Assembly (NCBI RefSeq): GCF_002197845.1
Contig: NZ_NIDE01000008.1
Coordinates: 124,001 to 188,000, forward strand
DNA length: 64,000 bases
From: Fimbriiglobus ruber
Lineage (GTDB): Bacteria; Planctomycetota; Planctomycetia; Gemmatales; Gemmataceae
Direction: 5' to 3'
Within the stretch, counting starts at the first letter, position 1. The number at the start of each line of letters is the position of its first letter. Shown here one piece after another: positions 1 through 64,000 of this stretch. Made by a program: the position numbers and the translations under genes. Below the pieces are notes generated by a model. The model was given only the letters and a program-made list of their open reading frames with translations, was not told the DNA's origin and did no database searches.

Positions 1-561
1 GCGTACGCCGCCTACTGCTTTGCGGTCAAAAAAAATTGGATGGAAGCCGAGTTCGAGGCCACCCAAGCCATCGAAGCGGGATACCGGACGCCGGTGGTCT
101 ACGCGGACCGGGCCTATATTCGACTTCGACTCGGCCAATTCGAGAAAGTCCGGGCCGACTGTGACGATGCCCTCCATCTCGACAAGAACATGCGGGCGGC
201 CAGGCTGACCCGGGCGACCGTGAACCTCCGATTGGTGGCGGGCAAGATCGGGAAAAAGGTTAAGGACGAGACCGTAGCGGACATCAGACAGGTTTTGATC
301 GGGTCGCCGATCGATGCCGAGACGTGGTTCACGGCCGCGCAAATTTTTATGCTGGCGCCTGCCGCGGCTGGCAATTTAAAAGATGAAGCCGCGGACGCCG
401 TGTCCAAAGCCATTGCCGCGGGAAAGAAGACATCGGTGATCGGCCGCGAGCCGATTTTAGCAGGTCTGAAGGGCCACCCGCTCTTTGATCACGCCTTGAC
501 GCAAGAGCCTGGTCTGCCGATCGATGCGCCCGAACTCCAACTTCCGTGTCCGATCCCCTGA
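1..561 (+). CDS. C-terminal part of a TPR-containing protein (5' end outside window)
   Basis: The frame is open from base 1, so the gene begins upstream of the window; the first internal ATG is at 40. The visible 186 residues are helical and TPR-like: a repeat around residues 5-60 (WMEAEFEATQAIEAGY, then YADRAYIRLRLGQFEKV) in which the unit 'load/A-x-R-A-x-x-R-x-x-x-G-x-x-E' is recognisable, followed by a longer helical tail. In Gemmata-type planctomycetes such TPR tails are often the C-terminus of large Ser/Thr protein kinases, but no kinase domain is visible here, so that is only a possibility. The gene ends in TGA at 559-561 and is followed by a convincing intrinsic terminator. Confidence 0.7.
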   Translation, partial: AYAAYCFAVKKNWMEAEFEATQAIEAGYRTPVVYADRAYIRLRLGQFEKVRADCDDALHLDKNMRAARLTRATVNLRLVAGKIGKKVKDETVADIRQVLIGSPIDAETWFTAAQIFMLAPAAAGNLKDEAADAVSKAIAAGKKTSVIGREPILAGLKGHPLFDHALTQEPGLPIDAPELQLPCPIP

Positions 562-627
562 GCGCGTCGCACTGTCTGTCCTCATTTCCTGTCCGCTCTT
601 CCGGTCGACTACCCTAACGACCCGTTT

Positions 628-659
628 CCGGCCACTTTCCGTGGCCGGTGTATTTTTTT
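628..659 (+). terminator. Rho-independent terminator after the TPR gene
   Basis: An 8-bp perfect GC-rich stem (628-635 with 641-648) and a five-base loop are followed directly by a T-rich tract with seven consecutive T. It lies 66 bases after the stop of the TPR gene and is the most classical terminator in the window. Confidence 0.85.
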
Positions 660-758
660 GTCCAGTCATGCGCCCCGATCGCAATTCCCTTGATGCCGCG
701 GCCCGTCTGCCGGGGTCGGACTTGAGTCCGTCGCAATCGCTCATCCCGGGCCCAAGCG

Positions 759-1244
759 ATGTGGTTTACCAGCAGAAAGAAGTCGGCCGTCTCCTCTCCG
801 CGGGGTAACCGTTTCCGGCCGGAGTTGGAATCGCTCAACGAGCGGTTCATGCCCGACGCGACCCCAATAACTCCCCCGAGTGACCCGACCACACCGCCCG
901 CGGTCACCACCCCCGCCACCCCCACCGGTTCCACGACGGTCACTACGACCCTGCCCCCTCCCCCGGTCGTGAGTAACTTCTTGATCGCGGCGGTGGCTGG
1001 CGGTCTCTACGAGATGACCGGCGACGTCACGGTCAACGGCGTCGGCGCGGCCGATATGTACGTGGCGTTCGGCGGCGGGCCGGAAACCCTCCAGGGCATG
1101 TCGACGATGACGGACGCGAACGGGCACTTCGACGTGATCGTGGATTTCAACGAAGACGGTAGCGACAACGGCATGGCCACCGCACAGGCCACCGACGACT
1201 ACTATCAAACGTCGAATCTGGCCATGGATTACATCACCATCTGA
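759..1244 (+). CDS. Small surface-type protein with planctomycete N-terminal motif
   Basis: A 161-residue protein of unknown function. Residues 18-32 (RFRPELESLNERFMP) resemble the N-terminal LExLExRxxPA motif found on many large planctomycete secreted proteins, including the giant proteins at the other end of this window. A Pro/Thr-rich linker follows (about residues 33-70, PPSDPTTPP and similar). The C-terminal 80 residues look like a compact beta domain (GGLYEMTGDVTVNG, later DANGHFDVIVDFNEDG) of the kind seen in carboxypeptidase-regulatory or Ig-like folds; that assignment is a guess. There is no classical hydrophobic signal peptide. It is a minimal one-domain member of a class whose other members are usually very large. 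Confidence 0.6.
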   Translation: MWFTSRKKSAVSSPRGNRFRPELESLNERFMPDATPITPPSDPTTPPAVTTPATPTGSTTVTTTLPPPPVVSNFLIAAVAGGLYEMTGDVTVNGVGAADMYVAFGGGPETLQGMSTMTDANGHFDVIVDFNEDGSDNGMATAQATDDYYQTSNLAMDYITI

Positions 1245-1389
1245 AAAGCGCCGCGCGTTGCCGTTCGAATCGTTCCTCCCCGCCCCGGTACCGGCCGGCC
1301 CGAGCGGCGGGCTCTCCCGCGAGCGAGCGATTCGAGTGGCCGCCGCCGCGGACCGGGTTAATGGACTCCGACTCGCCGAGGTGCTTCAC

Positions 1390-1764
1390 ATGAATACACG
1401 GTCCGCGAGATCGCCCGATGATCTGCGCAGGCTGGTTTCTTTGGCGACGGCTGGCGACGGCGACGGTGGCTCGCCGCACGAGGAATTGATGGACGTGTTC
1501 TTACCGCTCGTACTCCGCGTGGTGCGCACGGGGCGCGGGCCGACGGCCCTCGTCCGCTGGGTCGGGCAGCAAACGGTCGGCCCCAAACGGCGGCAAGGCA
1601 GTGACCGCCTCACCCGGGAACTCACGCACCGCCTGGTCCGGTTACTCTGTCCGCCGGCCGATCCTCTCTCGGACACGGTGGTCGGTGGGTGCCCCACGAC
1701 GACGAATCCCCGGCGGGATCGGGGTCCACTCCGGTCCGCCAAGCGCGGTAAACGGGAGCGTTGA
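1390..1764 (+). CDS. Hypothetical basic protein
   Basis: A 124-residue protein that I do not recognise. The ATG at 1390 is preferred over a TTG at 1258 because a GAGG sequence lies about 8 bases upstream and the extra 44 residues look non-conserved. The central part (ELMDVFLPLVLRVVRTGRGP, then ALVRWVGQQ) is predicted helical; the C-terminus is low-complexity and very rich in Arg and Lys. It sits 95 bases before the hybrid histidine kinase and on the same strand, so the two may be co-transcribed. The helical core with a conserved W could be a small regulatory or adaptor domain, but nothing in the sequence proves this. Confidence 0.4.
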   Translation: MNTRSARSPDDLRRLVSLATAGDGDGGSPHEELMDVFLPLVLRVVRTGRGPTALVRWVGQQTVGPKRRQGSDRLTRELTHRLVRLLCPPADPLSDTVVGGCPTTTNPRRDRGPLRSAKRGKRER

Positions 1765-1859
1765 ACATTCACAATCACGATGGGGAGGCGTGCCCGGCAT
1801 CGTCCGCGCGGCGCCTCCCGGCTCGGGGTTGGAGGACGCGGTCAGCGAGCAACAGGCCT

Positions 1860-4800
1860 ATGTCTAGTTTGACGGACTTATCGATCGGGGAAGTGTCTTG
1901 CCGCGCGACCGTGGGCACGATCTGGCAACTTCGTCGGATGAATCGACCGGTCGACCACCTGACCCGCGGGCTGTCCCTCTCCCTCGACGATTTGAGTACG
2001 CCGTCCGCGTCGATCCGGTGGGACGACTTCCGCCAATTTTTCCGCAACGCGACCGCCGGCCTTCCGCGGGCCGAATTCGTCGAACTGTCTTCGTCATTCT
2101 GCGTGGAGGCCGCCCCCGCTCTGGCGGCGACCGGGGCGTGGTCGCCCGCGCGCTACTTCGCGCGGGCCGCCGGGAACCGGTGTCGTCTCTTGCGGCAACT
2201 CTTCCGGTGCCTGGACACCTCGGTCGCCCGGCCGTCGTCCGCCGAAGTCGTGATCGAGGTGTGGCCGCGCCCCGGGTTCGCCGCCCCCGGCGACACCTTC
2301 TGGGAGTGCCTCGCCGTCGGGTTCGGGGCGCTGGCCCGGAGTTTGGGATTGCCCGCGGCCGACGTCGCGCGCGAGCCGTCCGACCTCGGCGCCCGGTTCC
2401 GGGTCCGGCTGCCTCATCACCCGATCAGTTTCCTGCTGACGTGGCTCGCGGCGCAGTTCGGTCGCGAGTCCGCGCGAGTCCCGTCGAGTACACCCGCCCC
2501 CGGTCTCGAACAGAGCCCCCCCGCGGAGGGCGGGTCCACCGAACACGCGGGCCGCGGGAGCGAGGACCGGCGCCAGACGGTCGCCGAAGACATCATGGAC
2601 ACGACGATCGTCGCCTTTGCCCGCGACGCCCGCTTGCGGGCCGAAGGGTTTTCGGGAGCCGTGCGGAACGACCGCGCCGCGGGCCGGCCCGCGGCCAAAG
2701 TCGCGATCCTCGACCGCGACTGCCGGTGGACGCACATGAACCCGGCCCTGGCGGCTATCAGCGGGCACCCGCCCGACACCCACATCGGGAAAAAACCGAA
2801 CGACTTATTCACCCCCGATCTGGCCGCCGTGATCGAGGCGGGCGCGAAAAAAGTCATGGAGACCGGCGAGGCAAACTGCACGCACGATTCGCGCGGGCGA
2901 GCCCCGACTGCCCCAGACTCCGCTCGGCACTGGCAGTTCACCCACTTCCCGATCCCCGACGCGGCCGGGCAGGTGGGCGGGATCGGCGTTACGGTGGTCA
3001 CGGTGCCCCCGCCGGAATCCGCCGGGCAGTTGCCTCGCGCCGGGAGTGACGAGACCGCCGAAGTGGCCGACGCCGTTGCCCTCACCGACGGCGACGGCCG
3101 GTTGGTCTCGGCGAGCCCGGCGTTTCTCCGGATGTGGCGGTACGACCGCGAGGACGAGGTCCGCGGGCGGGCGTACACGGAGTTTTGGGACCGGCCCGAT
3201 CTGGCGGCCGAGACCGCCCGGGCCGCATTTCGGGACGAGACCTGGGCCGGCGAACTGACCGCCGTCCGGCGGGACGGCGGTCGGTTCGAGGCCCGGGTGT
3301 CGCATTCGCTGGTCCGGGACCCCTTCGGCCGCCCGGCCGGTCTAACGAGTTCGATCCGCGACGCGACGAACCGGACCCCGGCGGGCGCGATGCCGCCCGC
3401 GGAGGTCTCGGGGGCGGCCGACGGAAACTGGATGTGGGACTTCGGGACGAACCAAATGTGGTGGTCGGCGGGGGTCTACCGGCTGTTCGTCGCCAACCCC
3501 GGCCCCTCCCCGTTCCCCGTAGAAAAGTTCCGGTACCTGGTTCAGCCGAACGAATGGGAGTCGGTGCAGGCCCAGGTCGCCGGCGTGGTGGCCGGGAGCG
3601 ACCGGTACGAGCACCTGATCCAGATCCTTCGGCCCGACGGACAAACCCGGTGGATTATGGTCGCGGGCCGACCCGTCCGCGACGCGGACCGCCGGGTGAT
3701 CCGGTTGGACGGGACGGTCCAAGACGTCACGGAGCAAAAGAAACTGGAGGCCCAGCGCCTCCAGTCCCAGAAGATGGAGGCGCTGGGCCTCTTGGCGGGC
3801 GGGGTGGCCCACGACTTCAACAACCTGCTCACCGTCATCAACGGGTACGCGGAACTGCTCCTGGCCAGTTCACCCGAAGAGAACCCGGACCGCGAGGCGG
3901 TGACGGCGATCCGGGAGGCCGGGGACCGGGCCGCCCGCCTGACCCAGCAGATCCTTCTCTTCAGTCGCCGGGCGCCGCTGGAGACGAAGTTCCTCGATCT
4001 GAACAACCTGCTCAACGTGTCGGTCAAACTGCTCCGGCGCCTGATCGAGGAGGACATCGTTCTGTCCTTGCACCTCGACCCCACCCTGGCCCGGATTCAA
4101 ATGGACCCGGGGTTGCTCGAACAGGTGATCATGAACCTGGTCGTCAACGCCCGCGACGCCATGCCGACGGGCGGCGACCTGACGATCGAAACCCGCAACG
4201 CCACGGTCGACGAGAAAGACACGTCTCCCACGTCCGACGTGCGGCCGGGCAAGTACGTCCGGCTCACGGTGTCGGACAGCGGCTGCGGGATGTCGAGCGA
4301 AGTGAAGGCCAAGATCTTCGAGCCGTTCTTCACGACCAAGGAGGGGGTCGGGACCGGGCTCGGCCTCACGGTCGTGTTCGGCGCGGTCAAACAGTCCGGC
4401 GGGCACATGAGTTTCGACAGCCAGGTCGGGGTCGGAACGCGGGTGACACTCCTGTTCCCCGTCGCCCCGGACGTCACGCCCGAGCCGCCGTCCGAGCAGT
4501 CGCGGATCGCGTCCGGGGGGACCGAAACGGTACTCCTGGTCGAAGACGAGGACGCGGTGCGGCGGGTCGCGTCGATTTCCCTGAAATCGATGGGGTATTC
4601 GGTCCTGGAAGCGGGCGGTAGTATGGACGCGGTGCGGCTCGTCCGCGAATACCGCGGCCCGATTTCCTTACTGGTGACGGACGTGGTGATGCCGGAAATG
4701 GGCGGCCGTCAACTGGCCGAATTAATCCGCGCACGGCACCCCGGTCTGCCGGTCTTATATCTGAGCGGACACACGGAGGACGTCGTACTCCGGCACGGGG

Positions 4801-4916
4801 TTCTGGAAGAGGGCGAAACCTTCCTCCAAAAACCGTTTACACCGCTCGCACTCACCAGAAAAATTCGGGCGACACTCGACGGAGTCTGGGACCATCAAGT
4901 CTCGGAGTACCGCTGA
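1860..4916 (+). CDS. Multi-PAS hybrid sensor histidine kinase with C-terminal receiver
   Basis: A 1,018-residue cytoplasmic-type hybrid kinase. Order: an N-terminal domain of about 220 residues that I cannot name, a poorly conserved linker, and three PAS-type domains (about residues 275-385, 400-500 and 510-620, the last of PAS_3/PAC type ending LDGTVQDVTEQKKLE). Next come a HisKA dimerisation segment with phospho-acceptor His651 in GGVAHDFNNLL, an HATPase domain (N box NLVVNARDAMP, G1 DSGCGM, G2 GVGTGLGL), and a receiver domain with phospho-acceptor Asp941 in LLVTDVVMPEMGG. No transmembrane helix is visible, so it probably senses an internal signal. The frame is open from a TTG at 1761, but the ATG at 1860 gives a more typical start. 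No cognate response regulator is adjacent; the built-in receiver may feed a phosphorelay. Confidence 0.9.
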   Translation: MSSLTDLSIGEVSCRATVGTIWQLRRMNRPVDHLTRGLSLSLDDLSTPSASIRWDDFRQFFRNATAGLPRAEFVELSSSFCVEAAPALAATGAWSPARYFARAAGNRCRLLRQLFRCLDTSVARPSSAEVVIEVWPRPGFAAPGDTFWECLAVGFGALARSLGLPAADVAREPSDLGARFRVRLPHHPISFLLTWLAAQFGRESARVPSSTPAPGLEQSPPAEGGSTEHAGRGSEDRRQTVAEDIMDTTIVAFARDARLRAEGFSGAVRNDRAAGRPAAKVAILDRDCRWTHMNPALAAISGHPPDTHIGKKPNDLFTPDLAAVIEAGAKKVMETGEANCTHDSRGRAPTAPDSARHWQFTHFPIPDAAGQVGGIGVTVVTVPPPESAGQLPRAGSDETAEVADAVALTDGDGRLVSASPAFLRMWRYDREDEVRGRAYTEFWDRPDLAAETARAAFRDETWAGELTAVRRDGGRFEARVSHSLVRDPFGRPAGLTSSIRDATNRTPAGAMPPAEVSGAADGNWMWDFGTNQMWWSAGVYRLFVANPGPSPFPVEKFRYLVQPNEWESVQAQVAGVVAGSDRYEHLIQILRPDGQTRWIMVAGRPVRDADRRVIRLDGTVQDVTEQKKLEAQRLQSQKMEALGLLAGGVAHDFNNLLTVINGYAELLLASSPEENPDREAVTAIREAGDRAARLTQQILLFSRRAPLETKFLDLNNLLNVSVKLLRRLIEEDIVLSLHLDPTLARIQMDPGLLEQVIMNLVVNARDAMPTGGDLTIETRNATVDEKDTSPTSDVRPGKYVRLTVSDSGCGMSSEVKAKIFEPFFTTKEGVGTGLGLTVVFGAVKQSGGHMSFDSQVGVGTRVTLLFPVAPDVTPEPPSEQSRIASGGTETVLLVEDEDAVRRVASISLKSMGYSVLEAGGSMDAVRLVREYRGPISLLVTDVVMPEMGGRQLAELIRARHPGLPVLYLSGHTEDVVLRHGVLEEGETFLQKPFTPLALTRKIRATLDGVWDHQVSEYR

Positions 4917-5504
4917 AACCGCAACCACGTCCGACAGACCGTCGCTCGCCGGGGCAGGCCGCCATATCGCCGGGCACACCGGTGATCGATGACCCTGGTA
5001 TCGTTCGCCGCGGTCGCCGCGCGAGCCCGGGCGTCAGGCGACGACCGGCAACCAGGTGCCCCCAAAGTGGTTCGTCAATCTTCGCTCGTCCGAGACGCCC
5101 GTCCGACCTGACAATCGAAGCTTGACGGACCCCCAGTGCCGACACGGCTCGCCCCCTCCTCAGTGAGGAGAACCAGCTTGCGGCCCTCGCGCAACGCCCC
5201 TTTATCCCTGGCCGAACACACTCCGCGTGCGTATTTCTCCTTGAACGGAGCGGCTCAGCGGGCAGGGCACCGTCATCACAGCGGGGCCGAAACGACCCGA
5301 GATGTGGTAGACGCCTCCCACCCGTCGCTAAGAATATACGGGACTCGATCATGGCGCCCGCCCTCCGGCGGAACGTCCCCAAGTACCCACCCGGCATAAG
5401 CAAATCGAGACCCACACGCTCCACACCGCGACGCACTCCCCGGCAGCGGTCCGAACCGCGTTCATCCCGAATGTTCGCCCTTTTACCCGACGGAGAGAGG
5501 CCAC
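4917..5504. other. 588-base gap without a convincing gene
   Basis: Open frames here have no recognisable protein features. The only structure I see is a short palindrome at 5156-5170: two perfect 7-base arms (ctcctca and tgaggag) around a single g. That is the size of an operator site, and it lies about 340 bases before the start of the beta-propeller gene. Bases 5484-5502 contain its ribosome binding site (gagagg). Confidence 0.5.
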
Positions 5505-6800
5505 ATGAGGTTTCGTTTTCTAATGCTCGCCGCCGCACTCCTGATCACCAGTACCGCCGTCGCGGCCGACTGGCCGGGGTTCGGCGGCCCCAACCGCGAC
5601 GGCATCTGTACCGAAAAGGGCTTACTCAAGCAGTGGCCGAAGGACGGACCGCCCCTCCTATGGACGGCGAAGAATCTCGGCACCGGTTGGGGCACCCCCT
5701 CGATCGCGGTCGGCACGATCTTCGGGATCGGGACGCGCGACGGGAAAGACGGGGTCTGGGCGCTGAAAGAGGCCGACGGCAGCGAACTCTGGTTCACTCC
5801 GTTCGCCAACCCGGCCAAGTTGCTCCAGCAGACGAACGGTCCCGCCAGTACGCCCACGTACCACGACGGGAAGGTGTACGCCGTCAGCACGAACGGGACG
5901 CTGTCTTGCCTGGACGCGGCCGCGGGTAAGCCGGTGTGGAAGAAGAGTTACGTGACCGACTTCGGCGGCAAGGTGCCCGCCTGGGGGTACACGGACTCCG
6001 TCCTGGTGGACGGCGACAAGGTCATCTGTACCCCGGGCGGGACCAAAGGCGCGATCGCCGCGCTCAAAGCCGCGACCGGAGACGTGGTGTGGAAAACGGA
6101 GGTGAACCCGGTCGGTAACGGAAACGGTTACTCGTCCCCACTCAAGGCCACGATCCTCGGCGTGCCCATGTACGTTGCCGTACTCGGACAGTCGTCCGGG
6201 CTGGTTGGTGTCCACGCGGACACTGGTAAGCTCCTGTGGCAGTACAAGAAAACCCCCGCCGCGGGCGGCGTCGCCCAGATCCCGATCCCGATCGTACACG
6301 GGGACCACGTTTGGGTGTCGACCAGCTACGGCGGCGGCGCGGCTTTGCTTCAGATCGTCCAGGCGGGCAAGGACGAATTCGAGGTGAAGGAAATCAAGGC
6401 GTACAAGAAGCCGGAACTGAACAACCACCACGGGGGGATGGTCCTGGTCGGCGACCACATCTATTTCGGGCACAACCAGAACGGCGGGGACCCGGTCTGC
6501 GTCGACTTCAAGACCGGGGAGATCGCGTGGGGGCCGGAGAAGCCGCCGGCCGGCGGCCAGAAGTCCGCCGCCGTGCTGTACGCGGACGGCCGACTCTACT
6601 TCCGGTACGAGAACGGCGTCATGGTCCTCATCGACCCGTCGCCGAAGGAACTGAAGGTGGTGTCGTCGTTCAAGCTCCCGCCGCCGGACATCAAGTCGTA
6701 CCCGCAGAGCTGGCCGCACCCGGTCATCGCCAACGGCAAGCTCTACATCCGCGACCAGAACGTGATGTATTGCTATGACGTGAGGTTGCCGGGGGCGTGA
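5505..6800 (+). CDS. Secreted PQQ-like/BamB-type beta-propeller protein
   Basis: A 431-residue exported protein. A Sec signal peptide covers residues 1-21 (hydrophobic LMLAAALLI, cleavage after AVAA). The mature protein has repeated blades of the PQQ-like (quinoprotein/BamB) type, visible as GGTKGAIAALKAATGDVVWK, GLVGVHADTGKLLWQYKKT and CVDFKTGEIAWGPE, each with the typical A-x-D-x-x-T-G-x-x-x-W core. Planctomycetes carry many such proteins, commonly annotated as PQQ-binding-like beta-propeller repeat proteins. No dehydrogenase catalytic motif or cytochrome c motif is seen, so a structural or binding role in the periplasm is more likely than alcohol dehydrogenase activity. The start is supported by GAGAGG nine bases upstream of the ATG. 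It is convergent with the sulfatase gene and separated from it by a hairpin terminator. Confidence 0.88.
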   Translation: MRFRFLMLAAALLITSTAVAADWPGFGGPNRDGICTEKGLLKQWPKDGPPLLWTAKNLGTGWGTPSIAVGTIFGIGTRDGKDGVWALKEADGSELWFTPFANPAKLLQQTNGPASTPTYHDGKVYAVSTNGTLSCLDAAAGKPVWKKSYVTDFGGKVPAWGYTDSVLVDGDKVICTPGGTKGAIAALKAATGDVVWKTEVNPVGNGNGYSSPLKATILGVPMYVAVLGQSSGLVGVHADTGKLLWQYKKTPAAGGVAQIPIPIVHGDHVWVSTSYGGGAALLQIVQAGKDEFEVKEIKAYKKPELNNHHGGMVLVGDHIYFGHNQNGGDPVCVDFKTGEIAWGPEKPPAGGQKSAAVLYADGRLYFRYENGVMVLIDPSPKELKVVSSFKLPPPDIKSYPQSWPHPVIANGKLYIRDQNVMYCYDVRLPGA

Positions 6801-6858
6801 TAAGCGGTTTGTAGGGGAACTAACAATCCTCTATCAGACAGCCAGGAATAAGATGTGA

Positions 6859-6885
6859 GGTTTTCACCCCATCGGGGTGAAAACC
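6859..6885. terminator. Bidirectional hairpin terminator between convergent genes
   Basis: A perfect 12-bp stem (6859-6870 with 6874-6885) and a three-base loop. It lies between the ends of the beta-propeller gene and the sulfatase gene, 58 and 43 bases from their stops. The outer part of each arm contains four consecutive T or A, so it can serve both directions. Confidence 0.8.
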
Positions 6886-6928
6886 GGATACTTCTTGCAA
6901 TCCGTTCCTCGTCCGCCGCTCCCACCAC

Positions 6929-8284
6929 TCACGGCAGCGCCTTCCGCCACTTCAGGGCCGTGTCCGTCAGTCGCTTCGCGACGACCGGCTCGGCCGCCGA
7001 TCGGTCGGTCGCCTCGTTCGGGTCGGCCGCCACGTCGTATAGCTCGGCTCCGGTCCCGTTGGCGTTCACCAGCAGTTTCCAGTTCCCGTCCCGCACGGCC
7101 ACGTTCGGCGACCGCTCCGTCTTTTTGCCCGGGTAGGCGAACGCCGAGTCGTTTCGGCCGTACTCCCAGAACAACGGCTTGGTCCGGGCCGCGGGCTTGC
7201 CGAGTAGTGCCGGACTCAGGTCTTCGCCGTCCGGCTCGTACCCGTCCGGCAACTTCGCGCCACACAGCCTGCACAGAGTCGGGAACAGGTCCACGCCCGC
7301 GAGGACCGTGGTGTCGTTCGTCGTACCCGCCGGGACGAGCCCCGGGCACCAGGCGATGAACGGCAGCCGGATGCCGCCTTCGTACAGGCTCAGCTTGCTC
7401 CCCCGGAGGCCGGTCGTCCGCTTCCGATCGAACGTCGGCAGCGGGCCGTTGTCCGACAGGAACAGCACCACCGTCGGCCGGTTTGTCTTCCGCGCCCGCA
7501 CCCCGTCGAGCAGTCGGCCGACCTGCCGGTCCATCTCCGTCAGAACCCCCGCCAGCCGCTTCGGGGTGTCGCCTTTGCCCACCGTCCTGCCTCCCTTGCC
7601 GGGCTGCTGGTCGTCGTCCGTCGGCACCCAGGGCGTGTGCGGGTCGTCCAGCCACAGGTTCACGAAGCACGGGGCGGTCGCGTCGGCCTTGAGGAAGTCG
7701 AGTGTCCGGTCGACCATCCACCCGCTCCGGTCCCACCGCTTCACCTTGTCCGCGGCCGACCAGATCCAGTCCTGGGTCGTCAGGTCCGGATGCGGCTCCG
7801 GGCTCTCGTAGGTGCCGAGGCCGATGTCGTACCCGTAGGCGGCAAACTTCGGCGCGTCGACCACGTCCCGGCCGCCGCCCAGGTGCCACTTGCCGACGTG
7901 GGCCGTCTTGTATCCGGCCGCCTTGAGCGCCCGCGGCAGGGACGGCGCGGCCGGGTCGAGGAAGTCGGCCTGGCCGCACGCCTTGTTGCCGGCCCGCGTC
8001 TGGAGGTAGCTCGTGATCCGCCACCGGCCGGGGAACTGGCCGGTGATCATCCCGCACCGGGACGGCGAACAGATCGGGGCCGGCGCGTAATACCGGGTGA
8101 ACCGCGTTCCCTCCTTCGCCATCCGGTCGATGTGCGGAGTGGCGGTCGGGCCACCATACGCGGACAGGTCGCCCGGTCCCAGGTCATCGGACAGCACCAC
8201 CACGACGTTCGGCCGCGTGTCGGCGGCTGTAACAAGCGCCGACAGAAGGCATACGGTGGCGAGGGCGAGGAAGGTGCGGAGCAT
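6929..8284 (-). CDS. Secreted sulfatase (arylsulfatase A family)
   Basis: A 451-residue type I sulfatase. A signal peptide covers residues 1-20 (cleavage after VTA/A). The metal-binding DD pair is in VVVLSDDLGPGDLSAYGG (Asp33, Asp34). The catalytic signature ICSPSRCGMITGQ has Cys72, which would be converted to formylglycine (C-x-P-S-R), and the HVGKWHLGG motif about 50 residues further on is typical of the family. Downstream LFLSDNGPLPTFD supplies further metal ligands. Planctomycetes encode many sulfatases, generally for desulfating polysaccharides; the substrate cannot be read from the sequence. A formylglycine-generating enzyme would be needed and is not in this window. The start has an AAAGGA ribosome site six bases before the ATG. 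Confidence 0.95.
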   Translation of the reverse strand: MLRTFLALATVCLLSALVTAADTRPNVVVVLSDDLGPGDLSAYGGPTATPHIDRMAKEGTRFTRYYAPAPICSPSRCGMITGQFPGRWRITSYLQTRAGNKACGQADFLDPAAPSLPRALKAAGYKTAHVGKWHLGGGRDVVDAPKFAAYGYDIGLGTYESPEPHPDLTTQDWIWSAADKVKRWDRSGWMVDRTLDFLKADATAPCFVNLWLDDPHTPWVPTDDDQQPGKGGRTVGKGDTPKRLAGVLTEMDRQVGRLLDGVRARKTNRPTVVLFLSDNGPLPTFDRKRTTGLRGSKLSLYEGGIRLPFIAWCPGLVPAGTTNDTTVLAGVDLFPTLCRLCGAKLPDGYEPDGEDLSPALLGKPAARTKPLFWEYGRNDSAFAYPGKKTERSPNVAVRDGNWKLLVNANGTGAELYDVAADPNEATDRSAAEPVVAKRLTDTALKWRKALP

Positions 8285-8636
8285 GGCAGATCCTTTCTGG
8301 CGGTCGCGGGTTGGCGGAGGAGGAGGGGCGACGGGAGGGGCGATCAGGACGTTGGCGCTGCGGCCAGGGGGCCGACCCGGTCGAGGTTTTCCCGCGTACC
8401 GAAGACAACTGAAGGCAACGGCTGCCAGGCTCCCATGTCAATCACCTTGGGGTCGCCGGGTGATCATACCCGCGGCGCCGGCCAGGTACCATCGCACCGT
8501 TTGTGCCAGCCATCGGAGATGGTCGGAAACGGCAAACGATCGAGTTTGAACGTCCGGCCGTAAACTGTTATTGCCCGCTCGAACCCGTTCGCCGACCGTA
8601 GTGGGCGTCACACGTACACCGCGTCGAGGGCGTTGA
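8285..8636. other. Divergent intergenic region, 352 bases
   Basis: This region holds the 5' regions of the sulfatase (leftward) and the ADP-ribosylglycohydrolase (rightward). I see the sulfatase ribosome site at the left edge, but no clear promoter, operator or gene. Confidence 0.5.
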
Positions 8637-9591
8637 ATGCCGACCACCGTGCCCGACCTCAAAGAGCGTTTCGAGGGCTCGCTCCTCGGTCTCGCGATCG
8701 GGGACGCCCTCGACGGTGGCGAACCGGGCGCAGACCGCGGACGCGATCCGCGCCCGGTTCGCCACCGTCGAGGCCCTGATCGCCTACCCGCAAGACGAGA
8801 TCTGGTACACGGACGACACGCAGATGGCGATCGGCGTGGCCGAGACGCTCGTCGAACACGGCCGGATCGTCGAGGACGCGCTCTGCCGGGCGTTCGTGGC
8901 GAATTACGTCTCGTCCCGCGGGTACGCCCGCGGGGCGCGGATGGTTTTGAACGCGATGGAGGAGGGTCGTGATTACCGCCGGTTGGCGGAGGAGTATTTC
9001 CCCGGAGGGTCGTTCGGCAACGGGGCCGCTATGCGGGTCGCGCCCGTCGGCCTGCTGTTTCGCGACGACTACCGGCGGTTGAAGGCGGAGGCGCGGGCGC
9101 AATCCACCCCGACGCACACGCACCCACTGGGAATCGAAGGGGCACACCTGCTCGCACTGGCGGTCGCACTTTGCACGCAGGTAGCTGCCTTCGACCGCGT
9201 TGCGTTTTTCGCGGAACTCGTCGCCGCGTGTGAGTCGGCGGAGTTTCGCGACCAAATCCGGCTCGCGGAGCAATCAAGGACGGTGGCGGACCTGGCGGCG
9301 TTGGGCAACCAGATCACGGCGCTTCACTCCGTGCCCACCGCGATCGCCAGTTTCGCACTGACGCCCGAGTCGTTCGCCGAGACCATCGGCAACGTCATCC
9401 TCCTGGGCGGCGATACCGACACGCTCGCGGCGATGGCGGGGGCGCTGTCTGGGGCGTACCTTGGGGCGAGCCGACTGCCGCCACGGTTGGTGCTGTTGTT
9501 GGAAGCCAGTCCCAAAGGGGGAGCGTATCTGGTGAAACTGGCACACGCGTTATTTGATCGATACGAGCAGACGCCGCGCTTTCCCGGTTGA
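8637..9591 (+). pseudogene. ADP-ribosylglycohydrolase family protein, interrupted by a frameshift near its N-terminus
   Basis: The family's N-terminal motif (LKERFEGSLLGLAIGDAL) is encoded in one frame from the ATG at 8637. The rest is in the next frame (TADAIRARFATVEALIAYP, then WYTDDTQMAIGVAETL, and near the C-terminus ILLGGDTDTLAAMAGAL). Family members normally read GDALG-(about 6 residues)-Q straight into the next segment; here 19 rather than 18 nucleotides separate them, so one base is in excess. A GTG at 8716 could start a shortened 291-residue product, but this would lack the GDALG metal/substrate motif. The metal-binding YTDDTQM and GGDTD motifs are intact. These enzymes remove ADP-ribose from proteins or small molecules. 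The frameshift coincides with a perfect inverted repeat (see separate entry), so this may be a recent mutation or an assembly artefact. Confidence 0.8.
8708..8773. repeat. Perfect 24-bp inverted repeat inside the ADP-ribosylglycohydrolase gene
   Basis: Bases 8708-8731 are the exact reverse complement of 8750-8773, with an 18-base spacer. The right arm encodes the normal family sequence (ARFATVE). The left arm replaces the expected family sequence after GDAL and introduces the frameshift. The left arm is therefore the derived copy. Confidence 0.9.
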
Positions 9592-9811
9592 CGCTAATGT
9601 GCCGCGTGCGGAGGATATACTCACTCATACCGTCCTCCGGCCCGTGTACCTGATCGGAGACAGTACAAATCGACATAAGAACAGTAACACGGAATTCATC
9701 GGACAAGACGTGCCGACGAGGCCGTCCAGGCTGGCTTTTTGCCATGTCCGGCCGGATAATCTTCTCATTCGAGTTAGCGACCGAAACCCGGAGCGAATTC
9801 GGGGGAAAATC

Positions 9812-10087
9812 ATGAACTACCTGCACAAAGATCTACATCTGTCAGAAGGCGAAGTTGTGGAAGTTGTCCTCGATCACCCGGCCAACGTACAGCTCCTGGA
9901 CGCGCCAAATTTTGAACAATACAAGCAGGGGAAACCGTTCCGTTATTTTGGTGGGTACTCCAAGGAAAGCCCGGTCCGGCTCACCGCCCCGTCAGCGGGC
10001 CAGTGGCACATTGTCATCGATCTCGGGGGCGGTGCCGGATCAGTCAGGGCCACGCTTCGCACATTGTCTGGTGTGACGACGTCCTGA
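9812..10087 (+). CDS. DUF1883 domain protein
   Basis: A 91-residue protein matching DUF1883 over its whole length: MNYLHKDLHLSEGEVVEVVL at the N-terminus, DHPANVQLLDAPNFEQYKQG in the middle, and the characteristic YFGGYSKESPVRL followed by GQWHIVIDLGGGAGSVRAT. The function of the domain is unknown; it is a small beta-rich fold. The ATG at 9812 is chosen because the homology begins at this Met and a GGGGGA ribosome site lies six bases upstream; the frame is open further upstream without family similarity. The next gene begins 13 bases after the stop and encodes a small membrane protein, so the two are probably translated together. From memory, DUF1883 is sometimes fused to TIR domains in other bacteria; no TIR domain is present here. 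Confidence 0.85.
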   Translation: MNYLHKDLHLSEGEVVEVVLDHPANVQLLDAPNFEQYKQGKPFRYFGGYSKESPVRLTAPSAGQWHIVIDLGGGAGSVRATLRTLSGVTTS

Positions 10088-10100
10088 GTTGGAGTTGCTC

Positions 10101-10490
10101 GTGCCCCCAAAGAAAAAAGATGAACACGCGGTAGCCCCACTACTCCGAGTCGCTCCTCTCGGCGAGTTGAAGGTTTATACGATAACGGAAGACGAGTTGA
10201 ACTCACTCGGTAAAGGATCACCGGGGTCCGTTTATCTGAACTTTGGCCTCGCTCTCATACCCGTCGCAATCGCCTTTTTGATCACCATTCTCTCGACGGA
10301 AATTCCGACCCAGGAGGGGAAAATCTTCTTCATCGCGGGTTGCATCGTCTTCTTTCTGATCGGCATCATTTGCATGATCTTGGCCGCCATCCATCATGTC
10401 AGCACAACGAGCCTTGTCGAAAAGATCAAGGCTCGGATGCCACCCGCCGAACCGATCGTTCAGGGGCCGACCGATCCCGGGACCGCGTAG
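10101..10490 (+). CDS. Small two-helix membrane protein downstream of DUF1883
   Basis: A 129-residue protein with a charged N-terminus (PPKKKDEHAV), two predicted transmembrane helices (about residues 46-66, FGLALIPVAIAFLITIL, and 73-96, IFFIAGCIVFFLIGIICMIL) and a polar tail. The family is not recognised. The GTG at 10101 is preferred over the TTG at 10089 because GGAG lies six bases before it. The gene follows the DUF1883 gene by 13 bases and was probably acquired or inherited with it as a two-gene unit. It could anchor the DUF1883 protein to the membrane; that is inference from position only. Confidence 0.6.
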   Translation: MPPKKKDEHAVAPLLRVAPLGELKVYTITEDELNSLGKGSPGSVYLNFGLALIPVAIAFLITILSTEIPTQEGKIFFIAGCIVFFLIGIICMILAAIHHVSTTSLVEKIKARMPPAEPIVQGPTDPGTA

Positions 10491-10638
10491 CGCGTCGAGC
10501 CAAATATGAGGGTGTCGGAGAACCGCCGCTCACTCAAAGGCCCTTTGCTCTACCGATCTTTCGGTGGAATCGGCTTTACCGGTTAACGTTTCCGGCCCAA
10601 CATAGGCAGACACTCTGGCCGACTTCACCCGAATCGGG

Positions 10639-11496
10639 TCACGGGTCTTTGAACAGCTTCGGGTCGATCGACGGGGGCGTCTCCACGCGGGTCAGGTGCC
10701 CGTCGAAAAAGAGGGTGCCGTCCGTTTTCAGCTGCGACGCGTCGCCGTATTTGATCCCGTCGATTTCCTTGTGGGAAAAGAACGTTAATTCTTTCGTGAC
10801 CGGCTTTTGCGTCTCCCGTCCCTCGTAAGTCACTTTGACAAGTAGTTTGGATTCCTTGTCGAACGAAACAGTCGCCGCCGTCATCCCGGGCTTCCAGACC
10901 TGTACCGTGGTCGCTGGTTTCTCACCCACGGTCACGTCCGGGGCTGGCCCGAGAACGGTGTCCGGCTCGACCAGCGGGAAAAGCAGCCACAACCACTCGG
11001 CCGACGCGTCGATCTGGATATCCTTTACGACGTCCGCCGTCATGGGCTTCCGGGCGGTGACGGCCGGGGACTGGACGTGCGTCCAGCCACCGTCGCGGTC
11101 GAAGACCGCCGTGACCACTTGAAGGTCGGGACCTGCGAACGACATCTGCAGCCGAACCCGCCCCGGCCATTCAAGCGTTTCGACCCACGTCTGATCGACC
11201 ATTCCCGCCCCGCGGGTGATCCCGCGGCCGACTTTGGTAAACGTGATCGCTTTTAGTTTTTGGAGAATTTCCGGCTTCCCGTTCGTGTGGGCCTTGATCG
11301 CCGCGTCGACCACGGCGCGGGAAGCCGGGTCGGACTGGGTCGGGGCAGTCCCCTTGGCGATCAGTTGAACCTTATCGGACTCGACCTGGTAGGCCTTCGC
11401 GGCAACGATCGGCCGCTGCGTCTCCGAACACCCGGCTGCCGCGACAACGACCCCGGCGACAGCCACGCCCACGCACCAAAATAAACGATGCCACAT
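10639..11496 (-). CDS. Hypothetical lipoprotein, outer-membrane-lipoprotein-sorting (LolA-like) type
   Basis: A 285-residue exported lipoprotein. The signal sequence is FWCVGVAVAGVVVAAAGC with a lipobox AAGC and the modified Cys near residue 23. The mature part has a repeated beta pattern (WVETLEWPGRVRLQM, VVTAVFDRDGGWTHVQ, LLVKVTYEGRETQKPVTKEL, IDGIKYGDASQLKTDG) resembling LolA/LolB-like lipid-binding half-barrels; planctomycetes have many such proteins. This fold call is tentative. The frame is open from a GTG at 11514, but the ATG at 11496 is preferred because the ribosome site GGAGGG lies between them. It is 147 bases downstream of the sensor kinase gene on the same strand and could be a late gene of that operon or a separate unit. 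Confidence 0.65.
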   Translation of the reverse strand: MWHRLFWCVGVAVAGVVVAAAGCSETQRPIVAAKAYQVESDKVQLIAKGTAPTQSDPASRAVVDAAIKAHTNGKPEILQKLKAITFTKVGRGITRGAGMVDQTWVETLEWPGRVRLQMSFAGPDLQVVTAVFDRDGGWTHVQSPAVTARKPMTADVVKDIQIDASAEWLWLLFPLVEPDTVLGPAPDVTVGEKPATTVQVWKPGMTAATVSFDKESKLLVKVTYEGRETQKPVTKELTFFSHKEIDGIKYGDASQLKTDGTLFFDGHLTRVETPPSIDPKLFKDP

Positions 11497-11643
11497 CGGT
11501 GTTTCCCTCCACACGAATCGCTGAGTTGACTTAAAGAATATTCTCGGCCGCTGTGGTCGACTGTACCAGAGCTGGGGGGGTGCTTTGCGGGACGCGGACC
11601 GCGCCCCCGGGGTGGTGGAATTGTTACGACCTGAACGTGCGGC

Positions 11644-12561
11644 TCACGACGCGGCCGCGATTGACGTCTCGGACGGGGTGGAATCCTCGTCGACCCGCGC
11701 GGCCGGCAACGTCACCCGGAACGTCGTCCCGACCCACGGTTGACTCTCGACGGCGATCGTCCCGCCCATCCGGTCGAGGTATTCCTTGACGATCGCGAGG
11801 CCCAGGCCGGAGTGGATGCCGGTCGCGTGGCGGGACGGGTCGGCCCGGTAAAACCGCTCGAAGATCTTCGCGGTGACTTCGGGGCCCATGCCGATCCCGG
11901 TGTCGCGGACCTCGCAGTGGACCCCGCCTCCGGCCGGGTCAACGGCCACGGTCATGTGGATCGTGCCGGCCGGGCGGTTGTATTCGACGGCGTTGTGCAA
12001 CAGGTTGCGGAACACTTCCCCGACCCGGTCCGGGTCGGCATACGCGTAGGCCGCGGGGGCGATGTCGGTCGTGAGGGTCAGGCCGTGGCCGACGGCGAGC
12101 GGGCGGATGAGCGCGACGCAGTCGATCGCGACCTCGCTGGCGTCGAACGCCTCGGCGCGGACGCGGTCGGTCCCCGCGTCCATCTGGGCGAGCGTCATGA
12201 TCCGCTCGACCAGGCGGCCGAGTTGCTTGCCGATGTCCCGGCACTCGACCAGGGTGGCCCGGTACTGCTCGGCTTGCCGGGGTTTGCGGAGGGAGACTTC
12301 GAGCGTCGTCAGCATCGCGGCGAGCGGGGTGCGCAGTTCGTGCGAGATGTCGGCGACGGCCTGCTTCTCCCGCTCGAACGCGTGCCGCAGGGCGAGCAAC
12401 GTCTGCGTCAACCGGTCGTGGATCGGAACCAGTTCGCGGCTCAGTTCGGCCTTGCCGATCGGCAGTTTGAAGTCCCTCTCGGACACCTGGCTGACGGCGT
12501 CCGAGAGCTTGTGGAGTGGCGCCAGGCCGCGGCCGACGAGTAGCCACCCGCCGAAGATCAC
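11644..12561 (-). CDS. Sensor histidine kinase, C-terminal part (TM2-HAMP-HisKA-HATPase), separated by frameshift
   Basis: This is the catalytic half of a two-component sensor. In this frame, codons upstream of the GTG at 12561 read ATFLA and form the second transmembrane helix (FLAVIFGGWLLVG). It is followed by a HAMP linker (GLAPLHKLSDAVSQVSERDF), a HisKA segment with the phospho-acceptor in ADISHELRTPLAAML, and an HATPase domain (FRNLLHNAVEYNRP, RDTGIGMGPE, SGLGLAIVKEYL). The sensor half lies in another frame, ending at 12558. Adding one G to the six-G run at 12576-12581 would fuse both halves into a normal kinase of about 606 residues. As it stands, the GTG start overlaps the upstream stop by four bases, so the catalytic half could still be made by translational coupling, without its sensor domain. 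Confidence 0.85.
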   Translation of the reverse strand: MIFGGWLLVGRGLAPLHKLSDAVSQVSERDFKLPIGKAELSRELVPIHDRLTQTLLALRHAFEREKQAVADISHELRTPLAAMLTTLEVSLRKPRQAEQYRATLVECRDIGKQLGRLVERIMTLAQMDAGTDRVRAEAFDASEVAIDCVALIRPLAVGHGLTLTTDIAPAAYAYADPDRVGEVFRNLLHNAVEYNRPAGTIHMTVAVDPAGGGVHCEVRDTGIGMGPEVTAKIFERFYRADPSRHATGIHSGLGLAIVKEYLDRMGGTIAVESQPWVGTTFRVTLPAARVDEDSTPSETSIAAAS

Positions 12562-13466
12562 GGCCAGGAACGTGGCCCCCCGATGGCTGCCAGCCGCGCC
12601 CGCAATCGGTCCACGGCGTCAGCCGTTTCCTCTGTCACCTGGTTCAGATCGCGGTCGCGCTTTTCTTCAAACTCGGCAATGCGGTCGAAAAGAACCTGCT
12701 TCCGACGGCCGCATTGGACGTAGGGGTATGATTCCGTGCCGTCGGGCGGCGGGGCCGGTGCCGTCCGCGGCGGTTGGGAAGACGGGCGGCGCCCCTCGGG
12801 CGGGCCGCCGCCGCGACGGAACGGGAATTGCGGAACGGGCGCGGTCCGCTGAACGATCCGGCGGACGTCGCCGAGACCGGGGACGTTCGGAACGTCTTCG
12901 TACTCGTGGTCGAAATCCGGGGTGTGGTTCAGCCGGCTTACGTCGAGGGGAAGCTCGAACTTCTGGCCATTCGCCCGCAGCCCGAAGTTGAACCGCTGGG
13001 AGTGGAACTGGAAATAGTCGAGATGGTTCTCGCCTTCGACGAACCGGTGCAGCGATTCTTCGTGTTGGTGCCAGGCGTACGCCCGAACCACCCGCCATTG
13101 GATTCTCGGATCGGCCGCCGTCAAAACGAGGGACGCGGACCCGGACCATGACAAACCAAGGTCGGCGAACGGAAAACCGATCAGATTGACGGCCGAGCGA
13201 CGGGCCTCGTCGTCGACCGCGGGGCTCAGACTCCGCCGCAACTCCCACCCCAGGGCTTCGGCCTGGACCTTCAACTTGTCGTCGAACTGCTTCCGGGCTT
13301 CCTCGCGGTTGACCTCGAACTCCTGCCGGATCCGCTTGGCCTCGGAGGTCTCCCGGGCGCGGATGATGTCGTCCGCGAACCGGTTGACGAGAACCCCGCT
13401 CACCCCGAGGGCGACCCCCAGGAGGAGAAGGAAATACGCGATCAGGGACCGGCGGATGGAGCGCAT
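12558..13466 (-). CDS. Sensor histidine kinase, N-terminal sensor part, truncated by frameshift
   Basis: A 302-residue product holding the first transmembrane helix (residues 10-30, IAYFLLLLGVALGVSGVLV), a charged coiled segment (AKRIRQEFEVNREEARKQFD) and a periplasmic domain of about 230 residues with a Pro-rich insertion (PEGRRPSSQPPRTAPAPPP). It ends right at the point where the second membrane helix should begin, after AAIGGPRSWP, because of the reading-frame change at the G run 12576-12581. The sensor domain is not recognised. The gene lies 41 bases downstream of its response regulator, the usual order for such operons. Confidence 0.8.
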   Translation of the reverse strand: MRSIRRSLIAYFLLLLGVALGVSGVLVNRFADDIIRARETSEAKRIRQEFEVNREEARKQFDDKLKVQAEALGWELRRSLSPAVDDEARRSAVNLIGFPFADLGLSWSGSASLVLTAADPRIQWRVVRAYAWHQHEESLHRFVEGENHLDYFQFHSQRFNFGLRANGQKFELPLDVSRLNHTPDFDHEYEDVPNVPGLGDVRRIVQRTAPVPQFPFRRGGGPPEGRRPSSQPPRTAPAPPPDGTESYPYVQCGRRKQVLFDRIAEFEEKRDRDLNQVTEETADAVDRLRARLAAIGGPRSWP

Positions 13467-13507
13467 GGCCTGTCACCGCGAAGGGTGAGCCGGGGCGGCG
13501 CGGCTCG

Positions 13508-14230
13508 TTATTTTTTCTTCTCGCCCGTTTTCGCCACCTCGGGCTCGCCGTTTTCGGACTCGTCCCCGCGGAGCATGTACCCTTCGCCCCATTTGGTCAA
13601 GATGAGCGGCGGGTCAAAGCCCTTGTCGATCTTATTGCGGAGGTAACGAATGTACACATCCACAACATTCGACGTGTTTTCGTCGTACTCGTCGTACAGG
13701 TGTTCCCAGATCATGGTCCGGGTGACGACCCGCCCGCGGTGGAACGCGAGGAACTCGAGCAGGGCGTATTCCCGCGGCGTCAGGTGGATCTTCTGGCCGG
13801 CGCGGGTGACCTGGCGGGCGGCGGTGTCGATCGCGAGGTCGAGCAGGCGAATTTGCGGGTTCTTGACCTGGTGCCCGCGGCGGACCAGGGCCCGGGTCCG
13901 GGCGAGGAGTTCGTCGAGTTCGAACGGCTTGGTCAGGTAGTCGTCCGCCCCGATGTCCAGCCCCGCTACCTTGTCTTCGATGGTCCCTTTGGCCGTCAGC
14001 ATGAGGACGTGGGTACTGATTCCGGACCCGCGCCAGCCCTTGAGCAGCGTGAGCCCGTCGACCTTGGGGAGCATGATGTCGAGGACGATCACGTCGTAAG
14101 AAGTCGTCCGCGCTTTGACGTCGGCTTCTTCCCCGTCGGCCGCAGTGTCGACCGCAAACCCTTCCTCCTCCAAACCCTGTCGCAGAGCTTTGAGGAGTGG
14201 CTGCTGGTCTTCGACGAGCAACACCCGCAT
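13508..14230 (-). CDS. OmpR/PhoB-family response regulator
   Basis: A 240-residue DNA-binding response regulator. The receiver domain (residues 1-118) has the acidic pocket in VLLVEDQQ, the phospho-acceptor Asp51 in VIVLDIMLPKVDG and the conserved Lys in DDYLTKPFELDELLAR. The winged-helix output domain (about 130-225) shows LTPREYALLEFLAFHRGRVV, then the recognition region TSNVVDVYIRYLRNKID and the wing WGEGYML. The ATG at 14230 is chosen because homology starts there and GGGAGA lies nine bases upstream; the frame is open another 54 codons without family similarity. It is transcribed first in the operon with the split sensor kinase. It likely controls its own promoter in the 227-base region shared with the divergent DUF1501 gene. 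Confidence 0.93.
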   Translation of the reverse strand: MRVLLVEDQQPLLKALRQGLEEEGFAVDTAADGEEADVKARTTSYDVIVLDIMLPKVDGLTLLKGWRGSGISTHVLMLTAKGTIEDKVAGLDIGADDYLTKPFELDELLARTRALVRRGHQVKNPQIRLLDLAIDTAARQVTRAGQKIHLTPREYALLEFLAFHRGRVVTRTMIWEHLYDEYDENTSNVVDVYIRYLRNKIDKGFDPPLILTKWGEGYMLRGDESENGEPEVAKTGEKKK

Positions 14231-14457
14231 GATCCCGTCTCCCGCATCAAATGGGCGAACGCTTTTCCTCATTAAACCTTTTATCACCGTGGGGATGAAG
14301 GGCTTGTGAGAATGGCCTCGCGCAGTCCAGCGTAAATTACACCATTTTGAAGGCGTTACGGAACGGTCCGATTGCGTCTCGCTCGGGGCCAAGGTAAAAT
14401 CGTGAGAAGTTGGCTTCCCGCCGGGCGGTTCACGCCCTCATAAGTTGGATAATTTCC

Positions 14458-15813
14458 ATGTTACTCCAATCCGCGATCGCCCGCCGCGATTTTCTTTACG
14501 CCGGGGCGGGAGCGGCGATCGGCCTCGGTTTTCCGCCACCCCGCTCGCGAGCTGCGCCCGCGGTTCGGGCGCCGGGCAACGGGAAATCGAAGTCCGTGAT
14601 TCTCGTCAACCTGACCGGCGGTCTGAGCCACATTGACTCGCTGGACATGAAGCCGGACGCCCCGACGGAGATCCGCGGGGAGTTCAAGCCGGCCGCGACC
14701 AGCATCCCCGGCACCCAGATTTGCGAACACCTGCCGCTCCTGGCGGCCCGCATGCGGCACTGGGCGCTGGTCCGGTCGATGTCGCACGGCGAGAACGGCC
14801 ACCTGCCCGGCTCGCACCGGCTCATGACCGGCGCGACAATGCCGAACCAACGGGGCACGGACCTCGATAATGTTCTCTCCCGGCGGGACTGGCCCTGTTA
14901 CGCGGCCGGGCTCGACTACATTCGCCCGCGGCACGACGGCATCCCGAACGGCGTTACCCTGCCGCACTCGCTGATCGAGGGGCCGTTGACCTGGCCGGGC
15001 CAACACGCCGGGATGCTCGGCGCGACGCACGACCCGATGCTGGTGACGCAAGACCCGAACTCGCCGACCTTTCGGATGGACGCTTTCGCGCTCCCGGTCG
15101 GGACGACCGCCGACCAGGTCGAACAGCGGCACACCTTGCTCGAACGCCTGGAATCGGGCGGCGCCGGCGACCCCACGTTCCGCGACCACCAGCGGCACGC
15201 GTTCTCGCTGCTCGCGTCCGGGCGGGTGGCCGGAGCGTTCCGGCTCGACCGGGAGACGGTGCGGGTTCGAGACAGGTACGGCCGTAACCAGTTCGGCCAG
15301 TCGCTGCTCCTGGCCCGCCGGCTGGTCGCCGCGGGCGTGCCGATCGTCCAGGCGAACATGGGGATCGTACAGACCTGGGACACGCACACGGACAACTGGG
15401 GCAAGCTGAAGACCCGCCTGCTCCCCTGGCTCGATCAGGCGATCGCCGCCTTGATCGACGATCTGGAAGGCGAGGGGCTTCTGGGCGAGACGTTCGTGGC
15501 CGTGATTGGTGAGTTTGGGCGGACGCCGAAAGTCTCGACGCTGCCCGGTGAGAAACTACCGGGGCGGGACCACTGGGCGGCCGTCTATTCGGGACTGTTC
15601 GCCGGCGGCGGCGTGGTCGGTGGTCGGGTGATTGGGAAGTCAGACCGGGTCGGGGCACACCCTGTCACCATGTCATACACGCCGTTCGACCTCGGGGCCA
15701 CGATTTACCGGGCTCTCGGCGTTGACCCGGACAGCGAGATCCGGGACGCCCAGAACCGCCCGTCCCGCGTCAGTACCGGTCAGCCGATGGACATCCTGTT
15801 CCAGAACCGTTAG
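14458..15813 (+). CDS. DUF1501 domain protein with twin-arginine signal
   Basis: A 451-residue member of DUF1501, a family related to the sulfatase/alkaline-phosphatase fold and greatly expanded in planctomycetes. The N-terminus carries a twin-arginine signal (ARRDFLYAGAGAAIGLG), meaning export as a folded protein, often with a cofactor. Family motifs include VILVNLTGGLSHIDSLDMKP, HLPLLAARM, SMSHGENGH, TDNWGKLKTRLLPWLD and IGEFGRTPKV near the C-terminus. The ATG at 14458 is preferred over an upstream in-frame start at 14410 because it puts the RR motif near the N-terminus. In planctomycetes DUF1501 genes are commonly paired with DUF1549/DUF1553 cytochrome-type proteins. That partner is absent here; an ATP-grasp gene follows 40 bases later instead. 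Confidence 0.92.
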   Translation: MLLQSAIARRDFLYAGAGAAIGLGFPPPRSRAAPAVRAPGNGKSKSVILVNLTGGLSHIDSLDMKPDAPTEIRGEFKPAATSIPGTQICEHLPLLAARMRHWALVRSMSHGENGHLPGSHRLMTGATMPNQRGTDLDNVLSRRDWPCYAAGLDYIRPRHDGIPNGVTLPHSLIEGPLTWPGQHAGMLGATHDPMLVTQDPNSPTFRMDAFALPVGTTADQVEQRHTLLERLESGGAGDPTFRDHQRHAFSLLASGRVAGAFRLDRETVRVRDRYGRNQFGQSLLLARRLVAAGVPIVQANMGIVQTWDTHTDNWGKLKTRLLPWLDQAIAALIDDLEGEGLLGETFVAVIGEFGRTPKVSTLPGEKLPGRDHWAAVYSGLFAGGGVVGGRVIGKSDRVGAHPVTMSYTPFDLGATIYRALGVDPDSEIRDAQNRPSRVSTGQPMDILFQNR

Positions 15814-15853
15814 CGGGACTGCCTCGATCCCGTCGAGCGGTGGGCGAGGGGTC

Positions 15854-16714
15854 ATGGAACTGTTCTACGACGAGCGAGACGACGCGCTACACGAAGCGCG
15901 GGGCAGCCAAATCCTCTACTGGCTGGACGATCTCGGAGCAAAGCCGCTCGCCGAAGCCGGGATCGATGACTCCGGCTTCGTCTTCGCCGGTGCAAGATCG
16001 ATCGAAGACTACACCCATCTAGCGGCCGGTCGACCTCACCTCCGAGACCAACCCGAAGAGCGGGCGCCATTGTTGCGGCTCGACTCCATTCTGGACGCAC
16101 TGGCGGTGGCGTGCGTCGACATGCCAACCCCTCGAACCTGGCGGCTTCCATTGGATGCGCCACTACCGGAAGACCTGACTTATCCGCTCTTCGTCCGTGC
16201 GGCCCACACGTCGTTGAAGTTGGGTGGGCAAATCTCGAAGGTGCGGCAAGAGTCGGAACTGGTGGCGGAAGCCGCGGAATTGCGTCGGGTTCTTGGTTGG
16301 GACGCGCTCATACTCGCCCGCGAGTGGTGTGTGCTGGCGGACGCCGGGTCCGGCGTCTACGGACCGATTCCTCAAGAAATCCGGGTTTGGATCGTAGACG
16401 GGGCGCCCTACGCCTGGTCGTTCCACCACCTCAACGTGCTGGCCCGCCCGAACGGGTTCCCGCCATCGCGGGCTGACTTGCGGAAATTGCGAAAACTGGC
16501 ACTGCAAGTGGCAGGCGCGTTCCGATCCCGCTTTGCCGTTGCGGACTTCGCCCGCCTGATAATCGGGGGCTGGGTCTTTATCGAAGCCGGTCCGGGTAGT
16601 TGCGCGGGTACCGCTCACGAGGGTGTGTTCAAGGCCGTCGCTGCCCGGCTACGGGGCGACCGTGTGAACATAATCGCCGACGCGGTGGGTGGTATTTTTG
16701 AAGAGGTGGGCTGA
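15854..16714 (+). CDS. ATP-grasp-like protein, probably R2K clade
   Basis: A 286-residue protein. The N-terminal part (ELFYDERDDALHEARGSQIL) is unusual. The C-terminal two thirds show the pattern of R2K-type ATP-grasp domains: LFVRAAHTSLKLGG (first strand with Arg and Lys), LAREWCVLADAG and QEIRVWIVDGAPYAWSFHHL (the REFR-like core), then VADFARLIIGGWVFIEAGPGS (acidic metal-binding strand). ATP-grasp enzymes form amide bonds through acyl phosphates; R2K members are thought to modify peptides or proteins, often in conflict or tailoring contexts. The first ATG after the DUF1501 stop (15854) is used; the frame is open upstream inside the DUF1501 gene. Substrate and partner are unknown. An alternative is a degenerate, non-catalytic ATP-grasp. 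Confidence 0.65.
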   Translation: MELFYDERDDALHEARGSQILYWLDDLGAKPLAEAGIDDSGFVFAGARSIEDYTHLAAGRPHLRDQPEERAPLLRLDSILDALAVACVDMPTPRTWRLPLDAPLPEDLTYPLFVRAAHTSLKLGGQISKVRQESELVAEAAELRRVLGWDALILAREWCVLADAGSGVYGPIPQEIRVWIVDGAPYAWSFHHLNVLARPNGFPPSRADLRKLRKLALQVAGAFRSRFAVADFARLIIGGWVFIEAGPGSCAGTAHEGVFKAVAARLRGDRVNIIADAVGGIFEEVG

Positions 16715-16848
16715 CCGGCGCAAGCGTGATCCCGCGACAGAGTGCGGGCGACCCCCGTTTTAATTCTTTCTTTCTTGCAACCAGGTACCGCCATCACGGC
16801 CAGTCGAAAAAAGAGACTTGCCGCGCGAATAATCCGATTTGGTTTGTG

Positions 16849-16899
16849 GCCTGCCGCATCCCGCCCCGACTCAAGGAGTCGGGGCGGGATGCGGCAGGC
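16849..16899. terminator. Perfect 24-bp hairpin between convergent genes
   Basis: Bases 16849-16872 pair perfectly with 16876-16899 around the three-base loop aag. It lies four bases after the stop of the leftward dioxygenase gene and 134 bases after the ATP-grasp stop, a position that suits a bidirectional terminator. There is no T-run, and the stem is far longer than usual, so it may also be a dispersed palindromic element. Confidence 0.7.
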
Positions 16900-16903
16900 G
16901 AGA

Positions 16904-18034
16904 TTAGCCGGCTTTCCGGCTCGTTATCGGGTAAGACTGCGAAGAATCTGAGACATCGGGTTGGTCAACGACCTCGGACGCGAGCGGCACCGGTCCGGCG
17001 GCAGCCAGGGCGTTCTCGTGCTGCGGCATCCCGGGGTGACCGAACACCAACCCGCCGTTGTGCTGGTACACGACCGGTTCGATGTGCGGGGCGCGGACGT
17101 CGCAGACGTAGTGCGAGGCGGACGAATAGTGCGTCACGTAGCTGAGCCGGGTCAGGGAGCGGTCGCGGGCCATAGTCCCCTCGTGCGCGAGGGCGGCGTG
17201 CCAGATCAGGACGTCGCCCTTCTTGGGAACGAAGGTCTCCTTCTTCAGACCATGCTTCTCACACTCGGCCTTCAAGTACTGGCCGAATTCCTTCGGACCG
17301 TGGGTCGAGTCTTTATCGTAGAACAGGCCGTTCCCGAAGTCGAATTTCGGGATCCGGTGCGACCCCGGGTAGTAACCCAGCGGTCCACTATCGGGGCTGG
17401 TGTCCTCCAGGGCGATCCAACTGGCCGCCAGGTGGCTCGGGTTCGACGACACCACGTAGGCGAAGTCCTGGTGAACCCCCTGCTCGCTCCCGTAACGGAA
17501 GGTCAGGGACTGCATCGCCACAGCCTTGTCCTGGAAAGCGTGCTCGAGGAATTGGACCAAACCACGGGTCAGGGAGATTTTCTTCCCGGCCGTGGACATG
17601 TTGTGTATGTCGTTCATGCGGTAGTGGATCTTGCCGGTCAACTCCTCCCGGCTCAGCGTGCCGACGGGTACGTTCTGGTGTCGGCCGTCGCACGCCACCA
17701 AAACGGGGTATTTGTCCGGCTCACGAATTACGGTGTCCACGTCCGAGAGAAACAAGTCGATCAGGTGAGGGTCGATCAGGCGCTCGAAGACCACATACCC
17801 GTTCTGGCGGAAGAACTCCAACTTCTCTGCGAGGTCGTATTCGCGGGGCCGCTGCGCCACGGGAACCGACCGGACGTACTCCGCCACGTCGGCGTCGGGG
17901 CGATCGATCCAGGGAACCCGATCTTCTTGGAAGTCGAGGTCGCCGCGCTGGTTCCGGTGGGTGGCCACCGTGGAGTTGATGAGGACCGCCTTGTGCCCCG
18001 TGATCTTCGCGGTCGTTTGCTCGGGCCCGTTCAT
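16904..18034 (-). CDS. Phytanoyl-CoA dioxygenase (PhyH) family oxygenase
   Basis: A 376-residue Fe(II)/2-oxoglutarate-dependent oxygenase of the PhyH family. The iron ligands are recognisable: His188 and Asp190 in SEQGVHQDFAYV, and His284 in WHAALAHEGTMAR. The 2-oxoglutarate-binding Arg is probably in the following RDRSLTRLSYVTHY. Other family features are FFRQNGYVVFERLIDPHLID near residues 74-93 and LGYYPGSHRIPKF. Such enzymes hydroxylate small molecules or natural products; the substrate is not evident. The start has a GAGAGGAAG ribosome site. It stands alone, convergent with the ATP-grasp gene; the upstream 192 bases are comparatively AT-rich and probably hold its promoter. Confidence 0.88.
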   Translation of the reverse strand: MNGPEQTTAKITGHKAVLINSTVATHRNQRGDLDFQEDRVPWIDRPDADVAEYVRSVPVAQRPREYDLAEKLEFFRQNGYVVFERLIDPHLIDLFLSDVDTVIREPDKYPVLVACDGRHQNVPVGTLSREELTGKIHYRMNDIHNMSTAGKKISLTRGLVQFLEHAFQDKAVAMQSLTFRYGSEQGVHQDFAYVVSSNPSHLAASWIALEDTSPDSGPLGYYPGSHRIPKFDFGNGLFYDKDSTHGPKEFGQYLKAECEKHGLKKETFVPKKGDVLIWHAALAHEGTMARDRSLTRLSYVTHYSSASHYVCDVRAPHIEPVVYQHNGGLVFGHPGMPQHENALAAAGPVPLASEVVDQPDVSDSSQSYPITSRKAG

Positions 18035-18226
18035 GGGTCTGCTTCCTCTCGCAGATAGACACTACAGATACTCGGACGGTGTTATCGAGAGGCTTATAGC
18101 GAGACGGACGGGAAAATCAACAACCGAAAGGCCCATCCGCGGGTGGGTGGCCGCGGCCATTCCGTGTTTTCGCAAGTCGTTATTTTTCATCAATGAAATG
18201 ACCCCAATACCTGATACTCGCGGCGG

Positions 18227-19045
18227 TTAGGGCTTCCTGACATCCTTTTTCACCAAAAACGCCCGCAGGTCGGCCAACCGGTCGGTGTTAATCAAGTCGG
18301 CGTCAGCCGTGAGCAGTTCGCGCCACACTTCCGGTCGGTCCGGGGTGGCCCAGAACCGGACCAACCGCTTGTCCTTGTGGGCTTTCGCGACGTACGCTTT
18401 CAACTTCGTTCGCTCGGCGTCGGGCATCGACCCGGTGCCGTTCCATTTAAACTGCGACGCCCAGCTAGCACTCACCCACGGAACCAAGGCCGCCGGTGCG
18501 TCCGAGTCGAGGTCGGACGGGTGGCCGTCGATCGCGGCGTACCGGACTTGCTGTTTCGTGATCGCGTCCCGGTCGCAATTCCCGCTGATGACGACTGTGA
18601 CCGCCTTGGCTTCGAGTTTGCCGTCCCGCACGACCGTCAGGATGTCCGCGTACCCTTGCAGTACCTTGGTCAGTTCGGCGTAAGTCTTCTTCGCGTCCGT
18701 TTTGACGTCGATCAGGAGGTGGAACGGCGGTCCGCTCGGGTAAACCTTCCCGCCGTTCGCCTTGGCCCGCTCGCGGAGGGGATCGAGGTAGAGAGCCTGG
18801 AGCGTGCGCCCGGTTCGGATGCCGAGCGGCGTATGAGCGACGAGTAACTTGTCTTGGCTCAGCCAAATGTCCGCCTCGACACTGCAAAACCCCTGATCGA
18901 GGGCGTCGAGGAGGGGCCGGGCGTGTTCGTAGTCGTTGTGAGCATGGGTCCGCGTCAGCGGAGTGACCGCGCGATCGGGCGGGGCAGCTTGCAATGGTTC
19001 TGTGAGTAAGACGCCAGCGGCTAACAAAAGCAGGCAACGTGTCAT
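18227..19045 (-). CDS. Secreted PI-PLC/glycerophosphodiester phosphodiesterase-like protein
   Basis: A 272-residue exported TIM-barrel phosphodiesterase. The signal peptide is MTRCLLLLAAGVLLTEPLQA. The mature N-terminus has RTHAHNDYEHARPLLDAL, with the catalytic His residues and the HNDYEH motif seen in AIM6-like and GDPD-type enzymes. It is followed by CSVEADIWL (metal-binding Glu and Asp), LLVAHTP (second His) and HLLIDVKTD. Near the C-terminus RLVRFWATPDRPEVW and DLINTDRLADLR match the final barrel strands. It probably cleaves phosphodiesters of lipids or related polyols outside the cytoplasm. The ATG at 19045 is chosen because it gives the signal peptide; an upstream in-frame start at 19084 would add 13 basic residues. 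Confidence 0.82.
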   Translation of the reverse strand: MTRCLLLLAAGVLLTEPLQAAPPDRAVTPLTRTHAHNDYEHARPLLDALDQGFCSVEADIWLSQDKLLVAHTPLGIRTGRTLQALYLDPLRERAKANGGKVYPSGPPFHLLIDVKTDAKKTYAELTKVLQGYADILTVVRDGKLEAKAVTVVISGNCDRDAITKQQVRYAAIDGHPSDLDSDAPAALVPWVSASWASQFKWNGTGSMPDAERTKLKAYVAKAHKDKRLVRFWATPDRPEVWRELLTADADLINTDRLADLRAFLVKKDVRKP

Positions 19046-19108
19046 GTTAGCCCCGGTTCGAATGCGACGACGGAACGATGCCACTTGTCGGTAAGGTCGT
19101 GACCAGTG

Positions 19109-19903
19109 TCAGCCTGTCCGCCGTTTCTGAATGCGGTAAACGATGCGGAGCAGCAGCCAGTGGGGGATGAACCGCGCGAGCGACGCGCCCACCCAGTTCT
19201 GCACCCCGGGTACAACCACCCGGGTTCCCCGCATCGTCGCGCGGTAGGCGGCCTCGGCGACGGGACCGACTTCCATCGCGTAGGGGGCGTCGAACAGTTT
19301 CGTGTCTTCCATCGCCGCGACCGTGGCAAATTCCGTTCGCGTCGGCCCCGGGCAGAGACACGTGACGGTCACGCCGGTCCGCCTCAATTCATATGCCGTC
19401 GCCTCGGACAGCGATAGTACGTATGCCTTTGTCGCATAGTAGACCGCCATCAATGGCCCGGGCTGAAACGCGGCCGTCGAGGCGACGTTCAGGATGCGCC
19501 CCGTCCCACGGGCGACCATGCCGGGCAGGAACAGGCGCGTCAGGTCCGTGAGCGCGGCGACGTTCACTTGCACCATCGCGGCGACCCGCACCGGGTCGGC
19601 GTCCGCGAACGGCCCGTACACGCCGAACCCGGCGTTGTTGACCAGTACGTCCACGTTCAGGCCCGCAGCAGCCACTTTGTCGTACAACGCCCGCGGCGCG
19701 GCCGGGTCGGACAAGTCGGCTGGGAAGATGTGTACGGCGGCGCCGTGGCTCCGCGCGAGTTCGTCGGCCAGGGCGCGGAGTTCCGCCTCCCGCCGGGCGG
19801 TCAGGATCAGGTCGTGCCCGTTGCGGGCGAACACGCGGGCGAGTTCTTTCCCGATCCCGGCCGAGGCACCGGTGACGAGCGCGACGGGGCGCGGGGGCGG
19901 CAT
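19109..19903 (-). CDS. SDR-family oxidoreductase
   Basis: A 264-residue short-chain dehydrogenase/reductase of classical type. It has the NAD(P)-binding TGASAGIGKELARVF at the N-terminus, VDVLVNNAGFGVYG, the catalytic Ser in ILNVASTAAFQPG and the YYATKAYVLSLSEA motif (Tyr and Lys of the YxxxK pair). The C-terminal region ends with a hydrophobic, basic stretch (FIPHWLLLRIVYRIQKRR) suggesting membrane association, as in the YqjQ/DltE-like group. The ATG at 19903 has GGAG seven bases upstream; the frame is open further up to 19945. It starts 43 bases after the NADH dehydrogenase gene ends, so the two are probably co-transcribed. The substrate is unknown. Confidence 0.9.
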   Translation of the reverse strand: MPPPRPVALVTGASAGIGKELARVFARNGHDLILTARREAELRALADELARSHGAAVHIFPADLSDPAAPRALYDKVAAAGLNVDVLVNNAGFGVYGPFADADPVRVAAMVQVNVAALTDLTRLFLPGMVARGTGRILNVASTAAFQPGPLMAVYYATKAYVLSLSEATAYELRRTGVTVTCLCPGPTRTEFATVAAMEDTKLFDAPYAMEVGPVAEAAYRATMRGTRVVVPGVQNWVGASLARFIPHWLLLRIVYRIQKRRTG

Positions 19904-19945
19904 GCGGGCTCCAGCGGACAGAATGAGCGGGTGGTTTGCGGGCAA

Positions 19946-21295
19946 TCATTTCGCCGCCGGCTTTACGCCTTGATCGAACCCTTGGGCCGGTCGCTCGTTC
20001 GTAATCAGTAGCGCGGACCGGTTGCGGCTCATGTAGTTCCAGATCCACTGTAAGAGGACGAGGACGCGATTCGAGAACTGGGCCAGGTACATGATGTGGA
20101 TGAACAGCCACGCCAGCCACGCTAGCAACCCGCTAAACCGGAACGGGCCCGCCTCGGCGACGGCCCGGCTGCGGCCGATGGTCGCCATCGTGCCCTTGTC
20201 CCAGTAGTGGAACGGCCCCGGAGCCGACTCCCCCTTCACGCGGCGGCGGATGACGTCCGCCGCGTACCGCCCTTGCTGCATCGCGACCGGGGCGAGGCCG
20301 GGGAGCGGCTTGCCGTCCGCCCCCTTCTGCAAGGCCAGATCGCCGAGTACGAACAGGTTCGGGTGCCCGGCGATCGAGCAGTCTGGCCCGACGGCGACGC
20401 GCCCGGACCGGTCGACCTCAATGCCGCCGCCGATCGCGTCGGCCAGGAACTTCCCGAGCGGCGACGCCTTGACCCCGGCGGCCCACACGACCGTCTGGGT
20501 TTCGATTTGTCGTTTCTCCTTCGTCGTCGACATGCAGACGGTGACGGCGTCCGGCGAAATCGCCTCGACGTGGCAGTTGTTCCAGACCTCGACCCCGATC
20601 GTGGCCAGCATTTCGGCAGCTTTCTTTTGCAGCTTTTCGTGGAACGTCGGGATGACGTGCGGGTGCCCTTCGACCAGGAGTACCCGAGCGGTCGCCGGGT
20701 CGATCACCCGGAAGTCGTGGCGGAGTGTGTAGCGGGCGAGTTCGCTGATGGTGCCGGCCATCTCCACCCCGGTCGGGCCACCGCCGACCACCACGAAGGT
20801 GAGCAGTCGCTTGCGGACCGCCGGGTCCGGTTCGCGCTCGGCACGCTCGAATGCGGACAGCACGCGGCGGCGGATCTCGGTCGCGTCTTCGAGCGTCTTC
20901 AAGCCGGGTGCGAGCGGCGCCCACTCGTCCTTGCCGAAGTAGTGGTAGGTCGAGCCGGTCGCCACCACGAGGGTGTCGAACGGGATCGCGGCCCCGTCCT
21001 TGGTCAACACTTTCTTGCCCGCGACGTCGAACCCGGTCACTTCGGCCATCAGCACGCGGGCGTTGTTTTGGTAATTAAAGATGGTCCGGAGCGGCGCGGC
21101 GATGTTGGCCGGGGACAGGCCGCCGGTCGCGACCTGATAAAGCAGCGGTTGGAAGAGGTGGAAGTTGCGGCGGTCGATCAGTGTCACTTTGACCGGCGTG
21201 CTGCGAAGAGCCTGGGCGCAATAGAGCCCGCCGAATCCCCCGCCCACGACGACGACCTGGTGTTCGGAATGTGTGCCGGTCGTGTTCTCGGTCAT
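19946..21295 (-). CDS. ndh: Type II NADH:quinone oxidoreductase (NDH-2)
   Basis: A 449-residue FAD-dependent, non-proton-pumping NADH dehydrogenase. It has two Rossmann dinucleotide motifs: FAD at VVVVGGGFGGLYCAQAL (residues 14-30) and NADH at FVVVGGGPTGVEMAGTI. Between them are the NDH-2 signatures FQPLLYQVATGGLSP and VVATGSTYHYFG. FAD-binding FVLGDLAL and the AVAMQQGRYAADVI segment follow. The C-terminus has amphipathic/hydrophobic helices (LLAWLAWLFIHIMYLAQF, NRVLVLLQWIWNYM) for membrane attachment. It passes electrons from NADH to quinone. It is the first gene of a probable two-gene unit with the SDR. Confidence 0.92.
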   Translation of the reverse strand: MTENTTGTHSEHQVVVVGGGFGGLYCAQALRSTPVKVTLIDRRNFHLFQPLLYQVATGGLSPANIAAPLRTIFNYQNNARVLMAEVTGFDVAGKKVLTKDGAAIPFDTLVVATGSTYHYFGKDEWAPLAPGLKTLEDATEIRRRVLSAFERAEREPDPAVRKRLLTFVVVGGGPTGVEMAGTISELARYTLRHDFRVIDPATARVLLVEGHPHVIPTFHEKLQKKAAEMLATIGVEVWNNCHVEAISPDAVTVCMSTTKEKRQIETQTVVWAAGVKASPLGKFLADAIGGGIEVDRSGRVAVGPDCSIAGHPNLFVLGDLALQKGADGKPLPGLAPVAMQQGRYAADVIRRRVKGESAPGPFHYWDKGTMATIGRSRAVAEAGPFRFSGLLAWLAWLFIHIMYLAQFSNRVLVLLQWIWNYMSRNRSALLITNERPAQGFDQGVKPAAK

Positions 21296-21403
21296 GTCTC
21301 GGGTTCCCGGTGAGTGAAGGCGGCGGGTGACGAACCGCCCGCTGATTGGGCCATTCTACGAACGTGTGTCCGTTGTTACCGCCCCCAGTTCTGTGCCGTG
21401 GTC

Positions 21404-21473
21404 GGCGTAGGGCGCGCTATTGCGTGCCGTCTCTCCGGGGGGAAAAGCGGCACGCAATAACGTGCCTTACGCC
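21404..21473. repeat. Imperfect 26-bp inverted repeat upstream of ndh, overlapping the end of the next gene
   Basis: Bases 21404-21429 pair with 21448-21473 at 23 of 26 positions, with a perfect 12-bp inner core (21418-21429 with 21448-21459). The right arm covers the last seven bases of the GT87-like gene, including its stop codon. A third copy of the core (gattgcgtgccgttccgg) lies at about 21486-21503 inside that gene. It may be a terminator for the GT87 operon or the remnant of a small palindromic element. Confidence 0.65.
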
Positions 21474-22693
21474 GAGCCTTGTCCCGATTGCGTGCCGTTC
21501 CGGAGAAGGGCCATGACGGCGAAATACCAGAGGATTACGGCCGGGGTGAGCCAGATCGGGTCGTGCAAATACACGACGACTGCCGCGTATTGGAAAATGA
21601 CAAGATGCCCGGCGATGGCCGCCAGCAGCGGGATTGCCCGACCGGCTCGGGCCGCCCGGGCAAACACCGCCGTGACGGGCACGAGCAGCACGACGAGGTC
21701 GAAGATCCACCCGCCGTACGGGGCGACGAGGGCCGACACGAGGACCAACCGCGGCGTCTCCGCCGACCAGTCCCACGTCTTCCGGCGAGCCCACCAGTAC
21801 GGCACGAGGAGCCCGCACGCGACGGCGCAGGGCACGAACTGACTCCAGAACGGCTTACCGTTGACGGGATCGATCCGCCAGCGGAGTTCGTAGCTCAAGA
21901 GCGGGAGTTGCCACTCGGTCACGGCCTGCGCTTCGGCGGACGGGGGCCGCGTCAGCGCGGCCGCGAACTGCCGGAAGACTTCCGAGTTCGGCAGCAGCGC
22001 GAGCAAGCTGAGAACGACGAGCATCACGGCCCCGCCGAGGAGAACCCGCCGGCCGGCCCGCGTGGTCGCGTCGAGCAGGATGGCCAATCCGAACAGGGCG
22101 AGGAGGTGTGGCTTGATCGCGGTCAGGGCACCGACCGCGCCGGCCGCGAGCAGATAGCCGCGCTGGCGGAGGTACAGGAAGCCGGCCAGGCCGACGAGGA
22201 TGAAGCCGACGTTCTGCCCGTATTCCAGCAGCCACCGGGCTTCCGCCGTGGTACCCAGGACGGCGAAGGGGGCGGCAACCCAAAGTCTCCGGAGGCCCGG
22301 ACCCGCCGGTCCGCCGTACACCAGCCACAATAGCCACGCGGAGGCCAGCAGACAGGCGATCTGAAGCCACAACCAGGCCTCGTGCGCCGGTCGGGGGTCG
22401 AGAAGACCGAACGGGACGTACAGCGGGAGCGTCCAGGGCGGCGTCCAGAGCATGACCGCCTCGGTCCGCTCCGGTTCGCCGGCCGCCTCGCGCTGGAGCG
22501 GTAAGAGGTGCGCCCCGTCGTACGGGTTGCCGCCGCGGACCTCGACCCGGGCCGCCGACCAGTATTCCACGAAGTCTTTCGGGGCGAACCCGAGCGACGA
22601 CCGCCTGGCACGTTCCCGCGAAGTGCCCGACTCCGCCCCCACGCACAGCGATCCGACAACGACCAGTAGGGCGACCGCCTGGAACCGCCTCAC
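21467..22693 (-). CDS. GT87-like (DUF2029) membrane glycosyltransferase, second copy
   Basis: A 408-residue polytopic membrane protein of the GT87/DUF2029 type, which uses polyprenyl-phosphate sugar donors outside the membrane. Visible features: an N-terminal helix (FQAVALLVVVGSLCVG); a periplasmic loop with DFVEYWSAARVEVRGGNPYD (the acidic catalytic region); TPPWTLPLYVPFGLL; then multiple helices, including GALTAIKPHLLALFGLAILL; and the WWARRKTWDW segment. A GTG at 22693 overlapping the upstream stop (GTGA) is the likely start, giving translational coupling to the paralogue. The open frame continues upstream to 22768 inside that gene. The two proteins share ALTAIKPHLLALFGLA and WWARRKTWD and are tandem duplicates. 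Confidence 0.82.
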   Translation of the reverse strand: MRRFQAVALLVVVGSLCVGAESGTSRERARRSSLGFAPKDFVEYWSAARVEVRGGNPYDGAHLLPLQREAAGEPERTEAVMLWTPPWTLPLYVPFGLLDPRPAHEAWLWLQIACLLASAWLLWLVYGGPAGPGLRRLWVAAPFAVLGTTAEARWLLEYGQNVGFILVGLAGFLYLRQRGYLLAAGAVGALTAIKPHLLALFGLAILLDATTRAGRRVLLGGAVMLVVLSLLALLPNSEVFRQFAAALTRPPSAEAQAVTEWQLPLLSYELRWRIDPVNGKPFWSQFVPCAVACGLLVPYWWARRKTWDWSAETPRLVLVSALVAPYGGWIFDLVVLLVPVTAVFARAARAGRAIPLLAAIAGHLVIFQYAAVVVYLHDPIWLTPAVILWYFAVMALLRNGTQSGQGSA

Positions 22694-23910
22694 GCCACAG
22701 CCCTCGCGGGTCGGTTCGCCCACAATGTCAGTGCCGAGCCGACAAAAACCGTCGGGGCCACCCACCACATGACGATCTGATCGTGGGTCGTCGTTCTGGA
22801 CGTCAACGCGATGATTCCGGCCGATACGCCGACATACCAGGCGGCCGCGAGCAAGCGGGCCCGCGGGCGGGCCCCGCGGGCGAAGAGCGGCACGGCCGCG
22901 GCCAAGATGACGGGGAGCATCAAAACCAGATCATAAATCCACGCGCCGTACGGGGCCGCAAGGAACGAACCACCCGCGAGCCACGGGGCCGCCCGCGCCG
23001 AATCCCACGTCTTCCGCCGCGCCCACCACGCACCGACGACGACACAGGAGCCGACCATCAGCGGCACGAGTGCGACGGCGAATGACCCCGGGGCGAGATT
23101 CGCCCGCAGATACGACCCGGCCGTCGGGCTCAAAATGTCTGTGACTTTATAAGGGTTCGTGCCGTCGCGGTCGGTCACCGCGGCGGAATACTGCGAGAGA
23201 ATAGCCGGGTCGAAGGCGATCACGACCAGGAGCGCCGCGCCGAGAACCGCGGCCCCGGTCAGGATCACTTTCCGCGCCGCGGAGGTCCGAACCGTGTCCA
23301 GAACGAGCGCCAACCCGAACAGTGCGAGGAGGTGCGGCTTGATCGCGGTGAGGGCGGCCGCCGCCCCCGCCAGCATCGGTCGGTTCGCCCGGGTGGCGGC
23401 CATGAACCCGGCCACGCCCAGCAGGCACATTCCGGTCACCTGCCCGGTCGCGATCGCGAATATGGTCGGTGAAAATGCGATCGCCAGGCCCCACGCGATC
23501 CACCGCCGGTCGGGAGTCCCCCCGAGCGCCCGCCACGTCAAGTCGACCGCCCCAAAAACGGACCCCATTTGGATGTACGTCCAGATCAGACAGCCGGTCG
23601 AGAGAGACAGCAGTCCGAAGGGCAAGACGACGAGCAACGTCCACGGCGGGTGCCACATCATCACCGGAACGTCGTTGGACATCCCGGCCGCGTTCTGGAT
23701 TTCCAGCATGCGGGCCGGATCGTAAGGATTTTCCCCGTGTGTCACCAAGTATCCGGCCGCCCAGAACTCGTAGTAATCGATCGGAACCCCTCGCGATTGA
23801 AACGGGGCCGCCGACAAGTAAAGCCCGATAGCCAATGCCACGACGGAGAACCCCAGCAGAACGTATCTCCGCCGAGAAATGGCGGGTGGAAACAATGGGG
23901 GAGTACTCAT
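22690..23910 (-). CDS. GT87-like (DUF2029) membrane glycosyltransferase, first copy
   Basis: A 406-residue paralogue of the following gene, with about ten transmembrane helices. After a short cytoplasmic N-terminus and one helix (YVLLGFSVVALAIGLYLSAA) it has the loop DYYEFWAAGYLVTHGENPYD, in which the acidic residue is likely catalytic, and then WHPPWTLLVVLPFGLL. The ATG at 23910 is chosen for its ribosome site (GGAG about seven bases upstream); the open frame begins 21 codons earlier. It is first in a two-gene operon, and its stop overlaps the next start. It probably transfers mannose or another hexose to a lipid-linked or surface glycan; the sugar is not known. Confidence 0.83.
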   Translation of the reverse strand: MSTPPLFPPAISRRRYVLLGFSVVALAIGLYLSAAPFQSRGVPIDYYEFWAAGYLVTHGENPYDPARMLEIQNAAGMSNDVPVMMWHPPWTLLVVLPFGLLSLSTGCLIWTYIQMGSVFGAVDLTWRALGGTPDRRWIAWGLAIAFSPTIFAIATGQVTGMCLLGVAGFMAATRANRPMLAGAAAALTAIKPHLLALFGLALVLDTVRTSAARKVILTGAAVLGAALLVVIAFDPAILSQYSAAVTDRDGTNPYKVTDILSPTAGSYLRANLAPGSFAVALVPLMVGSCVVVGAWWARRKTWDSARAAPWLAGGSFLAAPYGAWIYDLVLMLPVILAAAVPLFARGARPRARLLAAAWYVGVSAGIIALTSRTTTHDQIVMWWVAPTVFVGSALTLWANRPARAVA

Positions 23911-24220
23911 TCGGCTCCGACCTCCTTCGACCACTCGGCACACTCGTTCGGTGCAAAAGTATCTCACAAACAATTTGCCCGCGCGAAAAAATCATCGCAC
24001 CGCCGAGTTTGCGCCAGGACGGCCGCCGTTCGACCGGAGTTGGCCAATGGAATGGAAAGGGGTGAGATTTTTTCGAGACCCGGAGATTTGGGGACGAGAG
24101 TCGTCTTTGGCCCCTTCCGAGATGTTGGTAATAGACGGGGCGGGAACCTGGGGCATTCGCGCCTGCCCTATCCCCGCGACCAAAGCCTCCCAGACGGGCC
24201 GTTTCGTCTAGCGAAGATGC
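23911..24220. other. 310-base intergenic region upstream of the glycosyltransferase pair
   Basis: It lies between the end of cca and the glycosyltransferase start, both leftward. It includes a relatively AT-rich patch (about 23950-24000 and 24050-24080) that may hold the promoter. No hairpin, gene or repeat that I trust is visible. Confidence 0.45.
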
Positions 24221-25594
24221 TCATTCTTGCTGCTCTCTATCAGCTTTCCCCATCATTTCTTCAGCCAAACGGAGTCCATCCTCTTTCGTTTTTATCCTCC
24301 CCTCAAGTTGTGCCTCGCGAACGGCATCCAGAATGCGCTTGAACTCGGGACCGGGCTTCAACCCGATCGCGATGAGATCATCGCCTGTGACAGCGGGGGC
24401 CGGGTTCAACTCTTCGGGTGGTGTTTCGCGCAACACACGTTCGCAGAAATCGACGTGGGCCGTATTCCGCCCGGTGGCGATGGCGTCCGCCCGGTGGAGG
24501 GCCAGCAGTTCGCCGATGCCGGGGTGAATCAGGATCGGCTTGAGTCGGCTCGGCCGCATCGTCGGGGCGTCGCTGAGATACTGGTGCCGCTCGACCAACC
24601 AGGTCAGCCGCGCGGCCTCGGCGTTCGACAGGCGGAGCCGCTTGGCGATCTCGGCCGTCATCCGCGCGCCGACGTGTTCGTGGCCGTGGAACGTGTACCG
24701 GTCCGGCGTCCGCCCCACGACCCGCGGCTTACCCACGTCGTGCAACACGGCCGCGAACGCCAGCGGAAACGACACCGCCCCGGGCGCGGGCCAGAGCGGC
24801 CCTTCCAGCGCTTCCAGCACTTTGACGGTGTGGTCCCACAACGTCCCGGTCGGGGCAGCGGGAAGCCCTTGCGGCAGATCGAACGTCGGGAGCAATTCCG
24901 GCAATACGGGGGCGATCAACTCGAATTCGCGGAGCAAGCGAAAACCGCGGGCACGGTGCCGGTTGGTCAGGATCTTTCGCAACTCGTCCGCTACCCGTTC
25001 GGCACTGACGACCACGATTTCCGGCGCGGCCCTGCGGGCGGCCGTCATCGTCGCCGCGTCGATCGTGAGTTCAAACCGGGCCGCCATGCGTGCCGCCCGA
25101 ATGACACGGAGCTTATCCTCGGCGAACCGCTCGGCCGGGTTGCCGATCGCGCGGAGGAGACGGGCGTTGAGGTCGGTCTGACCGCCCACGTAGTCGATGA
25201 CTCGGCGGGCGATCGGGTCGAAGAACATCCCGTTGATCGTGAAATCCCGCCGCTTGGCATCTTCTTCGGGCGACGAATACGTGACGAAGTCCGGCCGCCG
25301 GCCGTCCGAATAGGTGCCGTCACTCCGAAACGTGGCGACCTGGACTTTGAGCCAGACGCCGTCCGCGCCGCGCGGCCCGAGAACCTCAACCACGCCGAAC
25401 GCGGCCCCGATCCCGTGACTGCGGCGGAAAAGAGCCTGCACTTGTTCGGGCCGCGCGTCTGTGGCCACGTCGTAGTCGGCCGGCGGTAGCCCGAGGATCT
25501 CGTCGCGCACACACCCGCCGGCCCAGAGTGCCTGATACCCGGCCTTCTGGAGGCGGGCCACAACCTCGGTGGCGAACTCACGTTCGGTCATCAT
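24221..25594 (-). CDS. cca: CCA tRNA nucleotidyltransferase / poly(A) polymerase family with HD domain
   Basis: A 457-residue class II nucleotidyltransferase. The head domain has the flexible loop and catalytic carboxylates in ALWAGGCVRDEILGLPPADY followed by DVATDA (the D-x-D pair is Asp-Tyr-Asp). The B motif follows in RRDFTINGMFFDP, with GGQTDLNARLLRAIGNP, and RFAEDKLRVIRAARMAARF matches the ATP/CTP-selecting C and D motifs. An HD domain is present (LAFAAVLHDVGKPRVVG, later HEHVGARMTAEIAKRL), as in bacterial CCA-adding enzymes with phosphohydrolase activity. It adds or repairs the tRNA 3' CCA end. Its start is close to the inverted-repeat element at 25617. Confidence 0.92.
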   Translation of the reverse strand: MMTEREFATEVVARLQKAGYQALWAGGCVRDEILGLPPADYDVATDARPEQVQALFRRSHGIGAAFGVVEVLGPRGADGVWLKVQVATFRSDGTYSDGRRPDFVTYSSPEEDAKRRDFTINGMFFDPIARRVIDYVGGQTDLNARLLRAIGNPAERFAEDKLRVIRAARMAARFELTIDAATMTAARRAAPEIVVVSAERVADELRKILTNRHRARGFRLLREFELIAPVLPELLPTFDLPQGLPAAPTGTLWDHTVKVLEALEGPLWPAPGAVSFPLAFAAVLHDVGKPRVVGRTPDRYTFHGHEHVGARMTAEIAKRLRLSNAEAARLTWLVERHQYLSDAPTMRPSRLKPILIHPGIGELLALHRADAIATGRNTAHVDFCERVLRETPPEELNPAPAVTGDDLIAIGLKPGPEFKRILDAVREAQLEGRIKTKEDGLRLAEEMMGKADREQQE

Positions 25595-25616
25595 AACTGT
25601 GAAGTTACCAAAAATA

Positions 25617-25774
25617 AGTCATCAAGTCTTCAGGTCATCAAGTCTTCAAGTCGAGAGCCCCGACCCGTACGACCGCCCGAATCGCGCACAATCGGCCGTC
25701 ATCCGTCAGGTCTTTCGGCTTTCGGTTTTAAACTTGAAGACTTGAAGACTTGATGACCTGAAGACTTGATGACT
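25617..25774. repeat. Inverted-repeat element of octanucleotide units (copy 1)
   Basis: Two perfect 36-bp arms (25617-25652 and 25739-25774) are separated by 86 bases. Each arm is made of four 8-base units of the form RGTCNTCA plus a terminal AGTC. One additional degenerate unit sits inside the right arm. The element fills most of the divergent promoter space between cca and the O-antigen-ligase-like gene. A second copy lies at 32778-32908. Confidence 0.9.
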
Positions 25775-25859
25775 AGCGACCAGCTAGTTGGTCTTCCACC
25801 CGCCCTCCGCGGTTGGGTACGATTTACGGCCCGAAGTATCCCGCAACACGGACGTTGAC

Positions 25860-27143
25860 ATGCACTGGCTGCTGATCGGGTACATGTTCCTGTTCATTCA
25901 CCGGCCCTTCGAGGTGTGGCCGGCACTCGGCGACATGCACGTCGAGCGGGTGTACATGCTCGCGACCCTGGCCGCGTGGGTGCTGTACCCCGGCAAGCGC
26001 TGGCTGCCCAACGCCCAGCACGCCGCATATGCCTTCTTCGCGTTCGCCGTCCTGGTCTGCTGGCTCATGAGTCCGTGGATGGAACGGTCGCAGCCGATGA
26101 TCGAGGACTATTTCAAGATCGTCGTCTTTTACGTTCTGCTCGTGACCACCATCCACGACGAACGAGGCTTGAAGCAGGTGGTGGTTGCGTTTCTGGCGAT
26201 CATGGCGATTTACCTCACGCACTCGCTCCGCGAGTTCATCGGCGGGCGGTTCACGTACCGGATGGGAATCTCCCGGATGATCGGGGTGGACGGCAGCCTG
26301 GGCGACCCGAACAGTTTCGGGGCGACCATCGTGTTCGCCCTGCCGTTCATCCCGGCCCTCTGGAAGGCCGGCGTCGGCGGGCGGTTCGGGCAACTCGTTC
26401 TGATCGGCTACCTCGGCCTCTCGACCCTATGCATTCTGCTCACCGGGTCGCGGTCGTCGCTGATCGGCCTCGTGGTGTGGGCTCTATTGCTAGCTCTGAC
26501 CAGTAAACGCCGCTGGCTCCTCCTCGCGCTCTTCGCGATCGCGGCCCCGGTCTGCTTCATTGCGTTGCCCGAATCGCTCCAGACCCGGTTCGAGACGATT
26601 ATCAACCCCGAAGTCGGTCCCGCGAACGCGAAAGAATCGGGCGAAGGGCGGATTCAGGGACTGATGATGGGGTTCGAGCTTTGGGCCTCGAACCCACTGA
26701 CCGGCATCGGCCCCGGCGCCTGGCGGCCGGCGACACACAGTTTCATCGAATCGCACAACCTCTACGGGCAACTCCTGGGCGAACTCGGCACCCTCGGCGC
26801 GATAGGATTCATCGCGATCCTCGCCTGCTTCTGGTCGAACTACAGCCGCGTCCGGGCCGCCCTCCGCGAGCGCCCGGACTGGCGCAACGACCTGGTATTC
26901 CAGGTCGCCGGTGCAGTCGCGATGGGCGTTTTTCTCCTGCTTTTTATGGGCAACTTCGGACACAACCTGTTCCGGTATAGCTGGCTCTGGTACGGCGGGT
27001 TTCTCATCATCGCACGGCATTGCGTCGACGTTCGGCTCGCAGAGTGGGAAGCGGGCCCCGAAGAGTATTCGACGACTTACGACGAGTACGAAGTCGAATT
27101 GCCGCACGGCTGGATCGCCCACCCGGGGCATGTACGCGGTTGA
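25860..27143 (+). CDS. O-antigen ligase / polymerase-like (Wzy_C superfamily) membrane protein
   Basis: A 427-residue polytopic protein with about ten to twelve helices. Family marks are the helices around YVLLVTTIHDERGLKQVVVA, the GDPNSFGATIVFALPFIPAL motif, GSRSSLIGLVVWALLLAL (the conserved TGSRS motif) and the large periplasmic loop ending NPLTGIGPGAW with SHNLYGQLLGELG, all typical of O-antigen ligases and exopolysaccharide polymerases. It probably polymerises or ligates lipid-linked glycan outside the cytoplasmic membrane. The ATG at 25860 is used; the frame is open 24 codons upstream through the edge of the repeat element, so the true start may differ. Its neighbours are GT87-like and GT-C-like genes. 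Confidence 0.87.
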   Translation: MHWLLIGYMFLFIHRPFEVWPALGDMHVERVYMLATLAAWVLYPGKRWLPNAQHAAYAFFAFAVLVCWLMSPWMERSQPMIEDYFKIVVFYVLLVTTIHDERGLKQVVVAFLAIMAIYLTHSLREFIGGRFTYRMGISRMIGVDGSLGDPNSFGATIVFALPFIPALWKAGVGGRFGQLVLIGYLGLSTLCILLTGSRSSLIGLVVWALLLALTSKRRWLLLALFAIAAPVCFIALPESLQTRFETIINPEVGPANAKESGEGRIQGLMMGFELWASNPLTGIGPGAWRPATHSFIESHNLYGQLLGELGTLGAIGFIAILACFWSNYSRVRAALRERPDWRNDLVFQVAGAVAMGVFLLLFMGNFGHNLFRYSWLWYGGFLIIARHCVDVRLAEWEAGPEEYSTTYDEYEVELPHGWIAHPGHVRG

Positions 27144-27151
27144 ATTCTTAC

Positions 27152-27255
27152 GCCGCAGATTCACGCAGATGAACGCGGATCAGAACAAAGATCAGGAAAT
27201 CAAATTCTTGTTTTATCTCTGTTCTGATCCGCGTTCATCTGCGTGAATCTGCGGC
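27152..27255. repeat. Inverted-repeat element of decanucleotide units
   Basis: Arms of 41 bases (27152-27192 and 27215-27255) are complementary at 40 of 41 positions, with a 22-base spacer. The arm consists of roughly 10-base units (cgcagattca, cgcagatgaa, cgcggatcag). It begins eight bases after the ligase-like gene and ends 22 bases before the next gene on the same strand. It could form a strong transcript hairpin. Confidence 0.9.
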
Positions 27256-27277
27256 AAAATTGCATTGAGATGCTGAA

Positions 27278-28771
27278 ATGGCGAATGACTCCGTAGGCCG
27301 TGTGGACACGTCTTGGGATTGGGCGGGGTGGGCGGTGGTTGTCGTCGCCGTGGTGTTGGCGGTCGTCGGCGCCGGGGACCACGCCGGCGCGTGGAACGAC
27401 GGCAGCCGGCTCGCGGCCGTCGAATCGCTCGTCGACCGCGGCACCTTCGCGATCGACGACTCGATTTACGTCCGCGTCCCGCCAACAGTTGACGGTATGC
27501 CCAGGCCGTATGCCGACACGCCACCCGCGCTCAACATCACAGGCACGCTCGATAAACTCCTCATCGACGGCCGTTTCTACTCGGACAAGACGCCGGTGCT
27601 TTCCGTGCTGATGGCCGGCCTGTACCGCGTGTGGCTCGCGGCGGGCGGACCACACGCCGCCGAACGGCCGGACCTGTTTTGCTGGTTTCTGACGCTCGCG
27701 ACATCCGGGCTGGCCTACGTCCTGGCCGTCGCCTGTGTGGTTCGACTCGGCCGCGTCCTTGGGCTGACAGGGGGCATCGGCGCCGCGTTTCCGGCGGCGT
27801 TCGCCTTCGCCACGTTCGCCGCCGTATACTCTCGTGTGGTGAACAGCCACGTGGTCCTGCTCGCCGTCGCGGCCGGGCTCTGTCTGGCGTTAGCGCGAGC
27901 GACACGTGACGGCGTGACGGAATGGGATCGCTGGGGGCGGCCGGTGGTGATCGGGTTGCTCGCCGGGTTTGCTTACGCGATCGACTTCGGGCTCGCGCCG
28001 GGGTTCGTGCTAGGCACGCTGGGCTACTGCATCGCGACGTACCGTCGCACGCTGCCGGTGGCCCTGGTCGTACTCGGGATGCTGCCTTGGGTGGTGGCGC
28101 ATCACGCCCTCAATTATGCGGTTGGCGGCACTTTCGTCCCGGCGAACGCGGTCCCGCAATACCTTCAGTGGCCTTCGGTGAACGGGCTGCCCGGCAGCCC
28201 GTTCACCGAAGGGATCATGACGGGCGGGCTGAAACATTCGCCAGCGGGCTTCGTGCTGTACGCGGCCGACATGCTGTTCGGCAAAAAAGGCTTCTTCCTG
28301 CACAACCTGCCGTTGTTACTCGTACCGGGCGGGGCGTGCCTCCTCTGGTTGAGGCGGAAGCCGGACCGTGCGGCCGTCGGATTTGCGCTGGCGGTTTGCG
28401 GGTTGGGCTGGCTGGCCTACGCAGCGAACTCGACGAATCTTTCCGGCCAGTGCTGTTCGGTCCGGTGGTTCGTTCCGTTCCTCGCCCCGGAGTTTTGGAT
28501 CGTCGGTCTGGTACTCCGCCATTTCCCGCGATACAGGCCGGATTTGTTGTGGCTCACGCTTTGTGGAACGGGCGAGGGCATCCTGATGTTCTGGGCCGGA
28601 CCGTGGACGCCGTGGATGGTGCCCGGGTACTGGGGATGGGTGGCGGTGGCACTCGTCGGGTGGGGCGTCGTGCGCTATCGAAATCGAGAACGCAAGACAT
28701 GCGAAACGGCTGACGAAGAGAGCGCACACGGTATGACTCAGGTAGGCGCCGGAAGCCATCCGGCACCTTGA
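27278..28771 (+). CDS. Polytopic membrane protein, GT-C glycosyltransferase-like
   Basis: A 497-residue protein with about ten transmembrane helices. The first helix (WAVVVVAVVLAVVGAGD) is followed by a long periplasmic loop with NDGSRLAAVESLVDRGTFAI and YSDKTPVLSVLMAGLYRVWL, a layout similar to GT39-type (PMT/ArnT) enzymes, in which an acidic residue in the first loop is catalytic. Hydrophobic segments then alternate through FAFATFAAVYSRVVNSHVVL and others. The family was not confirmed. It is likely a membrane transferase or transporter that works with the glycan genes. The C-terminal 30 residues are charged and low in conservation. It is convergent with mutS2; a short hairpin (28748-28764) near the end may help termination. 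Confidence 0.65.
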   Translation: MANDSVGRVDTSWDWAGWAVVVVAVVLAVVGAGDHAGAWNDGSRLAAVESLVDRGTFAIDDSIYVRVPPTVDGMPRPYADTPPALNITGTLDKLLIDGRFYSDKTPVLSVLMAGLYRVWLAAGGPHAAERPDLFCWFLTLATSGLAYVLAVACVVRLGRVLGLTGGIGAAFPAAFAFATFAAVYSRVVNSHVVLLAVAAGLCLALARATRDGVTEWDRWGRPVVIGLLAGFAYAIDFGLAPGFVLGTLGYCIATYRRTLPVALVVLGMLPWVVAHHALNYAVGGTFVPANAVPQYLQWPSVNGLPGSPFTEGIMTGGLKHSPAGFVLYAADMLFGKKGFFLHNLPLLLVPGGACLLWLRRKPDRAAVGFALAVCGLGWLAYAANSTNLSGQCCSVRWFVPFLAPEFWIVGLVLRHFPRYRPDLLWLTLCGTGEGILMFWAGPWTPWMVPGYWGWVAVALVGWGVVRYRNRERKTCETADEESAHGMTQVGAGSHPAP

Positions 28772-28785
28772 CCTGCCCTACCCGA

Positions 28786-30792
28786 CTACGCTCCTGGCTC
28801 TGGTATGATCTCGTCGAACGGGATTTCCCACTGGCCCAGACCGACACTCACCACAACGGTTTGCTTCGCGGGGATGACGCGAACGACCCGGCCGACCTTG
28901 TCGAACCGCGTGACGCGGACGGTGTCGTTGGGCTGAAGTTTCGTCCGCTTCTCGTGCAACTCCGCCTGCTCCGTGGCTTCGCGCTCCAGGTCGGCCGTTT
29001 TTCGCTCGAATTCTTCGCGCTGCTGGGTCGCCTCGTGCTGGGCCGCGAGGGCGGCTTCCTTCGCCTTTTCCGCCTCCTCGCGAAGTTGTTGGAGGTTGGC
29101 CAACTCGGGCGCCTTCCCTTTACGGCGACGCAGGTACTTGTGGGCTCGCCGGAGGAGTTCGTTCGGCAGCTTGAGGCGTTTCGCGATCTTGAGCGCGTTG
29201 CTCATGCCGTACTGGCCGATGAGCAGCCGATAGGTCGGGCGGAGCGTTTCGATGTCGAACTCGACGGCCCCATTTTCCGCCCGGTCGTTGTTGAAGGCGT
29301 AAGTCTTGAGGTCGCCGAGGTGGGTGGTCACGATCGCACGGCAGCCGACCTTATCGAGCTGATCGAGGATGGCGCGGCCGAGTGCGGCGCCTTCGGTCGG
29401 GTCTGTTCCGGCCCCGAGTTCGTCGAGCATCACGAGGGTCTGGTTGTCGGCTTTCTCGAAGATGGTCGCGATGCGCGAGACGTGCGAGCTAAATGTGCTG
29501 AGCGATTGTTCGAGGCTCTGTTCGTCGCCGATGTCTGCAAACACCTGCTGGAAGACGGGTACGGTGCTGCCGTCGACGGCCGGGATGTGCATCCCGGATT
29601 GGGCCATGAGGCACAACAGACCGGTCGTCTTGAGCGTGACCGTTTTCCCGCCCGTATTCGGCCCGGTGATGATGAGTAGGTTGAACCCGATCCCCAGGCG
29701 GATATCGATCGGCACGACCTGACGCGGCTCGGAACTGGCGAGCGGAGAAGTGCGAGCCGCTGGCTCAGGTGGTTCGCCGCGCTGGACGACGATCGGAGCG
29801 TCGGGTGCCTTGCCGTTCAGTGTGCGGAAGAGGTTTTCGAGCAGCGGGTGGCGGGCGGATCTGAGCCAGAGGCGGCCGTCGGTGTTTACGGCCGGGGCGG
29901 TCATCTTGTAATCGCGGCTGAACTTGGCCTTCGCGGTAATCAGGTCGAGCCTGGCAATGATGTCGAGGGCAAACGTGAGCGGCTTGGCGACGCGGCCGAC
30001 TTCCGTGGAGAGCCGCCGGAGGATGCGCTTCACTTCGCGGTCTTCGTCGGCCTTGAGTGTCACACGCTCTGCACTCAGGGTCGCGATACTTGCCGGTTCC
30101 ACGAACACCGTTTCGCCGGTGCTACTCACGCGGTGGACGACGCCGGGAACCTTGTGCCGGTGATTCACGGACACCGGGAGGACGTAGTGGTCGCCGTTGA
30201 CCGTGGCGTTCGGATAACTCAGGATACGGCGGAGTTCCGGGTCGCGAAGTAGCCGTTTGATCTCCGATTTGACTTTCTCGTCCAGTTCAAAGAGCCGTTG
30301 CCGGACCGCCGCGAGTTCGCGGCTCGCCATGTCGAGGACGTGCCCGCGGCCGTCGATGCAACCGCCGATCGTCTTGGCCACCACGCCCAGATCTTCGATC
30401 CCGCCAAGTAAATCGATCAATTCCGAGAGCCGCTCGTCGAGCCGCATCCTGTAGCGGTAGATCGCACCCGTGCAGCTCAAGGTTTCCGAGACTTCGAGCA
30501 GTTGCTCCGCGCTCAGCATTGTCCCGATGGCCGCCCGCCGGACGACCAGCCGGACGTCGTGCAATCCGCCGAAGGGTGGCGACTGCGCGAGGTCGAGGGC
30601 CGTGACCATTTCGGACACGAGGTCGAGGTCGGCCCGAATGCGGCCCACGTCGGTGGACGGTTCCACCCGACGGGCCAACTCCCGGCCGAGGGACGACGCG
30701 GCGTACCCGGCCAGGAGGTCGCGGACCTTGTCGAACTCAAGCAGCCCGAAGGTGTGGGCGTCCATAATCGGTAGTGGCTCGGCGGCGGTCAT
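28786..30792 (-). CDS. mutS2: MutS2-like ATPase lacking the C-terminal Smr domain
   Basis: A 668-residue protein of the MutS2 family. It begins with the N-terminal lever/core (LLEFDKVRDLLAGYAASSLG, SPPFGGLHDVRLVVRRAAIG). An ATPase follows with Walker A GPNTGGKTVTLKT (about residue 375), a Walker B/signature block TLVMLDELGAGTDPTEGAAL and the switch IVTTHLGDLKTYA. A long coiled coil comes next (about residues 530-610, LREEAEKAKEAALAAQHEAT). The last 60 residues resemble a KOW/SH3-like segment (LQPNDTVRVTRFDKVGRVV). Typical MutS2 proteins continue with an Smr nuclease domain of about 80 residues; it is absent here, since the gene stops after IPFDEIIPEPGA. In current models MutS2 acts on collided ribosomes or recombination intermediates, so a nuclease-less form may only act as a splitting or clamp factor. 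Confidence 0.9.
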   Translation of the reverse strand: MTAAEPLPIMDAHTFGLLEFDKVRDLLAGYAASSLGRELARRVEPSTDVGRIRADLDLVSEMVTALDLAQSPPFGGLHDVRLVVRRAAIGTMLSAEQLLEVSETLSCTGAIYRYRMRLDERLSELIDLLGGIEDLGVVAKTIGGCIDGRGHVLDMASRELAAVRQRLFELDEKVKSEIKRLLRDPELRRILSYPNATVNGDHYVLPVSVNHRHKVPGVVHRVSSTGETVFVEPASIATLSAERVTLKADEDREVKRILRRLSTEVGRVAKPLTFALDIIARLDLITAKAKFSRDYKMTAPAVNTDGRLWLRSARHPLLENLFRTLNGKAPDAPIVVQRGEPPEPAARTSPLASSEPRQVVPIDIRLGIGFNLLIITGPNTGGKTVTLKTTGLLCLMAQSGMHIPAVDGSTVPVFQQVFADIGDEQSLEQSLSTFSSHVSRIATIFEKADNQTLVMLDELGAGTDPTEGAALGRAILDQLDKVGCRAIVTTHLGDLKTYAFNNDRAENGAVEFDIETLRPTYRLLIGQYGMSNALKIAKRLKLPNELLRRAHKYLRRRKGKAPELANLQQLREEAEKAKEAALAAQHEATQQREEFERKTADLEREATEQAELHEKRTKLQPNDTVRVTRFDKVGRVVRVIPAKQTVVVSVGLGQWEIPFDEIIPEPGA

Positions 30793-30878
30793 GCGAGCAG
30801 GACAGCGGACCCCGCGGGCGGGTTCGGCCGTTCCGCGCGGGACGGCAAAAGTATTGTAAGTCGGTGGCGGGATGTCTG

Positions 30879-30915
30879 AAAAAAGAACGCGGCCGACCCA
30901 CCGGGGCCGGCCGCG
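30879..30915 (-). terminator. Rho-independent terminator of the TIGR03067 gene
   Basis: On the minus strand an 8-bp GC-rich stem (30915-30908 with 30895-30888) is followed by ttctttttt. It lies 23 bases after the stop of the TIGR03067 gene and just before mutS2, separating the two transcription units. Confidence 0.75.
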
Positions 30916-30937
30916 CCGTTCGCGAATCGCCGTCCAT

Positions 30938-31468
30938 TTATTGAGCCGGTTTTGCCGGCAGGCTGGTGATTCTCTTTTCGACGTTCCAGAGTTCGAGGAA
31001 GTACCCGCTGTTCTTGGGCGCGTCGAACGCGGTCGGCCGGGGCTTGTCGGCCGGCCCGTAGCAGATCTTGAGGTTCGAGCCGGAAGCTTCGTAAACCCCG
31101 TGCATCCGCAAGCCTTTTTTCTGCCCGTCGCGAACGGCCAACTCGAACGTCTTCGTGGCGGGATCGAGTTTCATGTCGGCGGTGAAGATGCGAATGTGTT
31201 CGTCCTTGCCCGGGGCCGTGTTGTAGTACATCCGGTATTCGCCGTCTTTGATCACGAGCGTCATCAGCGACTTCGCGGTCGCGTTCGGTAGTTGTTCCGC
31301 GCCGTCGAATTTGATCGATTCGGGCTTCCAAAACCCGTTCAATGCCTTCACTTCCGCGGGCACCGGCGGGGGGGTCGGGGCCGGGCTTTCGGCGGGGGCC
31401 GGCGGAGTTTGCGATTGTGCCGAACCACAGAGCCCAATCACCAACACCGAGAGAACGATCGCACGCAT
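30938..31468 (-). CDS. TIGR03067 family protein (secreted, planctomycete type)
   Basis: A 176-residue protein with a signal peptide (MRAIVLSVLVIGLCGSAQS), a Pro-rich linker (TPPAPAESPAPTPPPVPAE) and one TIGR03067 domain. Motifs include EVKALNGFWKPESIKFDG (the LxGxWK start), LMTLVIKDGEYRMYYN, TFELAVRDGQKKGL and GVYEASGSNLKICYGP, with final FELWNVEKR-like strands. The domain is abundant in planctomycetes and its function is not established. The ATG at 31468 has the strong ribosome site AGGAGGAGAGG just upstream, which excludes the open frame start at 31486. Confidence 0.88.
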   Translation of the reverse strand: MRAIVLSVLVIGLCGSAQSQTPPAPAESPAPTPPPVPAEVKALNGFWKPESIKFDGAEQLPNATAKSLMTLVIKDGEYRMYYNTAPGKDEHIRIFTADMKLDPATKTFELAVRDGQKKGLRMHGVYEASGSNLKICYGPADKPRPTAFDAPKNSGYFLELWNVEKRITSLPAKPAQ

Positions 31469-31642
31469 GACCTCTCCTCCTGCCACAAATCGCGCGGGTA
31501 TCGATTGGGCGGTTTATGCCGTCGGGCTGGCGGGCCGTCAATTGGAAATAGAATCGTCGCCCGAGCGGTAATACACGTGCCCTGTTTTCACCAGCTTTCA
31601 ACTCGATAAGCCGTTTTCATTAATGGAGATACAAAAGGTGGC

Positions 31643-32767
31643 ATGGGAACGACACCGGACGTTTTGGTGATCGGCGGCGGGATCATCGGCCTGACATCCG
31701 CTTACTATTTGGCCCGGGCCGGCCTCGCGGTCGAAGTCGTCGACCGGGCGGAGTTCGGCCGCGAAGCTTCATGGGCTGGGGCGGGTATCATTCCCCCCGG
31801 CGACCCCGCCCGCGCGGCCACGCCGATCGACCAGATGCGGGCGATCGGCTCAACCCAGTTTCCCGAACTGTCGGCCGAATTGCGGGAAGCGACCGGGATC
31901 GATAACGGGTACGTCCGGTGTGGCGGGATCGAATTTCTAACGCCTGACGATCTTTACGCGGTCGATCTGTGGCGGGCGGAAGGGATTCACTTTCAGCAGT
32001 GCGAGGGGGCGGTTGCCCCGCGCGTCCGCACGCCAGATGGTACGGTGGCGTACCGACTCGACGACCTGGCCCAGGTTCGCAACCCGCGCCACCTGCGGGC
32101 ACTCGTGGCGGCCTGCCAGAAAGTCGGCGTGAAGTTGGTGCCGCACACGCCGGTCGCGGCGTGGGAACGAACCGATTCGCGACTGCATGGTGTCCGGACG
32201 GCGACCGGGGAAGTGAAGCGAGCCGGGACGTATCTCGTGGCGTCCGGCGCGTGGTCCGAATGCCTGCTCGAACCGCTCGGCTGCCGCCCAGGAATTTGCC
32301 CGATTCGCGGCCAAATCGTGCTATTCCACCCACCGGCCCCTCTCTTCACGCGCGTTCTGATGGCCGGCAAGCGATACCTCGTACCGCGACCGGACGGCCG
32401 CGTCCTCGCCGGCTCGACCGAGGAACCGGAGGCCGGGTTCGAGAAGGGGAACACGCCCGAAGCCGTCCACGAGTTGACCGAATTCGCAACGGGCCTTGTG
32501 CCCGGTCTCAAGACCGCGGACATCGAAACGACGTGGTCCGGCTTGCGGCCCGGATCGCCGGACGGGATGCCGTTTGTTGGAACGATTCCCGACTATCCGA
32601 ACGTCCTCGCCGCCGTGGGTCACGCCCGGGCCGGCGTGCAGCTCTCGATCGGCACGGCTCTCGCGATCCGCGATCTGGTCACGGGAACCCCGCCAATGAT
32701 TCCACTGGAGGCGTTTCGACCCGACCGCGTGCCCGATCCGGCCGTCCGGCCCACGTTCCGGTCCTGA
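31643..32767 (+). CDS. thiO: FAD-dependent amino acid oxidase, ThiO (glycine oxidase) type
   Basis: A 374-residue FAD enzyme of the D-amino-acid-oxidase fold. The FAD-binding N-terminus DVLVIGGGIIGLTSAYYLAR is followed by VEVVDRAEFGREASWAGAG. The GRVLAGSTEE motif, YLVASGAWSECLL and the C-terminal DGMPFVGTIPDYPNVLAAVGHARAGV are typical of glycine oxidase/ThiO, which makes the iminoacetate precursor of the thiazole ring in thiamine synthesis. No other thiamine genes are adjacent, so the role could instead be oxidation of another secondary or D-amino acid. The gene is divergent from TIGR03067, with the promoters in the 174-base gap. Confidence 0.8.
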   Translation: MGTTPDVLVIGGGIIGLTSAYYLARAGLAVEVVDRAEFGREASWAGAGIIPPGDPARAATPIDQMRAIGSTQFPELSAELREATGIDNGYVRCGGIEFLTPDDLYAVDLWRAEGIHFQQCEGAVAPRVRTPDGTVAYRLDDLAQVRNPRHLRALVAACQKVGVKLVPHTPVAAWERTDSRLHGVRTATGEVKRAGTYLVASGAWSECLLEPLGCRPGICPIRGQIVLFHPPAPLFTRVLMAGKRYLVPRPDGRVLAGSTEEPEAGFEKGNTPEAVHELTEFATGLVPGLKTADIETTWSGLRPGSPDGMPFVGTIPDYPNVLAAVGHARAGVQLSIGTALAIRDLVTGTPPMIPLEAFRPDRVPDPAVRPTFRS

Positions 32768-32777
32768 CGGGGGAAAA

Positions 32778-32908
32778 AGTCATCAAGTCGTCAGGTCGTC
32801 AAGTCGTCAAGTCGGAAGACCTGGCGGGTGACAATTCGCGCGATGTGGTCAGTGAACGGGCTCGGGTTTTCCGACTTGATGACTTGACGACCTGACGACC
32901 TGATGACT
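32778..32908. repeat. Inverted-repeat element of octanucleotide units (copy 2)
   Basis: Arms of 39 bases (32778-32816 and 32870-32908) are complementary at 37 of 39 positions around a 53-base spacer. The same RGTCNTCA unit repeated four times plus AGTC occurs as in the element at 25617-25774. It begins 11 bases after the thiO stop and lies 149 bases before the next gene. Confidence 0.9.
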
Positions 32909-33057
32909 TCGAGTCGGAAGACTTTCGGTTTCCGGGCAAATTTCCTCCGCGGATTTGACGAAGATCATTGGTAAAACGAAGGCTGGCCGCAGACTCACGC
33001 CCCGTAACCCTACCCCCGCCAATCGGATTGGCTCGTTCTGAATCTTTCGAGGCACCG

Positions 33058-33873
33058 ATGAAATACGCGATTTGCAACGAGACGTTCGAAGGGTGGGACC
33101 ACGGCCGGGTCTGTGCGCGGGCGGCCGAACTCGGGTACACGGGCCTGGAAGTCGCCCCCTTTACCCTCGCGCCTCTGATTACGGACGTGACCACCGCACG
33201 CCGAACAGAACTGAGGCGGCAGGCCGAGTCATCTGGCGTGCAGATTATCGGGTTGCACTGGCTGCTGGCCAAGACCGAAGGCTTCAGTCTGACCTCCGTT
33301 GACGCCGACGTGCAGAAGCGAACCGGGGAGTACCTCGCCGACCTCGCCCGCGCGGCTGCCGACCTGGGCGGAAACATTCTGGTCCTCGGGTCGCCGCTCC
33401 AGCGCAAGGTTCCGCCCGGGGCCACCCGCGCCGAAGCCGACGGCTACGCCCTCGACACACTCCACCACTGCCTGACCGCCCTGGAACAGTCGCAAGTTTA
33501 TCTTTGCCTGGAACCACTCACCCCGGCAGAAACGGACTTCATGAACACGGCCGCCGACGCCGCCACGCTCATCCGCCGCCTCGCGCACCCGTTCGTGAAA
33601 CTGCACCTCGACGTGAAGGCGATGTCGGCCGAGGCCGTCCCGACACCGGATGTCATCCGCGCGAACGCCGACCACCTCTTCCACTTCCACGCGAACGACC
33701 CGAACCGCCGCGGCCCGGGCTTCGGGGCGACCGACTTCAAACCGATTTTCCGGGCGCTCGAAGACATCAACTACAGCGGCTGGGTATCGGTCGAGGTGTT
33801 CGACTATTCCCCGGACCCGGACACGATCGCCCGAGAAAGTATCCGGTACATGCGCGAATGCGCGGGGTCGTGA
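33058..33873 (+). CDS. Sugar phosphate isomerase/epimerase-like TIM-barrel protein
   Basis: A 271-residue TIM-barrel (AP-endonuclease-2/xylose-isomerase-like) protein. Features: MKYAICNETFEGWDHGRVCA, ARAAELGYTGLEVAPF with the first metal-binding Glu, GVQIIGLHWLLAKTEGFSL, VYLCLEPLTPAETDFMNTA (Glu), VKLHLDVKAMSAEA (His and Asp) and LFHFHANDPNRRGPGFG with FKPIFRALEDINYSGWVSVE. These match sugar phosphate isomerase/epimerases, which use divalent metals. The substrate is unknown. The ATG at 33058 is used because the family begins there and the upstream 30 codons resemble intergenic DNA. It heads four closely spaced genes on this strand. Confidence 0.85.
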   Translation: MKYAICNETFEGWDHGRVCARAAELGYTGLEVAPFTLAPLITDVTTARRTELRRQAESSGVQIIGLHWLLAKTEGFSLTSVDADVQKRTGEYLADLARAAADLGGNILVLGSPLQRKVPPGATRAEADGYALDTLHHCLTALEQSQVYLCLEPLTPAETDFMNTAADAATLIRRLAHPFVKLHLDVKAMSAEAVPTPDVIRANADHLFHFHANDPNRRGPGFGATDFKPIFRALEDINYSGWVSVEVFDYSPDPDTIARESIRYMRECAGS

Positions 33874-33941
33874 AGTCATTCGTCGGAGTAGGTGTGAGCG
33901 GGGTGTATCGCCCGTTATTTTGGACCACGGGGATAAAAAGG

Positions 33942-35108
33942 ATGCTCGCCGCGCGCGTGCAACACTTCACCGAATCAGTAATCCGGGAAACGACCCGGCT
34001 CGCCCAGAAGCACGGGGCCATCAACCTCGGCCAGGGGATGCCGGACTTCGACCCGCCACAAGAGTTGAAGGACGCCGCCTGCCGCGCGATTCAGGACGGC
34101 TTCAACCAGTACGCCGTCACCTGGGGTATCGCCCCGCTGCGGCAGGCGATCGCGGACAAAATGCGCGTCTTTAACGGCGTCGAGTGGTGCGACGCGGACG
34201 CCCACGTGACCGTCTGCTGCGGGGCGACCGAGTGCATGATGGCCGCCATGCTCGCGATCGTCGATCCGGGCGACGAAGTGGTCATCTTCCAGCCGTTCTA
34301 CGAGAACTACGGGCCCGACGCCCTGCTTACCGGGGCCACGCCGAAGTGGGTCCGACTCAACCCGCCGGACTGGTCGTTCGACCCGGCCGAACTGCGGGCC
34401 GCCTTCTCGGCCAAGACCAAGGCAGTCATCATCAACACGCCCAACAACCCGACGGGCAAAGTGTTCACCCGTGAGGAACTGACGGTCATCGCGGGCCTCT
34501 GTCAGGAATTCAACGCCTACGCCTTCTCGGACGAGATTTACGAGTACATCAACTACGCCGACCGTCCGCACGTCAGTATCGCGTCGCTGCCGGGTATGTC
34601 GGACCGGACGGTGACGATCAGCGGCCTGTCGAAGACGTTCAGCGTCACCGGCTGGCGGCTCGGCTACTGCGTGGCGCCCGACGCGATCACGGCCGGCATC
34701 CGCAAGGCGCATGACTTCCTGACGGTCGGTGCGCCCCACCCGCTCCAGGTGGCTGGGGCGGCGGCCATGCGGTTCGGGGAATCGTATTACGCCAAATTGA
34801 AAGCGGACTATTACCGGCGGCGGGAAGTTTTCCTGCCCTACCTCCGCGAAGCCGGGTTCGACTTCCAGCCTCCGGACGGTGCCTACTACGTGATGACCGA
34901 CATCGCCGGGCTCGGCGGGACGGACGACGTCGAGTTCGTCCGCCGGATGATCGAGACCGTGGGCGTGGCGGCCGTGCCGGGGAGCAGTTTTTACAGCCCG
35001 AAGGATCTCGGCCGGACCAAGGTGCGGTTCATGTTCGCCAAACGGGACGACACGCTTCATCAGGCCGGCGAGCGGTTGCTTCGGCTTCGCGAAGCACTCG
35101 CCCACTAA
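33942..35108 (+). CDS. Class I/II PLP-dependent aminotransferase
   Basis: A 388-residue pyridoxal-phosphate aminotransferase of the kynurenine/methionine aminotransferase (YbdL-like) group. Features: GAINLGQGMPDFDPPQELKD, QYAVTWGIAPLRQAI, cofactor-binding CCGATECMM, VIFQPFYENYGPDA, NTPNNPTGKVFTREEL, ASP-type SDEIYEYINYADRPHVSIA, and the Schiff-base lysine Lys231 in TISGLSKTFSVTGWRLGY. The gene begins 68 bases after the TIM-barrel gene. The ATG at 33942 matches the family start; a GTG at 33870 is an alternative. It likely transfers the amino group of an aromatic or sulfur amino acid. Confidence 0.92.
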   Translation: MLAARVQHFTESVIRETTRLAQKHGAINLGQGMPDFDPPQELKDAACRAIQDGFNQYAVTWGIAPLRQAIADKMRVFNGVEWCDADAHVTVCCGATECMMAAMLAIVDPGDEVVIFQPFYENYGPDALLTGATPKWVRLNPPDWSFDPAELRAAFSAKTKAVIINTPNNPTGKVFTREELTVIAGLCQEFNAYAFSDEIYEYINYADRPHVSIASLPGMSDRTVTISGLSKTFSVTGWRLGYCVAPDAITAGIRKAHDFLTVGAPHPLQVAGAAAMRFGESYYAKLKADYYRRREVFLPYLREAGFDFQPPDGAYYVMTDIAGLGGTDDVEFVRRMIETVGVAAVPGSSFYSPKDLGRTKVRFMFAKRDDTLHQAGERLLRLREALAH

Positions 35109-35130
35109 CCCCGACCACCCCGGAGGCCCG

Positions 35131-36162
35131 ATGACGGTCCGCCACCCGATCGCCATTTACTACGAGCAAGAACACTGGTTCCGCCCGCTGTTGGCCGAAC
35201 TCGACCGCCGCGGCCACCCGCACGTCCGGCTCGACCCGCGGGGGCACACGTTCGACCCGGCGGAGACGAGTTCGCCGTACTCGCTCGTGTTCAACCGGAT
35301 GAGCCCATCGGCGTACCTTCGCGGCGGCGTCCAGGGGATGTTCTTTACGCTCGCTTATCTCGCCCACCTGGAACGGCTCGGCGTGCCGGTCGTGAACGGG
35401 CTGACCGCGTTCACGTTCGAGACGTCCAAGGCCCGTCAACTGACGCTGCTCGAATCGCTCGGCCTGGCGTACCCGGCCGCCTGCGTGGTCAACCACCCGA
35501 GTCAGGTGGCCCGGGCGGCAGCCAGTCTGCGGTTCCCGGTCGTGGTGAAGGCGAACGTCGGCGGCAGCGGGGCCGGGATCGTAAGGTTCGACACACCCGC
35601 GGATCTTGCCCGCGCGGCGGACGAGGGCCGTCTCGATTTCGGTGTCGACCACACGGCCCTGGTTCAAGAGTTCGTCCCGGCCCGCGGTGGCCACATCATC
35701 CGCGTGGAAACGCTCGGCGGGCGATTCCTCTACGCGATCAAGGTCTACACCACCGGCGACACCTTCAACCTCTGCCCGGCCGACATCTGCCAGCGGTCCG
35801 ATGGCGTCGAGTTACAGCGGTCGGCGTGCCCGATCGACGCGCCGAAGACCGGGCTGAAAGTCGAGGCGTTTACGCCGCCGGACGAGGTTATCGCCGACTG
35901 CGAGGCGATCATGCAGGCGGCCGGTATCGACGTCGGCGGCATCGAATACATGATCGACGACCGGGACGGCCGGACCGTCTACTACGACGTCAACGCCCTC
36001 TCGAACTTTGTGGCGGACGCGGTGAACGTGGTCGGTTTCGACCCGTTCGCAAAGCTGGTCGATTTCCTTGAATTGACGGCACGAACGCCCGGGCACGTCC
36101 ACGTCCCGGTTCACCGATTTCCGGCCGGCGCGGACATGGCCGACTGGGACGCGGCGATTTGA
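35131..36162 (+). CDS. RimK-like ATP-grasp ligase
   Basis: A 343-residue ATP-grasp protein. Recognisable parts: GVPVVNGLTAFTFETSKARQ and LTLLESLGLAYPAACVV before the ATP-grasp core; FPVVVKANVGGSGAGIVRF (the ATP-binding glycine-rich loop with Lys); ALVQEFVPARGGHIIRVETL; and GGIEYMIDDRDGRTVYYDVN (metal-binding acidic strand). RimK-like enzymes ligate amino acids to peptides or proteins. It lies 22 bases after the aminotransferase and 58 bases before the flavin oxidoreductase, suggesting a small biosynthetic operon. The product cannot be predicted. Confidence 0.87.
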   Translation: MTVRHPIAIYYEQEHWFRPLLAELDRRGHPHVRLDPRGHTFDPAETSSPYSLVFNRMSPSAYLRGGVQGMFFTLAYLAHLERLGVPVVNGLTAFTFETSKARQLTLLESLGLAYPAACVVNHPSQVARAAASLRFPVVVKANVGGSGAGIVRFDTPADLARAADEGRLDFGVDHTALVQEFVPARGGHIIRVETLGGRFLYAIKVYTTGDTFNLCPADICQRSDGVELQRSACPIDAPKTGLKVEAFTPPDEVIADCEAIMQAAGIDVGGIEYMIDDRDGRTVYYDVNALSNFVADAVNVVGFDPFAKLVDFLELTARTPGHVHVPVHRFPAGADMADWDAAI

Positions 36163-36220
36163 CGCGGTACACTCGCGGCACGAGTTGACGGTCTACACTC
36201 CCCGATCACGGAGCGCGACG

Positions 36221-37285
36221 ATGCGGTACGGGTACTGGCTGCCGGTCTTCGGCGGGTGGCTGCGGAACGTCGACGACGAGAACATGACCGCGACGTGGGA
36301 CTATTCAAAGCGGCTCGCCCAACGGAGCGAGAAGATCGGCTACGACCTGACCCTGGTAGCCGAATTGAATCTGAACGACATCAAGGGCGAAGCCGCCCCG
36401 TCGCTCGACGCCTGGAGTACGGCCGCGGCTCTCACCGCCGTGACCGACCGCCTGGAATATATGGTCGCCGTCCGGCCGACGTTCCACAACCCGGCGCTCC
36501 TGGCGAAGCAGGCCGCGAACATCGACAACATCGGCGGCGGCGGCCGGCTGTCGCTCAACGTGGTGTCGAGCTGGTGGAAGGACGAGGCCGAGAAGTACGG
36601 CGTCCAGTTCGAGCAGCACGACGACCGCTACGCGCGGACGGCCGAGTGGTTGAACGTGGTTAACAGTCTCTGGGAGCGGGACGGCGTGACGTTCGAGGGG
36701 AAGTTTTACCGCGTCCGCGACTCGGTCCTGCAGCCCAAGCCGCTGAGCCGGCCGCGGCCGACGATCTACGCGGGCGGCGAATCCGAGGCCGCCAAGAACC
36801 TGATCGCCCGCACCTGCGACGCCTACGTCATGCACGGCGACCCAGTAGACCGCATCCGCGGCCGCATCGCGGACATGGCCGCCCGGCGCGAGCGTTACGG
36901 CCTCCCCCCGATGACCTACGGCGTGGCCGCGTACTCCATCGTGCGGAACACCGACGCCGAGGCGAAGGCCGAGCTGGCCCGCATCACGGACGTGAAGCAG
37001 TCGGCCGCCGGCTACCACAACTACCAACAGTGGCTTTCCGGAACCCAACTCGAACAGCAAGTGTCATTGGAAGATTACTCGGTTTCCAACCGCGGCTTGC
37101 GGGCCGGGCTGGTCGGAACGCCCGGTCAGGTGATCGATCAAGTGGCCGCGTTCGAGGCGGCGGGCGTGAACCTGTTCCTGCTCCAGTCCAGTCCACAAAT
37201 CGAGGAAATGGAACGCTTCGCCGAGCAAGTGATCCGACCCCTCAACTCTTCCCGGCGACAGCCGACAGACACGGTTGGCGCGTAG
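36221..37285 (+). CDS. LLM-class flavin-dependent oxidoreductase (SsuD-like)
   Basis: A 354-residue bacterial luciferase-like monooxygenase, close in pattern to alkanesulfonate or dimethyl-sulfone monooxygenases (SsuD/SfnG). Features: MRYGYWLPVFGGWLRNVDDE, SEKIGYDLTLVAELNLND, TDRLEYMVAVRPTFHNPALL, ANIDNIGGGGRLSLNVVSSW with WWKDEAEKYG, and PTIYAGGESEAAKNL near the C-terminus, followed by GLRAGLVGTPGQVIDQVAAF. It uses reduced FMN from a separate reductase that is not visible. The ATG at 36221 follows GGAG by about 6 bases. It may oxidise a sulfur or organic compound linked to the preceding aminotransferase and ligase genes. Confidence 0.88.
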   Translation: MRYGYWLPVFGGWLRNVDDENMTATWDYSKRLAQRSEKIGYDLTLVAELNLNDIKGEAAPSLDAWSTAAALTAVTDRLEYMVAVRPTFHNPALLAKQAANIDNIGGGGRLSLNVVSSWWKDEAEKYGVQFEQHDDRYARTAEWLNVVNSLWERDGVTFEGKFYRVRDSVLQPKPLSRPRPTIYAGGESEAAKNLIARTCDAYVMHGDPVDRIRGRIADMAARRERYGLPPMTYGVAAYSIVRNTDAEAKAELARITDVKQSAAGYHNYQQWLSGTQLEQQVSLEDYSVSNRGLRAGLVGTPGQVIDQVAAFEAAGVNLFLLQSSPQIEEMERFAEQVIRPLNSSRRQPTDTVGA

Positions 37286-37310
37286 TGTGAGCCGAAGGGG
37301 GGTAAGACCG

Positions 37311-37838
37311 ATGACTTCCGAGGAAGAAGGCTTTCTGAAAGCGATCCGGTCAAACCCCGCGGACGATCTCGGCCGGCTGGTTTACACCGACTGGCTCGAA
37401 GAGCGAGGCGATGATCGTGCGCGATACCTCCGTCTGCTCGTTTCCACCGCTACTCGTTTGAGAGAAAATCAATCCTGTCTCAGAGCGGTGACCCGCTTGT
37501 ACAAGCTATCCGAAACACTCAACGCGGAGTGGCGGGAAGCCGTCGGCAAGCGGTACGATCTGGTTTTAGACTCGGTCCGCCCGGACAGCGTCGATATCAC
37601 CATTGATGCCGTCCGGGGAATAACTGGACTGGGATTGGACGCGTCGAGACGGTTGGTTAGAGGCACGCCAAGCGTCATCAGAAAATCTCTTTTTCTAGAA
37701 GACGCTTATCGACTAAAAGGGCGACTAGAGTTCGACTTGCCTCCGCCCGCGTTGAGAGGAGGCGCAATTAAACTCAATGAAAAAGCATACTGTCAAGTTT
37801 CACTGGAAGAGTCAGTGACCCCAACTGAACGGCATTAG
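37311..37838 (+). CDS. TIGR02996 protein with a ribosomal L7/L12 C-terminal-like domain
   Basis: A 175-residue protein. Residues 1-43 are a typical TIGR02996 domain (EEEGFLKAIRSNPADDLGRL, YTDWLEERGDDRARYLRLL), widespread in Gemmata-type planctomycetes, usually at N-termini. Residues 81-140 resemble the C-terminal domain of ribosomal protein L7/L12: YDLVLDSV, then DAVRGITGLGLDASRRLVRG, TPSVIRKSLF and EDAYRLKGRLE. This domain in L7/L12 contacts translation factors. The first part is GC-rich like its neighbours, while the 3' half is noticeably more AT-rich. The ATG at 37311 matches the family start. The function is unknown; the arrangement suggests a decoy or recruitment module for translational GTPases, which is inference. 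Confidence 0.8.
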   Translation: MTSEEEGFLKAIRSNPADDLGRLVYTDWLEERGDDRARYLRLLVSTATRLRENQSCLRAVTRLYKLSETLNAEWREAVGKRYDLVLDSVRPDSVDITIDAVRGITGLGLDASRRLVRGTPSVIRKSLFLEDAYRLKGRLEFDLPPPALRGGAIKLNEKAYCQVSLEESVTPTERH

Positions 37839-38096
37839 AAGCAAAGTATTGGGGTTCCAGCCGGCCGAGGGCTATGACCCTAACGTCGTTGGTTCACCTC
37901 GGCCCGGGCTTCGGATGCGGCGCCCTCACCGGATCGTGTAACAGAGAAGTGACCCCGCTGCACAACTTGTTCACGGCACTCGACGGAGCGCGGCGGAAGG
38001 TTGTGCCCGCCGTCCCATTGCTACCGGCCTCCACCCGGGAGTATACTCATCCGAAGTCCCGTCTGGATTAGCTCTCCCATTATCCTCGGATGTCAC

Positions 38097-39803
38097 TTGC
38101 CGCCACGATTTATTTCCGCCTTCGCGATGGCGCTCTCGTTAGCGCTGATCGGGTGCGGCCGACCTGTAGACCCGCCGGCTTCGACCGCGCCCCCGGACGA
38201 AGTGCCGGACGGCCCCGGCTGGTTCGAGGACGTCACCGCCAAGGTCGGGATCGATTTTACCCACGACGCCGGCTCCCTTGAAAAGTATCTGACGCCGCAA
38301 TCGACCGGGTCCGGGGTTGCCGCATGCGACCTGGACGGCGACGGCCGACCGGACCTCCTTTTCCTGACCAATGGGGGGACGGGGTCGAAATCCACGAACA
38401 AACTCTACCGGCAGAAATCGGACGGGACGTTCGAAGACGTTTCGGCCGGCAGCGGGCTCGACTTCGCCGGGTGTAACATGGGGGTCGCGGTCGGGGACAT
38501 CGACAACGACGGGAAGCCGGATGTCCTGATTACCCAGTACACCGGAGCCCGGTTGTTCCTGAACCAGGGCGGAATGAAGTTTAAGGACGTCACCGAAGAA
38601 ATGGGAATCAAGAACCCGCTCTGGGGGGCGTCGGTCGCGTTCCTCGATTACGACCGAGACGGATGGCTCGATCTCGTCATCGTCAATTACGTCGACTTCG
38701 ACCCGAACTGGCCTTGCCGGACGCGGGCCGGTCAACCCGACTACTGTTCCCCGAAGGTGTTCCGGGGCACCGCCAGCAAACTGTTCCGGAACGTCGGCGG
38801 GAAGCGATTCGAAGACGTGTCCGTCGCGTCGCGGATCGGCGAGGTCGCCGGTCCCGGGTTCGGGGTGGCGGTCGCGGACTTCGACGGCGACGGGTGGCCG
38901 GACATTTTCGTGGCCAACGACGGCATGCCGAACCGCCTCTGGGTGAACCAGAGGAACAGCACCTTCCGCGACGAGGCTGCCTCCCGCGGGGTGGCGTCCA
39001 CGCAAATGGGACTGGCCTACGCCGGCATGGGCGTGGCCCTTGGAGACGTGGACAACGACGGCCTGTTCGACCTCTACAACACCCACCTGGTCAGCGAGAC
39101 GAATACGCTCTGGAAGCAGAACCCCCGGGGCGTGTTCAAAGACGTAACCGCGGCCGCCGGGTTGACCCAAACGCGGTGGCGGGCGACCGGGTGGGGCAAC
39201 GTCCTCACGGACTTCGACAATGACGGCTGGCTCGACCTCGCGATCGCGACCGGCGGGGTCGAGAGGCGGCCGCCGGGCGGCACGCCGCGGACCGGGGTGG
39301 CCCCGCACTGGGAGCCCTACGCCGATCGCAACCAGTTGCTCGCCGGGGTCGGGGGCGGGCGGTTCAAGGACATCTCGGTGAATTCGCCGGCGTTCTGCGG
39401 GCACTTCAACGTCGCCCGCGGGCTGATCGCCGCCGACCTCGACGGGGACGGCGGGGTCGATCTCGTGGTCAACGCGATCGGGGAAAAGGCCCGCGTGTTC
39501 CGGAACGTCTGCCCGCGGCGCGGGCACTGGCTCGCCGTTCGCGCGATCGAGCCCGATAGGAACCGGGATGCCGTCGGGGCGGTGGTGGCGGTGACGGCGG
39601 GCGGCGTTCGCAGAATCCGGCTGGTTGCCCCGGCCGGGAGTTTCCTGTCCGCCGGCCCCGGAACCGCGTACTTCGGACTCGGGGAGGCCGGAAGCGTCGA
39701 CGGGTTCGACGTCGTCTGGCCGGATGGGACCCGTGAAACATTCCCGGGCGGCCCCACAGACCGATCTCTTGAATTGCGAAAAGGGTCTGGACTCTCGAAG
39801 TGA
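38097..39803 (+). CDS. CRTAC1 family protein (FG-GAP repeats, ASPIC/UnbV), lipoprotein
   Basis: A 568-residue secreted protein. A lipoprotein signal ends in ALSLALIGCG (Cys near residue 20). It has VCBS/FG-GAP repeats with calcium-binding D-x-D-x-D-G loops: CDLDGDGRPDLLFL, GDIDNDGKPDVLITQY, DYDRDGWLDLVIVNY, DFDGDGWPDIFVANDG, GDVDNDGLFDLYN and DFDNDGWLDLAIATG. The C-terminal ASPIC/UnbV module (GHWLAVRAIEPDRNRDAVGA, FGLGEAGSVDGFDVVWPDG) is present. The frame is open from 38001; the TTG at 38097 is proposed because it best explains the signal peptide, with the ATG at 38127 as an alternative. In planctomycetes such proteins are often encoded beside TPR proteins, as here. Confidence 0.87.
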   Translation: MPPRFISAFAMALSLALIGCGRPVDPPASTAPPDEVPDGPGWFEDVTAKVGIDFTHDAGSLEKYLTPQSTGSGVAACDLDGDGRPDLLFLTNGGTGSKSTNKLYRQKSDGTFEDVSAGSGLDFAGCNMGVAVGDIDNDGKPDVLITQYTGARLFLNQGGMKFKDVTEEMGIKNPLWGASVAFLDYDRDGWLDLVIVNYVDFDPNWPCRTRAGQPDYCSPKVFRGTASKLFRNVGGKRFEDVSVASRIGEVAGPGFGVAVADFDGDGWPDIFVANDGMPNRLWVNQRNSTFRDEAASRGVASTQMGLAYAGMGVALGDVDNDGLFDLYNTHLVSETNTLWKQNPRGVFKDVTAAAGLTQTRWRATGWGNVLTDFDNDGWLDLAIATGGVERRPPGGTPRTGVAPHWEPYADRNQLLAGVGGGRFKDISVNSPAFCGHFNVARGLIAADLDGDGGVDLVVNAIGEKARVFRNVCPRRGHWLAVRAIEPDRNRDAVGAVVAVTAGGVRRIRLVAPAGSFLSAGPGTAYFGLGEAGSVDGFDVVWPDGTRETFPGGPTDRSLELRKGSGLSK

Positions 39804-39889
39804 CACGCCCCGATACGTACCCACTCTGACAAAGCCGGCCCCCGCGGGGCGGCTACCAGATACGCCACCACCCCCGGGGTTCGTTCATC

Positions 39890-41356
39890 ATGTTTGGGCA
39901 TTCGAGCCGGGCTCGCCGGTCGACCAAGAAACCGCTCCCTCCTGTACCCGTCCCTGGTGCCGAAGCCGCTCCCGGGAAGCCATCCGGGCTACTCGGTCTT
40001 TCGCCGAAGTGGGTTCTGGCTCTGTCGCTCGCGGGCCTCGTGGTCGTCGGAGTGACGGTGGGGGTTTGGTATGTCAATACGCGCCCGGCGGTCGTGGCAC
40101 CGCCCCCGATCCCGCCAGAGATTCCCGACCCGACCGTCCGTCAAGCCCTCACCCAGGCCCGAGAGGCCGTCGAAAAAGACCCCACGACGGCCGATCCGTG
40201 GGGCGAACTCGGGCTGGTCTTCCGGGCGCACGAACTCGATCCGCAGGCCGTAAGCTGCTTCTCCCAGGCTGCCCGACTCGACCCACAGGATCCCCACTGG
40301 CCTTATCTGGTCGGGACTACGAACATCCGCTTGAATCTCGCGGACGTGATCCCTCATTTGCGCGAAGCCGAACGGTTAGCGACGACCCCGGAGCTGAAAT
40401 CTGCTGCCCGACTCCGGTTGGCCGAAACGCTCTTTGAACTGGGTGAGCCGGATGAGGCCGGGCGGCTCTTCACCGAAGAGCTTCAGGCCGACCCGGCCAA
40501 CCCCCGCGTTCACCTCGGGCTCGGGATGGTCGCTCTCGCCAGGGATGCGGTGGCCGAAGCCGTTCCACATTTGGAGGCTGCGGCCCGTACTCCGTTCGCC
40601 CAGCGGAAGGCGGGCGCGCTCTTGGCCACGGCCTACCGCCGCCTCGGTAAACCTGATGCGGCTTCTCAAACCGAAGTCCGTGCCTCAGCCGGCGGAAAAG
40701 ACGTGTCCTGGCCGGATCCGTTCGTGGCAGGTTACATGACGCGGCAGGTGGGCCGCCAGGAGCAGATCCGCCGGGTAGACGAACTGGAGGCGCAAGGTCG
40801 GTTTCGGGAGGCGGCAGCGGTCCTTGAAGAACTCGTCCAGGCCTATCCGGATGACCAGACGTTCGTGAGTCTCGGGAAGGTACTCGCCCGGAGTGGTGAT
40901 CTGCCCCGGGCGGAGCTGGCTCTGCGCGAAGCGTTGCGGCAGAACCCGGACCACGCCGCCGCACATTTTTTCCTCGGGATGACCCTGTCGCTCGTGGCCG
41001 AACGAGCCACCGGGCGCGGCGAGAAAGACCAGGCCACGCGCAACGATCAGGAAGCGGTCGACGAATTCCGGCGGTGTATCGCGCTAAAACCGGACCACGG
41101 CCCCGCGCACCTGTACGCCGCCCGGGCCCTTCGGCGGTTGGGACGGTTGCCGGAGGCGATGGAAGTCTGTCGGGGGGCCATCCGGATCAGCCCGAACGTG
41201 GCCGAGACCCATCTCGTGATGGGAGACATCCTGATGGCGTCCGGCAAACCCCGTGACGCGATCCCGTACCTGGAAGAGGCCGTCCGTTTGTCGCCACCCA
41301 GAGATAACCGGGCAAACGCCCTTCTGGAGCAGGCGAAAGCGGCCCGTAAAGAGTAG
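39890..41356 (+). CDS. Membrane-anchored TPR protein
   Basis: A 488-residue protein with a basic cytoplasmic N-terminus, one transmembrane helix (residues 42-60, VLALSLAGLVVVGVTVGVW) and a periplasmic domain of about eight to ten TPR units. Examples are DPWGELGLVFRAHELDPQAV, ARLRLAETLFELGEPDEAGR, PRVHLGLGMVALARDAVAEA, FVSLGKVLARSGDLPRAEL and LYAARALRRLGRLPEAMEVC. It probably scaffolds partners at the membrane. It starts 86 bases after the CRTAC1 gene on the same strand; the pairing of CRTAC1 with TPR proteins recurs in this phylum. Confidence 0.88.
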   Translation: MFGHSSRARRSTKKPLPPVPVPGAEAAPGKPSGLLGLSPKWVLALSLAGLVVVGVTVGVWYVNTRPAVVAPPPIPPEIPDPTVRQALTQAREAVEKDPTTADPWGELGLVFRAHELDPQAVSCFSQAARLDPQDPHWPYLVGTTNIRLNLADVIPHLREAERLATTPELKSAARLRLAETLFELGEPDEAGRLFTEELQADPANPRVHLGLGMVALARDAVAEAVPHLEAAARTPFAQRKAGALLATAYRRLGKPDAASQTEVRASAGGKDVSWPDPFVAGYMTRQVGRQEQIRRVDELEAQGRFREAAAVLEELVQAYPDDQTFVSLGKVLARSGDLPRAELALREALRQNPDHAAAHFFLGMTLSLVAERATGRGEKDQATRNDQEAVDEFRRCIALKPDHGPAHLYAARALRRLGRLPEAMEVCRGAIRISPNVAETHLVMGDILMASGKPRDAIPYLEEAVRLSPPRDNRANALLEQAKAARKE

Positions 41357-41465
41357 TGCGGGGAAGCGAGAGAAGTCCCGAATGGTGGGTGGTAGCAACC
41401 GCAAGGGCGAGTGGCTCGGCTTGCCCGAAATATCTGGAAGCTTGGCTCGATCTGTCCGCAGTAAT

Positions 41466-41498
41466 GAAGCGGGCGGGTCCGATGGACCCGCCCGCTTC
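41466..41498. terminator. Bidirectional hairpin terminator
   Basis: A perfect 15-bp stem (41466-41480 with 41484-41498) with loop gat. It lies 109 bases after the TPR gene stop and 33 bases from the stop of the convergent pseudopilin gene, so it can serve both. Confidence 0.8.
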
Positions 41499-41531
41499 GT
41501 TGCTGTGAATTACTCTCTCGGTTGCCGAAGT

Positions 41532-42503
41532 TTAATAGTTCGGGATAACCAGTCCGTCGGAGAGGTGCAGGAGCATTTGGAGTGTCCCCAATTGGTAGGG
41601 GCTGGTCGTAATATTCGAATTCGTGGCGTTAATACTGTTCGTGATGAATTTCACCGATCCGTCGCAGAACGCGGCGTTGATCCCGCCTGTGTGCAATGAA
41701 CCAAACGTGTGGTAGCCGCCGGTCCCGCCGTTGGTACATGCGATGCCACCGAACGGCAGGTCGGGGACAATTCCCCGTGTGCCGTTGTTCGACATGACCG
41801 AATTGTCGTAGTTACCGTCCCCGCCGAAGTCCCACCCCCAGCTGTACCCCTGATTATCCGCGAGGTCACTCCCACTATTTAGCGACGTCCGGCAGAGGTT
41901 CTTTTCCCCGACCGAAATGGTATTGCTGGTTCCGTCGGTAATGCTGGCGATGCTAATTCTCGGGCAGGTGCTTTGATTGTTCGTCGCCTGACGGAAGAGA
42001 CCGGATTGAACACCCTGGTTGCTACTATTCGGGGCGTTGTTGGGGCAGTACGCATTCCCGTAATAGTCCGTCCCGGCATACCCGTTGTTGTCTTTCTGCG
42101 GGGCACGGCGGGAGGGGCAGAAGTAGGTCGGGATCGGGGTCTGCGCGTAGGTCGTCGTATTGGCGGAGTTGTAGACCGCGGTTTGTTCGATGTACGGAAG
42201 GATTTGAAAGGCCCACGAGCCCGCACTGCTGGACCAGTACGGGTATGGTTGGCTCCCGTTCACACCGGGATTCGCGTTCGACCCGCCGCTCGGGAAGAAC
42301 AAGTACACGTCGTGGTAGCCCTGAAGGGCCAACCCCATCTGCTTGAGGTTGTTCGTACACTTGGCCCGGGCGGCGGCCTCACGGACCTTTTGCACTGCGG
42401 GGAGAAGCAGGCCGATCAGAATCGCGATGATGGCGATGACGACCAGCAACTCAATGAGAGTAAATCCGCCATTATGGCGGGTGCGGGAGAGAGACAATCG
42501 CAT
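41532..42503 (-). CDS. DUF1559 type II secretion-like pseudopilin
   Basis: A 323-residue pseudopilin. The N-terminus carries a prepilin peptidase site and helix ([20 protein letters not shown], cleavage after the second Gly) followed by the DUF1559 start [20 protein letters not shown]. The body has the Ser/Thr/Asn-rich extracellular domain ([20 protein letters not shown]). The C-terminal H-x9-DG motif appears in [20 protein letters not shown]. Processed by a prepilin peptidase, such proteins are expected to assemble in pilus or secretion-related structures; planctomycetes carry dozens. The ATG at 42503 follows GGAGG and gives the short basic leader; the frame upstream (to 42587) is not part of the family. 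Confidence 0.93.
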
Positions 42504-42864
42504 AGCGCCTCCGTGCCGATCCAGGTGGATCGGAAAGGAACAAAGAATTGATGGGGAATGCACCACTGCCCAGCGAGTTAGGCACAAACTAGTTTATTAG
42601 ATACCGGGTGGCTCGTGCGTGTCAATAGACTCGGTTCAAAAAAAGCAGATTAAGGCAATATGAGGCATTGTCAAAACATGTTGTCGGTGTGAGTTTTATG
42701 GAGCAACGACACCGCGCTGTTGGACCCGCGGGCACGCGACTTGCCAACGATTTAAACTCTGCGTCGGCCCGCACGAGACTTCGGACCGCCTGCACAGAAA
42801 AAAACCATCGACAATGAGCGGTGGCCGGCTCACCCGGATTTGGAAAACCATCTCGGCTGACTAC
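42504..42864. other. 361-base intergenic region between two leftward genes
   Basis: It is relatively AT-rich around 42590-42700 and probably carries the pseudopilin promoter. It begins beside the pseudopilin ribosome site and ends at the CRTAC1 stop. No terminator or repeat that I trust is visible. Confidence 0.5.
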
Positions 42865-44592
42865 CTATTGGCGGGTTGTCCCAGCCCCTTTTCGCAAGGT
42901 CACAAACCGGTCGGCCGCGCCGCCCGGGAATGTCTCCCGAGTGCCGTCCGGCCACAGCACCTCGATCGCGTCGACCTGCTCGGAAGCACCCACCCCGAAA
43001 TGGGCTTTCGGGTCACTGCTCGATAGGTAACTGTCCGCCGGGTTGGTCAGCCGGACCCAGCGAAACTCTCCCGCGACGACCGTCACCTCCGCCCCGTGGG
43101 CGTCGCGGGCGCGGGCCGACTCCGCGGGGTGCGCGGGGTCCGGGAGCAATGCCCGAACGGTCAACCAGTGCCCCTGCCCGGGGGCCACGTTCCGATAAAC
43201 GCGAGCCCGTCCGCCCGCGGTCGTCACGACCAGGTCCACCGCCCCCCTGTTAGACAGGTCGCCTCTCGCCAGTCCGCGGCCGACGTTCGGGCGGTCGCAA
43301 AAGTCCGGGTTCCGGTCGGAGACGTCCTTGAAGCGCCCCCGGCCGTCGTTGGCGAACACCTGATTCCGGTCCGCGTACCAGCCCCAGTGCGGCCCGAGTG
43401 CCGGGTCCGGCGTCGGCGCGGCGCGGGCGATGTGCCCGTTGACGACCGCAATGTCTGGCGCGCCGTCGTTATCGAAGTCCGCCACGACCGCCCCGAAGCC
43501 GGTCCCCTGCCGGCGGGGGTGCGTCAGGCCGGCAGCGGGGGCGGCGTCGTGGAACAGGCCCCGGGGCTTTTGTTTCCAGAGCGCGTGCGTCTCGCCATTC
43601 GAGTGGGTGACGAACAGGTCCATGAGTCCGTCGCCGTTGACGTCGCCGCAAGCAACTCCCCTCCCGGCCTGAGCCGAGCCCATGAAATTGAAGGCCGTCC
43701 CCCGCGCGGCCGCCGCGTCGGCGAACGTCCCGTCCCGGCGGTTCACCCACATGCGGTTCGGCTGCCCGTCGTTCGCCACGAAAATGTCCGGCCACCCGTC
43801 GCCGTCGAAATCGGCGCACGCCAGACCCATTCCCGGCCCAGGGCCGCGGGCCAATCCGGCCTTGACCGTAACGTCCTCGAATGTCACCCCCCCATTGGGT
43901 TGCGGCCCGAGGTTGTGAAACAGCCGCGTCACCGTTCCGGGAAACGCCTCGGCCCCACAATACTCCCGTTTCCCGTCGGCGGTACACGTCCGCGACGGGT
44001 CGAAGTCCAGGTAGTTCACCACCACGAGGTCGAGCCAGCCGTCCCGGTCGTAGTCGAAGAAGGCCATCGACATGCCCCAGTTCGGGTTGCCGAGACCGGA
44101 CGTCGGGGTCACGTCGCGAAAGGTGCCTTTCTCGTTCAGAAAGAGACGCAACCCGCCGAATTGGGAGACGGCAACGTCCGGCCAGCCGTCGTTATTCACG
44201 TCGCCGACCGCGACGCCGGTGTTCGTGCCGACGAGGTCGAGCCCGGACCCCGGGCTGGCGTCCTGGAAGCGACCGTCCGGTAGCTGGCGGTAGAGCCGAC
44301 AGGGCTTTCCGCCCATTTGCGCGAAAAAGAGGTCGAGCCGCCCGTCCCGGTCGTAGTCGAACACCGCGACACCGGAACCGGTCATTTGGGGCAAGAAGTA
44401 TTGGTCGGTCGGGCCGGGATCGTGCGTGAAACCGATCCCCAGGTCGTCGGTCACGTCGTGGAACCACGCGGACCCGGATTCGTCTTCTTGTTCGGACGGC
44501 GCGGGGCGGTATCGGAACCCGCTGGAGACCAACCAGGTCATTCCGAATGCGAATAGGCCGACGCCGCAGACGAGGACTAAGCTGCGCTTCAT
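42865..44592 (-). CDS. CRTAC1 family protein (FG-GAP repeats, ASPIC/UnbV), second paralogue
   Basis: A 575-residue paralogue of the gene at 38097, in the opposite orientation. It begins with an uncleaved-looking membrane segment (SLVLVCGVGLFAFGMTWLV) instead of a lipobox. The body carries the same FG-GAP pattern: FDYDRDGRLDLFFAQ, GDVNNDGWPDVAVSQFGG, DYDRDGWLDLVVVNY, CADFDGDGWPDIFVANDG, GDVNGDGLMDLFVTHSNG and DFDNDGAPDIAVVNG. The C-terminal ASPIC/UnbV segment (HWLTVRALLPDPAHPAES, FGVGASEQVDAIEVLWPDG) is intact. The two paralogues differ in length and N-terminus but keep the same motif order, so they are old duplicates. Probably periplasmic or cell-surface; ligand unknown. Confidence 0.87.
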   Translation of the reverse strand: MKRSLVLVCGVGLFAFGMTWLVSSGFRYRPAPSEQEDESGSAWFHDVTDDLGIGFTHDPGPTDQYFLPQMTGSGVAVFDYDRDGRLDLFFAQMGGKPCRLYRQLPDGRFQDASPGSGLDLVGTNTGVAVGDVNNDGWPDVAVSQFGGLRLFLNEKGTFRDVTPTSGLGNPNWGMSMAFFDYDRDGWLDLVVVNYLDFDPSRTCTADGKREYCGAEAFPGTVTRLFHNLGPQPNGGVTFEDVTVKAGLARGPGPGMGLACADFDGDGWPDIFVANDGQPNRMWVNRRDGTFADAAAARGTAFNFMGSAQAGRGVACGDVNGDGLMDLFVTHSNGETHALWKQKPRGLFHDAAPAAGLTHPRRQGTGFGAVVADFDNDGAPDIAVVNGHIARAAPTPDPALGPHWGWYADRNQVFANDGRGRFKDVSDRNPDFCDRPNVGRGLARGDLSNRGAVDLVVTTAGGRARVYRNVAPGQGHWLTVRALLPDPAHPAESARARDAHGAEVTVVAGEFRWVRLTNPADSYLSSSDPKAHFGVGASEQVDAIEVLWPDGTRETFPGGAADRFVTLRKGAGTTRQ

Positions 44593-44645
44593 TCGCGAGA
44601 TTCCGGTCCGCCGAAAGATGTGCTACGCCGTTGCCGGCCCACGAA

Positions 44646-44669
44646 CTTCTCGCGTTCGACGGCGAGAAG
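44646..44669. terminator. Small hairpin after rpiA
   Basis: An 8-bp perfect stem (44646-44653 with 44662-44669) with an 8-base loop. It lies three bases after the rpiA stop. No T-run follows, so it is a weak terminator candidate. Confidence 0.45.
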
Positions 44670-44672
44670 CCG

Positions 44673-45380
44673 TCATCCCTTCTTTTCGAACCGCCGGATT
44701 TCTGCGGTCGTGCCCGTTTGGACGATGACGGCGTCGGCCATGCCGAGGAAGAGGCCGGTATCGACGACGCCCGGAATCGCGCGGACCTTCTGAACCCACG
44801 AAGCCGGGTCGTCCAACGGCCCGACGCGGCAATCCAGAATGGGGTTGCCGTTGTCGGACCGAAACGGCAACCCGTCGTTCTCACGGACTTCCGTTTCGAT
44901 GCCGAGGGCGCTGAGTCGACGGCGGCACGTGGGAACCGCGAACGGGACGACTTCGACCGGGATGATGCCGCGGGTTCCGAGAGCCGGGACCAGTTTCTCC
45001 GCCCCGACCATGATGACGAACTGCCGCGCCGCGGATGCGACGATTTTTTCCCGGACCAGAGCCCCGCCGTACCCTTTAATCACGTTCCCGTTCGGGTCGA
45101 CCTCGTCGGCCCCGTCGATCGCCACATCAATGGCGTCCACTTCGTCCAGGGTCGTGAGCAGGATGCCGAGTTTCACCGCGAGGGCGGCGGCCGCGTCCGA
45201 CGTGGGCACGCCGCGGACGACCAACCCCGCCCGGACGCGGTCGCCGAGGGCGTACACGAACGCGGTGGCCGCCCGGCCGGTTCCCAGCCCGACGACCGAG
45301 CCGGCGGGAACGAGGGTGAGGGCCGCTTCCGCGGCCGGACGAAACACTTCCGGGGGATCGGTGGTTTCACTGGCATCCAT
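44673..45380 (-). CDS. rpiA: Ribose-5-phosphate isomerase A
   Basis: A 235-residue enzyme interconverting ribose 5-phosphate and ribulose 5-phosphate in the pentose phosphate pathway. Family motifs: VVGLGTGRAATAFVYALGDR (phosphate loop), GVPTSDAAAALAVKLGI, the catalytic region VAIDGADEVDPNGNVIKGYG, then GALVREKIVASAARQFV and the C-terminal DNGNPILDCRVGPLDD. The gene is isolated between the CRTAC1 gene and the giant adhesin-like gene on the same strand. It ends just before a small hairpin and is preceded by a strong terminator hairpin for the giant gene. Confidence 0.95.
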   Translation of the reverse strand: MDASETTDPPEVFRPAAEAALTLVPAGSVVGLGTGRAATAFVYALGDRVRAGLVVRGVPTSDAAAALAVKLGILLTTLDEVDAIDVAIDGADEVDPNGNVIKGYGGALVREKIVASAARQFVIMVGAEKLVPALGTRGIIPVEVVPFAVPTCRRRLSALGIETEVRENDGLPFRSDNGNPILDCRVGPLDDPASWVQKVRAIPGVVDTGLFLGMADAVIVQTGTTAEIRRFEKKG

Positions 45381-45467
45381 TTAACATATCAACGCCCAGC
45401 CGATTTGTACGCGAGAAACCGCCGCTGAATTGTTGAAGGCATTGTCGGATTTGGTCAACCGGCAAAC

Positions 45468-45503
45468 GGAGAGGGCGGCGCCCGAACGGACGCCGCCCTC
45501 TCC
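45468..45503. terminator. Strong hairpin terminator of the giant surface-protein gene
   Basis: A perfect 13-bp stem (45468-45480 with 45491-45503) with a ten-base loop. It lies 45 bases after the stop of the leftward giant gene and 88 bases before the rpiA start, so it separates the two. Confidence 0.75.
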
Positions 45504-45548
45504 AGTTTGCGAGCGGTGGACACCGCCCGCGGATCGCAGTGTGTCAGG

Positions 45549-46500
45549 TTAGCCGACGAACACCCCGTTAATGAATCCGAGCTGGTCGTCGAACGTCAGG
45601 GTCGGGTTCGTGTTCCCGGACAGCATGGCTTGGCCCGAGTACACGTTGACCTGCGACCCGTCGCCGATGCCGGCCCCGGTGATCACGTCCCCGTAGTTCG
45701 ACCCGGCCGCCGTCTTGATCGTCAGCGGGACCCCGCCGCGGGAGTTCGGGTCGCCGGCGAAGAAGTTGGCGATCTGGGCCGACGGGATCGAATCCAGGGT
45801 GGTGAACGGGCCGGCGTTGATCAACTGGTACCCGTCGAACACCCGGACCCGCGGGGCCCCGTCCGGGCCGCCGCCGAAGGCCAGGTCGGCGTACCCGTCG
45901 CCGTTCAGGTCGCCGGCGGCCACGTACGCCCCGTTCCGCAGGGTCGGCTCGAAGGCGAAGAAGTTGGCGATCTGGACCGGGTTGCCGGCCAGGACCGACT
46001 TGCCGTCCCAGATGGTGACGCGGGGTCCGCCGCCGTACCCGGCGGCCACGATGATGTCCGGGGTGCCGTCCCCGTTGACGTCCGCGATGGTCACCCGGGT
46101 TCCGCCGCGGAAGCTGGGATCCTGGATCCCGAAGAAGTTCGCGATGACGGCCCCGGTCTTCCCGTCGATGCCGACGACGCGGGTGCCGCCGCCCTGGTCG
46201 GCGCTGAAGAAGTAGTCGTCGTACCCGTCCCCGTTCAGGTCCCCGCTCGCCACGAACATGCCGCCGGTGAACGACTGCTCGAACGGGGTGTACGTCGCGA
46301 TCTGCTGCTGGGTCGCGACGTTGTACACGACGGCGGTCGCCGACGTTCCCGGCCCCGGCACCGCGACCACGTCGTTCCCGCTCGGTGTTATGGCGATCGA
46401 GGCCCGAACGCCCTCGGCCGACGTGAACGCGGTTGGCGTGATGTTCGCGGCCAGCGACCCGTCGCCGTTGTAGACGTGGATCCACGGGGCACTTTCGTCC
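45549..46500 (-). repeat. FG-GAP C-terminal module, copy 1 (paralogue at 60567-61518)
   Basis: The same 950-base coding segment ends both giant genes, offset by 15,018 bases. About 395 bases (45705-46099) look identical to 60723-61117 as far as I can compare by eye. Outside this block the two genes diverge to the level of ordinary paralogues. This points to recent duplication or gene conversion of the module. Confidence 0.85.
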
Positions 46501-49500
46501 CCGGCGTCCGGGGTGACGGCGTACTGCGTGGGCTGGTCGGCCGGGGTGACCGTCCCGACCGCGGATTTAAGGACCGTAATGTTGGATACCGACCCGGTGA
46601 TCCCCGAATTCGCCTGGTCCGTCGCAGTCACGGACGAGGTGCCGATCGTTTCCATCGTGGCCGAGAATGTTCCGACCCCGTTCGTGAGCGTGCCGGTCGT
46701 CGGCAGGATCGCCCGCGGGTCGCTGCTGGAGAACGCGAGGGTTCCGGTGTACCCGGTCGCCGCGTTCCCGAACTGGTCGCGGGCGGTCACCGTGAACGCG
46801 TTCGCGATCTTCGCGGTCGTCGGGTTCGGGAACCCGGTGATGACGAAGTGGGTGGCGGCCGCGGCCGTGACGACGATCCCGTGTTGGTTGGCCGTCAGGT
46901 CGTCGGCCGCGTCGGTGGCGGTGACCGTCTGGGTGCCGGCCGTGTCGAGGGTGGCGGTGAACGTGTGCGAGCCGTCGTCGGCCGCCGTGAACGTGTACGG
47001 GGTCGGGCTCAACCCCGCCTGGGAGTCGGTGCTGGTCAGGGTGACCGTCCCCGTATACCCCGTGGCCACGTTCCCGTAGGTGTCGAACACGGTGACGGTG
47101 AAGGCGGTCGGGGTGCCGGCCGCGACCTGGGCGGGGAGGCCGGTCAGGGTCATCCGCACGCCCGTGGCGGCCGCGACCACGATCACGGAGTCGGTGCCCG
47201 TCAGGTTGTCAGCCGCGTCGGTCGCGGTGATCGACTGCGTCCCGGCCGTCCCGAGTGTGACGCCGAACGTGTGCGTGCCGGCGTCGGCCGCCGTGAACGC
47301 GACGGTCGCCGGGACGAACGAGGCCTGCGGGTCGGAACTGGTCAAAGTGACGGTCCCGGTGTACCCGGTGGCCACGTTCCCGAACGCGTCGCGGGCGACC
47401 ACGGTGACCGCCTGTGCGGCCCCGGCCCCGACGGTCGCGGGGAGGCCGACGACTTGGAAGGAGGTGGCCGGAGCCGGGGTGACGACGATCCCGGCGTCGG
47501 CCCCGGTGATGCCCGGGTTGGCCGCGTCGGTCGCGGTGATCGACTGGGTGCCGGCCGTGTCGAGGACGACGTTGAACCGGTGGGCGCCGTCGTCGGAGGG
47601 CGAGAACGTGTAGCTGGCGGGGCTAAACTGGGCCTGCGGGTCGGTGCTGGTGAGGGCGACGGTCCCGGTGTACCCGGTGGCCACGTTCCCGTACGCGTCG
47701 TACGCCGTCGCCGCGACCGAGCCCGACGTACCGGCCACCTGCGGGGAGGGGAACCCGGTCAGTTTGAAAGACGCGGCGGCGGCGGGGGTGACGACGATCC
47801 CCACGTCGGTCCCGGTGACGGCCGGGTTGGCCGCGTCGGTCGCGGTGATCGACTGGGTGCCGGCCGTCTTGAGGGTCGCCCCGTTCGTGAACGTGTGGAC
47901 GCCGGCGTCGGCGGCCGTGAAGGCGTAGTTCGCCGGGGCGAACGTGGCCTTCGGGTCGGTGCTGGTGAGGTGAACGACCCCGTTGTACCCGGTGACCACG
48001 TTCCCGTACGCGTCGTCCACGGCGACCGTCAGCGTGTTCGCCGTGCCGGCCGCGACCGGGTTCGGGTACCCGGTCACGGCGAGTACCGCCGGGGCGCCGG
48101 GGGTGACCAGGATCCCGGTCTCGCTCGCACTGAACTGGGCGGCCGCGTCGGTCGCGGTGATCGACTGCGTCCCCGCCGTCTTGAGGGTGCCCGAGAAGGT
48201 GTGGACCCCGGCGTCCGCGGGCGTGAACGTGTAACTCGTGGTCGTGAACCCCGCCTTCGGGTCGGTACTGGACAGGGTGATCGTGTCTTGGGTACCCGTA
48301 GCCACGTTCCCGTACGCGTCGTACAGGGTGACGGTGAACGGGTTCGGGGTGCCGGCCGCGTCGGTGGTCGGATACCCGGTCACCGTGGCGGCCGCGGCGG
48401 CGGCCGCCTGGACCGTGATCCCGGTCTCGGTCCCCGGGGTCAGGGTGCTAGAAGTCGCGGTGATCGACTGCGCCCCGGCCGTCTTGAGTACGCCCGAGAA
48501 CGTGTGCGAGCCGTCGTCCGCCGGAGTGAACGTGTAGTCGACCGGCGTAAGAGTGCCCTTCGCGTCCGAGGTCGACAGGGCAACCGAGCCCGTGAACGGA
48601 GTCGGGACCAGGTTGTTGTACGCGTCGGCCACCGCGACCTGGAACGTGTAGCCCGTGCCGGCCGTCGCCTGGGCGGGGAACCCGATGACCACCAGGGCCG
48701 TCGGGGCGGCGTGCGTGACCTGGATGCCGGTCTCGCTCCCGGACAGGTTGTCGGCCGCGTCGGTCGCGGTGATCGACTGCGTCCCCGCCGTCTTGAGCGT
48801 CCCACCGTTCGTGAACGTGTGGGTGCCCTTGTCGGCGGCGGTGAACGTGTAGGAGCCCGGCGCGAACGCGGCTTGGGCGTCCGTACTCGAGAACGTCACG
48901 GTCCCGGCGAACCCGGTCGCCACGTTCCCGAACGCGTCGGTCAGGGCGACCGTGAAGGTGTTGGGCGTGCCCGCGACCGTCGAACCCGGGTACCCGCTGA
49001 CGGTCACCGTGGCGGCGGCCGCGGCGGTCACGGTGATCCCGGTCTCGGTCCCGGTCAGGTTGTTCTTCGCGTCCGTCGCGGAAATCGACTGGGCGCCCGC
49101 CGTTTTCAGGGTGGCCCCGTTCGTGAACGTGTGGGTGCCCTTGTCGGTGGCGGTGAACGTGTACGAGTTCGAGCCGAATACGGCCCGGTTGTCCGTGCTG
49201 GTAAAGGTCACGGACCCGGTGTATCCGGTCGTCAAGTTTCCGTAGGCGTCGGTCGCCGACACGGTGAACGTGTGGGCGACCCCGGCCACGTCGGAGGTCG
49301 GGAAGCCCGTGACCGCCATGGCGGCCGTCGCGCCCGGGGTGATGACGATTCCTTTTTGGGCCCCGGACAGTTTGTCGGTCGCGTCGGTCGCGGTGATCGA
49401 CTGCGTGCCCGCGGTCGTGAGGGTCACGTTGAACGTGTGCGTCCCGTCGTCGAACCCGGCCCCGGCCCCGCTGGTGAACGTGTACGTCGCCGGCAGCAAT

Positions 49501-52500
49501 GTCTGTGCGTTCGTGTCCGTACTGGAGAACGACACGGTCCCCGCGAACCCGATGGCGATGTTGCCGAATTGGTCGAACGCGGTGACCGTCACCGTACCTT
49601 TCGTGCCTGCCGGAGTCGGCGTCGGGTACCCGGTCACGGTGACGCTGACGGCCGCCCCGGGGACGACCACGACCCCGCCCGACGTGCCGGCCAGCGGGCC
49701 GGCCGGGATCGACTGGGCCGGCGGCGGCTCGGGAATGACCGGGGTGATCGTCGCGGCGTCGGTCGCGGTGATCGTCTGGGTCGGGTAGTCGATGGTCACC
49801 GTCGGGGCCGACGTGTACCCGGTCCCCGCGTGGGTCACGGTGATGCCCGTCACGACCCCGTTCACGACCGTCGCGACCGCGGTCGCCCCGGTCCCCCCGC
49901 CGCCGGTGAGGGTGACGTTCGGAACGGCCGAGTATCCGGACCCGCCGCTGCCGCTGGGGACTATGATCGCGCCGACGCCGCTCCCGGTCAATGTTGCGGT
50001 GGCGGCCGCCAGACGACCGGTGGTGGCGAACGTCACCCCGTTGACGAACGTGTGTGTCCCGTTGTCGAACCCGGGCCCGGTGCCGCTGGTGAACGTGTAC
50101 GTCACCGGGGAGAATACGGCCCTGGGGTCCGAACTCGTAAAGGTGGGCGCCCCGGTGTAACCCGTCGCGACGTTGTCGAAGTGGTCCACGGCCGTGACCG
50201 TAAACGTGGCCTTGGTCCCGGCGTTCACCTGGTGGGCGATGACGACGGTCGGCGGGGCGGTATACCCGGTCCCCGCGTTGGTCACGGTCACGGCCGTCAC
50301 GACCCCGTTCACGACCGTCGCGGTCGCGGTCGCCCCGGTCCCGCCGCCGCCGACCAGCGTGACGTCCGGGTCGACCAGGTAGCCGGCCCCGCCGGTATTG
50401 ACGGCGATCGAGGACACTCCGCCGCCCGAAAGCGTTGCCGTCGCCGTCGCGATCGCCGTGGAGGGCGGGGCGATGGTCACCGTCGGGGCGGCCGTATACC
50501 CCGTCCCGGCGTTCGTAACAGTGATCCCCGTCACCACCCCGTTCGCGACCGTCGCGGTCGCAATCGCCCCGGTCCCGCCGCCGCCGGTCAGGGTCACGGC
50601 CGGGGCGAAAGCGTACCCGCCGCCGCCGCCGGTGACGGCGACCGAGGCGACGCCGCCCGCCGCCAGCGACGCCGTGGCGGTCGCGATCGTGGTCGGCTCG
50701 GTCACGATGAACTGGCTGGCGGACCCGGGGGTCACGGTGATGTACGACTTGGCGTCCGAGAGCAGCCCGGAATCATCGTGGGCGTCCAGCCAGGTCTGGG
50801 ACGAGACCGGGGGCGCCGACCCCTTCTCGAACGTGACGGTGAAGACGTGGACGCCCTTGTCCGCCGCGGTGAACGTGTAGTCGGCGGGCAGGCCGGCCGC
50901 GGCCAGCAGCGGGTCCGGGGCCGACCCGGGGGTGGTCAGGTACGGGTCCGAGGTGGTGAAGTGGACGGTCCCGGTGAAGTTCGTCAGCGGGAGCCCGGTG
51001 GCCGGGTTCTCGGCCGTGATCGTCACCTTGACCGGCTGTCCGGCGGCGGAGACGTCGGTCATGTCGATAAACAGGTTGCCGGTCGTCGACGTGGTCGGGG
51101 CCGCCGGCACGTTGACGTACCCGTGGTACGAGTCGACCGAGTACCCCAGGTCGCCGTTCGCCGCGGTCGCCCCGTTGTTCACGTCCGGCGCGGCCTCGCC
51201 GTTGACCCCGTTGCTGTTCTGGTCCATCGGGAACCCGGCGTAGTCCGAGATGAACGTACCCGGGTAATCGATGACGACGGTCGGGGCGGACGTGTACCCG
51301 ATCCCGGCGTTCGTGACCGTGATCTCGGTAACGTCGCCGTCCACGAACGTCGCGACCGCGGTGGCGCCCGTTCCTCCGCCGCCGACCAGCGTGACGTTCG
51401 GGGCGACCTTGTACCCGCTGCCGCCGGACGTCACGGTGATCCCGGTGACGCTGCCGCCCGCGACCGCCGCCGTCGCCGCCGCGAGGGAGGCGTTGGTCAC
51501 GTCCTGACCGATCACGACTTGGAGCGGGCCGGCCGCGACCGACGTCTGCGGGGCGGTCGGCGCGAAGACGATTTGGAACAGGTCGTGGTAGTCGGTCGGG
51601 GTGACGGGGATGGCCGTCTGGTTTGCCGGCCCCGTCGTGTCGACGACCGGGGTGACACTCACAATGGTCAACGGGTTACCCGCCGAATCCCACAACTGGA
51701 TGTTCCCGGTCGTGAACGTGCTGGCCAAGACGGGGGAACTGAACTGGACGTCGAGGGTGTTGGCCTGGGTGTCGGAGAGCGTCACTCCCAGGACACGGGG
51801 GCCGGACTGGGCGACGGCCTGGTCGGGGGCGATGGCGGCGATGACCGGGTCGGTCTGCGGGGTGCCCAGGCGGATGGCCCACGTCCCGCGGCCGAACGTG
51901 TACGCCGTGAGCAGGTTCAACCCGCCGGTCTGCTGGACCGGCTGGCCGGTGTTCGGGTCGATGTTCCCGAGCGAGAGCTGAATCTGGGTGACCAGGGCGT
52001 CGGTCATGTTCCCGCCGGCCGCGATGTTGTACGTCGACGTCTTGCCGGTCGTCGGGTCCGTGTAGGTGTAGGTGGACGCCTCGGGATACGGGGTCCAGGT
52101 CTTCCCCTGGTCGACGGACCGGAAGACCCCGCCCATCCCGCCCACGTACAGGATCGGGAACGTCGTTCCGGGGGTGGTCGTACTCGGAATGGCGTACCGC
52201 CAGTCGGCGGCGATCGTCGTCAGGTACTGGAGGGCCGCCCCCGGCGCGAACAACCCGGTCCCGAACAACCCGGTCGCCGCGGTGGTATTGGGGTCCCCGA
52301 AGTCCGACTTCGTGGCCTTGAGCAAGCCGTTGGTGATGTTGAGCCAGGTCGGGTTGGCGGCCGACGAGTCGGGCATGTAAAAGACGCCGTTCGAGGTGAT
52401 CGCGTAGGCGTCGTGGCTCCCGCGGACCGGGTCGGCGACGATTTGTTGGATGGCACCGCCCGAGAGGCCGGAGGAGATGTTCGTCCAGGCCTGTTGCCCG

Positions 52501-55500
52501 TTCGGGAGCGTTCCGCCGCCGCCGACGAAGGTCACGTAGATGCTGCCGTTTTGCGTGCCGTTGTAGATAAAGTTGTTCAGCTGGTTCGGGTTGGACGGGT
52601 CCGGGGCGCCGAACGCGAGGGCGGTGGATGCCGAATCGAAGGCGGTCGTCTGGTTGGCCCCGCCGCCGACGATCGTCCAGAATTTCCCGAGGTTCGTGGT
52701 CAGGAACAGGGTGGGCGCGGTCTCGGACCCGACCGCGACGGTGTCCGAATCGATCGGGTTGACCGCGAACCGGGTGGCGCTATTGAATAGCCAGTTGCCG
52801 GTACTGGTGAACACGTTGTCGGTCGGCTGGACGAGGCCCTGGCCGAAGGCCCCGGACTCGTTGCCGGCGGGGCCGGCGTCGAGGAACTCGGTGTACTGGT
52901 TCGGAACGATCGGGTTGGCGGAGGGGTAGCTGAAAACGTAGTCGTTCCCGGTTCCCGTCTGCGAAACCCCGACGCCGTACGAGTACCCCGTGTTCCCGGT
53001 GTACGTTAGCGTCCCGGTCGAACCGCCTTCGCCGGTCTGGAGGATGTTGCCGTTCGAATAGGCGAACCCCTGTTCCCGGGCCCCGGCGTAGAACAGGGCG
53101 TCGTTGATGTCCGCCGCGAGTTGACTCGGTTGGGTGGCCCCCTGGTAGAACTGGACCGTCTGGAGGTTGCCGTTCCGGACGGTGCCCGGCAGGGAGATGG
53201 CCTGCGGCCCGGTCCCCACGCTGGTCACGGTCGCGCCGGACGCGTTCACGACGCCGGTGCCGACGCCCGTGTCGTCCCCGACAATCAAGCGGGTGAGCCC
53301 GGTGATCGGGTCGACGATCGCCACGAGCCCGTGGACGAACGTGCTCACTTCCACCCCGGTGACCGGCGACCAGGTCGCCCCGGTGCCCGTGTTCGTGAAC
53401 GTGGCCACGTTCGAGAAGTCGAGTTCCGAGCTGACGAGTACCGGCGCGTCGATCGTGACGGTCGGCGCCGTCACGTACCCGGTCCCGGCGTTCGTGACGG
53501 TGATCGCGGTCACGACCCCGCCGAAGACGGTCGCGGTGGCCGTCGCCCCGACGCCGCCGCCGCCCGTCAGGCGGACGTTCGGGACCGTGATGTAACCACT
53601 GCCGGGGTTCGTGATGGTAAAGCCCGTGACCCCGCCGCCCGAAACCAGCGCGGTGGCGGTCGCGGTCGCCGCCGCGGTCGCGACCGGGTTGTGGTAGACG
53701 TTGAGTAACCCGGAGTTGGCCGAGTACACCCCGTTGACGCCGTAGGGTTGGCCCGCACCCAGGGCGGCGCCGAAGTTGAGTGAGTTGGGGTTCGTGACGG
53801 AACCCGCGGAAGACAGGGTGATCCCGCCGGTGGTGGCGAACTGGGTGCCGCCGCCCGCCAGCGAGTTGTCGTACGCGACCATCGCCTGGGTGTCGAACAG
53901 GCCCGTGGTGTCGACGCGGATCAGGCCGGTCCCGGTCGCGGAGTTGATGTCACTTCCGCCGATGTAGACCACGTTCGGGTTCGTCGGGTCGATCACCATC
54001 GACACGTCGTAGTTGCCCGTATTCGCGCCGAACGGGTTCACCTGGCCCTGGGTGTAGTTGTTGGTCCCGTACGAGGAACCGGCCTGTGGGCTGTACGCGG
54101 GGAGATCGACCTTGGTCCAGTTAGCCCCGGCGTCCTTGGTCAGGTAGAGCCCTTGCAGGGAGCCGTCGGCGGCGACCACGAGGGCGTACACCCACCGCTC
54201 GTAGTTCAGGTTCTCGAACGTGCTGTTGGTGAGCGTCGGCACCGCCAGGACGATCCGACCGAACCCGCCGTTCGGCGAGACCTGACCCCCGCCCAGACCG
54301 ACCGCCACCGGAGTCGGCGTGTCGTTGTTGATGAAACTCCCGTTCACGAACTGAGACGAGTTCCCCGCCATCTGGCTCATGAAATTGGAACTCGGGGCGT
54401 TGGCGTCGATGTAAACCCCGTCGCCCTCGAACCCGGCGAACAGGGTGGTCAACTGCCCGCCGGTCCCGGCGCTCCCCGCCGCCAGCGCGACGTCGGTCGC
54501 GGCCCCGGCCCGGATCTGCTGCCAGGTGAGCCCCGAGTCGGTACTCCGCCACACTCCGGCAGCACCCGCAGTGTACGCCTGACTGATGGCCATGTACACG
54601 ATCGCGTTGCCGGACGCCGTCAGCGTCGGGTCGACGATGATCTTGTTTCCGATCGCCGCCGAGAATTCGTGATTTCGGGTCGGGGCCGAGAGGGTGGAGA
54701 CGGCTTCCCCGGTCGGGTCCGCGGGGTCCGCGTTGTCGATGCTGTCGAGGACGACCCACGTCCGCCCGCCGTCCATGGACCGGAGAACGCCGACGCCGTT
54801 GCGGCTCTCCGGCGGGTAAGTCGCGTCCGTGTTGGGGTTCCCCGTCAACGCGAAGATCATGGTCTGGTTGGGGTCGTCGTTCCGGCCGATCACCGCGATC
54901 GAGGCGATGTTCATGCCGAACGCCGGGCCGTTGTCGGTCAGCGGGATCCAGGTCGGGCCGGCCGGGTCTTTCGTCAGGAAGTCGGTCGTTTTCCAGATGC
55001 CGCCGCTGGCGGCGCCGATGTACACGGTGTTGCCGGACGGGTCCGACGGGTCGACCGCGATCGCGTTCGTCTGGGCGGTGGCCCCGTTCGTGGTGTAGTC
55101 CGGGGCCGGCCCGACGGGGGTCCACGTCTGCTGGCTGAGCGGGTCGGTCGGGTCCTGGTTGAACACCCGGAACCCGACGGAGAACGCGTCGGCGTTCGGC
55201 TCGCCCAGGCCGCTGCCGGTGGTGGCGTGCGGGAGGGTCAGGGTCCAGTTGGTCAGACTCGGGGTCTCGGCCCCGTTGTTCGTGATCCGCAGGTACCACG
55301 TCCCGCTCGACGGGATGCCGTTCAGGACGGCCAGCGGGAACTCCGGGATGTACGAGCCCTTGTCGAACGGCTGGACCGCGGAGTTGCTGACGATCGGCGT
55401 CGTTCCGTCGTCCTCGAAATCGGTGTTGCTGAACCACAGGTTGCCGCCCGGCTGGTTCGGGTTCCCGGCCCCGGCGAACAACCGGACGGTCGTCCCGTTC

Positions 55501-56831
55501 GGGGCAACCAGGTCCGCGATCAAGTCGCCGACGTGGTTCGAGTCGGCGACGGTCGGGTTCTGAATCGTGAGTAGGACTGCGATCGGGTTACCGGTCTGAG
55601 CCGCGATCAGGTAGTTGTCCGGAACCTGGAGCGGGAACTCGACTACACCCGGGAGGCCGCCACTGGCAGCCGGTAGGACGGCCGAGACGGCGGATCCGGC
55701 GCTGAAGTTGGCCGAGTAAGAGCTTTGCGTGGCCACCCCTTCGGTCACGTTCGCGTTGGTCGTCAGGCTGTCCAACCCGGCGTTCTGGTTGGAATCGACC
55801 AGCACCGACCGTGTGCCCGACCCGACCGGGTTCGGGAGGGTAGTCGCCTCGGCGAAGAGCGGGTCGATTTGGATGGAGTACGACCCGCTCAGTACCTGAG
55901 TCGGGAACCCGATCTGGAACGTCGTCAGCGGGACAACGGTGACGATCGGCGGGAGGGTATACCCGGTTCCGGGGTTGGTCACCGTGATCGCCGTGACCTG
56001 GCCGCCGACGACGGTCGCCGTCGCCACGGCTCCGGTGCCGGTCGTGTCGCCCGGCGCCCGGCTGATCGATACGACCACGTTGTTGTAACCCGACCCGGGC
56101 GTGTCGACGCTGACGCCCGAGACGCCCGTGCCCGAGAGCGCGGCGGCGAAGGTCGCCCCCGACCCGGCGGGCAGCGCCGTGACGGTGACCGGAACGGGGG
56201 TGATGGTGACGATCGGGGGCTGCGAATACCCGGATCCCGGGTCGGTGACGGTGATCGCGCTGATCGTGCCGTCGAACGCGACGGTCGCCGTCGCCGTCGC
56301 CCCCGTCCCGGTGGTATCGCCCGCGGCCGGGGTGATGGTCACCGTCACCTGGCTATAGTTCGACCCGGCTGTGTCGACCGTAATCCCGGTGACGGCGCCG
56401 GTCACGGGGTCGATCGAAGCGGTCGCGGCGGCCCCGCTGCCGTTGCCAGCCGTCCGGTCGTAGAGGACGCCGGTCCCGTCGATCCCGCTCCCGCTCGGGC
56501 CGGTGATCCGGATGATGTCGCTCGCGTTGAATACCGGGCCGACCGCCGGGTTGGTGTTCATGACCCGGTCGAAGGTCACGTCGAGAGACTTGGCCCCGGT
56601 ACTCAGGGCGAGGGTCGGGTCGGTCGCGGTCCCGTTGGTCAGGGTGGTCAGGCCGTCGACGACGCTCGGACCGGGGATGATCAGAGGTTGCGTGGTCGTC
56701 ACGTACGGGGCGACGAAGGGGAGGCCGGACGTCGGCGTCGGCATCGCGAACTGGTCGCCCCCGGTCGTTTCGCCGGCAGTCCCGTTCGCGTTCTGGTCCA
56801 TCTGGTTGCCCGACTCGTAAGAGACGGTGAG
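45549..56831 (-). CDS. Giant surface protein, C-terminal part (BNR/P-domain/Ig-like repeats/FG-GAP), after frameshift
   Basis: 3,760 residues continuing from the N-terminal part at 56834-60217; together about 4,889 residues. Order from N to C: several G-x-G-Y-x-x-x-P-x-V modules; a proprotein-convertase P-like segment (55660-55210); a long BNR/sialidase or sortilin-like beta-propeller region (55130-52000) with [11 protein letters not shown] and [13 protein letters not shown]; more G-x-G-Y modules (about 70 residues each, such as [15 protein letters not shown]); and about ten or eleven tandem Ig-like repeats of 95-105 residues (about 50200-46560), with cores [20 protein letters not shown] and [15 protein letters not shown]-terminal FG-GAP domain (about 46500-45549) has [28 protein letters not shown] and [16 protein letters not shown]. 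It is a likely adhesin or cell-surface fibre. The hairpin at 45468-45503 ends its transcription. Confidence 0.85.
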
Positions 56832-56833
56832 CC

Positions 56834-59800
56834 CCACGAGGTCAGCGTCCCGGTCGCGAACGGGTTCGAGTTTTGGACCTCCAGCTCCCAACTTCCGGTC
56901 GCGGCCTTCCCGTTCAGGAGGAGGAGATTCCCGTCCGGCACGAACGTGCCGGTGAACGGCGGGGCGCCGGCGGCAATCGCGGTGCCGGCGCCCGCGGAGA
57001 ACGTCGTGTTCGTGAAGTTCGGCGCCGTGCTGCCCGGCGACTCGTGCGACGACAACGTGATCCGGGTCCCGTCGGGGGCGATCAGCGTGAGTACGAGGTC
57101 GGTCGTGTCGGGCATCGTCCCGGTTTGCGAGACGTTCAGGGTGACCGTGACGCCCGTGACCACGGCCCCGGCCGGGACCGACGGGGACACCGGCAGGGGC
57201 GCCGAGGGCGTGACGGACGCCCCGCCCCCCGACGCCGCCGGGTAAGGGGTCGAACTCGTCGAACTCAAGGCGTAAGCGCCGGTCGCGGCCGCGGCCACCT
57301 GGTCGGTGATCCCCGGGCCGACCGCGTAGCTGTACGTCCCGACCGCGAATTGCGGCGTGGTCAGGTGAACCAGCAGTTGCGTCGGCCCGTACGGGACGCC
57401 CGGGTGGACCGGGTTGTCGGCCGGGTCGTTTTGGTAAATGACGTCGACCGAACTCACCCCGATCGCGGTCGCCGGGATCGCGAGCGACGCGTAGGGGTTG
57501 CGGTATTTGACCTGGAAGAGTTGCGACAGTTGCGCCGCCGACATGGTCGCGAACTGGTTCGGGTCGAGCGGCCGGTCGAAGGTCACGACGAACGCGTCGA
57601 TCCCCCGAGTGCCGTCGGTCGCGATGGACGTGTTGTACGTGGTCGAGACGGCGTTGCCCGACTGGTCGAAGCCCGCGACCGTCGACGCCGTCGTGACCGC
57701 CCCGAGGTCGCCGCTCACGACCCGCGGGCCGGCCGCGGTTTCGGCGGTCGCGGAGAAGATGCCGCTCCCGGTCGCGTTCGCGTTCCCGGCCCAGTACGCG
57801 TAAATGCGGCCGCCGGCCGCGATGACGGACTGCCGGATGCCGACGCCGTTGGGGCCGGCCTGGGAGATGTTGGTCGGGATCGGCCCCAGCGTGTACGTGG
57901 TGCCCGTTACGACGTCCTCCGCCTGTTGCGGCTGGTTCAAAAACGGCTGCGCGGCGTCCTTCTCGAACGTCTGGGAGGAGAAGGTCTGGCCGCCGTCGAT
58001 GCTGGTCGCGATGTACGTGGCGGCGCGGCTATCGCTCGCGTCCAGTCGGGTGTCGTACCACGTGACGACGAGCGTGCCGGTGGTCGAATCGACCGTGAGC
58101 GACGGGATCAGCTGCGGGCGGTTTCCCTGCGTCAAGTTGTCGGACGCGCTGTCGTCGTTCACCCGGACCGGACCCGCCGCGTTCCAGGTGACCGCCCCGC
58201 CGGCGCCCAGGACGCCCGAAGCCACCTCGATGTTGGTGTCGGTGACGACGCCCTTCGTCACGGACGCCGAAGTATATCCGACGTAGAACTGACCCGCGTA
58301 AGGGTCGGCCGAACCGAGTGTGGGGTCGAACGCGATGGTGACGGCGGAGGGGATGCCCGCGGTCGGGGAGACGGCGAACGAGGTCAACGGGTTCGAATTG
58401 AAGTTCGGTCCGATCGGGGTCGACGTCGCGGTCGCGATCGGGTTCCCGGCCGCGGTCGTGTTCGTCGTACCGGGGGCGCCCGGTATCGTGGCGTCCGCGC
58501 CGAACCCCGATTTCACGCCGGAGATAAAGTTGAGCGACCAACTGTTGAGCGACTCCGGTTCGGGCGTGGTGTCGTGCTTGTAGTCCGTAACCGTCAGCGT
58601 CCACAACCCGACGAATTTTTTGACCTGAGACGGGGTCGCGTTGGCGATCCCCAACTGCGCGGCGATCGTGGACCCGAGGGTGAGGTCTTCCGGTCGGTAA
58701 ACGCCGATGTAAGGGAACGTCGCGTTCGGGTCGCTGATCCTCAGAGCCCCGTCGCTGTTGAAGACGGTGGAGGTCGCGAGGTCGCCGTTGTCCACCCCGA
58801 GACCTAGAGCGCTGTACGGGTTCGTCGGCGTGGCCGGCGGCGGCGAGACCCCGTACTGGAGCTTGGATACAGGGTTCATTCCCTGGGTCGACCCGTTCGA
58901 ATTCGTCCGGTGGTCGAGTAGCGTGATGGACTGGCCGCTCGGGGCCGTGAGGACGATGCTGAGTTGGTCGAGCGATTGCGCGACGACCGAAAGGCTGACG
59001 GAGAGATCGGCGAGGGTAAAGTTCGGGTCGGTAAACTGGCTGGCGGTGACGGTTTGCGTGAAGGTCGTTTGGGACGGCGTGTCGGACACCGCCGGCGGAA
59101 CGGCCGGGGCGGCGTCGGCGATGGCCCCCGTCGTGCCGGCGGTATTGACGACGCTGGCCGCCGTCTGGCTCGGTACCCCGCCGTCGGGCCGCGTGACATC
59201 GTAACTGATCGACGAATAGGTGCTGCCGGCGGTCATCGACGGCCACGCGAACACGAGCGAGCCCGGGGCACCCGAACCGGCCGGGCTGAACGCGATCTGC
59301 GGCGCCGCCCCTTCGACGACCCCGGCGGCGGTGGTGGCCGGCAGGTACCCGCCGTTGTTCACCGGCACCGGTTGTGACCACGTGGTCCCGTTGTCCGGGG
59401 AGACGGCGGCCAGGATCGGGTTCGGGTTGAAACTCAGGGCCGAGCCCCCGAGGTCGCTCGCGCCGGCCGTCGCGTTCCCGTTCCACGCGATGTAGACGGC
59501 TTTGGAGACGCCGGCCGCGGAATCCATCGTGTCGGTGAAAGTCGTCCCGGTCGTCGGGTCGGTGTACGTCGGGACGTTGTTGTCGACCGCGATGACGGGG
59601 TTGTTCGCCGAGTTCGCCCCGATCCACTGGTAGATCGTTTTGAGTGCGCCGACGCTACCGGACGCGAACGTTCCTTCCTGAAACTCGACGGCCCCACTGG
59701 TGTCGGCCGCGTTCGTGGCGAGGTACGTAAAGTACACCATGCCGTTCCGGCCGAAGGCGGCCGAGATGCCCGACGCGTTGGTGTAGGTGTTGTTCGCGGC

Positions 59801-60217
59801 CGTCGCCGGGAGGGCGGGGTCGCGAATCAGGGTGAAGCCTCCCGGGTTCGACCCGGTGCTGGTCTGGGCCTGGAACCCCGAAATGACCGACCACGACTGT
59901 CCGCCGTCGGTCGACTTCTCGGCGATCACTCCGAAGGTCGTGTTGGAGGTCACGCTCGTCGCGACCAGGACTTGGTTGTCCGGGTTCGTGGGGTCGGCCA
60001 CGACTTGCGGGTTAATGAAGTTGACCGGCCCGTTGGCCGGTAGGGCGACGGACGACTGGGCGGCCGTGGGTGTGACGACCGTCGGGGTCGGTAGAACCGC
60101 CGGGGCGAGCCGCTCCTCGACCGCTTCCAGGTTCAGTACGAAATGACGCTTCTGACCCGAGCCGCGAGTCTTGAACGCCATCTGACGGAGCACTTCCGGG
60201 AGGGTACGGCGGGACAT
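56834..60217 (-). CDS. Giant surface protein, N-terminal part (frameshifted)
   Basis: 1,128 residues ending where the frame is lost at the four-G run 56832-56835; the wrong frame then continues to a stop at 56699. The N-terminus has no ordinary signal peptide but carries the planctomycete motif [12 protein letters not shown] at residues 29-40. A sialidase/BNR-type region follows ([16 protein letters not shown], later [20 protein letters not shown]). Two proprotein-convertase P/HomoB-like segments are present at about residues 375-570 ([40 protein letters not shown]) and 1010-1128 ([37 protein letters not shown]). Restoring one G gives [15 protein letters not shown], a normal P-domain end. Confidence 0.85.
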
Positions 60218-60566
60218 TATGCGTTTCCCCAGATTTCTCAGAGCGGTGAAACAAATAAGTACGGCGGCGCGGTCTTTTCGGACGGCGCCGATCTCGGGTC
60301 CGCGACAAATGTCGGACCCGTCTGGTTTCCGAAAACTACGACTTTAGTTGTCCTGGTGAGCCCGCGTCATGCGGCGCTTAGTCTCCGGGGCGGCCCGGTT
60401 CTCAGGCGGCGGTCGTCGGCAGTCCTGTCGGGCGCCGTGTACTCGAACGGCCTCACGCGGTCGGTCCGTCGCCGGGTCGCGACGGCGCAAGCAGAGACCG
60501 GCCACAATTCATCAGTGACCCCCGTGTCCCGCTTCGACCCGCGGCCGCCGCCTCCCACGCCCGTCG
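60218..60566. other. 349-base region between the two giant genes
   Basis: It contains the start region of the first giant gene and the 3' end of the second. Apart from a somewhat AT-rich patch at 60225-60265 that could be a promoter, I see no structure I can name. Confidence 0.45.
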
Positions 60567-61518
60567 TTAGCCGACGAACACCCCGTTAATGAACCCGAGT
60601 TGGTCGTCGAACGTCAGGGTCGGGTTCGTGTTCCCGGACAGCATGGCCTGGCCGGAGTACACGTTGACCTGCGACCCGTCGTCGATCCCGGCCCCGGTGA
60701 TCACGTTCCCGTAGTTCGACCCGACCGCCGTCTTGATCGTCAGCGGGACCCCGCCGCGGGAGTTCGGGTCGCCGGCGAAGAAGTTGGCGATCTGGGCCGA
60801 CGGGATCGAATCCAGGGTGGTGAACGGGCCGGCGTTGATCAACTGGTACCCGTCGAACACCCGGACCCGCGGGGCCCCGTCCGGGCCGCCGCCGAAGGCC
60901 AGGTCGGCGTACCCGTCGCCGTTCAGGTCGCCGGCGGCCACGTACGCCCCGTTCCGCAGGGTCGGCTCGAAGGCGAAGAAGTTGGCGATCTGGACCGGGT
61001 TGCCGGCCAGGACCGACTTGCCGTCCCAGATGGTGACGCGGGGTCCGCCGCCGTACCCGGCGGCCACGATGATGTCCGGGGTGCCGTCCCCGTTGACGTC
61101 CGCGATGGTCACCCGGGCTCCGCCGCGGAAGGCGAGATCCTGAATCCCGAAGAAGTTCGCGATGACGGCCCCGGTCTTCCCGTCGATGCCGACGATGCGG
61201 GTGCCGCCGCCCTGGTCGGCGCTGAAGAAGTAGTCGTCGTACCCGTCCCCGTTCAGGTCCCCGCTCGCCACGAACATGCCGCCGGTGAACGACTGCTCGA
61301 ACGGGGTGTACGTCGCGATCTGCTGCTGGGTCGCGACGTTGTACACGACGGCGGTCGACGACGTCCCGGGGCCCGGCACCGCGACCACGTCGTTCCCGGT
61401 CGGTGTTATGGCGATCGAAGCTCGGACGCCGCCGAACGGGGCGAACGCGTTGAGCGTGATGTTCGCGGCCAGGGACCCGTCGCCGTTGTAGACGTGGAGC
61501 CACGGGGCGTACCCGGTC
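60567..61518 (-). repeat. FG-GAP C-terminal module, copy 2
   Basis: The counterpart of the module at 45549-46500; see that entry for the identical stretch. Differences cluster in the first 140 and last 400 bases, where amino acid substitutions such as IQDLAFRGGAR for [11 protein letters not shown] occur. Confidence 0.85.
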
Positions 61519-63455
61519 TCCGCGTCCGGGGTGACGACGAATTGTGTGGGCTGGTCGACCGGGGTAACCGTCCCGGCCGCCGGCCTCAAGACCTGAATGT
61601 TGGTCACCGACCCGGTGATCCCCGCGTTCGCCTGGTCCGTCGCGGTCACGGACGAGGTGCCGATCGTCACCAGCGTCGCGGAGAACGTCCCGATCCCGTT
61701 CACCAGCGTCCCGGCACTCGGGAGAACGGCGTTCGGGTCGCTGCTGGAGAACGCGAGGGTCCCGGTGTACCCGGTCGCCACGTTCCCGAACTGGTCGCGG
61801 GCGGTCACCGTGAACGAGTCGGAAGCCTTCGAGGTGGTCGGGTTCGGGAACCCGGTGATCACGAAGTGGGTGGCGGCCCCGGCCGTGACGACGATCCCGT
61901 GCTGGTTGGCCGTCAGGTTGTCGGCCGCGTCGGTGGAGGTAACCGTTTGAATGCCGGCCGTGTCGAGGGTGGCGGTGAACGTGTGCGAGCCGTCGTCGGC
62001 CGCCGTGAACGTGTACGGGGTCGGGCTCAACCCCGCCTGGGAGTCGGTGCTGGTCAGGGTGACCGTCCCGGTGAATCCGGCGTCCACGTTCCCGAACTGG
62101 TCGAACACGGTGACGGTGAAGGCGGACGGGGTGCCGGCCGCGACCTGGGCGGGGAGGCCGGTCAGGGTCATTTGCACGCCCGCGGCCGCGGTGACGACGA
62201 CGCCGCTCACGCTACCCGTGATGCCCGGGTTCACCGAGTCGGTCGCGGTCACCGTCTGGGTGCCGGCCGTCCCGAAGGTGACGGTGAAGGCGCCGACGCC
62301 GGCGTCGGCGGACGAGAAGATGACCGTGGCCGGGTTGAACGTGGCCTTCGGGTCGGTGCTGGTCAGGGTGACGGTCCCGGTGTACCCGGTGGCCACGTTC
62401 CCGAACGCGTCGCGGGCGATCACGGTGACCGTCTGGCCGGCCCCGGCGGTCACGAGCGTGGGCACGCCGGCGAGTTGGAAGGAGGCGGCCGGGGCCGGGA
62501 CGACGACGATCCCGGTGTCGGCCCCGGAAACGGCCGGGTTAGCCGCGTCGGTCGCGGTGACCGATTGGGTGCCAACGGTCTCGAGGGTGACCCCGTTCAC
62601 GAACGTGTGCGTCCCGGCGTCGGCGGCGGTGAAGGCGTAGCTCGCGGGCGCGATCTGGGCCTTGCCGTCGGTGCTGGTGAGGGCGACGGTCCCGGTAAAG
62701 CCGGTGGCCACGTTCCCGTACGCGTCGAACGCCGTCGCGGTGACCGACCCCGGTACGCCAGCCACTTGCGGCGTCGGGAACCCGGTCAGTCGCAGGGAGG
62801 TCGCGGTGGAAGCCGTGATCAGGATCCCGGTTTCGGTCCCCGTGACGGCGGAGTTCGCCCCGTCGGTGGCGGTGATCGACTGGGTGCCGGCGGTCTTGAG
62901 GACGGCCCCGTTGGTGAACGTGTGGACCCCGGCGTCGGCGGCCGTGAAGGCGTAGCTCGTTGGGGTGAATTGGGCCTGCGGGTCCGAGCTGGATAGCAGT
63001 ACGGTCCCGTTGTACCCGGTCGCCACGTTCCCGTAGATGTCGTAGGCCGTTGCGGTAAACGAGCCCGGCGTACCGGCCACCTGCGGCGAGGGGAACCCGG
63101 CCAGCCTGAAGGACGCGGCGAAAGCCGGGGTCACGAGGATACCGGAGTCCGTCCCCGTGACGAACCGGTTGTTCGCGTCGGTGGCGGTGATCGACTGGAT
63201 ACCGGCCGTCCGGAGGGTGACCCCGTTGGTGAACGTGTGGGCTCCGGCGTCGGCGCCCGTGAACGTGTAGCGGGCGGGGTTGATCAGGGCTTGTGGGTCG
63301 CTGCTCGAGAGGATGACGGTCCCGGTGTACCCGGTGGCGACGTTCCCGTACGGGTCGTACAGCGTCGCCGTCACCGACCCCGGGGTCCCGGCCACCTGGG
63401 GGGTGGGGTACCCGGCCAGCTTAAGGGTCGAGGCCGCCGCCGCGGTGACGACGAT
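60567..63455 (-). CDS. Second giant surface protein, C-terminal part (Ig-like repeats and FG-GAP)
   Basis: 962 residues in one frame from after a frameshift at 63456 to the stop at 60567. It contains about six Ig-like repeats (about 95-105 residues each, with cores such as [18 protein letters not shown] and [18 protein letters not shown]), followed by the FG-GAP domain with [14 protein letters not shown] and [14 protein letters not shown]. The repeat order near the C-terminus parallels the first giant protein: [20 protein letters not shown], then [15 protein letters not shown], then the FG-GAP domain. The two genes are therefore tandem paralogues on the same strand, separated by 349 bases. 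The 5' end is beyond the window. Confidence 0.85.
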   Translation of the reverse strand: MVVTAAAASTLKLAGYPTPQVAGTPGSVTATLYDPYGNVATGYTGTVILSSSDPQALINPARYTFTGADAGAHTFTNGVTLRTAGIQSITATDANNRFVTGTDSGILVTPAFAASFRLAGFPSPQVAGTPGSFTATAYDIYGNVATGYNGTVLLSSSDPQAQFTPTSYAFTAADAGVHTFTNGAVLKTAGTQSITATDGANSAVTGTETGILITASTATSLRLTGFPTPQVAGVPGSVTATAFDAYGNVATGFTGTVALTSTDGKAQIAPASYAFTAADAGTHTFVNGVTLETVGTQSVTATDAANPAVSGADTGIVVVPAPAASFQLAGVPTLVTAGAGQTVTVIARDAFGNVATGYTGTVTLTSTDPKATFNPATVIFSSADAGVGAFTVTFGTAGTQTVTATDSVNPGITGSVSGVVVTAAAGVQMTLTGLPAQVAAGTPSAFTVTVFDQFGNVDAGFTGTVTLTSTDSQAGLSPTPYTFTAADDGSHTFTATLDTAGIQTVTSTDAADNLTANQHGIVVTAGAATHFVITGFPNPTTSKASDSFTVTARDQFGNVATGYTGTLAFSSSDPNAVLPSAGTLVNGIGTFSATLVTIGTSSVTATDQANAGITGSVTNIQVLRPAAGTVTPVDQPTQFVVTPDAETGYAPWLHVYNGDGSLAANITLNAFAPFGGVRASIAITPTGNDVVAVPGPGTSSTAVVYNVATQQQIATYTPFEQSFTGGMFVASGDLNGDGYDDYFFSADQGGGTRIVGIDGKTGAVIANFFGIQDLAFRGGARVTIADVNGDGTPDIIVAAGYGGGPRVTIWDGKSVLAGNPVQIANFFAFEPTLRNGAYVAAGDLNGDGYADLAFGGGPDGAPRVRVFDGYQLINAGPFTTLDSIPSAQIANFFAGDPNSRGGVPLTIKTAVGSNYGNVITGAGIDDGSQVNVYSGQAMLSGNTNPTLTFDDQLGFINGVFVG

Positions 63456-63457
63456 CC

Positions 63458-64000
63458 GGCATCCGTCCCGGCGATACTCGGGGTGACCGTGTCGGTCGCC
63501 GTAATCGACTGGGTACCGGCCGTCCGGAGGGTGGCCCCGTTCTTGAACGTGTGGACGCCGGCGTCGGCGGCCGTGAACGCGTAGCTCGCCGGGGCGAACG
63601 ACGCCTGCTTGTCCGTGCTGGTCAGGGTGACCGTCCCGGTGTACCCGGTGGCCACGTTCCCGTAGGGATCGAACGCCGTCGCGGTGAACGACCCGGAGTA
63701 GCCCGCCACCTGGGGCGTGGGGTACCCGGTTAACTTGAGGGACGCGGCGGCCGCCGGGGTGACCACGATGCCGGCGTCGGTCCCCGTGATCGTCGCGTTG
63801 GCCGAGTCGGTGGCGGTGATCGACTGGGTGCCGGCCGTCTTGAGGGTCGCCCCGTTCACGAACGTGTGGACGCCGGCGTCGGTACCCGTGAACGCGTAGC
63901 TCACCGGGGCGAACGACGCCTGCGGGTCCGAACTGGTGAAGGTGACGATGCCGGTGTACCCGGTGGCGACGTTCCCGTACGGGTCGTACAGCGTCGCCGT
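63458..64000 (-). CDS. Second giant surface protein, part upstream of the frameshift (5' end outside window)
   Basis: An open frame from the window edge to a break at 63456-63457. It holds one and a half Ig-like repeats ([38 protein letters not shown]). The expected continuation is [12 protein letters not shown] in the next frame. One G appears to be missing from the run at 63456-63457 (two C on the plus strand, three expected). The real N-terminus, perhaps with the same N-terminal motif as the first giant gene, lies beyond 64000. Confidence 0.8.

Follow-up and report, generated by a model that had tools for sequence, protein, structure and literature searches.

Why does a gene for an ADP-ribosylglycohydrolase in Fimbriiglobus ruber change reading frame inside a perfect inverted repeat? 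The gene lies near the start of the window, the whole stretch of 64,000 nucleotides that was analysed, and the parts of this gene, like the palindromes at 28172 and 3747 described below, are given on its forward strand (+). Positions 8716-9588 match the ADP-ribosylglycohydrolase family PF03747 (E 6.1e-49, 167.7 bits against a curated cut-off of 26.2). The N-terminal part of the gene, 8637-8711, is read in frame 0 from an ATG to the codons of a GDAL motif (8700-8711), which was recognised by comparison with relatives. The ORF from this ATG continues out of frame past GDAL and ends at 8972, and the remainder of the gene, 8731-9591, is in frame +1 and open up to its stop. Between the two parts is a new segment, 8712-8730. 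It is 19 nt long, against 18 nt in the three closest orthologues, and with it the [FY]E motif is lost and the frame shifts. A sequence-only reading of this DNA had put the change at one base, 19 nt in place of about 18, and the frames on either side together with the orthologues gave the same count.

The gene keeps the TDDT and GGDTDT motifs of the sequence family that it shares with ARH3 and DraG, but it differs from these in its split frame and in the loss of the [FY]E segment after GDAL. Relatives in PF03747 are read in one frame with a Glu after GDAL; here that Glu is lost and the frame is shifted. In alignment, the lost Glu falls on a Glu of ARH3 chains (three ARH alignments listed, among 21 solved sequences matched), and we take its role to be catalytic. 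Judged by its sequence, the gene appears to be broken by a backward copy of the adjoining sequence, and the cell would then have lost this enzyme. The genome has five further matches to the PF03747 family, among them an intact paralogue, L002.

The left arm of the inverted repeat, 8708-8731, is the perfect reverse complement of the right arm, 8750-8773, just as the sequence-only reading had described it. That reading had also called the right arm normal family sequence, which it is: it encodes RARFATVEA, ordinary PF03747 coding sequence, and it is the probable source of the copy. The spacer, 8732-8749, contains an imperfect inner stem with two mismatches (8732/8749 and 8735/8746). Once these are tolerated, the arms extend to 8708-8739 and 8742-8773, which is 32 nt at 94% with a 2-nt centre. 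An outer 10-bp stem is predicted between 8694-8703 and 8774-8783. The single-strand DNA fold of 8694-8783, outer stem included, is predicted at -49.1 kcal/mol (z -9.75 against 200 shuffles).

Simulated sequence was used to judge arms of this length. A first-order Markov simulation (one run, 1.664 Mb of genome) gave perfect arms of 13 nt or less throughout. In ten codon-shuffled copies of 1,315 ORFs (1.83 Mb) the longest arm was at most 17 nt, and the shuffled sets held a mean of 0.2 arms of at least 16 nt. The codon null underestimates short arms (13.3 expected and 31 observed at 12 nt; 4.7 expected and 14 observed at 13 nt), so it serves as a rough yardstick.

Comparison with relatives had been set beforehand as the test of the claim. 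Twenty-two relatives were aligned: 19 loci from other genomes, L037 and L039 (of 80 loci listed) and the genome's own paralogue L002. The palindrome is absent from them, and all 22 are intact one-frame genes, with [FY]E[AG] shortly after a [GA]D[AGS] motif. The longest perfect inverted repeat in the matching region is 5-8 nt in the eight relatives measured, and an old palindrome shared by descent was rejected on this evidence. The three closest orthologues are 73% (L199), 69% (L201) and 67% (L200) identical, and two genomes of the same genus gave no match at E 1e-60. The unmutated state is thus seen as one that lacks the palindrome and has the source arm, at a distance of 73% for the nearest relative and with no close sister. 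At that distance the ancestral sequence can be read in outline, not base by base.

The new segment is the reverse complement of nearby sequence, as a template switch would make it, and the left arm matches the reversed 8750-8773 at 24/24 bases. Read forwards, with one inserted base optimally placed, the segment agrees with the three orthologues at 7, 10 and 9 of 18 positions, and the flanks (63 and 45 nt) are 56-69% identical to the same orthologues. For L200 the forward match of 10/18 (56%) is near the level of the L200 flanks (60-67%). The weight of the argument therefore falls mostly on the reverse match, together with the altered length. Had a single-base indel error added the extra base, the perfect 24-nt match would probably have been lost, and for this reason the 19-nt length would fit a copying event. 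What the sequences show directly is that the left arm copies the right arm in reverse and is absent in the relatives.

The main new element of the analysis is a second putative reverse-copy case, this time in frame, which seems to have left its gene readable. It is 19 kb from the first event, in an intact 497-aa ORF (27278-28771) with no Pfam match. The left arm, 28172-28191, and the right arm, 28193-28212, are perfect over 20 nt with a 1-nt spacer. The right arm encodes the family sequence PGSPFTEG, and at the left arm there is a six-residue gap in 24/24 relatives aligned, these being the relatives for which a locus was returned (52 of 95 genomes matched, with further matches that came without loci). 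The insertion is 18 nt long and in frame, and can be placed at 28171-28175 by the protein sequence. It is the reverse complement of its right-hand neighbour and has the same polarity as the event at 8708.

The best explanation for 8708-8773 is one short fold-back mutation in this lineage, of the template-switch or quasipalindrome type, and we consider it probable. The template-switch signature that was claimed from the sequence draws support from the 24/24 reverse match, the length change and the relatives without the palindrome. The second event, which kept the frame and shares the polarity of the first, supports it as well. In the proposed event, the bottom strand would be copied leftwards through the gene, and the growing end would fold back near 8740. 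The folded end would copy its own fresh 8750-8773 sequence in place of the template, and would then rejoin the template where a few bases match, probably at the CCTC of 8708-8711. The outcome would be the change from 18 nt to 19 nt, the removal of the [FY]E segment and the shifted frame. We infer the strand, the hairpin intermediate and the return point. Possible switch-point features, namely CCTC at the return point and the imperfect inner and outer stems, are those of the present-day sequence, the orthologues being too distant for the ancestral state. The predicted inner and outer stems could seed a fold-back and were counted for a template switch; the two mismatches of the inner stem and its very small loop were counted against it. 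GC skew is mostly near zero with outliers, and replication direction is not readable from it.

A census was used to place these palindromes in the genome. It covered 120 stretches of 20 kb and the window, 2.464 Mb of 12.36 Mb on four contigs. Perfect arms of at least 16 nt with a spacer up to 60 nt occur 185 times in the 2.464 Mb, 56 of them single-copy within the sample, and long hairpins as such are common in the genome. Among ORFs, 22 palindromes score at least 16 (mismatches allowed, spacer up to 40 nt), compared with 0.17 per codon-shuffled set (six sets). A palindrome was counted as inside a gene when it had an ORF of at least 150 codons and coding signal on both sides. Only 28172 and 3747 among the 22 have one-frame coding signal on both sides. 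In the frame-change scan of 1.664 Mb, where 144 palindromes were listed, 8708 alone has coding signal in different frames on its two sides; nine have it in one frame, and the palindrome at 28172 was missed at the scan threshold. The other ORF-borne arms lie at the end of an ORF or where coding signal is weak, as judged by codon score without annotation.

The third palindrome, 3747-3791, is doubtful. It has 17-nt arms and an 11-nt spacer, and lies in the conserved QKMEA region of a histidine-kinase-like ORF. No length change at its arms was found in 19 homologues from other genomes. The ORF has an Arg where 19/19 of these homologues have a hydrophobic residue, which is suggestive, and of its five homologues within the genome one (L266) aligns differently just upstream. 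As another copying event the palindrome was set aside: an insertion was not seen relative to the relatives, and it may be a coincidence.

Within the 2.46 Mb sampled, the palindromes that score at least 16 and lie well inside ORFs by codon scores are only 8708, 28172 and the doubtful 3747, and all three are in the window. The window was picked for 8708, so that two further cases remain, in 2.6% of the sampled sequence. This cluster is suggestive, as a post hoc observation, and could also come from a local artefact.

Other hairpins of the window were noted alongside. A single-copy hairpin at 16849-16899, whose perfect arms of 24 nt enclose a 3-nt loop, is outside coding signal and is possibly a terminator. 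Imperfect hairpins are found at 21402-21475 (35-nt arms, 83%) and 41459-41505 (22-nt arms, 91%). Those at 27152-27255, 25616-25774 and 32777-32909 resemble multi-copy families of the genome (GCCGCAGAT..., AAGTCATCAAGTC...) and are MITE-like. Elsewhere in the genome, an identical perfect 30-nt palindrome occurs in each of two ORFs, in frame, and the two ORFs belong to different contigs (L177:19456-19485 and L185:18192-18221).

The rival that survives best is a sequencing or assembly artefact, in which a library-preparation fold-back or a misread GC-rich hairpin entered the consensus and the gene is intact in the organism. We regard this as unlikely, but as deserving weight. The normal conservation downstream of the event would be expected of an intact gene, and the concentration in one window of the palindromes placeable inside genes also fits an artefact. 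Against this, entry into the consensus needs presence in most reads, and the normal gene is left and rejoined on both sides, with two internal mismatches retained. The second event is in frame within an otherwise intact ORF, though one third of chance insertions would be in frame. The sequence-only reading had warned that a chimeric read or hairpin artefact could give the same picture; that caution stands, and its force is weakened by the second in-frame event of the same kind.

A further rival accepts the mutation as real and holds that the gene still works, through an internal start (e.g. GTG 8716) or a ribosomal frame change. The ORF 8716-9591 runs uninterrupted for 291 codons and is conserved, which favours this reading. 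Yet the internal start falls within the predicted hairpin, and the product would be without the N-terminal segment or without the Glu kept in 22/22 relatives, and the reading seems to us distinctly improbable. Selection downstream was also compared. dN/dS is 0.13-0.14 against the three orthologues and 0.08-0.17 among the orthologues, with dS saturated (1.40-2.74 for computable pairs; three pairs not computable). Two of 62 otherwise invariant positions are changed, a number that L199, L202 and L215 also reach and that none of the 23 sequences exceeds. Relaxed selection beyond the event was not seen by dN/dS with its saturated dS or at the 62 invariant positions of the 23 sequences. The normal downstream conservation means that the event is recent, or that a product is still made, or that the assembly is wrong.

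An inserted mobile palindromic element, like MITEs or Rickettsia palindromic elements, would suit a genome with several multi-copy hairpin families, but the right arm belongs to the coding sequence of the family and the length differs by a net one base. A search of the genome with 8680-8800 (40 of 167 first-look candidates scored) listed the site, its reverse complement and no dispersed copies, so this explanation was rejected as exceedingly improbable. A chance or convergent palindrome within normal coding sequence, which gains a little from short arms in ORFs that exceed a too strict codon-shuffle null, was rejected with equal firmness on the simulations, where no shuffled or Markov arm passed 17 or 13 nt, and on the relatives, which differ at 8708 in length and frame.

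Fold-back template switching, the preferred reading of the event at 8708, is a mechanism that is already known, and the locus is a clean natural, well-readable example of it. PMC7202029 describes quasipalindrome-associated template switching in E. coli, at a thyA hotspot and in lacZ reporters, in which one arm is overwritten by a reverse copy of its partner. Common to these quasipalindromes and 8708 are an inverted repeat made more perfect and a frameshift outcome; in the reporters as described there, a 4-bp difference was corrected in an 18-bp quasipalindrome, whereas at 8708 about 19 nt would have been replaced in a presumed imperfect palindrome. Judging by the predicted inner and outer stems, an imperfect palindrome like those in E. 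coli may have preceded the event.

Similar events have also been described in other settings. In the cases outlined in PMC8794818, template switches made RNA hairpins by placing a reverse-complement copy beside its source in one event, with a new stem, as here, but in RNA genes and not in bacterial protein genes. In the yeast coding genes treated in part of PMC8604942, inverted-repeat arms were made alike in one event, as here; the yeast outcomes are neighbouring substitutions and spacer inversions, and the outcomes here are a shifted frame at 8708 and, at 28172, 18 nt inserted in frame. Perfect inverted repeats within protein genes are also reported for the mitochondria of Nematomorpha, with template switching proposed as their origin, in a likeness to the present case. 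The portion of PMC6649704 that covers them gives 110 palindromes of at least 15 bp in four genomes, both arms coding conserved residues, whereas here there are two or three in-gene palindromes, one of them gene-breaking. No survey of in-gene palindromes in bacterial protein genes was found among the open-licence literature matches listed.

It is conceivable, though doubtful, that fold-back template switching is unusually frequent in this stretch of chromosome or in this lineage. It would both disrupt genes, as at 8708, and lengthen proteins by in-frame segments, as at 28172, and deep in-gene palindromes would then be readable scars of one bacterial mutational process. A simple screen is suggested by these cases, in which palindromes well inside genes are compared with relatives. 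Template-switch mutations have so far come from reporters and eukaryote comparisons, and here, in a natural bacterial gene, both ends of the event and the copy source can be read. Beside the second, in-frame case, the event at 8708 indicates that about 20 bases can be rewritten together by a single copying slip.
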